A program made the translations under genes and the position numbers. From assembly GCA_937967625.1 (NCBI GenBank), contig CALCJP010000090.1, positions 1 through 40,118 on the forward strand: a stretch of DNA of 40,118 bases. The letters are read 5' to 3'. Source of the stretch: an uncultured Saprospiraceae bacterium (GTDB taxonomy: Bacteria; Bacteroidota; Bacteroidia; Chitinophagales; Saprospiraceae). Of the stretch, positions 1 through 40,118 are shown in pieces (position 1 is the first letter of the stretch; the number at the start of each line of letters is the position of its first letter). The notes below the pieces were generated by a model. It was not told where the DNA came from, did no database searches, and saw only the letters and a list, made by a program, of their open reading frames with translations.

Positions 1-125
1 ACTTTACAATCACAATCCCAGTCCGCCCTTTCAGAAATTGTACCCACAACCGAGGAGTCATTAACAATCCGAACCTCCTACTTCGCACACCCCGCTGCAA
101 GCCCAAAGAGCGCAAACAGCAACAT
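1..125 (-). pseudogene. 5' fragment of a lipoprotein gene with a premature stop (runs off the window)
   Basis: Reading leftward from an ATG at 123-125 gives MLLFALFGLAAGCAK, a short hydrophobic signal with a lipobox ending in Cys (GLAAGC), and then TAG at 78-80. After the TAG the same frame stays open to the window edge (EVRIVNDSSVVGTISER and onward). The start and upstream DNA match the intact lipoprotein gene at 1539-2747, whose signal reads MLLFAFVGLMPSGC. I infer a second lipoprotein gene broken by a nonsense change, or a decayed duplicate. The rest of the gene lies outside the window, so its function cannot be judged. Confidence 0.5.
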
Positions 126-372
126 GAATTTTAGTGATGAATTAAAGCCCCCCCCATTTGGGAAAAGGATTGTTTGATGAAATTTAGGTCGAGCGACCTG
201 TTTTGATTTAGTAACCTCATGATTTAAAAAGTTTAGAGGGTTAATGAATTAGTTATTCTTTTGATTGGCTTATTTTAGTAGAACGTATTGTAAATGTAAG
301 AAATGTGTTTTGATTTTCAAAATTTATAGTATGGAACGCTGATGACGCTGATTGTCCTGATTTTCGCAGATT
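119..372. repeat. Direct repeat, copy A (upstream region of a lipoprotein gene)
   Basis: About 250 bp that align nearly base for base with 2742-2998, with scattered substitutions and a small length difference near 262. The repeat covers the start of the lipoprotein signal peptide and its whole upstream region, and ends in the first arm of a GGAACGC-type palindrome (331 onward). In this copy the matching second arm is missing. Together with copy B it shows a duplication, or gene conversion, of a 5' regulatory and signal-peptide cassette. Confidence 0.85.
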
Positions 373-417
373 ACCTCCACCCATTAGTGTCATGAAAAAC
401 CTGAGAGATGGAGGTAA
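371..417 (-). terminator. Weak inverted repeat just after an outer-membrane-like gene
   Basis: A 9-bp arm at 371-379 (ttacctcca) pairs with 409-417 (tggaggtaa). It lies 3 nt past the stop codon of the minus-strand gene at 421-1467, so it could end that transcript. The loop is long (29 nt) and there is no clear U tract, so this is a tentative call. Confidence 0.3.
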
Positions 418-420
418 AGT

Positions 421-1467
421 CTAAAATTTATACTTCAAATTGAGTGAGCTTCTTCTTGCTGTAAAAGTCGATTCGCCCCTCAGTGGAAAAATTTGTCTCA
501 ATTCAACCAACCATGATTTGGAAATTGGGTAGTCAATTGAACAATTGATTCCTTTTACATTGACATAAAATAAGTCAACATCTTCTCCATTAAAAAAATA
601 TGCTCTTCTTACAGCTCCAATAATTCCTAAATCTGAAATAAATACACCTCCTACTCCAAATTTTAAATATTTCACTCTGAATGGAAAATGATAAAAAATA
701 TTGACTGTGGAAGTTTTTATGAAACTATTGAATTTTTGATTTGGAACCCCTGCAATCAAGTTCATGTGCCAATCCCTTGAAAGGTTAAAGGATAGGTTGT
801 ATTTTTTGATTAAAAATTCAAGTTCTCCACCTATTGAAGCTTTAGGTGCTGATTGTAAAGAATCATTTTTGGAAAATGGGTATGCGTTTAAAGTCAGATA
901 TATATTCGATTCAATACCACTTTCTTTATTCGTAGATTCTCTATCTCTAAGTTTATAGAATAGGTTAAAAGAAGTCAAATGATCATCAAGTACTCTTAAA
1001 AAAGGAGCATAGTCTATATTTCTCCTCACTTGAAATGTAATTTTATCAAGGATAATTGAAGAACTCAAGCTTATTCCTCTAAATTCTTGGTCAAAAAAAG
1101 GGAAACTTAAGTCAAGCAAGTTTTGACTCCGATACCAATAATGACCAAGCCCAAAGGTTACTTTTTTAGGTTTCCAAAGAAGTTCTAAGCTATGCGTTCT
1201 ATATTTTGTGTGGAAAATTGAGCTTGAATTTATTGAAGTAACAATAGCCAAAAAATTATATGAATAAGAAAGACTTAAAGGAAAGGAGTCATACTTCATT
1301 TCTAAACCCAAGCGAGGTGAAGAATATATGTCCCAACCTTGAGGGAAAGAAGGACCAACTCCTTCTACTGTATAGTGTGAAACTCCAAAGTTTAAATGAG
1401 TATTGACTTGGCTATGTAAGCTAAACGTGAACATAATACATGTCAAATACAAAAAATTTCTAATCAT
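421..1467 (-). CDS. Putative outer-membrane beta-barrel-like protein (hypothetical)
   Basis: A 348-residue protein of unknown function. I start it at the ATG at 1465-1467, giving MIRNFLYLTCIMFTFSLHSQ, a typical Sec signal peptide with cleavage after SQ. A longer frame reaching 1572 would overlap the upstream gene and has no signal peptide. The mature part is rich in alternating aromatic and polar stretches (for example LSLSYSYNFLA, FGLGHYWYRS, LSFNLSRDWHMNLIAGV) and ends in Phe (LNLKYKF), as many outer-membrane barrels do. It lies 71 nt downstream of the lipoprotein stop on the same strand, behind a strong hairpin. The barrel assignment is inference from composition and the C-terminal Phe. 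I recognise no named family. Confidence 0.6.
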   Translation of the reverse strand: MIRNFLYLTCIMFTFSLHSQVNTHLNFGVSHYTVEGVGPSFPQGWDIYSSPRLGLEMKYDSFPLSLSYSYNFLAIVTSINSSSIFHTKYRTHSLELLWKPKKVTFGLGHYWYRSQNLLDLSFPFFDQEFRGISLSSSIILDKITFQVRRNIDYAPFLRVLDDHLTSFNLFYKLRDRESTNKESGIESNIYLTLNAYPFSKNDSLQSAPKASIGGELEFLIKKYNLSFNLSRDWHMNLIAGVPNQKFNSFIKTSTVNIFYHFPFRVKYLKFGVGGVFISDLGIIGAVRRAYFFNGEDVDLFYVNVKGINCSIDYPISKSWLVELRQIFPLRGESTFTARRSSLNLKYKF

Positions 1468-1498
1468 TGATTCTTTTTTTAAACAGTTCACATAAAAT

Positions 1499-1531
1499 AA
1501 TCCCAGTTTTCTTTCAAAGAAAACTGGGATT
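1499..1531 (-). terminator. Long perfect hairpin between lipoprotein and barrel-like genes
   Basis: Arms 1499-1513 and 1517-1531 (aatcccagttttctt and its complement) form a perfect 15-bp stem with a 3-nt loop, starting 7 nt after the stop codon of the lipoprotein gene. Read leftward it is followed by ATTTTATG, a modest U-rich stretch. It may be an intrinsic terminator or an attenuator or RNA-stability hairpin, since the next gene on the same strand begins only 31 nt further on. Confidence 0.6.
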
Positions 1532-1538
1532 TGAATAT

Positions 1539-2747
1539 CTAACTGTCTATTCTTTGATAAATGAAGGAGCATTTTGAGTTCGAAATTTCTAAAATTGACA
1601 TATGATTAGGAAACCCACCATCTCGTGTAAAACATTTGACATGATACCATTCCCAACTTCTTTTTCTTCGACTTGAAAATCTAAATTCAGTTGTTTGATT
1701 ACTACATTTTGAACTGCATGGAGGAATTAATCGTTTTCTTGCGTACCAGTCATATTCCCACAAAACCATAAACATCGCGTCTAAATCTTGAAATTCAACA
1801 GGTGTATAACATACTAAATCATCATCAAGTTGTATGACGGTTGAATTCGTCACATCATCTCTATCCCATCCAATTCTAAATTCATCAATTATTTCAGGAT
1901 TTTCACCATTGCAATCCCTTGCAACCATTGCAAGTCTTACTTCTAAATCTCCTCTTTTTTCATAATGATGTGGATTTTTTATTTGACCTGTTAAAACCTT
2001 AATTGTGGTTCCACTATTTCTGTTTTGAACTGAGTTTCTGACACTTCCTGATAACGAAATGGACGAAATACTTTGAGCAGAACCAATTTCGTCCGCCCCT
2101 ACCACCAATAAAGTTTTGCTGCAATAAGAAGTAAAATCCTCTTTAATAGTGACTTCTACATCATTTTCCCAACCACCAATTGAATTAAAATCGTCAACCT
2201 CTGAAGAGACACCTATAACTATATTGTCAGGATTGTTAAGGTTAAACCCCTCCTCATCAATAAGGTATAACACTAACTCCTGCTGAATACTACCATAATG
2301 AACCAGAGATGAGACTTTGTCAACAACATTTTCAAGAGTTGATTCAGAAATAAACAGGGGTAAATCAATACCACCATAATTGCTGTATGGTAATCCGCTT
2401 AATGTTTCTAACAGGTGAGATGAAAAATAATTATGGATGATTTCATCCTCAAGGAGTTGAGTAAAATTTAAAGCGTACTCTTCTGCTCCAAGCACCTGAT
2501 TAAGAATTGATGATTTGTAAGATGGATGTTCGGAAATAAATGAACTCAAGGATTCTCCAATTAAATAAAATCCCAAATTGTTCTTCTCGTCTTCTAAGTC
2601 CTCAGCATTTTTGAGTGCCTCAAGGATAGATTCAGAGGAAACTTCGTTACAAAGTCCAGAGGAAGATTCAAATACTTCGTTTGGAATACTTTGATTGCTT
2701 TTTTGACAGCCGCTTGGCATAAGCCCCACAAAAGCAAACAGCAACAT
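1539..2747 (-). CDS. Putative lipoprotein of unknown function
   Basis: 402 residues beginning MLLFAFVGLMPSGCQK. The hydrophobic run followed by Ser-Gly-Cys is a lipobox, so Cys14 is the probable lipid-modified residue and the protein is likely membrane-anchored. The n-region lacks positive charge. The frame continues upstream without a stop (N-S-S-L-K-F before Met1) but has no ATG there, so a non-standard earlier start is possible. The N-terminal half is acidic and helical-looking. The C-terminal half is richer in strands, with several Cys residues (CSSKCSN near 365) and a basic patch (SSRRKRSW). I recognise no domain. Its 5' end and upstream DNA are duplicated at 119-372, and codon use is AT-rich compared with the ribosomal genes. 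Confidence 0.6.
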   Translation of the reverse strand: MLLFAFVGLMPSGCQKSNQSIPNEVFESSSGLCNEVSSESILEALKNAEDLEDEKNNLGFYLIGESLSSFISEHPSYKSSILNQVLGAEEYALNFTQLLEDEIIHNYFSSHLLETLSGLPYSNYGGIDLPLFISESTLENVVDKVSSLVHYGSIQQELVLYLIDEEGFNLNNPDNIVIGVSSEVDDFNSIGGWENDVEVTIKEDFTSYCSKTLLVVGADEIGSAQSISSISLSGSVRNSVQNRNSGTTIKVLTGQIKNPHHYEKRGDLEVRLAMVARDCNGENPEIIDEFRIGWDRDDVTNSTVIQLDDDLVCYTPVEFQDLDAMFMVLWEYDWYARKRLIPPCSSKCSNQTTEFRFSSRRKRSWEWYHVKCFTRDGGFPNHMSILEISNSKCSFIYQRIDS

Positions 2748-2998
2748 GAATTTTAGTGATGAATTAAAGCTCCCCCCATTTGGGAAAAGGATTGTTTGAT
2801 GAAATTTAGGTCGAGTGACCTGTTTTGATTTAGTGACCTCATGATTTAAAAAGTTTAGAGGGTTAATGAATTAGTTATTCTTAATGTTTGGCTTGTTTTA
2901 GTAGAGCGTATTGTAAATGTAATGAATGTGTTTTGTTTTTCAAAATTTATAGGATGGAACGCGGATGACGCTGATTGTCCTGATTCTCGCAGATCAGT
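2742..2998. repeat. Direct repeat, copy B (upstream region of the lipoprotein gene)
   Basis: Nearly identical to 119-372. It includes the first codons of the lipoprotein gene at 2745-2747 and its presumed promoter region. Beyond 2951 it runs into a complete palindromic element (2951-3036), of which copy A keeps only one arm. The remaining spacer, 3037-3145 ahead of the next gene, holds no feature I can name beyond an AGGAGAT stretch about 50 nt before the start. Confidence 0.85.
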
Positions 2999-3036
2999 GT
3001 TCATCATGACAATTCGCGTCATCAGCGTTCCATCCT
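2951..3036. repeat. Dispersed palindromic element, GGAACGCGG type
   Basis: Arm 2951-2970 (aggatggaacgcggatgacg) pairs with 3015-3036, which reads cgcgtcatcagcgttccatc and onward, allowing one mismatch; the two arms are about 44 nt apart. A sibling with related arms (ggaacgcggaagac) lies at 9881-9967, and a one-armed copy at 331-372. No protein is encoded. It looks like a non-autonomous dispersed repeat whose single strand can fold into a long hairpin. Confidence 0.75.
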
Positions 3037-3145
3037 ACCTAATTAGTCTAAAAAAAGAACATTTGCCAAAAGGCGAAAACAACTTTTTTAGGAGATACCA
3101 GTTACTTAATGCGTTGCCCGAATTTTTAACCTAAATTGCACCCGA

Positions 3146-4384
3146 TTGAAACTTCCATGCACTAAAACCACGCAATTGGAATCCGTATCACCCGAAGTCA
3201 GTTGTCAAATCAAAGGAAAGGAATATCGCATTGCGTTTTTCCCTTCAGTCAGTGAGTTGCCGGAAGAGTGGGTCTATTTGGCTTCGCAAGGCAGCACTTT
3301 CGTGCAAAAACCCTATCTGACCGCTCTCGAATTGGCACCGCCTACCAATATGAATTTCGGCTATCTGCTATTTTATAAGGATGGAAAAGCAATTGGATTG
3401 TCTTGCTTGCAGACGACGATTTTTCAGGCAGAGGATAGTTTGAATGATGGGAGTGCGAACCCTTCTATTTTTGCGAAATTGGGGAATGCCATCAAAAATT
3501 GGTTTTCCAAAATTGTAAAGATTCCAGTGCTGATTGGTGGCAATATTTTAGTGACAGGCGAGAACAGTTATGTGTATAGCGAAGACGACATTTCCGAAAG
3601 GGAATTTATCGACCTGTGGAAAGAGGGACTTCATTTCGCGAAAGCGGAATTAAAAAAGCGTGGACTCAACACGCACGGCTTTTTCTTAAAAGATTTTTTT
3701 GAACCAAAGGTGCCCTTCATGTCAGAGACTTTGGGCGAAGGCTTCCATGAATTGTCGGCGCAACCGAACATGGTTTTTCATGTGCGCGAGGAGTGGGAGA
3801 CTTTTGAAGATTACTTAGGGTCGATGTCTTCCAAATATCGAACGCGCGCCAAAAGCGCCTATAAAAAAGGCAAAGATTTGGAGCGCCGCGTGATGGACGA
3901 AAAGTTGATTGAAGTATTCAGCGAACGCATTCATGAGTTGTATAAAATCGTTGCGACCAATGCTGGTTTCAATCTCTTCATTTTGCATGATGATTATTTC
4001 CTCGAACTCAAAAGGCAGATGGGCGATCAATACGAAATGGTGGGCTATTTTGCTGATAATCAATTGGTTGGCTTTCGAACTTTGATAAATAGTCATGATG
4101 ATTTGGACGCGCATTTTGTGGGTTATGATCCTGCCTTTAATCGCCAATGCAAATTGTATCAGTGCATGTTGTATGACATGATCAAAGCTGCCATTGAGCG
4201 AAAAGCTGCCAACCTCATTTTTGCCAGAACGGCGATGGAAATCAAATCTGCTGCAGGTGCGGAAGGATATAATATGTCTTTTTTTCTAAAGCACCAGAAC
4301 GGCTTTATCAATCGTTATACAGGGCGGATTTATAATTATTTGGAGCCGCCAGTGGAGTGGGTGGCGCGGTCGCCGTTTAAGTGA
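3146..4384 (+). CDS. FemAB/GNAT-like acyltransferase
   Basis: 412 residues with the two-lobed layout of peptidoglycan FemAB-like and GNAT-fold proteins. The N-terminal lobe has SxFVQKPYLTALE then YLLFYKDGKAIG (about 48-86). The C-terminal lobe has the marker stretch SSKYRTRAKSAYKKGKDL (about 228-245), followed by YEMVGYFADNQLVGFRTLI and DAHFVGYD (about 296-325), the typical GNAT beta4-beta5 region. The start is a TTG at 3146, since no in-frame ATG precedes the conserved part. Family members transfer acyl or aminoacyl groups; the substrate here cannot be read. No signal peptide, so probably cytoplasmic. It stands alone and converges with the next gene across an inverted repeat pair. Confidence 0.65.
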   Translation: MKLPCTKTTQLESVSPEVSCQIKGKEYRIAFFPSVSELPEEWVYLASQGSTFVQKPYLTALELAPPTNMNFGYLLFYKDGKAIGLSCLQTTIFQAEDSLNDGSANPSIFAKLGNAIKNWFSKIVKIPVLIGGNILVTGENSYVYSEDDISEREFIDLWKEGLHFAKAELKKRGLNTHGFFLKDFFEPKVPFMSETLGEGFHELSAQPNMVFHVREEWETFEDYLGSMSSKYRTRAKSAYKKGKDLERRVMDEKLIEVFSERIHELYKIVATNAGFNLFILHDDYFLELKRQMGDQYEMVGYFADNQLVGFRTLINSHDDLDAHFVGYDPAFNRQCKLYQCMLYDMIKAAIERKAANLIFARTAMEIKSAAGAEGYNMSFFLKHQNGFINRYTGRIYNYLEPPVEWVARSPFK

Positions 4385-4394
4385 TTTGGGGTGG

Positions 4395-4604
4395 TTTGCC
4401 CCCTGACCCCCGACACGGGGGAACCTTAATTATCACAAACGGTCTCAAATATTTCTGTCTTTGCAAAAGTTCCAAAATTCTTTAAACCATTTATCTAAGA
4501 TATAGTGGTTTTAAAGGAGAGCTTGGAAGCTTATTGAAACTTTGAAATTTTATACATCCGATTTTAAACGCTTGGTTCCCCCGCGTCGGGGGTCAGGGGG
4601 CAAA
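4395..4604. repeat. Inverted pair of 31-bp G/C-run repeats between convergent genes
   Basis: 4395-4425 (reading tttgccccctgacccccg and onward) is the reverse complement, with one or two changes, of 4574-4604 (ggttcccccgcgtcgggg and onward). The pair sits between the stop codons of two convergent genes and could fold into a very long hairpin across a 148-nt AT-rich loop, so it may also separate the two transcripts. An identical copy of the right-hand 31-mer lies inside the helicase gene at 8432-8462, and a variant at 37066-37095. The loop 4426-4573 holds no gene I can support. Confidence 0.85.
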
Positions 4605-4610
4605 AAACAA

Positions 4611-5474
4611 TCACCCTCGCTTCCAAACCAACTCAGGCATCTCCGCATCCTCCTCCACAATTCCAGCAATTTTCAAATTATAAATCACGGATTTCAACAT
4701 CTTATTACTCACCCAACCGTGAATCGCCCACTCGGTGCTATGGAACCACCGCTCCACGTCTTTTAGCTTTTGCTCATAGCGTTTGCTGACCAATTCAATA
4801 GCCTTATCGCTTTGCATGAAATTATCACAACTATCATGAATCGTTCGCAGCACGCGGATGACGTTTTCGGGTTGCTTTTTCAGAATGTCGTCAGTGGCAG
4901 CAATGACGAAGCAGGGCCAGGGTGTATTATATTCACCAACACGACGCAGTTGACCTGAATCTACGTAGGGCTTGGTTGTATATTTTTCCCAGTAAAAAAC
5001 ATCTGTTGCCAGATTGTCGAGTGAATCCAAGGCACCATTCAGATTGCCGATGACTTCAAATTGATCTTCTTTGATCGTGTGCCCTTTACTGTTGGCATCC
5101 ACAATTGCCATCAGGTGCGAACCCGACCCAAAACGACTGATAGCGTACTTTTTATTGAAGATTTTTTTATAGTGCTTGAGCTTATTTTTTGCAGAAGTAT
5201 GAATGCCCCATGTGAGCGGCGTCTTGATATATTCGCTGATGATTTTAGAGGGATTGCCATTGATGATGTCTTTGATGATTCCCTCGGTCAGCAAAATGCA
5301 CAAATCCACCTCTTTCTCGCGCAAGGCTTTGGTCATCTGGCCCGTACCTCCGCTGAAAGTCGTCCATTCCACATTGACGCCTCTGCTTTGGAAATCTCCG
5401 TTCTCAATAGCCAAATGTATCGGCAGATTAAAATGCTCCGGCACACCGCCGATTTTGATAGTCGAATTTTTCAT
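4611..5474 (-). CDS. Substrate-binding-like protein (NMT1/SsuA-type periplasmic-binding fold)
   Basis: 287 residues with the type 2 periplasmic-binding fold of NMT1/THI5/SsuA-like proteins. It opens IKIGGVPEHFNLPIHLAIENGDF, then SGGTGQMTKALREKEVDLCILLTEG (about 43-67), where ligand would be contacted, then AISRFGSGSHLMA (about 112-124), a signature I associate with the Ca3427-like group. There is no signal peptide, so it may act in the cytoplasm as a ligand-binding enzyme or sensor. No transporter gene is nearby. I chose the ATG at 5472-5474. A longer frame would begin at a GTG (5525) that lies inside a short hairpin, which is unlikely. Ligand unknown. Confidence 0.65.
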   Translation of the reverse strand: MKNSTIKIGGVPEHFNLPIHLAIENGDFQSRGVNVEWTTFSGGTGQMTKALREKEVDLCILLTEGIIKDIINGNPSKIISEYIKTPLTWGIHTSAKNKLKHYKKIFNKKYAISRFGSGSHLMAIVDANSKGHTIKEDQFEVIGNLNGALDSLDNLATDVFYWEKYTTKPYVDSGQLRRVGEYNTPWPCFVIAATDDILKKQPENVIRVLRTIHDSCDNFMQSDKAIELVSKRYEQKLKDVERWFHSTEWAIHGWVSNKMLKSVIYNLKIAGIVEEDAEMPELVWKRG

Positions 5475-5520
5475 AGGTGCGAAGATCGTTTTCTTGTTTA
5501 AATTTTCAAATTGCAACTTA

Positions 5521-5557
5521 TTCACTTTCGTGAAATGTCCTCATTCCGCGAAAGCGG
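5521..5557. repeat. Two short tetraloop hairpins upstream of the substrate-binding-like gene
   Basis: 5521-5534 (ttcactttcgtgaa) and 5546-5557 (ccgcgaaagcgg) are two members of the C-GAAA-G / C-TTTC-G hairpin family seen throughout the window. The first would lie in the 5' leader of the minus-strand gene, 46 nt before its start. Confidence 0.75.
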
Positions 5558-5560
5558 CTA

Positions 5561-5692
5561 CGTAACGCGGATTGGCAATCCGCGACCCGATATCTCAAAA
5601 GATAAAAGCGCAATTTTTCGTAGGAGATTTCCATTTAAATAGGATTTCTAATTAGATGAAAATAATTTCGCGAATTACCAATCCGCGTTACG
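5561..5692. repeat. Dispersed palindromic element, GTAACGCGGATTGG type
   Basis: Arm 5561-5584 (beginning cgtaacgcggattggcaatc) is matched 22 of 24 by the reverse complement at 5669-5692. The inner 84 nt are AT-rich and non-coding. The right arm supplies the TAA stop codon (5688-5690) of the minus-strand thioesterase, so insertion probably redefined the end of that gene. It has a different arm sequence from the GGAACGCGG elements. Confidence 0.8.
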
Positions 5693-6089
5693 TGAAGAAC
5701 AAATCATCGATTTCTTTTGGCACTCGTGCAGGACGATTTCGCTCCTTATCAATCAAACACCAATTCGTTTTTGCTTTTACAATCAATTTATCCTTTCGGA
5801 AAAAATGCACATGCCTCACCGACCGCACCCCCTCGTTCTTTTCGACGAAAGTCTCAATATTAATCTCATCTCCTAAAAACGCAGCGCCTTTATATTCAAT
5901 AAAGTGATCCAAAACGACCCAATGGTATTTTTCATTGAACTCAGCAGATGATTTGAAAAGCCAATGCGCTTTTGCAGCATCTTGTACCCATTGCAGATAG
6001 ACCACATTGTTGACATGATTGAGCTCATCTAAGTGCTTTTCGTCAACAGTTATATGCATCTCGTACTTGTTACTTACTTTTTTATCCAC
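5688..6089 (-). CDS. Acyl-CoA thioesterase, 4HBT hotdog family
   Basis: 133 residues, the usual length of a single hotdog-fold thioesterase of the YbgC/FadM type, which hydrolyse acyl-CoA to acid and CoA in the cytoplasm. The signature LDELNHVNNVVYLQWVQDA (about 21-39) holds the conserved HVNN-x-x-YLxW helix start; the usual catalytic Asp position corresponds to the Asp/Glu just before it. A second strand block VRSVRHVHFFRKDKLIVKAKTNWCLID fits the family. The start is a GTG at 6087-6089. An ATG ten codons later would cut into the first strand. Its last codons lie in a dispersed repeat. Substrate not predictable. Confidence 0.8.
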   Translation of the reverse strand: MDKKVSNKYEMHITVDEKHLDELNHVNNVVYLQWVQDAAKAHWLFKSSAEFNEKYHWVVLDHFIEYKGAAFLGDEINIETFVEKNEGVRSVRHVHFFRKDKLIVKAKTNWCLIDKERNRPARVPKEIDDLFFT

Positions 6090-6264
6090 AACGCATCAAA
6101 TTTTTTTTGAAAGTAAAAACAAATTAATTACATTCGCTAATACTTGCGAGAACTGCTTTTATAAATTGATTTTTTTTTCAACCCTCGCATTGCTGATACA
6201 CTATCAAGAACTTGAGACCTTTTTAATTTCAAAGATTAAATCCTCAAGAAAAACCATTTGTTTT

Positions 6265-6300
6265 AAAGGCGTTCAGTTTAACCCGCTGAGCGCCTTTATT
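6265..6300. terminator. Terminator-type hairpin at the 3' end of the helicase gene
   Basis: Arms 6265-6276 (aaaggcgttcag) and 6286-6297 (ctgagcgccttt) form a 12-bp stem with one G-T pair and a 9-nt loop. The helicase stop codon (6296-6298) falls inside the right arm. Flanking A and T runs let it work in either direction, with the better T run on the plus strand. The rest of the gap 6090-6264 is AT-rich, with no gene I can support. Confidence 0.6.
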
Positions 6301-9300
6301 TTTTATACCGTTCCATAAACTTCTCATAGAGCGGATTTCCTTTCAGCATTTCTGGACAACCCACCACTACTAAATGATGGCGCGCACGCGTCAGTGCCAC
6401 GTTGAGTTTTCGATCTGTCCCATCACTCATCAGACTGGTCATCGAAGCCAATTGCGAATCCGTATTCGTACACAACGAAATCAAAATCACATCTCTCGCA
6501 CTACCTTGATAGCGCTCCACCGTATCTATCGAAAGGTCATCAGTGAGCATTTTGGCTTTCGCCAAATAATCGGTAATCAAGGCAATCTGTGCGCGATAGG
6601 GCGTAATGATTCCGATAGTTGCTTTAAGACTCATCTGCTTAAAAATCTTTCTAAAATCTCCCACCAAATCCACTATCTGTGCCGCCTCGTATTTATTCGT
6701 TTTTTGGAAGCCATCGTCCATGTCCACTTTGGAGGGGAGGAAAAGGACACGTTTGGTCAGTAGCTTTTCGATGATGTTTTCGCGGTCGGTAACTTGTTGA
6801 CTATCAAGGGTTTGTTGCTGTGTAGAGCGATAAGCGATTTCTTCTGGAAGGATTTTTAAGTGTCCTTGATAGAAATATTCATTGGGGAAAGTCATGATGT
6901 CTTCGTGCATTCTGCCCTGATGACTGAGGCGGTCGTATGCCCAAGACCAACCATTTTTTTCGCATTGCAAAAACAGCCGCTCAAAGAACGAGTTGCGCAT
7001 ATCTGACAGTCCGATGGATTCTAATTTTTCGTCCTTAGTAGCAGACAATTCAGGCGATTGCGTCACCACAGCTGGTAGTTGCTTGTGGTCGCCAATCAAA
7101 GTGAAATGCTCGAAATGAGTCAGCAACCCCGTCAACATCGGTTCCAACACCTGCGATGCTTCATCAATGATGACGCGCTTGAATTTTTTCATCTCCAATA
7201 ATTCCATCTTGCTGCCAAAAGAAGAGAGCGTCGCCACAAAAACGCGATGCCGCTGCACGATGTCCAAAAGCTCCGACCGCTTTTTAGCAGGAGCGATTTT
7301 TTGATCCAACAATTTTCCGCGAAAGCGGGGATCAGTCCCATAACGCGAGCCAATTCGGATGTAAGAATTTTCAACCTCATCGCCCAAACTCTCAATTGCC
7401 GCACAAATCTCATCAACCGCTCTGTTGGTGTAGGCTAAAATCAACACATTCTCCTCGGTTTCATTGAAGTAATAACCCGCCAAATTTTTGAGCATCATGC
7501 TCGTCTTGCCAGTCCCAGGAGGTCCCCAAAGCAAAAAGTAATCTTTAGAAGCAATTACCTTTCGGAAAATTTTCCCCTGCTCGCGCGTCAACTCTTTTGG
7601 CAATTCTAAACTCACTGGATTTGGTTCTTTTGGTGGGCGCTGAAGCAGTAGTAAATCTTTCTTTTCACGAGGCGCCGAAGCAAACTTAAACAAGCCTCGA
7701 TACATCCCCACAAAACTGCTATCCAAAAGGTCATGCTCCAAATTCCAAATCTGATTCTCATCAAAAATCGTCGAATTAAATTGCCGTGAACGCAACCGCA
7801 CAACCACCTGCTCTTTGCTCAACTCAATGATGGTCACTTTAAAGACCTGATTAGTTAAAACAGTATCGGTCGGGTTCGTAAAAGGGTAGAGCGCTCCAAT
7901 ATCACCTACGCGAAAATTCGCCAGCGGGTTAGTCTTTTCTGTTTTATTAAAAATCAGTAATGGTTCGTCCTTATCTGATTGATTATCAACGAGTTGGAGG
8001 TGGCTGATAATTTCAAAATTCCGCTCTTTGTCATGAAACGGATTGCGCCATAGCGAGGCAATTCCATTAGCGTTAGAGACGCCTTCCATCCCCGTTTTCG
8101 CCATCTGATGTTCGCGAGCGATAAAGCCGACGAAGCTGTTGAAATATTTCTTTTCGAGTGGCGTCAGTCCTGCATAGGTCTTTTCAAAGCGCTCCATGTC
8201 GCGTGCTTGAAAACCCTTTACTTTGGGGAAGTATTGGGGGCGCAATTTGGAGAGTAGTTGTGTTGCCCCTCCACGAAGCGAGTTCGGGACAGGTTCCTGA
8301 GAATGACCCCCAGACCTCCTAAAGGGGGGATTTGCTTTTTGTGCACTTTCAGTTTCTTTAGATGTGGAAGAATCTTCCTCTTTATTTTTTGCAACAAGCT
8401 GATCATTTGAATGCTCTGATTTCCCCATATCGGTTCCCCCGCGTCGGGGGTCAGGGGGCAAACCCGCCTCCCCTCGATTTTCCGCAACCGCCAACCCTTG
8501 CTCAATCGCCACCAACTGATTCCTAATCTGCAATGCCTCATACTGCTGCGACTTCACCACCGGCGCAAATCGCAACGGCTTATCTATCGAAGAGGAATAA
8601 AGAATGTAGTTGGTCGGCTTCAATTTATTATTGAAAGTCGTTTTGATGAGCAGGTCGTAGAGTAGCGTTTGTGTAAAGTGATTATTGCTCAAACCGTAGG
8701 CGTTGGGCATGTATGCTTTCCCTGACTTCAATTCAACAATAGCGGATTTCTCCGAATGATGGAAGGCATCCAAACGTCCCTGCAAGCCATATTCAGCAGA
8801 GTAGAAAGTCGGTTCCAAATAACAACTCTCTCGGTCGATTTCGTTTTTGGCGAAACCCGTTTTGACCATCATCTTGATGACTTGAAAATGCCCTTTAGAT
8901 TTGAGCATGATTTCTTTCACCTGCCCATCTGACATCATCGCAAAGCGGAGCGGAAACAACCCAAACACTTTCGGAAACAACTCCATGAACTGCGCATCAG
9001 GGTTGGTCATCAGTTCGTCCAAAAAGAAGTTGGCAATGTTTCCAATAATCAACGCGGACGAACTCGAAAACGGCATCATTTTTTTCAGCAAGTAGAGCAT
9101 TGGCTCATTGTGCTGGGGTTGAAAACATTCCGCGACAGCGGTAATATCCATTAAGTAATCTGGCTCTACTACAAATGCTTTTGGTCGCAAAACGCCCTCC
9201 TCATCAATCTCAACGTCGATTAAATTGACCATTTGGGGAAACCCAAAAGTGTCTCGTATCGCTCTGATGGTGGGGTTGAAATTGGCATTACGTTCCGGCA

Positions 9301-9823
9301 AGTTGTATCGAACGATTACTGAGCCACCCGTGCGCTCACTGACGGCTTGAAAACAAGAGTTGTCTGGGTCGTCTTTCATCAATACTACGCGCACAAAAGC
9401 CTGAAAACCAACGGCTTGTGTCTGCGTAATCTGAAGCGAAACGATTTTTGGTGTGATCTTATAGACCTCAGGGGGGATGGCAATGTCCCAAATTTGTTGA
9501 AGAATTTTGGGGGTGATTTTGAGTCCTAATTCATAGAGTTCTTCCCACTCTCCATATTTTGCAACCTCCTGTTTTTGCCGCACCAATCGGCGGAAGGTGT
9601 GGAGTTGAAATTCCGTTTTTTTATCTATCTCAAATTTCTGACCTGCATAACTGATACGCGAGAAGAGATTGGTAAATTGAATCTGCTCTTGCTTGGTCGC
9701 GACGACATAGACCTTGACCAATAGCTTATCCAAAAAGACGCATTTGGTCTTCCAATCATAAGCTTCCTTATTGTGGATTTTGAGAAGTTCTTTGAAGAAA
9801 TATTTAGCGTAAGCGGGATTCAT
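6296..9823 (-). CDS. PD-(D/E)XK nuclease - superfamily 1 DNA helicase fusion (Dna2-like)
   Basis: 1175 residues. The N-terminal half carries a Cas4/Dna2-like nuclease core: GLQGRLDAF with Asp352, then AIVELKSGKA with Glu364 and Lys366, then a Gln-containing helix (NHFTQTLLYDLL). The C-terminal half is a UPF1/Dna2-type SF1 helicase: Walker A GPPGTGKT (767-774), Walker B RVIIDEASQVLEP, motif III LIGDHKQLPAVV, motif V VERYQGSARDVILISL and motif VI LNVALTRARHHLVVVG. Such proteins unwind and trim DNA during repair or replication. A Pro/Gly/Ser-rich linker (about 450-525) is encoded by dispersed repeats that keep the frame open. The gene stands alone; no CRISPR or defence genes adjoin it. A defence role is possible but unsupported. 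Confidence 0.85.
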   Translation of the reverse strand: MNPAYAKYFFKELLKIHNKEAYDWKTKCVFLDKLLVKVYVVATKQEQIQFTNLFSRISYAGQKFEIDKKTEFQLHTFRRLVRQKQEVAKYGEWEELYELGLKITPKILQQIWDIAIPPEVYKITPKIVSLQITQTQAVGFQAFVRVVLMKDDPDNSCFQAVSERTGGSVIVRYNLPERNANFNPTIRAIRDTFGFPQMVNLIDVEIDEEGVLRPKAFVVEPDYLMDITAVAECFQPQHNEPMLYLLKKMMPFSSSSALIIGNIANFFLDELMTNPDAQFMELFPKVFGLFPLRFAMMSDGQVKEIMLKSKGHFQVIKMMVKTGFAKNEIDRESCYLEPTFYSAEYGLQGRLDAFHHSEKSAIVELKSGKAYMPNAYGLSNNHFTQTLLYDLLIKTTFNNKLKPTNYILYSSSIDKPLRFAPVVKSQQYEALQIRNQLVAIEQGLAVAENRGEAGLPPDPRRGGTDMGKSEHSNDQLVAKNKEEDSSTSKETESAQKANPPFRRSGGHSQEPVPNSLRGGATQLLSKLRPQYFPKVKGFQARDMERFEKTYAGLTPLEKKYFNSFVGFIAREHQMAKTGMEGVSNANGIASLWRNPFHDKERNFEIISHLQLVDNQSDKDEPLLIFNKTEKTNPLANFRVGDIGALYPFTNPTDTVLTNQVFKVTIIELSKEQVVVRLRSRQFNSTIFDENQIWNLEHDLLDSSFVGMYRGLFKFASAPREKKDLLLLQRPPKEPNPVSLELPKELTREQGKIFRKVIASKDYFLLWGPPGTGKTSMMLKNLAGYYFNETEENVLILAYTNRAVDEICAAIESLGDEVENSYIRIGSRYGTDPRFRGKLLDQKIAPAKKRSELLDIVQRHRVFVATLSSFGSKMELLEMKKFKRVIIDEASQVLEPMLTGLLTHFEHFTLIGDHKQLPAVVTQSPELSATKDEKLESIGLSDMRNSFFERLFLQCEKNGWSWAYDRLSHQGRMHEDIMTFPNEYFYQGHLKILPEEIAYRSTQQQTLDSQQVTDRENIIEKLLTKRVLFLPSKVDMDDGFQKTNKYEAAQIVDLVGDFRKIFKQMSLKATIGIITPYRAQIALITDYLAKAKMLTDDLSIDTVERYQGSARDVILISLCTNTDSQLASMTSLMSDGTDRKLNVALTRARHHLVVVGCPEMLKGNPLYEKFMERYKK
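8263..8462. repeat. Dispersed repeats embedded in the helicase gene
   Basis: 8432-8462 is identical over 31 bases to the intergenic repeat 4574-4604. About 100 nt away, 8263-8334 holds a second C/G-run unit (around gacccccagacctcctaaag). Read on the gene strand they encode Pro-Pro-Asp-Pro-Arg-Arg-Gly-Gly and Asn-Pro-Pro-Phe-Arg-Arg-Ser-Gly-Gly, within a linker between nuclease and helicase domains. Both keep the reading frame open. Confidence 0.8.
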
Positions 9824-9880
9824 ATAGCATGTAGGTTTTCATGGCAAATAAAAGGAAAAATTGGGACTTGCTAATTTGAC

Positions 9881-9967
9881 GAAGAGGAACGCGGAAGACG
9901 GGGAAGAACACGGATTAACGCAGAGACATGATTCGCGAAAAATTCGCGTTCTTCCGCGTTCCTCTTC
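9881..9967. repeat. Dispersed palindromic element, GGAACGCGG type
   Basis: Arm 9881-9899 (gaagaggaacgcggaagac) pairs with 9946-9967, which contains cttccgcgttcctcttc. The inner part includes attcgcgaaaaattcgcg, itself a small palindrome. It lies between the helicase start and the P450 stop and resembles the element at 2951-3036. The rest of the 9824-10011 gap holds no other feature I can support. Confidence 0.75.
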
Positions 9968-10011
9968 CCAATGAAGGGAATTAGCTTTAAATGAACTTAA
10001 TTTATAATTCA

Positions 10012-11334
10012 TTAAATCAACCTCATCGGCATATCATTCGCAGGTTTGAGTGTCACCAAAGCTTGATAACCTGGCTCGCCATCACCCATATATTCAAAGC
10101 CAAACCGCTGGCAAAGCATGGCTAAAATCAATTGCATTTCCATCATGGCGAAGTGGTTGCCGATGCACATTCGTTGCCCTGCGCCGAAAGGCATGTAGGC
10201 ATATTTGGGAATAGATTTGACTCGGTCGGGATGGAAGCGCTCCGGGTCAAACTCATTGGGGCGTTCCCAATTCTTTTTGGATCTGTGGGCAGCCGAAATG
10301 CTAATGAACATTATTGACTTCTTAGGAATTTTGGTTCCCAAAACCTCTGTGTCCACAGCGGCTTCTCGACCGACGGCATAGCCGGGAGGGTAGAGGCGCA
10401 TGCCTTCTTCGATGACCTGTTTTGTGTATGTAAGTTGCTGTATATCAGTAAATTGTGGTTTTTTATCGCCAATCACCCGTTCCGCCTCTTCTTTTACCTT
10501 TCGGTAAATGTCAGGATGTTGCGAAAGCAAGTAAACCGTCCAAGCGAGCGCATTGGAAGAAGTCTCATGCCCTGCCGCAAATAGCGTAATTGTCTCATCC
10601 CTAATTTCTTCATCAGACATAGATTCGCCCGTATCCGCATCTTTAGAATGAATCAACATCGTCAAAAAATCATCGGGCGGATTGGCTGCTTCTCGATGCT
10701 GTCTGATGAATTCATACGCCAATTCGTCGAAAGACGCTTTGTCTTTCAAAAACTTTCGATGCCTTCCGTTGATATACATAAAAGGAATCATCAGCGGGCG
10801 CGTGGTGCGATACATGATATAGTCTTGCGCATCGACGATTTGGCGATAGAGTTCGAGTTTGTCCGCTTCACTTTCAATGCTGAAGAGCGATTTCAAAACG
10901 ATTTCGGAAGTGACATCCATCATCAGGTGAGAGAAAAGAACCTCCTCGCCTCGCTTATTTTCTATGCTTTCGCAAAATGCAGTGGTGCTATCGACCATCT
11001 TGTCGATGATGCCCATCAGCGATTTTTTATAAAAGGCAGGCTGAGCAAGTCGTCGCTGCCGTCGCCAAAACTCGCCTTCGCTGGTGACGAGTCCATTGCC
11101 TAAAGCTAATTTTAGTTGTGCATAAGCGGGACTTTTAATAAAGTCTCGTTGATGAGTCACCAAGGTGTGTTTGATGACTTCTGGATTGTGAGTAATGAAG
11201 ATTTTCCGTAAGGGAGAATCTAATAAGAAGAAGTCACCCAAGGAGTCTTCTTGTTTGATTGGAAAATTGACTGGGTCGTTGAGGAAGTCGAATCCGCGTG
11301 TGAGGAAGTTTTTTTCTTTGTATTCGGGAATCAT
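10012..11334 (-). CDS. Cytochrome P450
   Basis: 440 residues, full length for a soluble bacterial P450. The I-helix oxygen-activation motif AAGHETSS has Glu257-Thr258, the K-helix ExxR is Glu310 to Arg313 (EGMRLYPP), and the heme loop FGAGQRMCIGNH places the thiolate ligand at Cys390. These haem monooxygenases insert one oxygen atom into an organic substrate using electrons from a ferredoxin or flavodoxin pair. No redox partner gene lies nearby, so partner and substrate are unknown. No membrane anchor at the N terminus (MIPEYKEKNF), so cytoplasmic. It is transcribed away from rpsL. Sequence type resembles the CYP102/CYP4-like group often seen in Bacteroidota, which is inference. Confidence 0.92.
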   Translation of the reverse strand: MIPEYKEKNFLTRGFDFLNDPVNFPIKQEDSLGDFFLLDSPLRKIFITHNPEVIKHTLVTHQRDFIKSPAYAQLKLALGNGLVTSEGEFWRRQRRLAQPAFYKKSLMGIIDKMVDSTTAFCESIENKRGEEVLFSHLMMDVTSEIVLKSLFSIESEADKLELYRQIVDAQDYIMYRTTRPLMIPFMYINGRHRKFLKDKASFDELAYEFIRQHREAANPPDDFLTMLIHSKDADTGESMSDEEIRDETITLFAAGHETSSNALAWTVYLLSQHPDIYRKVKEEAERVIGDKKPQFTDIQQLTYTKQVIEEGMRLYPPGYAVGREAAVDTEVLGTKIPKKSIMFISISAAHRSKKNWERPNEFDPERFHPDRVKSIPKYAYMPFGAGQRMCIGNHFAMMEMQLILAMLCQRFGFEYMGDGEPGYQALVTLKPANDMPMRLI

Positions 11335-11398
11335 TTAGATATGGTTGAGTATCTACTTTTGCTTAGGTTGACATTAAGATAAATGCAAGTTGGCAAAA

Positions 11399-11430
11399 GT
11401 TAGTCGATAATTTTAAAATTATAGACTAAC
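11399..11430. other. 32-bp near-perfect palindrome in the P450/rpsL divergent region
   Basis: gttagtcgataatttt at 11399-11414 is matched 15 of 16 by the reverse complement at 11415-11430, with no loop. It lies 65 nt upstream of the P450 start and about 200 nt before the rpsL promoter. Such symmetry fits an operator for a dimeric regulator, or a cruciform. There is no transcript end nearby that would call for a terminator. Confidence 0.55.
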
Positions 11431-11481
11431 AGCACATAGTTTAGACGCACAAAAGTGAGTTTGTAAATCATTATCAACATT

Positions 11482-11556
11482 CCCCGAAAGGGGTAATTCA
11501 AAATAAAATTCTAAAAAACGGTCAGCTACCCATCATTTTTTATCCACTTTCGTGGA
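11482..11556. repeat. Two short tetraloop hairpins upstream of the rpsL promoter
   Basis: 11482-11493 (ccccgaaagggg) and 11543-11556 (tccactttcgtgga) belong to the C-GAAA-G / C-TTTC-G family. Both lie upstream of the predicted rpsL promoter, so they would not be in the main ribosomal transcript. The rest of 11335-11635 is AT-rich and without a supported gene. Confidence 0.75.
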
Positions 11557-11635
11557 ATATAGGAACGATCATTTTTGAGCCACTGTTTACCGAATTCTCG
11601 ATGGTTCGCACCTTAAAAAAAAGTTTGAACTTCAT

Positions 11636-11667
11636 TTTGTTATATCCGACATAAAAACCTACCTTTG
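11636..11667 (+). promoter_or_regulatory. Bacteroidota-type promoter of the ribosomal cluster (rpsL)
   Basis: TTTG at 11636-11639, a 20-nt spacer and TACCTTTG at 11660-11667 match the -33/-7 form (TTTG, 19-20 nt, TAnnTTTG) known for the primary sigma factor of Bacteroidota. Transcription would begin about 80 nt before rpsL. The sequence just after the -7 box (gcgctc) recurs at two other promoters in the cluster. Confidence 0.75.
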
Positions 11668-11755
11668 CGCTCGCTTTAAAAAAAGCCCCTATATGTTTGT
11701 TTGGAATTAGGGGTGTTTTTAAGGGAATTTTGAGAAAAAATTAATTTTTAGCAAT

Positions 11756-12130
11756 ATGCCAACCATTAATCAACTTGTCCGTAAAGGGAGAAAGCAAATC
11801 AAAACGACGAGCAAGTCGCGAGCTTTGGATTCATGTCCACAACGTCGTGGCGTTTGTACTCGTGTTTACACGACAACTCCAAAGAAGCCGAATTCTGCTT
11901 TGCGTAAAGTAGCAAAGGTACGTTTGACAAATGGATTAGAGGTTATCTGTTATATCCCAGGTGAGGGTCACAATTTACAGGAGCACTCAATTGTACTTGT
12001 AAGAGGTGGTCGTGTAAAAGATTTGCCGGGTGTGCGATACACTATCGTAAGGGGAGCATTGGATACAGCAGGTGTAGAGGGCAGATTGACGGCTCGTTCT
12101 CGTTACGGAGCGAAAATGCCTAAGAAATAA
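11756..12130 (+). CDS. rpsL: 30S ribosomal protein S12
   Basis: 124 residues, normal length. S12 lines the decoding centre of the small subunit. The loop [11 protein letters not shown] (41-51) and [11 protein letters not shown] (85-95) are the conserved decoding-site segments where streptomycin resistance changes usually arise. Lys43 and Lys88 are the wild-type residues, and Asp89 is the position that RimO methylthiolates in other bacteria. First gene of the cluster, downstream of the predicted promoter at 11636-11667, and 35 nt ahead of rpsG. Confidence 0.98.
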
Positions 12131-12165
12131 TCAATAATAAAAGGAATTCATTCAACCTATAGATA

Positions 12166-12633
12166 ATGCGTAAACGTAAACCTAAGAAGCGGATAATTCA
12201 GCCAGACCCAAGATTCAATGATCAATTGGTGACGCAGTTTGTCAACAACATGATGATTCAAGGTAAAAAAAGCACCGCTTTTCAATTGTTCTATAATGCA
12301 ATGGATATCGTTGCTGACAAGACAAAAGAGGATCCGCACAAATTGTGGAAAGCTGCTTTGAATAATGTTATGCCACAAGTGGAGGTGAGAAGTAAGAGAA
12401 TCGGTGGTGCGACTTTTCAGATTCCAACTGAAATCAGACCCGCAAGAAAGGTTTCTATCGGAATGAAGTGGATGATTAAATTCTCAAGAGAGAGAAGTGG
12501 AAAAGGATACGCTCAAAAATTAGCTGCTGAAGTAATGGCAGCCTCAAAAGGTGAGGGTGCGGCAGTGAAGAGAAAAGAAGATACCCACAGAATGGCAGAG
12601 GCGAACAGAGCATTCGCACACTTTAGAGTATAA
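12166..12633 (+). CDS. rpsG: 30S ribosomal protein S7
   Basis: 155 residues, the usual length. S7 starts assembly of the small-subunit head and touches the E-site tRNA. It opens [19 protein letters not shown] and carries [15 protein letters not shown] and the [13 protein letters not shown] stretch, then ends NRAFAHFRV, all diagnostic of S7. It lies between rpsL and fusA as in most bacterial str operons. Confidence 0.98.
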
Positions 12634-12743
12634 ACAACATTTTTATAAAGATATATTTCAGACCAGCTTTTAAAAAATAAGAACAAGTACTTAAGGTTTT
12701 CATATTACTTAATACTTTACAAATCCCGAATTAATTTTTAAAA

Positions 12744-14876
12744 ATGGCTAAAGATTTAAAGTTCACCAGAAATATTGGAATTGCTGCTCACATTGATGCA
12801 GGAAAAACGACTACCACTGAGCGTATTCTCTACTACACTGGTATTTCGCACAAGATTGGTGAGGTGCACGATGGTGCAGCGACAATGGACTGGATGGAGC
12901 AAGAGCAAGAGCGAGGTATTACAATTACCTCTGCAGCTACTCGTACGCACTGGGATTGGGATGGACAGAAATATGACATCAACATTATTGACACTCCTGG
13001 TCACGTTGACTTTACCGTAGAGGTAGAGCGTTCTTTGCGTGTATTGGATGGAGTAGTTGCTTTGTTTTCTTCTGTTGACGGTGTTGAGCCTCAATCAGAA
13101 ACCGTATGGAGACAAGCTGATAGATATAAAGTTCCACGGATTGGTTTTGTAAACAAAATGGACCGTTCAGGTGCTGATTTCATCAACGTAGTAAACGACG
13201 TAAAAGAGAAATTGGGAGCTAATGCGATTCCGTTGCAAGTACCAATTGGTGCAGAAGAAAATTTCAAAGGAGTGGTTGACTTGTTGTCAATGGAAGCACG
13301 AGTTTGGAATGAGAATGATTTCGGGATGACTTATGAAGTCATTGATATTCCTGCCGACATTAAAGATGATGTTACGAAATATAGAGAGGCGTTAGTAGAA
13401 GCAGTTGTAGAATTTGATGATGCATTGATGGAGAAATTCTTCGATGATCCTGATTCAATTACTGTTGATGATTTGCGTCCAGCAATTCGTAAAGCAACAA
13501 TTGAAATGAAAATCACACCTATGATGTGTGGTTCTGCATTCAAAAATAAAGGAGTTCAAGCATTATTGGATGCTTGCTGTGATTATATGCCTTCTCCAGT
13601 TGACATTGACGCGGTGGAAGGAACAGATCCTAAGACAGATGAGCCTATTTCGCGTAAGCCTTCCGTATCAGATCCTTTCGCGGCTTTAGCTTTTAAAATT
13701 GCGACAGATCCTTACGTAGGTCGTTTATGCTTTATTAGAGCATATTCAGGTGGATTAGATGCAGGTTCTTATGTTTTGAACACAAGAACAGGTAAGAAAG
13801 AGCGTATCTCTCGTCTTTACCAAATGCACTCAAATAAGCAAAATCCAATCGATCGAGTAGAAGCTGGTGATATTTGTGCGGCTGTTGGATTTAAGGACAT
13901 TCGTACTGGAGATACTCTTTGTGACCCGGCTCACCCAATTGTACTGGAAAGTATGACTTTCCCAGACCCTGTAATCGGGGTTTCAATTGAGCCAAAAACT
14001 CAAAAAGACTTAGATAAATTAGGAATGGGCTTAGCTAAATTGGCTGAGGAAGATCCTACATTTAAAGTAAGATACGACGATGAGACCAACCAAACCGTAA
14101 TTAGCGGTATGGGTGAGTTGCACTTGGAAATTATTGTTGACAGGCTGAGAAGAGAGTTCGGAGTTGAGTGTAATCAAGGTCAACCTCAGGTGAATTACCG
14201 TGAAGCATTGACATTGATGACTGACCACAGAGAACGTTTGAAAAAACAATCAGGTGGATCTGGTTTATTCGCAGATATGTCATTTGAACTCGGACCTGCC
14301 GATGAAGAATTCTTGGAAAGCGAGGACTTCAAAAATGGTAAGGTTAAACTTCAATTCGAGTGGGCAATCGTTGGTGGTAAAATTGATAAGAATTACCAAA
14401 AGCCAATCAAAGACGGTTTCGTCGCGATGATGGACAACGGTATCTTAGCTGGATATGCAATCGACGCAATGAAGGTAAGAGTGTACGATGGTGGAATGCA
14501 CACAGTGGATTCTAAGCCAATTGCATTCGAGCTTTGTGCAAAAGAAGGGTTCCGTTCGGCTGCAAAAAATTGCAAACCAACACTATTAGAACCAATCATG
14601 AAATTGGAAATCGTAACCCCTGAGGATTATGTAGGACCAGTTATTGGTGACTTGAACAGGCGTCGTGGATTGCCAAAAGGACAAGAAACTCGTACCGGAG
14701 GAGCAATTGCGATTCAAGCAGATGTTCCACTTTCAGAAATGTTTGGTTACGTAACAGATTTGCGTACCATTACATCTGGTAGAGCATCCTCAACAATGGA
14801 ATTCTCACACTACGCACCACCACCGCGCGCAGTAGCAGAAGAAGTCATTGAAAAAGCAAAAGGCGTTGTAGCCTAA
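12744..14876 (+). CDS. fusA: Elongation factor G
   Basis: 710 residues, full length. EF-G is the GTPase that drives translocation and, with RRF, ribosome recycling. GTP-binding motifs are visible: G1 [13 protein letters not shown] (from residue 15), switch region [18 protein letters not shown] and [10 protein letters not shown]. Domain IV shows the conserved YREALT and [12 protein letters not shown] segments, and the C terminus holds [21 protein letters not shown]. The gene is followed directly by rpsJ; tuf, the usual neighbour in proteobacteria, is absent here. The spacer before it (12634-12743) is AT-rich with no obvious hairpin. Confidence 0.98.
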
Positions 14877-14952
14877 TTGATTAGAGTTGTAGAGTCAAAA
14901 TTTGAGTTGATTTCTCAAAATAGAGGCTCTCAAAGATATTTTTAATTAATCT

Positions 14953-14968
14953 TTTGGCTTTCGCCAAA
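14953..14968 (+). repeat. Short tetraloop hairpin before rpsJ
   Basis: tttggctttcgccaaa folds into a 6-bp stem with a TTTC loop. It ends 16 nt before the rpsJ start codon. The same 16 bases occur inside the helicase gene at 6551-6566. Confidence 0.8.
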
Positions 14969-14984
14969 TATTATTAATTCAGGC

Positions 14985-15293
14985 ATGAATCAAAAAATTA
15001 GAATCAAACTCCGTTCTTATGACCACAATTTAGTGGACAAATCAACGGAAAAAATCGTAAAGACAGTACGCACCAGTGGTGCCGTAGTGACTGGACCGAT
15101 TCCGCTGCCGACCGAGAAGAAGATCTTCACAGTTTTGCGTTCTCCGCACGTGAATAAAAAGTCTCGGGAGCAGTTTCAATTAAAAACCCACACCCGTCTT
15201 ATTGAGATATATACTCCTTCTCCAAAGACAGTGGATGCTTTATCTAAATTGGAATTGCCCAGCGGCGTTGATATTCAGGTCAAATTGACCTAA
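14985..15293 (+). CDS. rpsJ: 30S ribosomal protein S10
   Basis: 102 residues, normal length. S10 sits in the small-subunit head and, as NusE in other bacteria, also joins antitermination complexes. The stretch [29 protein letters not shown] and the end [11 protein letters not shown] are diagnostic. It heads the S10 block but has no promoter box that I can see; the TTTC hairpin at 14953-14968 precedes the start. Confidence 0.98.
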
Positions 15294-15463
15294 ATAAGAC
15301 TTTATCACGGTTTCATTCCCATCTATTTGGGAGAACGATTCCTTATTTTTTGAATGCGATTTAGGCTATATCTCATGAAATAGTCTGAGATCCATAGAAT
15401 TAAAATTTTGCATGTTGATGTCTGTATGATGTCTTCATGTTTTACCATAAAAATTTTTCGAAA

Positions 15464-16087
15464 GTGAACGGAATAATTGGTAAAAAACTAGGTATGACCT
15501 CCATCTTTAATGAGAAAGGACAATCTATTCCTTGTACCATGATTGAGGCAGGACCCTGTGTTGTTACTCAGGTTAAAACTGAAGAAACAGACGGTTACTA
15601 CGCGTTGCAATTGGGTTTTGGTGAAGCAAAAACCAAGAATACCAGTAACCAGATGATGGGGCACTTTGAAAAGGCAAGCACCTCTCCAAAGAGAAAGATT
15701 GCTGAATTCAGAGATTGCGAATTGGACAAAGGTCTTGGCGATACAGTCACCATTGAAGATGTTTTTGAAGAAGGTGACCTCGTTGCTGCAATTGGCAAAA
15801 CCAAAGGAAAAGGTTTCCAAGGTGTTGTCAAACGTCACAACTTCCGAGGTGTAAACGACGCGACTCACGGTCAGCACAACAGACAAAGAGCTCCTGGGTC
15901 GATTGGTCAAGCATCTTATCCTGCACACGTAAACAAAGGTATGCGTATGGGAGGTAGAATGGGCGGCAAAAATGTAAAGATTAAAAATCTTAAAGTGGTA
16001 AAAATCTTCGCTGACAAAAACCTTTTATTGGTTTCAGGGGCGATTCCGGGACATAACGGAACCACAGTTATAATTGAAAAATCATAA
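15464..16087 (+). CDS. rplC: 50S ribosomal protein L3
   Basis: 207 residues from the GTG at 15464, which begins (M)NGIIGKKLGMTSIF exactly where the family starts. A frame from an ATG at 15437 would add nine residues (MFYHKNFSK) that L3 proteins lack, so I prefer the GTG. L3 is an early-assembly protein reaching the peptidyl-transferase centre. The loop GQHNRQRAPGSIGQAS holds the Gln that PrmB methylates in other bacteria. The 15294-15463 leader contains small inverted repeats (for example tcccatctatttggga near 15318), which could be a regulatory leader. Confidence 0.95.
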   Translation: MNGIIGKKLGMTSIFNEKGQSIPCTMIEAGPCVVTQVKTEETDGYYALQLGFGEAKTKNTSNQMMGHFEKASTSPKRKIAEFRDCELDKGLGDTVTIEDVFEEGDLVAAIGKTKGKGFQGVVKRHNFRGVNDATHGQHNRQRAPGSIGQASYPAHVNKGMRMGGRMGGKNVKIKNLKVVKIFADKNLLLVSGAIPGHNGTTVIIEKS

Positions 16088-16131
16088 ATTTTCAACAGAT
16101 ACCAAATTTTGGTTTCAAATTCTGAATTGAT

Positions 16132-16758
16132 ATGAAAGTTGATGTTGTAAATATTCAAGGAAAAGCTACCGGGCGTAAGTTAGATTTGCCGGAAGCAGTA
16201 TTTGGTGTTGAGCCGAATGAGCATGCTGTATGGCTTGCTGTCAAGCAATTCTTGGCTCACCAAAGACAAGGAACTCACAAAGCGAAAGAGCGAGGCGAGA
16301 TAAAAGGTTCAACCAAGAAACTGGTCAGACAAAAGGGTACAGGTGGGGCTCGTAAGGGTAACATTAAGTCTCCTTTGTTTAGAGGCGGAGGTCGTGCATT
16401 CGGTCCAAGACCTCGTACTTATACAATTAAACTCACCAAAAAGGTGAGGCGCTTAGCCAAGTTCTCTGCACTTTCCGTTAAAGCGGCAGAAGGAAACCTG
16501 ATGGTCATTGAGGACTTCTCTTTTGACGCACCAAAGACCAAAGCCTTTGAGGACATCCTCTCAAGCTTAGAGTTGCGCGGAAAGAAAACCGTCCTGGTAA
16601 CCGGCGAAGCAGAAAGCTCAATAGTTCGTTCTGGTAAAAATATCGATAAGGTATCTGTAACCAGGGCTGAAGATCTCAACACCTATGGCATTATGAACAA
16701 TGATACCATTTTGCTTTGCGAAGGAGCAGTTGAAAAGCTTCGCTCAATGTATTGTTAA
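16132..16758 (+). CDS. rplD: 50S ribosomal protein L4
   Basis: 208 residues. L4 lines the exit tunnel and is the autogenous regulator of the S10 operon in gamma-proteobacteria. The extended loop RQKGTGGARKGNIKSPLFRGGGRAFGPRPR (around 65-95) is the tunnel-lining segment, followed by the globular part ending NNDTILLCEGAVEKL. It starts 44 nt after rplC. Whether it regulates this cluster cannot be told from the sequence. Confidence 0.97.
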   Translation: MKVDVVNIQGKATGRKLDLPEAVFGVEPNEHAVWLAVKQFLAHQRQGTHKAKERGEIKGSTKKLVRQKGTGGARKGNIKSPLFRGGGRAFGPRPRTYTIKLTKKVRRLAKFSALSVKAAEGNLMVIEDFSFDAPKTKAFEDILSSLELRGKKTVLVTGEAESSIVRSGKNIDKVSVTRAEDLNTYGIMNNDTILLCEGAVEKLRSMYC

Positions 16759-16786
16759 TTAGTTGACTTGAAATAAATCAGACATC

Positions 16787-17083
16787 ATGTCAAAAGAAAT
16801 ATTAATAAGACCTATCGTTAGCGAAAAAGCTGACAGACTTACCGAAAAACACGGGAAGTACTCTTTTGTGGTAAACAAAAAAGCAAACAAGGTCGAAATT
16901 AAAAAAGCTGTAGAAGAGCAATATCAAGTCAATGTTGATTCTGTCAACACTGTGATTATGCCTTCAAAGTCGAAAGTAAGAACTACTCGTGCCGGCATGG
17001 TGAGAGGACGAAAATCGACTTATAAAAAAGCAATCGTCACATTAGCTGATGGTGAAGAAATGAACCTTTACGGCGAAGTTTAA
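16787..17083 (+). CDS. rplW: 50S ribosomal protein L23
   Basis: 98 residues, normal length. L23 forms the docking site for signal recognition particle and trigger factor at the tunnel exit. The opening ILIRPIVSEKADRLTEKHGKYSFVV and the basic loop SKSKVRTTRAGMVRGRKSTYKKA are typical. It lies 28 nt after rplD and before rplB, as in other bacteria. Confidence 0.97.
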   Translation: MSKEILIRPIVSEKADRLTEKHGKYSFVVNKKANKVEIKKAVEEQYQVNVDSVNTVIMPSKSKVRTTRAGMVRGRKSTYKKAIVTLADGEEMNLYGEV

Positions 17084-17124
17084 TTGGTGAAACACCAAGA
17101 TTAAAAATTGAAAAGCTTTAAAAA

Positions 17125-17961
17125 ATGCCAGTAAAAAAGTATAAGCCAATAACCCCGGGATTGCGTCAAAGAGTAAGTAATGCTTTCACAGAGATTACTG
17201 CCAGCAAACCAGAGAAATCGTTATTGGCGCCACTGAAAAAATCAGGCGGAAGAAATAATCAGGGACGAATGACTTTGAGGCACCGTGGTGGTGGACACAA
17301 GCGTCGCTACCGTATCATTGATTTCAAAAGAAACAAAGACGGCATCGAAGCATTGGTCAAAACAATCGAGTACGATCCGAACAGAACAGCATTCATCGCT
17401 TTGATTGAATATTCTGACGGTGAAAAGCGATACATCATTGCACCAAAAGGATTGACAGTAGGTGATACCCTTCTCTCTGGAGAAGCAGCACCACCGAATG
17501 TCGGTAACTGTTTGCCGCTTGCCAAAATTCCTTTGGGGTCTGAAATTCATGCCATTGAATTGGAGCCAGGAAGAGGCGCTTCTATGGCGAGAAGTGCAGG
17601 TACCTCAGGTACCTTGATGGGGCGTGAAGATAAATATGCAGTTGTTAAATTACCTTCAGGGGAGGTGCGAAGAGTTCTTTTGAACTGTCGTGCGACAATA
17701 GGTTCGACTTCTAATCCTGACCATGGCTTACAGGTTTATGGTAAAGCAGGTAGAAGAAGATGGTTAGGAAGAAGACCACGTGTAAGAGGGGTTGTAATGA
17801 ACCCAGTGGATCACCCGATGGGTGGTGGTGAAGGACGTGCTTCCGGTGGACACCCACGCTCACGTACGGGTATCATGGCTAAGGGTCAGAAAACTCGTAA
17901 CAATAAGAAATTCTCAACCAAGTTGATTATTTCAAAGCGTAAGAAAAAATCTAAAAAATAA
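17125..17961 (+). CDS. rplB: 50S ribosomal protein L2
   Basis: 278 residues, full length. L2 is needed for subunit joining and peptidyl transfer. [23 protein letters not shown] near the N terminus binds 23S rRNA, and [17 protein letters not shown] near the C terminus contains the conserved His that approaches the catalytic centre. The end is strongly basic (KRKKKSKK). Confidence 0.98.
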
Positions 17962-17981
17962 AAATTCTTGTTCTTTTTCGC

Positions 17982-17991
17982 GCCTTTCGGC
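17982..17991 (+). repeat. Short tetraloop hairpin before rpsS
   Basis: gcctttcggc forms a 3-bp stem with a TTTC loop, 38 nt before rpsS. It is the weakest member of the family in the ribosomal spacers. Confidence 0.5.
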
Positions 17992-18029
17992 AAATGCGGA
18001 TAGAATCAAAATACTTAAAGTAGCATAAT

Positions 18030-18293
18030 ATGGCTCGTTCAGTTAAAAAAGGACCTTACGTATTTCACAAGCTTTTGGTGAAGATCACCAAAGCAAAAGA
18101 TTCGAAGAAAAAGCAAGTAATCAAGACTTGGTCACGAGCTTCGATGATTGTGCCGATTATGGTAGGTGAAACTATCGCTGTGCACAATGGAAAAACCTTT
18201 GTTCCGGTTTACGTCACCGAGAATATGGTAGGACACAAATTGGGCGAATTTGCCTTGACTCGTACCTACAAAGGTCACGCTGGAAATAGATAA
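18030..18293 (+). CDS. rpsS: 30S ribosomal protein S19
   Basis: 87 residues, the usual length. S19 sits in the small-subunit head and contacts the large subunit through bridge B1a. [11 protein letters not shown] at the start and [34 protein letters not shown] later are family signatures. Gene order rplB-rpsS-rplV-rpsC is conserved. Confidence 0.98.
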
Positions 18294-18348
18294 TTGAATT
18301 TTTCCTTCTTTGACTGTTTTTTTGGTCAAAACGAAGTTTGAATATATT

Positions 18349-18360
18349 TCCCGAAAGGGA
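18349..18360 (+). repeat. Short tetraloop hairpin before rplV
   Basis: tcccgaaaggga, a 4-bp stem with a GAAA loop, 31 nt before rplV. About 30 nt upstream, tttgac and gtcaaa form a second, less regular hairpin in the same spacer. Confidence 0.75.
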
Positions 18361-18391
18361 TAATTAGAACCATTTTTTAAAAAATAAGAAG

Positions 18392-18790
18392 ATGGAAGCA
18401 GTAGCAAAACTCAGAAATTGTCCAATGTCTCCTCGCAAAATGCGATTGGTAGTCAACAATATCCGTGGAAAGAATGTAGATGAGGCATTGTCGATTTTGA
18501 AATTTACCAAACGTGAATCTGCGATTTGGTTGGAGAAATTGCTCTTATCCGCAATCGCAAATTGGGAGGACAAGTTAGGTCACTCCGAAAGTGCAGCGGA
18601 TTATGATTTGTATGTGAAAACCGCTTTTGTAGATGGTGGGTCTTTCTTAAAAAGAATTCAACCTGCTCCTCAAGGACGCGCACACAGGGTAAGAAAGCGT
18701 ACAAATCACGTCACTATAGTAGTCGAAAATCGAGTTGCAACCGAGGCTGACAATGGGATCGAAGAGGTAGAAGAAGTAGCAGCAGAATAA
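18392..18790 (+). CDS. rplV: 50S ribosomal protein L22
   Basis: 132 residues. L22 lines the exit tunnel; its hairpin carries the macrolide-related region. The core runs from AKLRNCPMSPRKMRLVVNNIRGK to GRAHRVRKRTNHVTIVV. After the core there is an acidic tail of about 20 residues (EADNGIEEVEEVAAE), which makes the protein longer than the usual 110-115. The tail is what I see; its role is unknown. Confidence 0.97.
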   Translation: MEAVAKLRNCPMSPRKMRLVVNNIRGKNVDEALSILKFTKRESAIWLEKLLLSAIANWEDKLGHSESAADYDLYVKTAFVDGGSFLKRIQPAPQGRAHRVRKRTNHVTIVVENRVATEADNGIEEVEEVAAE

Positions 18791-18806
18791 TAATTTGAAT
18801 CATTTT

Positions 18807-18844
18807 TTCCGCTTTCGCGGAATGATAATATTTCCCGAAAGGGA
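18807..18844 (+). repeat. Paired tetraloop hairpins before rpsC
   Basis: 18807-18822 (ttccgctttcgcggaa, TTTC loop) is followed by 18833-18844 (tcccgaaaggga, GAAA loop). The two loops are complementary. The second ends 29 nt before rpsC. The same arrangement occurs before rpmD and after map. Confidence 0.85.
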
Positions 18845-18873
18845 GCATTTTTTTAATACCAATATACCTTAAC

Positions 18874-19671
18874 ATGGGTCAAAAAACGAATCCAATTGGT
18901 AATCGTCTCGGAATCATTCGTGGTTGGGATTCTAACTGGTACGGAGGCAAAGACACTGCTAAAAATGTAGTTGAGGATGAAAAAATCCGCAAGTACTTAA
19001 GAGCACGTATCTCTAAAGGAGGGGTCGCACGAATCGTAATTGAGCGCACGCTCAAGAGAATCACTGTGACTATCCATACTTCACGTCCAGGTATCATCAT
19101 CGGTAAAGGTGGTCAGGAAGTAGATAGAGTCCGTGAGGAGTTGCGAAAGTTGACCAGCCAAGATGTTCAGATCAACATCATCGAAATTCGAAAGCCTGAA
19201 TTGAATGCCTACATCGTTGGGGAGTCAGTTGCAAAGCAAATCGAATCTCGTATCAATTATAGAAGAGCAATTAAATCTGCAATTCAATCTACTATCAGAG
19301 CAGGTGCAGAAGGAATTAAGATTAGAATTTCCGGTAGGTTGAATGGGGCAGAGATGGCACGTTCGGAAGAGTACAAAGATGGACGTACTCCTTTGCATAC
19401 CTTCAGAGCCGATATCGATTACGCTATGATTGAAGCATTAACGGTCTATGGTAAGATTGGTATCAAGGTGTGGATCTGTAACGGTGAGGTTTTAGGTAAA
19501 AGAGATTTATCACCAAATGCTGGAGCAGCAGCTCAGAAAGGTGGAAGAGATAGACGTGGTGGCGGCGGCGGAAGAGACAGACGTGGCGGCGGTGGTCGTG
19601 ATAGAAGAGGCGGCGGAAGAGACAGACGTGGCGGTGGCGGCGACAGACGTGGCGGCGGCGGAAGAAGGTAG
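18874..19671 (+). CDS. rpsC: 30S ribosomal protein S3 with RGG-rich C-terminal tail
   Basis: 265 residues. S3 lies at the mRNA entry of the small subunit and takes part in mRNA unwinding. The KH domain shows [20 protein letters not shown], and the S3 C-terminal domain ends [12 protein letters not shown] near residue 215. From about residue 223 to the end there is an added tail of some 43 residues built from repeats of Gly-Gly-Arg-Asp-Arg-Arg-Gly-Gly. This resembles an RGG box of RNA-binding proteins and could contact mRNA or rRNA; that is inference. The DNA of the tail is a GC-rich imperfect tandem repeat, so its length could vary by slippage. Confidence 0.97.
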
Positions 19672-19724
19672 ATTTATTTTTAATTTATCTCCTTTTTTAA
19701 CTAAAGTAAAATCAAAAATTGCTG

Positions 19725-19732
19725 TACCTTTG
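19725..19732 (+). promoter_or_regulatory. Probable internal promoter -7 box before rplP
   Basis: TACCTTTG at 19725-19732 followed by gcgctc repeats the rpsL promoter core exactly. The -33 region (around 19700) lacks a clear TTTG. It lies 58 nt before rplP in an unusually long spacer (119 nt), so an internal start is plausible. Confidence 0.55.
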
Positions 19733-19790
19733 CGCTCCTTTTCGAGATAGGTCAGCAAAATTCGATAAAATTTAATAGAAATTTTTAGCG

Positions 19791-20210
19791 ATGTTACAAC
19801 CAAAAAGAACGAAGTATCGCAAGCAGATGAAGGGTAGAGTCAAAGGACTCGCTTACAAAGGAAGCACTGTTTCTTTTGGAAGTTACGGATTGAAATCCCT
19901 TGAAATTGGTCGGATTACTAACCGCCAATTGGAGTCTGCTCGTATCGCGATGACCCGTCACATGCAAAGGCAAGGAAAGGTTTGGATTCGAATTTTTCCA
20001 GACAAACCGATTACTTCCAAGCCGCTTGAGGTGCGTATGGGTAAAGGTAAAGGTGGATTGGATCACTATGTCGCTGTTGTAAAACCCGGCAGAATTATGT
20101 TTGAGTTAGATGGTGTGTCTGAAGAGATAGCAAGAGAATCACTCAGACTGGCCGCACAAAAACTTCCGGTTGCCACCAAAGTGGTAGTCAGACCGGATTT
20201 TGCAGGATAA
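19791..20210 (+). CDS. rplP: 50S ribosomal protein L16
   Basis: 139 residues, normal length. L16 helps to position the A-site t[19 protein letters not shown] at the start, [29 protein letters not shown] in the middle and the end [12 protein letters not shown] are family signatures. It follows a long spacer that holds a predicted promoter, so rplP may head a second transcription unit. Confidence 0.98.
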
Positions 20211-20245
20211 CCATTTAGTATTTACCTCTTAATTTTTGAGTAAAA

Positions 20246-20506
20246 ATGGCATCAAAGAAATTTTTAGAATTACAGGATTTTTCATTGGAGGAATTGCGTG
20301 CTGAATTGGACGCCATCCAATCAGAGTACAAAAACTTGAAGTTCGATAACGCTTTGAAAGGATTGGACAATCCGTTGATCATCAGAGATCGACGTAAAGA
20401 CATTGCGAGATTGCACACGGAGATTCGACGCAGAGAGTTGGAAAGTAGCACGCCGGAAGAGCTGGCACGCAGAACGAAAATCGTGGCAAGACGACGTAAG
20501 TCCTAA
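20246..20506 (+). CDS. rpmC: 50S ribosomal protein L29 (extended C terminus)
   Basis: 86 residues; most L29 proteins have 60-72. The two-helix core is present (FSLEELRAELDAIQSEYKNLKF then NPLIIRDRRKDIARLHTEIRRRE). The extra residues are a basic C-terminal end (STPEELARRTKIVARRRKS). L29 sits near the tunnel exit beside L23. Position between rplP and rpsQ confirms the call. Confidence 0.95.
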   Translation: MASKKFLELQDFSLEELRAELDAIQSEYKNLKFDNALKGLDNPLIIRDRRKDIARLHTEIRRRELESSTPEELARRTKIVARRRKS

Positions 20507-20545
20507 TCAATTCTACAATTCGAAATTATACCAAATCAGATTCAA

Positions 20546-20809
20546 ATGAGCGAAGTAGTAAGAAAATCGCGTAAAACCAGAGTAGGAGTCGTCACGAGCG
20601 ATAAAATGGAGAAAACCATTACTGTCGAAGTAAGACGTAGTATCCTTCACCCGCTTTATGGAAAAGCCCTTAAGCGCTCCAAGAAATTTACAGCGCACGA
20701 TGAAAATGGTGAAGCTGGTATTGGAGATGTGGTGAAAATCATTGAAACCAGACCTCTTAGTAAAAAGAAGCGTTGGCGTCTGATGGAAGTAGTCGAAAAA
20801 GCGAAGTAA
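20546..20809 (+). CDS. rpsQ: 30S ribosomal protein S17
   Basis: 87 residues, normal length. S17 is a primary 16S rRNA binder with an OB fold. [21 protein letters not shown] and the loop [19 protein letters not shown], then [20 protein letters not shown], are diagnostic. It follows rpmC by 39 nt and precedes rplN. Confidence 0.98.
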
Positions 20810-20892
20810 GATTTTTTACCCGTTCATAATGGGTTTCCCGAATTTGCTTTGGGAGCGATTACAATTAATAGGATTATTTTAATTTATTAATC

Positions 20893-21261
20893 ATGATACA
20901 ACAAGAAAGTCGTTTAAGAGTAGCAGATAACTCCGGTGCAAAGGAGGTGCTTTGTATTCGAGTGTTGGGCGGTACCAAACGCCGTTATGCTTCTGTGGGT
21001 GACATGATCGTGGTCAGTGTGAAGGACACTTCTCCTGGCGGTGGGATTAAGAAAGGAACAGTAACCAAGGCTGTAGTCGTGAGAACGAAAAAAGAGATTC
21101 GCCGAAAAGACGGGTCGTACATTCGTTTTGATGACAATGCAGTAGTACTGCTGAATGCATCAGAAGAGCCGAGAGGAACGCGTATTTTCGGACCTGTGGC
21201 GCGAGAGCTGCGTGACAAAGAATACATGCGTATCGTTTCATTAGCCCCCGAGGTACTTTAA
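20893..21261 (+). CDS. rplN: 50S ribosomal protein L14
   Basis: 122 residues, the usual length. L14 forms intersubunit bridges and contacts the silencing factor RsfS in other bacteria. It starts [27 protein letters not shown] and ends [16 protein letters not shown]-like ([16 protein letters not shown]), both typical. The 83-nt spacer before it contains two small imperfect hairpins of the cccg-ggg kind without a GAAA loop. Confidence 0.98.
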
Positions 21262-21284
21262 TCAAAATCTAAAAATATTTAGCA

Positions 21285-21629
21285 ATGGCTTATAAAGGTA
21301 ACAAAACCAAATTTACTGGAAAGTTGCACATCAAGAAAGGCGACAAAGTGTTAGTTCTTGCCGGAAAAGATAAGGGTTCGGAAGGAGAAGTGAAGCAAGT
21401 CTTTCCAGCTAAAAATAGAGCGATTGTAGAAGGAGTGAACATGGTCACCAAACACCAAAAACCTGATCAGATGAATGAAGGTGGGTTGGTACAGCAAGAG
21501 GCTTCTATTCATATCTCAAATCTGATGTTAATCGACCCTTCGAATGGAAAACCAACAAGAGTTGGTCGCAAATTGGACGGTAAGAAATTGGTAAGATATT
21601 CTAAGAAAACAGGAGAAATTATAGCATAA
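21285..21629 (+). CDS. rplX: 50S ribosomal protein L24
   Basis: 114 residues. L24 is an assembly initiator for the large subunit. The KOW motif is clear ([25 protein letters not shown]), followed by [33 protein letters not shown]. Its stop codon overlaps the rplE start by one base (TAATG), so the two are probably translationally coupled. Confidence 0.97.
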
Positions 21630-22189
21630 TGGACAAGTATATTCCTAGTTTAAGAAAAAAATATAAGGACGAAGTAGTTGCTAAATTGACTGAAGAGTTT
21701 CAGTACACTACTCCCATGCAAGTACCTCGAATTCAGAAAATTTGTCTGAATCAAGGTGTTGGTGGTGCGACCCAAGATAAGAAAGTAGTCGAGGCTGCAC
21801 TCAAGGAAATGACGGCTATCGCTGGTCAGAAAGCAGTTCCTACCAAAGCGAAAAAATCCATTTCGAACTTTAAGTTAAGAGATGGGATGACTATTGGTGT
21901 ACGATGTACCCTCCGTCATGACCACATGTGGGAATTTTTGGATAGATTGATTACTGCTGCTTTGCCACGTGTTCGTGACTTTAGAGGAATCAATGACAAG
22001 AGTTTTGATGGTCGAGGCAACTATTCATTAGGAATCACGGAGCAGATTATCTTCCCTGAAATCAACCTTGACAAGATCAATAAGATTACAGGTATGGATA
22101 TCACTATTGTCACATCAGCAAATACAGATGCAGAAGCACTGTCATTGTTGAAGCATTTAGGACTTCCTTTTAAAAATCAAAGAAATTAG
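21629..22189 (+). CDS. rplE: 50S ribosomal protein L5
   Basis: 186 residues, normal length. L5 binds 5S rRNA and contacts the P-site t[41 protein letters not shown] and [15 protein letters not shown] are family signatures. It starts on the last base of the rplX stop codon, which explains the absence of any spacer. Confidence 0.98.
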
Positions 22190-22192
22190 AAA

Positions 22193-22224
22193 ACTAAATA
22201 TTTTCCGAAAGGAAGATATTTAGT
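22193..22224 (+). repeat. Extended tetraloop hairpin before rpsN
   Basis: The longest member of the family: actaaatattttcc at 22193-22206 and ggaagatatttagt at 22211-22224 form a 14-bp stem with one G-T pair around a GAAA loop. It begins 3 nt after the rplE stop and ends 17 nt before rpsN. Confidence 0.85.
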
Positions 22225-22241
22225 ACAAAATACTACCAATT

Positions 22242-22511
22242 ATGGCTCGTAAAGCAGTTATCGCAAGAGAAAGAAAGCGCGAAAAAATGGTTGCAAAATA
22301 TGCCGAACTCCGCGCAAAGCTCAAGGCCGAAGGCAATTGGGATGAATTAGACAAATTGCCTCGTAACGGTTCTAAAGTTCGTTTACACAATCGTTGTCAA
22401 TTGACAGGAAGACCAAAAGGCTATATGCGAAAATTCGGTATCAATAGATACACTTTTCGCGAAATGGCACTTAATGGCAAAATTCCAGGCGTGACAAAAG
22501 CCAGTTGGTAA
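22242..22511 (+). CDS. rpsN: 30S ribosomal protein S14, zinc-free type
   Basis: 89 residues, the long zinc-independent form. [28 protein letters not shown] at the start and [30 protein letters not shown] at the end are typical. Only one Cys (52) remains, so the CxxC-CxxC zinc site of the short form is absent. S14 lies in the small-subunit head. Confidence 0.97.
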
Positions 22512-22562
22512 ATCAAAAATAAATCAGACAATGTCTGATAGTTTAGAAAAAACAAATTCGTA

Positions 22563-22964
22563 ATGGTTACAGATCCAATAGCTGACTATCTAACTCGAAT
22601 CAGAAATGCTCAAATGGCTGGGCATAGAATGGTTGAAATTCCTTCTTCAAAGCTGAAAAAGAGCATGACGGAGATTTTGTATGATCAAGGATTCATCCAT
22701 AAATACAAATTCGATAACGAAGCAGGTCCTCAAGGTGTTATTAAGATTGCCTTGAAATACGACCGAGCTACCAATAAACCGGTGATCCAGAAGTTGCATA
22801 GAGTAAGTCGTCCGGGACTTAGAAAGTATGTCGGGACTGAAAACCTTCCGCGAGTAATAAACGGCTTAGGTATTGCAATCATCTCAACTTCTAAAGGTGT
22901 GATGACGGAGAAGAAAGCACGACAGGAAAACGTCGGCGGAGAGGTTCTTTGCTACGTTTATTAA
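22563..22964 (+). CDS. rpsH: 30S ribosomal protein S8
   Basis: 133 residues. S8 binds helix 21 of 16S rRNA and is the spc-operon regulator in E. coli. The start [29 protein letters not shown] and the end [26 protein letters not shown] are diagnostic. The spacer before it contains cagacaatgtctg, a small palindrome near 22530. Confidence 0.98.
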
Positions 22965-22976
22965 TTTAAACTCATT

Positions 22977-23014
22977 GCACGAAAGTGCGAACTTCATTTT
23001 CCTTATGGAAAATG
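22977..23014 (+). repeat. Two hairpins before rplF
   Basis: 22977-22988 (gcacgaaagtgc, GAAA loop) is followed by 22995-23014, an 8-bp stem (cattttcc and ggaaaatg) around a TTAT loop. The second ends 35 nt before rplF. Confidence 0.75.
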
Positions 23015-23049
23015 CATAAATTGATATTTAGTACTTAAATAATAGAATC

Positions 23050-23604
23050 ATGTCTAGAATTGGAAAGGCACCTATAAGTATTCCTGCTGGCGTAACGATT
23101 GATGTTAGCCAAGGTAATATGGTTACTGTCAAAGGACCAAAAGGAGAGTTGAAACAGCAAGTTGATCCATCACTCACTCTTACTATTGAGGATGGTGCAT
23201 TGACATTCGCTCGTCCGACAGATAGTCCTCGTCACCGATCTTTTCATGGATTGTATCGCTCTTTGGTCAATAATATGGTTGAAGGCGTTTCAAAGGGATT
23301 CGTCAAAGAGTTAGAAGTAATTGGTGTTGGATACAGAGTGAAAAACACAGGTCAGTTGTTAGAATTGACAGTTGGATACTCTCACCCGATTTATTTCTAC
23401 ATTCCTGACGAAGTTAAATTGGAAACTCTTTCAGAAAAAGGGAAAAATCCAATGATCAAATTAGAAAGCATCGACAAGCAGTTGGTAGGTCAGATAGCAG
23501 CAAAAATCCGAGCGTTCAGAAAACCTGAACCATACAAAGGAAAAGGTATTCGCTACAAAGACGAGAACGTCAGACGTAAAGCAGGTAAAACTGCTGCAGC
23601 ATAA
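23050..23604 (+). CDS. rplF: 50S ribosomal protein L6
   Basis: 184 residues, normal length. L6 sits near the factor-binding site. It begins MSRIGKAPISIPAGVTIDV and contains HRSFHGLYRSLVNNMVEGVSKGF and the C-terminal RKPEPYKGKGIRYKDENVRRKAGK signature. It lies between rpsH and rplR as usual. Confidence 0.98.
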   Translation: MSRIGKAPISIPAGVTIDVSQGNMVTVKGPKGELKQQVDPSLTLTIEDGALTFARPTDSPRHRSFHGLYRSLVNNMVEGVSKGFVKELEVIGVGYRVKNTGQLLELTVGYSHPIYFYIPDEVKLETLSEKGKNPMIKLESIDKQLVGQIAAKIRAFRKPEPYKGKGIRYKDENVRRKAGKTAAA

Positions 23605-23643
23605 TAAAATCAGGTTTTTCCAATACGATAAATCTACATTAAA

Positions 23644-23997
23644 ATGGCTTTTAATAAAGCGGCGAGACGCCGAAAAATTCATAAAAGAATTAGAAAGAAC
23701 GTTAAAGGGACGAGTGCTCGTCCACGATTGAACGTTTTTCGAAGCAATACAGACATCTACGGACAACTGATTGACGATGTGGCGGGCAAGACTTTGTTGT
23801 CTATTTCTACCAAAACTCAAGGATTGGATTGCACTGGCAATAGAGTTGAGCAAGCAAAAACTGTTGGGAAAGCATTGGCTGAGAAAGCACAAGACCTTTC
23901 GATTGAAGGCGTTGTCTTTGATAGAGGTGGCTACTTGTATCACGGAAGAGTAAAAGCTTTTGCAGATGGTGCACGTGAAGGTGGACTTAAATTTTAA
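23644..23997 (+). CDS. rplR: 50S ribosomal protein L18
   Basis: 117 residues, the usual length. L18 binds 5S rRNA with L5 and L25. [37 protein letters not shown] and the end [26 protein letters not shown] are diagnostic. It ends 23 nt before rpsE. Confidence 0.98.
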
Positions 23998-24020
23998 ATC
24001 ATTTCAATTAAGCATATCTA

Positions 24021-24554
24021 ATGGCTAATAACAGAAATAGGAACAAAAACGAAAAAAGGGTCAGACCTACCGAAACGGACCTCAAAGAGAAACTTGTAAC
24101 GCTTAACCGCGTTGCTAAAGTGACTAAAGGTGGACGTACTTTTAGCTTTGCCGCAATAGTTGTTGTTGGTGACGGAAAAGGCACAGTTGGATACGGATTG
24201 GGAAAGGCAAGAGATGTGCAGGAGTCAATCGCCAAAGCAGTTGATGATGCCAAAAAGAGTCTGATTAAAGTTCCCATTTATAAAGGTACTATCCCTCACG
24301 AGCAGCGAGGGAAATACGGTGCAGGAAAGGTACTTATCAAGCCGGCATCCGATGGTACAGGTGTAATTGCGGGTGGTGCGATGAGAGCAGTTCTTGAGAT
24401 TGCGGGAGTTCAAAATGTGCTTGCCAAATCTCAGGGTTCTTCTAACCCTCACAATGTTATTAAAGCAACCATTGATGCTTTGGGCAAATTGAGAAATCCA
24501 ATGACTGTTGCAAGAGCAAGAGGGATTTCTATGGATAAAGTATTTGCAGGTTAA
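24021..24554 (+). CDS. rpsE: 30S ribosomal protein S5
   Basis: 177 residues. S5 acts in decoding fidelity and at the mRNA entry with S3 and S4. The double-stranded RNA-binding part [29 protein letters not shown] is followed by the conserved [17 protein letters not shown] and the C-terminal [22 protein letters not shown]. Confidence 0.98.
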
Positions 24555-24562
24555 GATTTATT

Positions 24563-24600
24563 TTTCGCTTTCGCGAAATAATGATATTTCCCGAAAGGGA
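24563..24600 (+). repeat. Paired tetraloop hairpins before rpmD
   Basis: 24563-24578 (tttcgctttcgcgaaa, TTTC loop) is followed by 24589-24600 (tcccgaaaggga, GAAA loop). The cores are 24 nt apart, exactly as before rpsC. The second hairpin ends 16 nt before rpmD. Confidence 0.85.
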
Positions 24601-24616
24601 TATAAATTTTTTCAAA

Positions 24617-24796
24617 ATGAAAAAAGTAAAAATAACTCAAGTTAAAAGTGTGATTGACCGCCCGAAAAGGCAAAAGGACACCATGATCGCACTCGGTTTG
24701 CGGAAAATGAACGCAACCAGAGAACATAATGCTACGCCGCAAGTTTTGGGTATGATAGCCAAAGTTGCGCATCTACTCAAAGTAGAGGAAGCATAA
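24617..24796 (+). CDS. rpmD: 50S ribosomal protein L30
   Basis: 59 residues, the normal bacterial length. I start at the ATG at 24617 (MKKVKITQVKSVIDRPKRQK). An in-frame ATG at 24581 would add twelve residues encoded by the spacer hairpin and is unlikely. LGLRKMNATREHNATPQVLGMI is typical of L30. It lies between rpsE and rplO. Confidence 0.95.
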   Translation: MKKVKITQVKSVIDRPKRQKDTMIALGLRKMNATREHNATPQVLGMIAKVAHLLKVEEA

Positions 24797-24834
24797 TTCA
24801 AACGAACATTTAAGGTTTTTGAAATTTACATAAA

Positions 24835-25281
24835 ATGAAATTAAGCAATTTAAGACCGGCAAAAGGCGCAACCAAAAACGGAAAGAGAATCGCTCGTGGT
24901 ACAGGATCTGGTAGAGGAGGCACTTCTACTCGCGGGCACAAAGGAGCTAAGTCTCGTTCAGGTTGGTCAAAGAAAAGAAACTTTGAAGGTGGGCAAATGC
25001 CACTTCAAATGCGACTGCCAAAAGTTGGTTTTAAAAATGTCGATAAAATCTACTATGTGCCAATGAACTTGGCAACGTTGGAGAATATAGCTGACAAGTA
25101 CAGCGTCTCTGACATCAGTCTCGACTTTTTAGTAGAAAAAGGTATTATTAAGAAAAATGCAAAAGTGAAAGTTTTGGGCAAAGGTGCTTTGACGAAAAAA
25201 GTTTCTGTCGCAGCACACGCATGCTCTGAAAAAGCAAAACAAACTATTGAGGAATTAGGCGGAAGTGTAAACCTTGTTTAA
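24835..25281 (+). CDS. rplO: 50S ribosomal protein L15
   Basis: 148 residues, normal length. L15 acts in late assembly of the large subunit. The Gly/Arg-rich N terminus (LRPAKGATKNGKRIARGTGSGRGGTSTRGHKGAKSRSG) and FEGGQMPLQMRLPKVGF are family signatures. It ends 9 nt before secY. Confidence 0.98.
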   Translation: MKLSNLRPAKGATKNGKRIARGTGSGRGGTSTRGHKGAKSRSGWSKKRNFEGGQMPLQMRLPKVGFKNVDKIYYVPMNLATLENIADKYSVSDISLDFLVEKGIIKKNAKVKVLGKGALTKKVSVAAHACSEKAKQTIEELGGSVNLV

Positions 25282-25290
25282 AAATTTCAC

Positions 25291-26658
25291 ATGAAAAATT
25301 TCATTCAGACGCTCCAGAATATCTGGAAAATCAAAGAATTAAGAGAAAGAATTCTTTACACCCTGGGTTTGATATTGATTTATCGCTTGGGGTCATTTAT
25401 TGTATTGCCAGGGGTAATGCCAGACGTGTTAGAGCAAGCAACTGCCAATAGCAATCCTAACGACATCCTCGGTTTGATCAACCTCTTCACAGGGGGAGCA
25501 TTTAATAATGCAGCCATCATGGCGCTTGGCGTAATGCCATACATCACAGCGGCGATTATCGTCCAGTTATTGGGTTTTGCAGTACCTTATTTCCAAAGGT
25601 TACAGCAAAGAGAAGGAGAATCAGGAAGAAAGAAAATCAATCAAATCACTCGGTTGCTGACTTTAGCAATTACCTTGGTTCAAGGAGGTGGTTACTTAAC
25701 TTACATATATAGTCTCGGTGCTGTTGACCCGAATGTTCCTCAAGGGATTTTCTGGATTGCCAACATCATCATACTATCTACGGGTACCATCTTCGCCATG
25801 TGGTTAGGTGAGCGGATCACCGACAACGGAGTAGGAAACGGTATCTCTCTATTGATTACAATTGGAATCATCGCTGGTTTGCCACAAGCATTTGCAGCAG
25901 AATTCCTATTGCAGATGGAGAATAGTCCGATTTTATTCGTTGTTGAGTTAGCTGCGTTCTTCGTAATCATGGCCGCGACAGTTTTGATTGTACAAGGAAT
26001 CAGAAAAATTCCAATCCAATTCGCAAAAAGAATGGTTGGACGTGGGGCGAATCAAATGCCAGTAGCTGGTGTAAGAGATTACATTCCATTAAAAGTGAAT
26101 GCAGCAGGAGTAATGCCAATCATTTTCGCGCAAGCGTTAATGTTCTTGCCAGCGACAGTAGCACAATTTGCCTCTGGAGCGAGCGCTCAAGCATCTCCAA
26201 TTTTGAGAGCATTGAATGATTTTACCTCAATGCCTTACAATATCATTTACTTCTTTTTGGTAGTACTTTTCACTTATGTATATACTGCCTTGATTGTAAA
26301 TCCACAACAGTACTCTGAGTACTTGAAGAGACAGAACGCATTCATTCCAGGTATCAAGCCAGGAAAACCGACTTCGGATTTCATCGATTCAATTACGACT
26401 CGAATCACGTTGCCAGGTTCTGTATTCTTAGGAATCATTTCGATTATGCCAGCAGTAGCTGCTGCATTTGGGGTGAACGTAGCATTTGCGATGTTTTTCG
26501 GAGGTACTTCTCTCCTTATCTTGGTGGGTGTTGTTTTAGACACTTTGCAACAGATTGAGAGCTACCTATTGATGAGAAAATATGATGGTTTAGTAAAATC
26601 AGGAAGAATTCAAGGAAGAAGCAGCAGCCGACTACAGCAGATTGGTTCAGGCATGTAA
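25291..26658 (+). CDS. secY: Preprotein translocase subunit SecY
   Basis: 455 residues with ten hydrophobic segments, the membrane channel of the Sec translocon. Diagnostic stretches are LGVMPYITAAIIVQLL (plug and TM2 region), NGISLLITIGIIAGLP, VVLFTYVYTALIVNPQQYSEYLKRQNAFIPGIKPGKPT (the C5 loop that binds SecA and the ribosome) and YLLMRKYDGLVKSG near the end. It sits between rplO and map as in other Bacteroidota; adk is absent at this place. Confidence 0.98.
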   Translation: MKNFIQTLQNIWKIKELRERILYTLGLILIYRLGSFIVLPGVMPDVLEQATANSNPNDILGLINLFTGGAFNNAAIMALGVMPYITAAIIVQLLGFAVPYFQRLQQREGESGRKKINQITRLLTLAITLVQGGGYLTYIYSLGAVDPNVPQGIFWIANIIILSTGTIFAMWLGERITDNGVGNGISLLITIGIIAGLPQAFAAEFLLQMENSPILFVVELAAFFVIMAATVLIVQGIRKIPIQFAKRMVGRGANQMPVAGVRDYIPLKVNAAGVMPIIFAQALMFLPATVAQFASGASAQASPILRALNDFTSMPYNIIYFFLVVLFTYVYTALIVNPQQYSEYLKRQNAFIPGIKPGKPTSDFIDSITTRITLPGSVFLGIISIMPAVAAAFGVNVAFAMFFGGTSLLILVGVVLDTLQQIESYLLMRKYDGLVKSGRIQGRSSSRLQQIGSGM

Positions 26659-26664
26659 TTTCTT

Positions 26665-26680
26665 TTTGACTTTCGTCAAA
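26665..26680 (+). repeat. Short tetraloop hairpin before map
   Basis: tttgactttcgtcaaa folds into a 6-bp stem with a TTTC loop. It begins 6 nt after the secY stop and ends 17 nt before map. Confidence 0.8.
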
Positions 26681-26697
26681 TATTTTTCCAAGCAATT

Positions 26698-27519
26698 ATG
26701 ATCATATACAAGACCAACGAGGAGATTGAGAAGATAAGAGCGAATTGCCATTTAGTTTGTAAAACTTTGGCGTTGGTCGGAAGTATGTTGAAGCCGGGAG
26801 CAGTCGGCAGCAAAATTGACAAAGCGGCAGAAGAATTCATTAGAGATCACGGTGCAGAACCAGGCTTTAAGGGATACAGGGACTTTCCCTGGACACTTTG
26901 TGTTTCTCGAAACGAATGCGTAGTTCATGGATTCCCAACAGATAAGCCCTTTGAAAATGGGGACATCGTATCTGTTGATTGTGGAGTTTATGATAAAGGC
27001 TACTACGGCGATGCAGCATATACTTTCGCAATTGGCGATGTGTCAGAAGAGACCATGCAGTTGTTGCGAATCACACATGAGTCCCTCTATCGAGGCATCG
27101 ACATGGCAAGAGTCGGAAAGCGATTAGGAGACGTAAGTTTCGCAATTCAAGATTTTACACAAAGAGTTAATAAATACTCAGTGGTTCGAGAATTGGTGGG
27201 ACATGGATTAGGTCGCAATCTTCATGAAGAACCAGAAGTTCCAAATTTTGGAAAAAGAGGAAGAGGCGTGAAGTTCATTGAAGGATTAGTCATTGCAATT
27301 GAACCCATGATCAATCTGGGTCGCAAGGAAGTGAAGACCCTTCAAGATGGATGGTCAGTAGTGACAAAAGATGGAAGACCATCTGCACATTACGAACACA
27401 CTATCGCAGTGACTAAAAATGGTCCTGACATCTTGAGTGACCACAGTTACATTGAAAAAGCCATTGTGAAGAATGAACATTTGACTGAGATAAAAGCAGT
27501 TGAATACTCGCTTAGTTAG
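26698..27519 (+). CDS. map: Type I methionine aminopeptidase
   Basis: 273 residues. It removes the initiator Met from new proteins using two metal ions. The metal ligands are visible: the Asp pair in VSVDCGVYDKGYYGDAAYTF, His in ELVGHGLGRNLHEEP, Glu in VIAIEPMI and the last Glu in AHYEHTIAV. No N-terminal zinc-finger extension. Gene order secY-map-infA is widely conserved. Confidence 0.97.
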   Translation: MIIYKTNEEIEKIRANCHLVCKTLALVGSMLKPGAVGSKIDKAAEEFIRDHGAEPGFKGYRDFPWTLCVSRNECVVHGFPTDKPFENGDIVSVDCGVYDKGYYGDAAYTFAIGDVSEETMQLLRITHESLYRGIDMARVGKRLGDVSFAIQDFTQRVNKYSVVRELVGHGLGRNLHEEPEVPNFGKRGRGVKFIEGLVIAIEPMINLGRKEVKTLQDGWSVVTKDGRPSAHYEHTIAVTKNGPDILSDHSYIEKAIVKNEHLTEIKAVEYSLS

Positions 27520-27528
27520 TCAATGGAT

Positions 27529-27568
27529 TTCCGCTTTCGCGGAATAAACATAATTTCACGAAAGTGAA
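27529..27568 (+). repeat. Paired tetraloop hairpins between map and the infA promoter
   Basis: 27529-27544 (ttccgctttcgcggaa, TTTC loop) is followed by 27555-27568 (ttcacgaaagtgaa, GAAA loop), cores 25 nt apart. They lie upstream of the predicted infA promoter, so in the map transcript they would be in its 3' part. Confidence 0.85.
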
Positions 27569-27599
27569 GTCGATTTTAAAGTAAATTTGAGTGCAATTT

Positions 27600-27635
27600 T
27601 TTGGGATAAAAAATTCGAAAAAAAATCTATCTTTG
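27600..27635 (+). promoter_or_regulatory. Probable internal promoter before infA
   Basis: TATCTTTG at 27628-27635 followed by gcgctc copies the rpsL and rplP promoter cores. A TTTG at 27600-27603 is 24 nt upstream, longer than the usual 19-20. Transcription would begin about 15 nt before infA, giving a very short leader. Confidence 0.55.
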
Positions 27636-27655
27636 CGCTCCAATTTTCAAAACGT

Positions 27656-27874
27656 ATGTCAAAAAAGAATTTAATAAAGCAGGACGGCACTATTGAGGAG
27701 GCACTTTCAAATGCCATGTTCAGAGTTCGTCTTGAGAATGATCACATAATCGTAGCAACGATTTCTGGCAAAATGCGCATGAACTACATTCGTATTTTAC
27801 CAGGAGATAAAGTTGCCGTCGAAATGTCTCCTTACGATTTAACAAGAGGCAGGATCACATACAGATATAAATAG
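27656..27874 (+). CDS. infA: Translation initiation factor IF-1
   Basis: 72 residues, the standard length. IF-1 blocks the A site during initiation. I start at the ATG at 27656 ([24 protein letters not shown]); a longer frame from a TTG at 27587 would run through the promoter. The OB-fold signature [35 protein letters not shown] is complete. Confidence 0.97.
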
Positions 27875-27899
27875 ATAATTTTTCTAAAAAATATACATC

Positions 27900-28016
27900 A
27901 TGAAGGTTAAAGCTTCAGTTAAGAAAAGAACAGCAGATTGCAAAATCGTCAGAAGAAAAGGGCGCATTTACGTAATCAACAAAAAGAATCCTCGATTTAA
28001 GCAACGTCAAGGGTAA
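27900..28016 (+). CDS. rpmJ: 50S ribosomal protein L36, zinc-site-degenerate
   Basis: 38 residues: [20 protein letters not shown] followed by [19 protein letters not shown]36 usually carries a C-C-C-H zinc site (KKRCxxCK, VICKxNP, RHKQRQG). Here only Cys14 remains; the other positions are Thr11, Asn27 and Phe32, so zinc binding is lost. This is the zinc-free form known in other lineages. It lies between infA and rpsM. Confidence 0.97.
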
Positions 28017-28133
28017 TAATTGAAATTCTAAGTTTTTTGTCAGAGGACACAAACCATTTCAAATTCTTGATTTGGTTTCCTTTGAGAGATTATTCAGAAT
28101 AGACATTAATCAAAAATTTTAAACTCGATATAA

Positions 28134-28511
28134 ATGGCTCGTATAGCTGGTAACGATTTACCGAAAAATAAAAGAGGTCTCATCGGATTGACCTACATCT
28201 TTGGAGTAGGAACTTCTCGCGCAAAGGAAATTCTTGGCAAAGCAGATGTAGATGTAAACGTAAAAGTGAAGGACTGGACGGATGCTAACATTCGTGACAT
28301 CTCCGGAATCATCCAAAATGAGTACAAGGTAGAGGGGGAGCTACGTTCTGAGGTTCAGATGAACATCAAGCGTTTGATGGACATCGCCTGCTATAGAGGA
28401 TTGCGCCATAGAAAAGGATTACCTGTAAACGGACAGCGTACCAAAACAAACGCTCGTACCAGAAAAGGTAAGCGTAAGACAGTTGCAAACAAGAAGAAAG
28501 CAACCAAATAA
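28134..28511 (+). CDS. rpsM: 30S ribosomal protein S13
   Basis: 125 residues. S13 in the head bridges to the large subunit and contacts the P-site t[28 protein letters not shown] at the start and [29 protein letters not shown] near the end are diagnostic. The 117-nt spacer before it has no GAAA hairpin. Confidence 0.98.
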
Positions 28512-28556
28512 TTTGACTCTAATAACAGATTTTCTTTATTTCAATATTCCATATAA

Positions 28557-28946
28557 ATGGCAAAGGCAGTAAAAAAAGGTAGGAAAAAAAAGGTAAAAGT
28601 TGATCCGGATGGATTGGTTTATATCAAAGCAAGCTTCAACAACATTATCATTTCTGTCACCAACAAAAACGGTAGTGTAATTTCATGGGGTTCTGCTGGT
28701 AGAGCCGGTTTCAGAGGTTCTAAAAAGAACACTCCTTATGCTGCTCAGATTGCGAGTTCTTCTGCATGTAAATTTGCCTACGACGCAGGTTTGAGAACGG
28801 TTCAGGTGTACGTAAAAGGACCTGGGTCGGGAAGAGAAGCTGCTATCAGAGCGATTGACCAATCAGGCATCAAGGTAACCCGTATCACGGATGTTACGCC
28901 GATTCCTCACAATGGATGTCGTCCTCCCAAACGTCGTAGAGTTTAA
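28557..28946 (+). CDS. rpsK: 30S ribosomal protein S11
   Basis: 129 residues. S11 forms the platform near the E site. [26 protein letters not shown] and [17 protein letters not shown] are signatures, ending [11 protein letters not shown]. The N terminus is very basic ([13 protein letters not shown]). Confidence 0.98.
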
Positions 28947-28978
28947 TTTTTTAAATCGAGTAAGCGTAAATATTTAAA

Positions 28979-29590
28979 ATGGCAAGATATACTGGACCAA
29001 AACAGAAAAAGGCAAGAGCATTTGGCGAGGCAATTTACGGACCAAGCAAGGCTTTTGATCGCAAGAAATACAGACCGGGTCAGCACGGAACTTCAAGAAG
29101 AAGAGGCCAAAAATCTGATTATGCCAATCAGTTGATGGAAAAGCAAAAGGCTAAATACACTTATGGTCTTTTAGAGCGACAGTTCCGTAATCTATTTGAT
29201 AAAGCAAGTAGAAAAGGTGGAGTAACCGGCGAGGTGTTATTGCAACTTTTGGAGTCTCGTTTAGACAATACGGTTTTTAGATTAGGTTTAGCGAGAACTC
29301 GTCGTCAAGCAAGACAGTTGGTATCGCACAGACACATCACTGTCAATGGAAGAATCCTAAATATTCCCTCGTATGCTATGAATGTTGGTGATATCGTCGG
29401 TGTCAAAGGAAAATCGAAAGAAATGGAGATTATTCAAGACAACGCCGAAAGAAAATCTGACATTAGAAAATTCAGTTGGTTAGAGTTCAACCCTGCCAAA
29501 ATGGAAGGCGTCTATTTGGAGTCTCCAACAAGAGAACAAATACCTGAAAACATTAACGAGCAGCTCATCGTCGAGCTTTACTCTAAGTAA
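28979..29590 (+). CDS. rpsD: 30S ribosomal protein S4
   Basis: 203 residues. S4 is a primary 16S rRNA binder and the alpha-operon repressor in E. coli. [38 protein letters not shown] and the S4 RNA-binding domain [30 protein letters not shown] are diagnostic. The N-terminal zinc-finger cysteines of some S4 proteins are absent. A strong hairpin lies 11 nt beyond its stop. Confidence 0.98.
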
Positions 29591-29601
29591 TATATTTTTT
29601 A

Positions 29602-29636
29602 CATAAACCTGAGCATTTCCTATGCTCAGGTTTATG
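29602..29636 (+). other. Strong hairpin between rpsD and rpoA
   Basis: Arms 29602-29616 (cataaacctgagcat) and 29622-29636 form a perfect 15-bp stem with a 5-nt loop. No T run follows on the plus strand, so it is not a simple intrinsic terminator. It may mark RNA processing, attenuation, or a stability boundary between ribosomal genes and rpoA. Confidence 0.7.
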
Positions 29637-29642
29637 CTCATT

Positions 29643-29654
29643 CCACGAAAGTGG
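29643..29654 (+). repeat. Short tetraloop hairpin before rpoA
   Basis: ccacgaaagtgg, a 4-bp stem with a GAAA loop, 33 nt before rpoA and 6 nt after the larger hairpin. Confidence 0.75.
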
Positions 29655-29687
29655 CTTCTTCTTTTCAATATAAGTCCAATCTAAATT

Positions 29688-30686
29688 ATGAGCATTCTTA
29701 ATTTTCAAAAACCAGATAAAATTGTTCTTCAAAAAGCGGATGACTTTGAAGGAACTTTTGAATTTAAACCACTCGAACCTGGTTTTGGTCAAACTATTGG
29801 TAACTCTTTGAGAAGAGTTTTGCTTTCTTCTTTGGAAGGGTATGCTATCTCAGCGGTAAGGATTGCTGGAGTTGACCATGAGTTCTCAACTATCAAAGGA
29901 ATTACTGAAGATGTTGTGGACATCATCCTAAACTTGAAACAAATTCGATTGAAGCAATTGCTTTCTGATGAAGAAATCAATTCAGAGAAAATATACTTGA
30001 CTATCACTGGAAAGGAAGAATTTACTGCTGGTGACATTGAGGAGTTTACCAATGTCTTCAAGGTGATGAACCCTGACTTGGTAATCTGCAAAATGGAACC
30101 ATTTGTAAACTTGGAGATGGAATTGACCATCACCAAAGGTAGAGGATATGTTCCAGCAGATGAGAACTTACCTAAAGACGCTCCGATTGGTGTGATTCCA
30201 GTTGATTCAATTTATACGCCGATTAAAAACGTATCGTATAAAGTTGAAAACACTCGTGTAGGTCAAAGAACAGATTACGAAAAATTAACGATTGACTTGA
30301 AAACGGATGGAACTATCCACCCGGAAGATGCAGTCAAAGAGGCTTCTCGTATTTTGATTCAACACTTGATGTTGATTACTGATGAAAACATCACATTCGA
30401 TGACGCTACGAGCCGTCAAGATGACATCGTTGATGAGCACATTTTGCACATGCGTAAGTTGTTGAAGACCTCTCTCGAAGATTTGGATTTGTCAGTTCGT
30501 GCCTACAACTGTTTGAAAGCAGCTAAAATCAACATCTTGGCTGACTTGGTTAGATATGACACTCATGAGTTATTGAAGTTCAGAAACTTCGGTAAGAAAT
30601 CATTGGTTGAAATCGAAGAGTTGCTCCAAGACAAAGGCTTGACCTTTGGAATGGACTTGTCTAAATACAAACTGGACGAAGAGTAA
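29688..30686 (+). CDS. rpoA: DNA-directed RNA polymerase subunit alpha
   Basis: 332 residues, full length. The N-terminal domain for assembly shows [31 protein letters not shown]. The C-terminal domain for promoter and activator contacts shows [49 protein letters not shown]. It lies between rpsD and rplQ as in most bacteria. Confidence 0.98.
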
Positions 30687-30688
30687 TT

Positions 30689-30704
30689 TTTCCCTTTCGG
30701 GAAA
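30689..30704 (+). repeat. Short tetraloop hairpin after rpoA
   Basis: tttccctttcgggaaa folds into a 6-bp stem with a TTTC loop, beginning just after the rpoA stop codon (30684-30686). The remaining spacer up to rplQ (30705-30844) has no other feature that I can name. Confidence 0.8.
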
Positions 30705-30844
30705 TCAAAAATAAATTTGGCAAACAGCGGCTCTTTTGACGCTGGGATTTAAAAATAAATTGCAATAACCGACTACTCAACTTACGCTGCCAATCGTAAT
30801 TTCAAAGTTGAGGAAAAGTGTTGCGAAGTTAAATTCTTATAAAA

Positions 30845-31513
30845 ATGAATCACGGTAAGAAATTCAATCATTTAGGTCGTAAAAAAGGACACAGACGTGC
30901 CTTACTGAAAAACATGGCGTGTGCTTTAATCGAACACAAACGTATCAACACAACCGTTGCGAAAGCAAAAGCATTGAGAGGATACATTGAGCCATTAGTG
31001 ACAAAAGCAAAAACGAATTCAACCCATTCAAGAAGGGTCGTATTCAGCTATTTGCAAAGCAAGGATGCCATCAAAGAATTATTTGGACCTATTGCTTCTG
31101 AAATAGGCAACCGCCCAGGTGGCTATGTGAGAGTGATAAAGACAGGTTTTCGTAAAGGAGATGCTGCTGACATGGCAATGATTGAATTCGTGGATTTTAA
31201 TAAAGACTACTCAGTTGGTTCTGGAAGCGAAGGCGATTCTGGCAAATCTAAGAAACGTAGAAGAAGAGGTGGCAAGAAGAAAGCTGCTGCAACTGCTGCT
31301 GCCGCAACGACCGCTGCTGCTGTAGCTGCAGAGGAAGTAGTTGAAGACGCAGTTGAGAAAGTAGCTGAAGCACCTGTTGTTGAAGCAGCAACTGAAACCG
31401 TGGAAACAGTTACCGAAAATGTAGGAGGCGAAGACCCTGAATTGGCTGCAATGGACGCTGCAGAAGACGCAGTCGAAAGCGGAACAACTCCAGCTTCTGA
31501 CGAAGAAGAATAA
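30845..31513 (+). CDS. rplQ: 50S ribosomal protein L17 with long low-complexity tail
   Basis: 222 residues; bacterial L17 usually has 115-165. The core ([25 protein letters not shown] to about residue 120) is standard and sits near the tunnel exit. After it comes a basic patch ([13 protein letters not shown]) and then some 80 residues rich in Ala, Glu, Val and Thr ending DEEE. Tails of this kind are known on Bacteroidota L17 proteins but their role is not settled. The tail DNA is rich in gctgc repeats, which suggests expansion by slippage. Last gene of the cluster. Confidence 0.96.
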
Positions 31514-31533
31514 ACATTACGCATTTACAATAC

Positions 31534-31574
31534 AAAAAAGCGACATTCGGGCAGTTCCGTTTGTCGCTTTTTTT
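31534..31574 (+). terminator. Intrinsic terminator of the ribosomal cluster
   Basis: Arms 31534-31545 (aaaaaagcgaca) and 31562-31573 (tgtcgctttttt) form a 12-bp stem followed by a T run, 20 nt after the rplQ stop. It is a textbook intrinsic terminator and marks the end of the cluster. Confidence 0.9.
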
Positions 31575-31590
31575 ATTCTGAAAACGTTTT

Positions 31591-31616
31591 TAATTTTGAT
31601 TCTCATTTTAATTTTG
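31591..31616 (+). promoter_or_regulatory. Possible promoter of the crotonase-like gene
   Basis: TAATTTTG occurs twice, at 31591-31598 and 31609-31616, each matching the TAnnTTTG -7 form. No good TTTG lies at the expected upstream distance, so only the -7 boxes support this. The gene starts at 31630. Confidence 0.35.
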
Positions 31617-31629
31617 ATTAACCAACATC

Positions 31630-32403
31630 ATGGCAGATAAAACCACATTGGGCTACGTCAAATCCGAAACCAAAAACGGAGTAGCTACTATTGAATTTTT
31701 CCACCCTTCTCATAACTCCCTGCCGGGAAATCTCCTTGCGCAATTAGCAGACGCTATCAAAAAAGCAGGAAAAGACAAAGAGGTATTAGTGGTAGTTTTG
31801 AAAAGTTCCGGCGACCGTACCTTCTGCGCGGGCGCCAGTTTTGATGAATTGATGTCTATCAAAAACCTACGAGTTGGGAGGAAATTCTTTATGGGGTTTG
31901 CCAATGTCATCAATGCCATGCGCAAGTGTCCCAAATTTGTGATTGGGCGAATTCAAGGCAAAGCTGTTGGAGGGGGAGTAGGATTAGCTTCTGCAACTGA
32001 TTATTGCATTGCTACTAAATTCGCCTCTGTCAAATTGAGTGAATTAGCAGTAGGGATTGGTCCCTTTGTGGTAGGACCAGCGGTGGAGAGAAAAATGGGA
32101 ACCTCAGCATTCACCCACCTATCCATCAATGCAACTGAGTGGCAGACTGCCGCATGGGCAAAAGAAAAGGGACTCTTCAATGAAGTATTTGATTCAATAG
32201 AACAAGTAGATGCCTACATCGATCACCTTTCGGAAAAATTAGTCGCATCCAACCCCGAAGCGATGAAAGCGCTCAAAAAAGTCTTTTGGAAAGGAACCGA
32301 AGATTGGGATGACCTTTTGAAAGAGCGAGCAGGTATCAGCGGCAAATTGGTGCTTTCTGATTTTACCAAAAAGGCAATTGAGGGGTTTAAGAAGAAGGCG
32401 TGA
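31630..32403 (+). CDS. Enoyl-CoA hydratase/isomerase (crotonase) family protein
   Basis: 257 residues with the crotonase fold, which binds acyl-CoA thioesters. The oxyanion-hole segments are RTFCAGASFDEL (about 63-74) and GKAVGGGVGLASATDYCIA (about 109-127). Of the two catalytic glutamates of enoyl-CoA hydratases, the first position is Gly (GGGVGL in place of GGGxEL), while the second is kept (SELAVGIGPF). A single acid is more like isomerases or AUH-like variants, so hydratase activity is uncertain. No other beta-oxidation genes adjoin it. Cytoplasmic. Confidence 0.85.
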   Translation: MADKTTLGYVKSETKNGVATIEFFHPSHNSLPGNLLAQLADAIKKAGKDKEVLVVVLKSSGDRTFCAGASFDELMSIKNLRVGRKFFMGFANVINAMRKCPKFVIGRIQGKAVGGGVGLASATDYCIATKFASVKLSELAVGIGPFVVGPAVERKMGTSAFTHLSINATEWQTAAWAKEKGLFNEVFDSIEQVDAYIDHLSEKLVASNPEAMKALKKVFWKGTEDWDDLLKERAGISGKLVLSDFTKKAIEGFKKKA

Positions 32404-32473
32404 CAATCAAATCGGAACTTGGTTGTTTAATCTCCGTAAGTAGTTTTTATCAAACCTTAAAAATATAGAAGAT

Positions 32474-33691
32474 ATGAAAATTAAAATGTTTTCACTCTGT
32501 GCATTGATTTATCTTTTTGGAATCGGACTCAATGCGCAGGTAGATTGTTCTTTAGATTCGATTTTGATTTATAACCAGAACAACAACTTATCTGTTTTCA
32601 AAACAATTGTATCTAAAAAAGATAATGAAGGCAGGAAGATTAGGCAAGATAATTATGGTTCGGCATGGGGACTAGCCAACAGTGCCACCGGAATAAGAAC
32701 TTACGAAGAGTATTATTATCATTTGAATGGCGAATTAGAATTCAGGAGGATCGTTTTTTGTTTTCCAGGACATGATACCTGTGTTTTTCGAAATCAGGTG
32801 AACTGGAATGAAGATGGTTTTAATACAACCTCTCGTTACTACACAACCAGATTAATACAAGATGAGGGAGATACTCTGATCCTTGACAATCTTATTGAGA
32901 CTTGGGATACCACCTTTTTCGGTTTAGATGGATTTCCAAGTAAGCTACTCTCCTATGCAGAAGAAGATACCGATCCCAAGAGGTTAAGAGTAGAGGTTAC
33001 TTATTCCTGGGATAGTGGTCTGCTTGACACCATTTCAAATTACTCAATAGATTTAAGTGGTATCAAAAGGCTAACCTCAAAAAAATACAACGAATACGAT
33101 TCGGAGGGAAGAATAGTTGCTGAAACAACTATTGGTAGTTTTGGCGAATTTCAATCTAAAATGGAGTATGACTATGATACTGAAGGCCGGGAAATTTGGC
33201 GAAAAAATACGAATCAGGACGATTCGTACTGGATTTTGTTAAAAGATTTTGCTCAAGATAATAGTAACATGATTGAAACCTATGAAAGTTACGGTTCAGG
33301 AGGTGATCTTCGATTTTCAAATATAGCGGAAAATTACTTTAATGAATTTGGATGTTTGGATTCTCTGGCAAGACTTTCTCTGATTAACAGTGACTGGCTG
33401 TTTATAGAAGGCAGTAAATACTATTATTCAGGCACTGTATCAACTGACGAATCAGACACCCAATATGCACTATTACTTTTTCCTAATCCTACCTCTGGCG
33501 AATTAAATATCTCATGGGAGTCTAATAATTTGTCGCTTAATGATTTTAGGTTATTTGACCTTACGGGTAAACAAGTTTTACCAATCTCAAAGATTCACTC
33601 CAATCAAAAAATTCAATTAGGGCATTTGCCGAAAGGCATCTATTTTTTAAAATCAGAAAATATAATTCCTCAAAAAATCATTATAAAATAG
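32474..33691 (+). CDS. Secreted protein with type IX secretion C-terminal domain
   Basis: 405 residues. It starts MKIKMFSLCALIYLFGIGLNAQ, a Sec signal peptide cleaved after NAQ. The middle carries YD-like imperfect repeats (YNEYDSEGRIVAETT, YDYDTEGREIWRKN, WNEDGFNTTSRYY), as in RHS/YD-type secreted proteins, though no catalytic domain is visible. The last 75 residues are a type A sorting tail: LLFPNPTSGELNISW, FRLFDLTGKQVL, LPKGIYFLK. The tail directs export through the T9SS and surface attachment. It meets the next gene tail to tail with a 2-nt gap and no terminator. Confidence 0.8.
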   Translation: MKIKMFSLCALIYLFGIGLNAQVDCSLDSILIYNQNNNLSVFKTIVSKKDNEGRKIRQDNYGSAWGLANSATGIRTYEEYYYHLNGELEFRRIVFCFPGHDTCVFRNQVNWNEDGFNTTSRYYTTRLIQDEGDTLILDNLIETWDTTFFGLDGFPSKLLSYAEEDTDPKRLRVEVTYSWDSGLLDTISNYSIDLSGIKRLTSKKYNEYDSEGRIVAETTIGSFGEFQSKMEYDYDTEGREIWRKNTNQDDSYWILLKDFAQDNSNMIETYESYGSGGDLRFSNIAENYFNEFGCLDSLARLSLINSDWLFIEGSKYYYSGTVSTDESDTQYALLLFPNPTSGELNISWESNNLSLNDFRLFDLTGKQVLPISKIHSNQKIQLGHLPKGIYFLKSENIIPQKIIIK

Positions 33692-33693
33692 GA

Positions 33694-35304
33694 TCAACCC
33701 CCATACAACTGCAAATCCGTCATAAACGTCCCCGGTGCTGCTTCCAACATATACTTCTTCCAGTTTTCTGGAATCATATCTTCATTGAGTAAACAACCCG
33801 GAGTTAAGTAGGGATAAATCTCATCATAACGTTTGATGGTATTCATCGTGATGCGGCGGTAGATGTGGGTGCGGTTGATTTTATCAGCATTCTCTAAACC
33901 GGCTGCCGCCAAAAGTTCTACGAAGTTTTTGACGGTTTCGTGGTGGAAGTTGGCGACGCGCACTTTTTTATCACTAACCACCAATCCTTTCATCAATTTC
34001 GGATCTTGGGTAGCGACACCAGTTGGGCAGTTGTTTCTATTACACTCCAAGGCTTGAATACATCCCAACGCCAACATCATCGCACGCGCAGAGTAGGCAG
34101 CATCTGCTCCCAATGCCAACGCTCTGAAAATATCGAAACTCGTCATCACTTTCCCAGAGGCGATGATTTTGATGTGCCGCTTCAAATTGAATCCAATCAA
34201 CGCATCATAGACAAAAGCCAACCCTTCTCGATAAGGCATGCCTACTGAATTGGAAAACTCCACTGGCGCAGCACCAGTACCACCTTCACCTCCATCTACC
34301 GCGATGAAATCGGGCATGATGTTTAATTCGATCATGGCTTTGCAGATGGCTAAAAATTCACTTTTGCGACCTACACATAATTTAAATCCAATCGGTTTTT
34401 CCGAAATTTTCTTCATACGCCCAATCATCTCCATCAGTCCTCTTGGGCTGTTGAATTCTTTGTGATATGGTGGCGAATTGACCGTAGTGCCGGGTTCGAC
34501 GCCTCTGATTTTTGCGATTTCGGGAGTGTTCTTTTTGCCGGGTAGTATGCCTCCGTGTCCGGGTTTGGCACCTTGTGAGAGTTTCAATTCTATCATTTTG
34601 ACAGTCGGCTCGGCGGCTCTTTTGGCAAATTCTTCCCATGAGAAATTACCGTCCTCCCCGCGCGAACCGAAATAACCCGTTCCGATTTGATAGATTAGGT
34701 CGCCTTTGTGTGCGAGGTGATAGGAGCTGATACCACCTTCGCCAGTGTTGTGGGCGAAGTCGCCGATTTTTGCGCCTCCGTTTAAGGACTCGATGGCGGC
34801 GCTGCTTAGGGAGCCGTAACTCATCGCGGACACATTGAATATGCTACAGCTATATGGATTGGCGCAGTCAGGGGTGCCGACGGTGACTCTTGGGTGTTGC
34901 TCCAAATCATGCGGATCAAATGCAGCGATGGAATGATTCATCCATTCGTAGCCTTCGCCATAGAGGTCGAGTTGGGTGCCGAAAGGCGTCGTGTCTGTCA
35001 CTTTTTTTGCGCGTTGATACACCACACTTCGATCGATTCGAGTGATGGGAGTGCCCTCTGTGTCGCGCTCCACAAAGTATTGCTGAATGCCTGGTCGAAG
35101 TGCTTCCATCAGGTAGCGACCTCTTCCCAAAATCGGGAAGTTGCGCACGATTGCATGGCTTTTTTGATTTGCGTCATAAAGCCCCCAAAGTACCAACGGA
35201 ATGATTAAGAACAATGACGCCCACATTGGCGACCATAGAAAGTGGGCTATCAAAATGGCTCCTATCAAAAGAAGGAATAAAGCAGCGAGTATCTGGTTTC
35301 TCAT
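33694..35304 (-). CDS. Membrane-anchored FMN-binding glutamate synthase family protein
   Basis: 536 residues. Two hydrophobic segments at the N terminus (about 5-22 and 27-43) anchor it to the membrane. The rest is the FMN and [3Fe-4S] domain of glutamate synthase: SGGAKIGDFAHNTGEGG-like start (NGGAKIGDFAHNTGEGG), SQGAKPGHGGILPGKK, DGGEGGTGAAPVEF (FMN binding), and cysteines 415, 421 and 426 in CIQALECNRNNCPTGVATQ, the C-x5-C-x4-C cluster site. The amidotransferase domain of full GltB is missing, so it cannot by itself use glutamine. Stand-alone proteins of this family are common in Bacteroidota; their physiological reaction is not settled. Confidence 0.88.
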   Translation of the reverse strand: MRNQILAALFLLLIGAILIAHFLWSPMWASLFLIIPLVLWGLYDANQKSHAIVRNFPILGRGRYLMEALRPGIQQYFVERDTEGTPITRIDRSVVYQRAKKVTDTTPFGTQLDLYGEGYEWMNHSIAAFDPHDLEQHPRVTVGTPDCANPYSCSIFNVSAMSYGSLSSAAIESLNGGAKIGDFAHNTGEGGISSYHLAHKGDLIYQIGTGYFGSRGEDGNFSWEEFAKRAAEPTVKMIELKLSQGAKPGHGGILPGKKNTPEIAKIRGVEPGTTVNSPPYHKEFNSPRGLMEMIGRMKKISEKPIGFKLCVGRKSEFLAICKAMIELNIMPDFIAVDGGEGGTGAAPVEFSNSVGMPYREGLAFVYDALIGFNLKRHIKIIASGKVMTSFDIFRALALGADAAYSARAMMLALGCIQALECNRNNCPTGVATQDPKLMKGLVVSDKKVRVANFHHETVKNFVELLAAAGLENADKINRTHIYRRITMNTIKRYDEIYPYLTPGCLLNEDMIPENWKKYMLEAAPGTFMTDLQLYGG

Positions 35305-35322
35305 TTTCTTTTACATTTTGAC

Positions 35323-35330
35323 CAAAAGTA
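35323..35330 (-). promoter_or_regulatory. Possible promoter -7 box of the FMN protein gene
   Basis: On the minus strand TACTTTTG matches TAnnTTTG and lies 18 nt before the start codon at 35304. The -33 region has TTTAG at about the right distance but no exact TTTG. Confidence 0.4.
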
Positions 35331-35438
35331 ATTTATTCACATGATATTTCTAAACAAACCTGATTCATCCTCCATTTTTTACTTTTTATCGAATAGTTGT
35401 TTCAATGGGTCTTGGAATTGCTACATTTGAATTCATTT

Positions 35439-35589
35439 CCCGAAAGGGGGAGAGGAGGATTTGTTTTGCTTCGCAGATTGTTGCGCCACTTCGTGGCTGA
35501 TTGTTTCGTGGCTTTCGCCACTGATTGTTTCGCTTTCGCTTAATGTGAATGAGAGTTATGCCGAAGTTCGCAGAGCTTTGCGAAAGCGA
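35439..35589. repeat. Cluster of short hairpins upstream of the permease
   Basis: Within 150 nt lie cccgaaaggg (35439-35448), gccacttcgtggc (35485-35497), gtggctttcgccac (35508-35521) and ttgcgaaagcga (35578-35589). Between them the phrase attgtt(t/g)cg recurs three times. The region has an open frame of 63 codons on the plus strand but its composition is set by the repeats, so I do not call a gene. The rest of the 35305-35660 gap holds only the FMN-gene promoter. Confidence 0.65.
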
Positions 35590-35660
35590 TTTGGAGATAT
35601 AGATTCATACATCTTGACTCTTGTTTTCTTGCATCTCGTCTCTCACATCTAAATAACTAA

Positions 35661-36899
35661 ATGAGTTTACTCGAAAACATACGACGCGCTTTTGTTTCCG
35701 TAAGGGGAAATTTACTTCGTGCTTCTTTGACGCTGATGATCATCGCGTTGGGCATCATGGCGTTGGTGGGGATTTTGACGGCAATTGATAGTGCCATTTT
35801 TACGCTCAATGATAGCTTTTCGCGCTTGGGCGCAAATTCGTTTTCAATCAATCGAAAATCGGAACGAGTCCGAGGTCGGAGACGTGGGCGGCAAGAAAAA
35901 ACGGCGGCAGAGATTACCTACGGGCAGGCGCTTGAATTTAAAGACCGCTTTCGCGGAAATGGGTACGTTTCCATTTCGATGTGGTGCACTGGTAGTGCGG
36001 AAGCAAAATTTGGAGACAAGGCAACCAACCCAACGGTGATGGTTGATGGTATTGATGAATATCATCTTGAACTAAAAGGATTTGAAATCGATCAAGGACG
36101 TAATTTTTCAACCCAAGAGATCACCTACGGCGGCAACAAAGCCATCATCGGAATGGAAATCGTCGAAAAACTTTTTGATGATAAACCCAGTCGCGCACTC
36201 AATCAAATGGTTTCGATTGGGAGTTCTAAATATAGGGTGGTGGGAATTTTGAAATCGAAAGGGAGTAGCATGAATGGAAGCGATGACCGAAGGGTCCTAA
36301 TTCCGCTGCAAACTGCCAAACGATTTTATGGCACTCAAAAAACGAATTATAAACTCGCCGTCGGAGTGAAAAACGCAATTGACATCGACGACGTGATTGC
36401 TTACTCAACGGGCGTCATGCGGAATGTGCGTCGCCTTAAAGCGAGCGAGGAAAACGATTTTGAGATATTTAAGAGTGATGGACTGATCGAAATGATTAAA
36501 GAAGATACTGCCAATATTCGTATTGGCGCTATTGCGATTGGTCTGATGACATTGCTCGGCGCGGCGATTGGTTTGATGAATATCATGCTGGTAAGTGTAA
36601 CAGAACGGACTCGCGAAATTGGTATTATCAAATCCTTAGGTGCGACCAAACGTAGTGTGATGATTCAGTTTTTGATGGAGTCTGTTTTGATTTCTCTGGC
36701 TGGTGGGGTGGTTGGGATCATTCTTGGTATTTTGATGGGCAATATTGTTACGCTCATCATGGGCGGTTCCTTTTTGGTGCCTTGGGGATGGATTTCCTTG
36801 GCTGTTTTGATTTGTACGATCGTGGGGCTGGTGAGCGGTTTGTATCCGGCATTGAAAGCGGCGCGGCAAGATCCGATTGAGGCGTTGCGGTATGAGTGA
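35661..36899 (+). CDS. ABC transporter permease, MacB/FtsX type
   Basis: 412 residues with the MacB layout: one membrane segment after a short N terminus ([21 protein letters not shown], about 18-38), a periplasmic core domain (about 60-270, including [15 protein letters not shown] and [13 protein letters not shown]), then the FtsX domain with three membrane segments (about 287-400) and the [22 protein letters not shown] coupling helix. Such permeases work with a separate ATPase in exporting peptides, lipoproteins or drugs by mechanotransmission. No ATPase gene adjoins, so the partner must be elsewhere. Ends LRYE, as is usual. Confidence 0.88.
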
Positions 36900-36900
36900 G

Positions 36901-37095
36901 TTTGGGGGGTCAGGGGGAAAGCCACCCTTTGCAATCCTAACGATAGAACTTCACCCCTATGATAGATTGAAGATTAGCGATTACATGATTTCTGATTTCT
37001 GATGGAGAGAGCTATTGTAGAACTTTTGCAGCCCATTCCTATTTATCAAACAAATTTATAATTTAGGTTCCCCCAATTTGGGGGTCAGGGGGAAA
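36901..37095. repeat. Two direct copies of the G/C-run repeat after the permease
   Basis: 36901-36920 (tttggggggtcagggggaaa) and 37066-37095 (ggttcccccaatttgggg and onward) carry the ggggtcaggggg core seen at 4574-4604 and 8432-8462, in the same orientation. The second copy contains its own ccccc/ggggg hairpin. No gene lies between them. Confidence 0.7.
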
Positions 37096-37120
37096 AAACG
37101 CTCCCTCACAACCTCCCACA

Positions 37121-37158
37121 AAAAAAACGCGATATGCACAAGCACATCGCGTTTTTTT
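37121..37158. terminator. Bidirectional terminator between permease and metalloprotease-like genes
   Basis: Arms 37121-37133 (aaaaaaacgcgat) and 37146-37158 (atcgcgttttttt) form a 13-bp stem with A and T runs on both sides, suitable for ending both convergent transcripts. Confidence 0.85.
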
Positions 37159-37160
37159 AT

Positions 37161-37177
37161 CCCGAAATTGTTTCGGG
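37161..37177. repeat. Small hairpin with cccgaaa/tttcggg arms
   Basis: cccgaaattgtttcggg forms a 7-bp stem around a 3-nt loop, right beside the terminator and 12 nt beyond the minus-strand gene's stop. It has the letters of the tetraloop family but a different loop. Confidence 0.5.
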
Positions 37178-37188
37178 AGGGAGAAAAA

Positions 37189-38028
37189 CTACCAAGCTCT
37201 TGGGTCAGTAGCTAAGTAATTATTAGCCATGTTGAGATATTGCTGATAGGTGAATCCACATCTACAAAGCCCGTAGTAAGACATGAAATTGCCAGTATGG
37301 GCGCGGTATGGATCGCCATTGGGATCTGAGTCGGGGTGAATGAATCGGCATTCGTCCTCACTGTTGATGAAACCTCCTCCGATTGGGTCAACTGGTGGGT
37401 TATAATTATCAGCGGGGGTGTCACAAATCAAATCACCTTCGGTGTCGCAATTGGAACCATCGACGAGTTCAGTGCCGTTGCCTTCAAAGGTGTGAAGCAA
37501 ACCGAAATAGTGTCCAAACAAATGGATTAGCGGTTGGGTGGTGCCGAGGCAAGCCTTATGCCAAAGGATGGTTGAATTACTTACACTATCAATTCCATTG
37601 AGGTTGGCATAGCCGCATTCGAATTGAGGAGCGCCACCGTCAAAACCAGCTAAAACACTAAAGTCAACAAGATATACATTGATTCGATTCGGCTGATTTT
37701 CTTTGACAATGAGGTCTTCCCACTTTTCGAGAGTATCGATATTGTTGAATTGAAAATTCCGAATTTCGCGCGTTTCGCAAACCTTAAATTTTGCACAAAT
37801 CGGCTCATAAGCTTCATTGAGTGCTTCAAATGCATCGTCAATCTGAGCACGGTCAGCGATGCCGTCTTCTCCTAAGGAGTCGAGCACGATGTGGACGACT
37901 ACTGAAAATTCCTTATTGAGGCAGGGCAGGGGTGCTTGCTGCGTGGTGTAATTGAGCACCTGAGAAGTTGCATTAAAAGAGCAAAAAATGAATGCAAAGA
38001 GGAAAAATGATGACAAAAGTCTTTTCAT
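37189..38028 (-). CDS. Secreted M43-like (pappalysin-type) metalloprotease homologue, active-site Glu replaced
   Basis: 279 residues. It starts MKRLLSSFFLFAFIFCSFNATSQ, a signal peptide. The zinc-binding region reads LIHLFGHYFGLLHTFEG: His169, His173 and His179 of HExxHxxGxxH are present but the catalytic Glu is Leu170. The following CDTEGDLICDTPAD and the Met-turn NFMSYYG (Met249) are typical of pappalysin-like M43 enzymes, as are the Cys pairs. Zinc could still bind, but peptide hydrolysis is not expected. It has no T9SS tail, ending ATDPRAW. Possibly a binding protein derived from a protease, or a recently damaged enzyme; the codon (ttg) is two changes from gag. Confidence 0.8.
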   Translation of the reverse strand: MKRLLSSFFLFAFIFCSFNATSQVLNYTTQQAPLPCLNKEFSVVVHIVLDSLGEDGIADRAQIDDAFEALNEAYEPICAKFKVCETREIRNFQFNNIDTLEKWEDLIVKENQPNRINVYLVDFSVLAGFDGGAPQFECGYANLNGIDSVSNSTILWHKACLGTTQPLIHLFGHYFGLLHTFEGNGTELVDGSNCDTEGDLICDTPADNYNPPVDPIGGGFINSEDECRFIHPDSDPNGDPYRAHTGNFMSYYGLCRCGFTYQQYLNMANNYLATDPRAW

Positions 38029-38051
38029 ATAAAATCATTTTATGATATGGG

Positions 38052-38083
38052 CAAACATACGTATTTTGCCCACTGAATTCAAA
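38052..38083 (-). promoter_or_regulatory. Bacteroidota-type promoter of the metalloprotease-like gene
   Basis: On the minus strand TTTG (38080-38083), a 20-nt spacer and TATGTTTG (38052-38059) match the -33/-7 form exactly, 23 nt before the start codon. The rest of the 38029-38242 gap is AT-rich. Confidence 0.75.
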
Positions 38084-38202
38084 TAAATTAATATGGAAGG
38101 CTGATAGCAGTCATTTACATATTAAAATATTATAAACCCTTCTTATCTATACTATCAATTCGTTTTTTGTTGCAACCTTAGCGACTGGCGAATTTTGTCA
38201 TT

Positions 38203-38214
38203 TCGCGAAAGCGA
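38203..38214 (+). repeat. Short tetraloop hairpin before the PKD gene
   Basis: tcgcgaaagcga, a 4-bp stem with a GAAA loop, ends 28 nt before the start codon. The distance matches that seen before rpsC and rplV. Confidence 0.75.
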
Positions 38215-38242
38215 TTCCGAATTTTAAAACTAATCGAAATAA

Positions 38243-39484
38243 ATGAAATTTTTAAAATCGATTTTTTCTTTAGCTGTTCTCACGCTGTTTACTTTCAATG
38301 CTTTTGGTCAGTTGGCTAACATAGATAGAGGCTGCGTTCCTCTTCGAATAGAATTTACCGCACCTGCAGGTGCTTCTGGTTTTTTTTGGGATTTGGGCGA
38401 TGGTAATATCATCACTGATCAAAACCCATTTAGAACTTATACTACTCCTGATACATACATCATTGAGTTTAGAGAAGTGAGTGGTGGTCCGGTGACGGCT
38501 CGTGACACCGTCATTTTGTATGACCAACCTGTGATTGATTTTGTGGCAGATACGACTACTGGATGTACGCCTCTTGATGTGGAATTTACCAGCAATATTA
38601 CCGCAGATCCAGCGGTTCCGATTGATTCATACAATTGGTCATTTGGTGATGGTGATTCTGGGACTGGAGCAATGGTTTCTCATACTTACAGCACTGCGGG
38701 AACTCGAAAAGTCGGTTTGACGATGACCTCCTCTTTTGAGGGGTGTACCGCTTTCGCGGAAAAAGACGATTACATTTCAATCAATGATTCACCGGCCACG
38801 ATGTTTAGTCCGAGCGCTACCAGTGCTTGCGATCCGCCGTTGGATGTGTTATTCAATAATACGACTCCAAATCCCGATAATAATTTGACCTATGAATGGG
38901 ATTTCGGTAATGGTCAAACAAGCACCGAGGCTAACCCTTCAACAATTACCTATACTCAAAATGGTTCTTTTACAGTTTCTCTTACCGCAACTGATTCAGT
39001 AGGATGTTCGAGTTCTTTCTTTGTTTTGATTGGTGTTGGAGGACCTGCGGTAGATTTTGAGGTGCAAGACACGGTTTGCGTTAACAATCCCGTTTTGTTT
39101 ACCAATAATTCTTCTATTGGACAATACAACTGGACGGTTGACTCAGCTGGAGTTACCGTTAGAACGACTTTCCAAAGAACGCCTTCTTTTGTCTTTAGAG
39201 GCGAGGGGAACTATGACGTGACACTCACAGTTAGCGACCCCGCAGGAAATTGTACTTCCACACTTACTAAAACCATTTATGTAGAAGAAATTCAAGCAGA
39301 TTTGGAAATAGATCCAACTACGCTTTGCGAATTGCCAGGCTCGAAAACCTACACAGCTCTTGGTAGTGGCATCAATGCAAGCTGGGCTATCTACGATGAA
39401 AGAATTGACTCAAATTATATCTCAACTGACAATCCATTTAAAGTTGATTTCGAAAGAGACACACAGACCTATGGCTACAATTGA
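38243..39484 (+). CDS. Multi-PKD-domain surface protein, N-terminal part (interrupted)
   Basis: 413 residues to a TGA at 39482-39484. It starts MKFLKSIFSLAVLTLFTFNAFGQ, a signal peptide. At least four PKD-type Ig-like repeats of about 80-90 residues follow, recognised by GFFWDLGDGN, YNWSFGDGDS and YEWDFGNGQTS and by Cys-Pro-Leu strand starts (GCTPLDVEFTS, ACDPPLDVLFN). Such proteins are exported, usually by the T9SS, and serve adhesion or polymer binding. The fifth repeat is cut by the TGA, yet the same frame continues at once with LEVTLEVTNARGCVD, so the stop breaks a longer gene. A GAAA hairpin precedes the start, and two more lie inside the gene (38748-38759, 39645-39656). Confidence 0.8.
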   Translation: MKFLKSIFSLAVLTLFTFNAFGQLANIDRGCVPLRIEFTAPAGASGFFWDLGDGNIITDQNPFRTYTTPDTYIIEFREVSGGPVTARDTVILYDQPVIDFVADTTTGCTPLDVEFTSNITADPAVPIDSYNWSFGDGDSGTGAMVSHTYSTAGTRKVGLTMTSSFEGCTAFAEKDDYISINDSPATMFSPSATSACDPPLDVLFNNTTPNPDNNLTYEWDFGNGQTSTEANPSTITYTQNGSFTVSLTATDSVGCSSSFFVLIGVGGPAVDFEVQDTVCVNNPVLFTNNSSIGQYNWTVDSAGVTVRTTFQRTPSFVFRGEGNYDVTLTVSDPAGNCTSTLTKTIYVEEIQADLEIDPTTLCELPGSKTYTALGSGINASWAIYDERIDSNYISTDNPFKVDFERDTQTYGYN

Positions 39485-40118
39485 TTAAGGATCTTGGAGG
39501 TTACTCTGGAGGTGACCAATGCCAGAGGTTGCGTGGATCGGTTGGAAGTTTTAGATACCATTCGCCCGCCTAACGCATTGTTTAGACCAGACACGACTTT
39601 TGGTTGTGCGCCATTGGCAGTAACTTTTGAGTCTTCACATAGCACCTCTTTCGAGGCCATTACTACCTACACCTACTCTTGGGGAGATGGCACTCCTGAC
39701 CAGACATCAAATAATGATGACCCCGTTACCCATACCTTCATGCAAGCAGGGGAATACGATGTCGTCTTGATTATCGAAAACGCTTCTGGTTGTGTGGATA
39801 CTTCTTATGCAGTTACAATTGAAGTAGGGGCACCTGTCAATGTAGATTTTACAAGTGATCAAACTAGTATTTGTCAAGGAGACAGCATCCAATTCATGGG
39901 CAGTTCGATTGATAGTATGTTGATTGACGCTTGGCATTTTGATACCGATGGCAGCCGTTTGTCTCATTGTGCAGATGATCAAAATCCTAATTGGATTTTT
40001 GGAAGCATGACGGGCATGATGGATGTAACGGCAACAGTGCTATACAATGGATGTCCGTCCCGACTTTGCCTTGGCTAAACCCTTCGCTCTAAAGATGACG
40101 CAACAAGCACCAGGGATC
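39485..40118 (+). pseudogene. Continuation of the PKD-domain gene after the in-frame stop
   Basis: In the same frame as the upstream part, 39485-40078 encodes the end of the fifth PKD repeat and two more (TYSWGDGTPDQ with VTHTFMQAGEYDVVL, then DAWHFDTDGS with MDVTATVLYNGC). It then hits TAA at 40076-40078. From about 40040 the next frame is open to the window edge (PDFALAKPFALKMTQQAPGI), which suggests a frameshift. With the TGA at 39482 this makes two lesions within 600 nt. It may be a decaying gene or base errors near a sequence end. The C-terminal sorting tail is not in the window. Confidence 0.65.

Follow-up and report, generated by a model that had tools for sequence, protein, structure and literature searches.

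The spacers of a ribosomal-protein operon in an uncultured Saprospiraceae bacterium carry small hairpins that recur in inverted pairs, which raises the question of whether these pairs act as structured RNA or represent dispersed DNA elements. The window is the whole stretch of DNA that was analysed (40,118 nt, contig CALCJP010000090.1). The original prediction described a CTTTCG hairpin followed by a CGAAAG hairpin before rpsC, before rpmD and after map, with cores 24, 24 and 25 nt apart, and all three pairs were found in place with exactly these spacings. The pattern CTTTCG-N10..40-CGAAAG had five matches in the window, whereas 100 shuffles gave 0.10 on average and never reached five. The fourth match is a further doublet that had not been predicted, and the fifth (10498-10527) lies within an ORF and its right arm has no foot. 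A similar linker had also been proposed for the three pairs; the similarity resides in conserved feet, AAATR on the left and YATTT on the right, whereas the central 4 nt are free. In the following list, a unit is one hairpin with its foot, and a doublet is two inverted units standing foot to foot.

18807..18844: canonical foot-to-foot doublet before rpsC; perfect left hairpin 18807-18822, left core CTTTCG at 18812, right core CGAAAG at 18836; free 4-nt core ATAA (18825..18828) between the feet GAATG and TATTT; spacer of 83 nt, the three congeners having 32-34 nt.
24563..24600: canonical foot-to-foot doublet before rpmD; perfect left hairpin 24563-24578, cores at 24568 and 24592; 4-nt core ATGA (24581-24584); spacer block of 280 nt against 241-255 nt in congeners.
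27529..27568: off-register doublet after map; perfect left hairpin 27529-27544, cores at 27534 and 27559; 5-nt gap, right foot AATTT (A in place of Y); spacer block, small ORFs included, of 614 nt against 454-455 nt in congeners.
5520..5559: fourth doublet; 4-nt gap with core TCCT (pattern match 5525-5554).
18345..18359 (+): single unit TATTTCCCGAAAGGG in the spacer before rplV, which is 68 nt above the congener median.
22199..22213 (+): single unit TATTTTCCGAAAGGA within a longer palindrome; spacer +51 nt against the congener median.
22973..22987 (+): single unit with foot CATTG and CGAAAG core at 22980; spacer +49 nt against the congener median.
17982..17996 (-): single unit, minus-strand CATTTGCCGAAAGGC; spacer +45 nt against the congener median.
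26668..26682 (-): single unit, minus-strand TATTTGACGAAAGTC, between secY and map; spacer +9 nt.
29639..29653 (+): single unit CATTCCACGAAAGTG; own spacer 11 nt below the congener median.
30692..30706 (-): single unit, minus-strand GATTTCCCGAAAGGG; own spacer 11 nt below the congener median.
14956..14970 (-): single unit, minus-strand TATTTGGCGAAAGCC, after a fusA-like gene; spacer 14 nt below the congener median.
11478..11492 (+): single unit CATTCCCCGAAAGGG.
11545..11559 (-): single unit, minus-strand TATTCCACGAAAGTG.
35434..35448 (+): single unit CATTTCCCGAAAGGG.
38199..38213 (+): single unit CATTTCGCGAAAGCG.
3632..3646 (+): single unit CATTTCGCGAAAGCG within an ORF, which could be a coding coincidence.
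6554..6568 (-): single unit, minus-strand TATTTGGCGAAAGCC, within an ORF, which could be a coding coincidence.

Frequencies were determined in the own genome (3,081,577 bases, 278 contigs, 64.2% complete) and in a 600,701-base sample made up of the window and 60 further stretches. Other small repeats are present in the window. The sequence GATATTTAGTAC is common to two nearby spacers (22215-22226 and 23023-23034), and one of the copies is located inside an extended palindrome, CTAAATAT...ATATTTAG, surrounding a unit. Positions 35490-35545 hold an array of the small hairpins CCACTTCGTGG, GTGGCTTTCGCCAC and CGCTTTCGC, with TGATTGTTTC between them. The sequence TGATTGTTTCG occurs 10 times in the 600.7-kb sample and 0 times reversed.

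The basic unit is a single directional hairpin, not a pair. Its consensus, 5'-YATTT-NN-C-GAAA-G-N'N'-A-rich-3', has a core of 15 nt and comprises in order the foot YATTT (or YATTC), two free stem bases, C, a GAAA loop, G and two complementary bases, followed by an A-rich 3' side that dies away around position +24 counted from the foot. In the own genome, YATTTNNCGAAAG matched 812 times forward and 758 times in reverse (1570 in total), against 4 and 5 for the reversed control, and the hairpin instances in this one genome thus number well over a thousand, which is the high copy number expected of a REP sequence. The hairpin-forming palindrome expected of REP was likewise present: the inner stems were complementary in 266 of 313 foot-anchored sample matches (approximately 85%) and spread over many pair types, against 43.5 after shuffling and a maximum of 63 in 1000 shuffles, and the stems of 30 doublets covaried, as presented below. 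The commonest feet were CATTT (163 of 599) and TATTT (103), and neither foot counts nor logos showed the REP tag tetranucleotide GTAG/GTGG (or CGTC). Among 422 hairpins with a unit foot and a GC-rich 3-bp stem, the loop was GAAA in 298, GTAA in 24, GGAA in 20 and TTTC in 17, with GACA and GCAA in 7 each. Stem pairs that deviated from Watson-Crick pairing on the GAAA strand, counted at three positions and mostly outermost, were G.T in 73 cases and A.C in 14, beside 60 pairs of other kinds and after two rows of a longer repeat were dropped; the inner two positions alone gave 20 against 8 (p = 0.036). Because G.T exceeds A.C to this extent, the GAAA strand is the one that folds. Unpaired units in the sample began abruptly with the foot on the 5' side and were rich in A on the 3' side, and no signal or trace of a lost partner was detected upstream of the foot.

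Pairs of units recur throughout the genome. The pattern CTTTCG-N8..38-CGAAAG gave 245 matches in the own genome, some of them overlapping, against 22 for the backwards pattern, and a stricter doublet pattern gave 146 against 0. Among unit pairs in the sample, enrichment was limited to foot-to-foot neighbours, and a gap of exactly 4 nt was found 22 times (loose arms) against 0.19 per gap value at 20-298 nt. The spacing is a real property, and the pairs withstand the refuting condition set in the original prediction, since they exceed what the abundance of single hairpins would produce; inverted doublets above chance are also a REPIN feature. The number of 4-nt doublets in the sample was 19, 22 or 30, depending on the strictness of the arm definition, and 30 of 44 sample doublets had this gap. 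The same gap was found in 45 of 65 distinct own doublets, a set that is biased in that 27 of the 45 rows came from loci chosen because of earlier hits. These 45 doublets had 37 different 4-mers as cores, with R before the core in 43, Y after it in 43, a first core base rich in A and a last one rich in T; the 30 sample pairs had 27 core values as counted by eye. Both arms shared an inner stem type in 9 of 30 doublets, against 6.55 under random pairing (p = 0.17), which gives no support to the idea that doublets originate when one arm is duplicated in inverted form. Given the free variation of the 4-nt core and the independent assortment of the arms, the suggestion that the three pairs in the operon are copies of one composite element is not supported. 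In the gap test, 48 arms were GAAA with GAAA and 1 was GAAA with GGAA; no pair in the sample had matched variant loops, and variant loops were rarer in paired units (1/49) than in unpaired units (57/313, p = 0.0026).

Covariation in 30 aligned doublets favours two local hairpins over one long one. The local-hairpin score was 0.375 against 0.124, with 0 of 500 shuffles as high, and 45 cells were changed on both sides against 12.7 in shuffles; further pair types were at shuffle level (12 against 12.1). The score for one long hairpin was 0.123 against 0.105 in shuffles, 46 of 500 being as high, and compensatory change of the REPIN kind was accordingly close to the shuffle level. Energy folding alone was ambiguous. 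When the three window pairs noted originally were folded as DNA, two gave two local hairpins and one gave the long form; as RNA, the arms paired with each other in the plus strand of all three, and the minus strand of the rpsC doublet gave two hairpins.

Spacers contained 230 of 362 units and represented about 31% of bases according to a rough gene caller, whose coding fraction of 69% is surely too low because it misses genes. By the same rough calls, the other 132 units lay within genes, 77 on the strand of the gene and 55 on the opposite strand. Unit density was similar in the three spacer types, with 32 units per 14.4 kb in convergent, 95 per 55.3 kb in codirectional and 43 per 25.1 kb in divergent spacers, the convergent type being slightly denser. 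The doublet pattern had 0 matches in viral contigs.

Comparison with relatives was used to evaluate how the hairpins reached their sites. The closest relatives by rpsC protein were Aureispira and Saprospiraceae MAGs, and operon DNA identity to three congeners was 71-72%. Thirty gene junctions were comparable, 11 of which bear hairpins in the own genome, and no core was present at these 11 junctions in the three congeners (eight by comparison, three by eye). The 11 spacers differed from the congener median by -14, -11, -11, +9, +37, +45, +49, +50, +51, +68 and +159 nt, so that 8 exceeded it, 7 of them by at least 37 nt; the +159 block also holds small ORFs. The 19 junctions without hairpins had a median of +5 and a range of -264 (a long congener spacer) to +44 (Mann-Whitney p = 0.033). 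In the central operon alone, all 8 of 8 core-bearing spacers were longer; the full 30-junction set is weaker and is preferred here. These length differences support insertion as the probable origin at most sites, but not at all of them. At two sites, AT-rich or hairpin sequence of the congeners could be related, and the unit there could have arisen in place by mutation. No clean empty site was found in the own-genome stretches examined. In the spacer before an rpoA-like gene (window 29591-29687), congener G122 has an unrelated hairpin, GGTTTTTCAAAAACC, near the place of the own unit, and replacement of one hairpin by another is possible there. A separate repeat with the ends AGAGGTTTACTAAACTT...AAGTTTAGTAAACCT and containing CATTTAGCGAAAGCG was observed at L225:9851-9978, at L048:1602-1732 and in the L182:383 region. 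Its L182 copy carries an extra hairpin of about 22-24 nt, which the other copies compared lack; this appears to be another case in which a very small hairpin has inserted, with unoccupied versions of its site present elsewhere in the genome.

The pattern CTTTCG-N10..26-CGAAAG was matched 202 times in the own genome (control 11) and 1-12 times in the others of the six genomes of the genus (controls 5-16). The latter counts do not exceed chance, with the exception of two G097 doublets that have the 4-nt gap. Matches to YATTTNNCGAAAG in congeners numbered 9-48 against 5-16 in controls, and some congeners may have a low true copy number; in G097, 8 unit-like rows were observed in 189 kb, part of which was chosen for hits. 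An 82-nt block with a doublet is 95% identical to a block between different genes in G097, a congener whose operon DNA shows about 72% identity, and a further copy beside a Y1 gene has the same flanks by eye and a different 4-nt core. These copies provide the best evidence for recent movement or transfer. In several other genera, YATTTNNCGAAAG had 100-776 matches, and the narrower YATTTCSCGAAAGSG had 0-84 in 36 such genomes (84 in G142, 36 in G136 and 32 in G037; controls 0-1). When one locus was read per matching genome, 29 of 33 unit-like hits in 30 loci fell within open frames of at least 200 codons, and by eye the hits spelled peptides such as YFPKG or LPKG. On the basis of this one locus per genome, the other-genera matches were treated as codon coincidences and a patchy family-wide element was rejected; for the same reason, it is uninformative that 9 of 22 genomes of other genera with pattern matches have no Y1_Tnp match.

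Y1 transposase genes were surveyed as candidate sources of an enzyme. Y1_Tnp (PF01797) had four hits in the own genome, which is 64% complete. Two proteins are intact, score 64.4 and 60 bits against an NCBIfam IS200/IS605 cut-off of 55 and fall below the RAYT cut-off; by eye, their motifs YVLNQELHH and YIKNQKEHH fit Y---Q--HH, which Quentin et al. 2018 (PMC6006769) give as the signature of Y1 subclass 1.2. The third gene, C141, has this signature plus a stop, and the fourth, C42, is RAYT-like by its YIHFNP motif and also carries a stop. A doublet is located about 290 bp upstream of the C81 Y1 gene, and a doublet with two single units about 120-280 bp downstream of the C11 Y1 gene. Doublets within about 300 bp of two of four Y1 genes are suggestive, but this proximity was noticed post hoc. 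As for a cognate RAYT flanked by the unit, the doublets stand near two IS200-like genes, and the sole RAYT-like gene in this 64% complete genome is broken. The hairpins flanking the C11 gene most closely are of a different type that is not dispersed in the sample, the densest unit clusters lie elsewhere than beside Y1 genes, units were present at 0 of 16 congener Y1 loci, and no enzyme could be tied to the unit among the Y1 genes of this incomplete genome. Hairpins of other kinds accompany several Y1 loci. The IS200-like gene at L033:1263-2040 has different hairpins on both sides (CCACAGG/CCTGTGG, CAACCCC/GGGGTTG and AACTGC/GCAGTT) that are rare elsewhere in the sample; the broken RAYT-like gene at L034:356-1014 lies between hairpins with the loops TCCT and GGGA; and at the congener RAYT-like loci L163 and L173, hairpins whose loops are of the TCC and GGA types stand in both orientations.

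Several explanations have to be weighed against these data. The original prediction that the loops kiss in RNA, or more generally that the pairs form a cis-regulatory RNA element in ribosomal-protein leaders, draws on complementary loops, a fixed spacing and three copies within ribosomal operons, and it is now very improbable. The complementarity of TTTC and GAAA follows automatically from the inverted repeat, and pairs with matched variant loops are absent. Since selection on structure is biased toward the GAAA strand, a given RNA would carry just one of the two hairpins in the proper sense, and the plus-strand RNA of the three window pairs is predicted to fold into the long form instead. Most units are single, the congeners lack the core at the hairpin-bearing junctions, and spacer units disregard the direction of transcription: in codirectional spacers, the folded strand was the gene strand 44 times and the opposite strand 51 times. 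Rfam gave 0 matches at the gathering threshold over the window; within the rpsC spacer, its weak matches had E values of 0.059 (20.1 of 46.4 bits) and 0.42. The case also cautions against taking complementary loops in inverted repeats for RNA kissing pairs. Bidirectional intrinsic terminators, for which location in spacers and the slightly higher density in convergent spacers would speak, are hardly credible. The base order is reversed, with T-rich sequence before and A-rich sequence after the stem on the folded strand; no T-run follows the hairpin, as the GAAA-strand stem is followed by A-rich sequence and that of the other strand by AAATR, and copies also occur inside operons and in divergent spacers.

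Two DNA readings come closer and are still unlikely. A classical REPIN would replicate as a doublet, fold as one long hairpin and be spread by a RAYT, and its singles would be wrecks of doublets. The excess of inverted pairs, the greater purity of paired units, the long hairpin obtained on folding (one of three window doublets as DNA, all three as plus-strand RNA) and the 82-nt block with a doublet at a different locus in a congener agree with this scheme, which we nevertheless consider unlikely: long-hairpin covariation hardly departs from shuffles, the arms assort independently, the 4-nt core differs even among copies with near-identical flanks, and 146 strict doublets stand against 1570 single-unit matches. 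Singlets as doublet remnants would also require upstream partner signal, which unpaired units do not have, although paired units are purer. The second reading takes the hairpins for protein-binding or DNA-uptake-like sites of the chromosome, which point mutation would both create and maintain where they stand; it appears distinctly doubtful. A dimeric protein would read the dyad AAATR-N4-YATTT, with single units as half-sites. Sites bound by dimers typically combine a fixed geometry with a free core, and this combination is found here together with independent arms and with three hairpin-bearing spacers that are no longer than those of relatives. Against this, a reader of duplex DNA would not need free stem sequence to be kept self-complementary and would not give the asymmetry of G.T over A.C, most hairpin-bearing spacers contain extra DNA, and the 82-nt block is shared between different genes.

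We consider it reasonably probable that the hairpins form a REP-like family of tiny, non-autonomous, mobile single-stranded DNA hairpin elements, moved by a hairpin-reading enzyme that is probably a Y1 HUH protein. In this proposal, an ssDNA-hairpin transposase, most likely of the TnpA-IS200/TnpA-REP kind, would read foot and loop on transiently single-stranded DNA, and units would be copied or moved into spacers. In a doublet, the second unit would be set, or kept, on the opposite strand at the fixed 4-nt distance, which two subunits of a dimeric enzyme could impose. The copies in the ribosomal operon would be tolerated passengers in spacers and not switches. Points against this reading are the 132 units within called genes, the three hairpin-bearing spacers that are 11-14 nt shorter than in congeners, the hairpin-free spacer that is 44 nt longer, the congener Y1 loci devoid of units and the YATTTCSCGAAAGSG matches in other genera. 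A more specific version, which is speculative and which we hold only tentatively, takes the single hairpin as the mobile entity. Each doublet would then be formed afresh by an enzyme complex that hairpins guide to act on both strands with a 4-nt stagger: seated on the foot of one unit, the complex would place or cut another unit on the opposite strand at a distance of exactly 4 nt. If true, de novo formation of doublets would account for the exactness of the gap, the sequence freedom of the core and the independence of the arms. We know of no such 4-nt two-strand targeting rule in REP or IS200/IS605 elements and, to our knowledge, few bacterial repeats this small, with a 15-nt core, show strand-specific structure selection. 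No description of such an element in Saprospiraceae or Bacteroidota was found in the open-licence papers searched. More than 1000 instances provide a natural mutational scan in which loop and foot are nearly fixed and the stem is free but self-complementary, and the exact, free 4-nt gap gives a quantitative hint of the way in which an enzyme acting on ssDNA hairpins may place or cut its substrate.

Among known systems, the Nostoc SDR elements, reportedly described by Elhai and colleagues in 2008, are dispersed hairpins of 21-27 nt with compensatory mutations and are considered mobile. They differ in sequence and phylum, and fixed-gap foot-to-foot doublets are not known from them. The REP/REPIN sequences of Pseudomonas fluorescens SBW25, as described by Bertels and Rainey 2011 (PMC3116915), resemble the present family in their short palindromes, very high copy number, enriched inverted doublets and compensatory changes, and their doublets are likewise purer than singlets. 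The present units differ from these RAYT (TnpA-REP) associated sequences in that the foot is YATT(T) and not GTAG-like, singles dominate, the free gap is exactly 4 nt, covariation indicates two local hairpins and no RAYT is tied to them. In the group 3 REP of Marinomonas sp. MWYL1, with its small perfect 5-bp stem, the stem is reported to have a slight role in recognition and the 5' tetranucleotide to help choose the cleavage site, and certain loop positions of REPMb or REPSm permit no change (PMC8266576). A free stem, a near-fixed loop and a 5' foot are found here as well; the Marinomonas REP differs in that its tetranucleotide is GTAG, at two bases from the stem, and in that its enzyme has been assayed. 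Within the same phylum, PMC6006769 describes Y1 subclass 2.6 of Bacteroidetes with atypical hairpins that lack GTAG and have copies elsewhere in the genome, which resembles the present case, as does subclass 1.2 in its signature, visible by eye in three Y1 genes here. The differences are that the nearest hairpins to the Y1 genes of this genome are of another kind than the unit, and that subclass 1.2 is described as generally devoid of typical terminal IS200 structures. Because two tested REPIN features and the GTAG foot fail, the family is not filed as REPIN; by analogy, its hairpins appear close in logic to the enzymatically studied REPs, and the family is best filed as probably working like REP.
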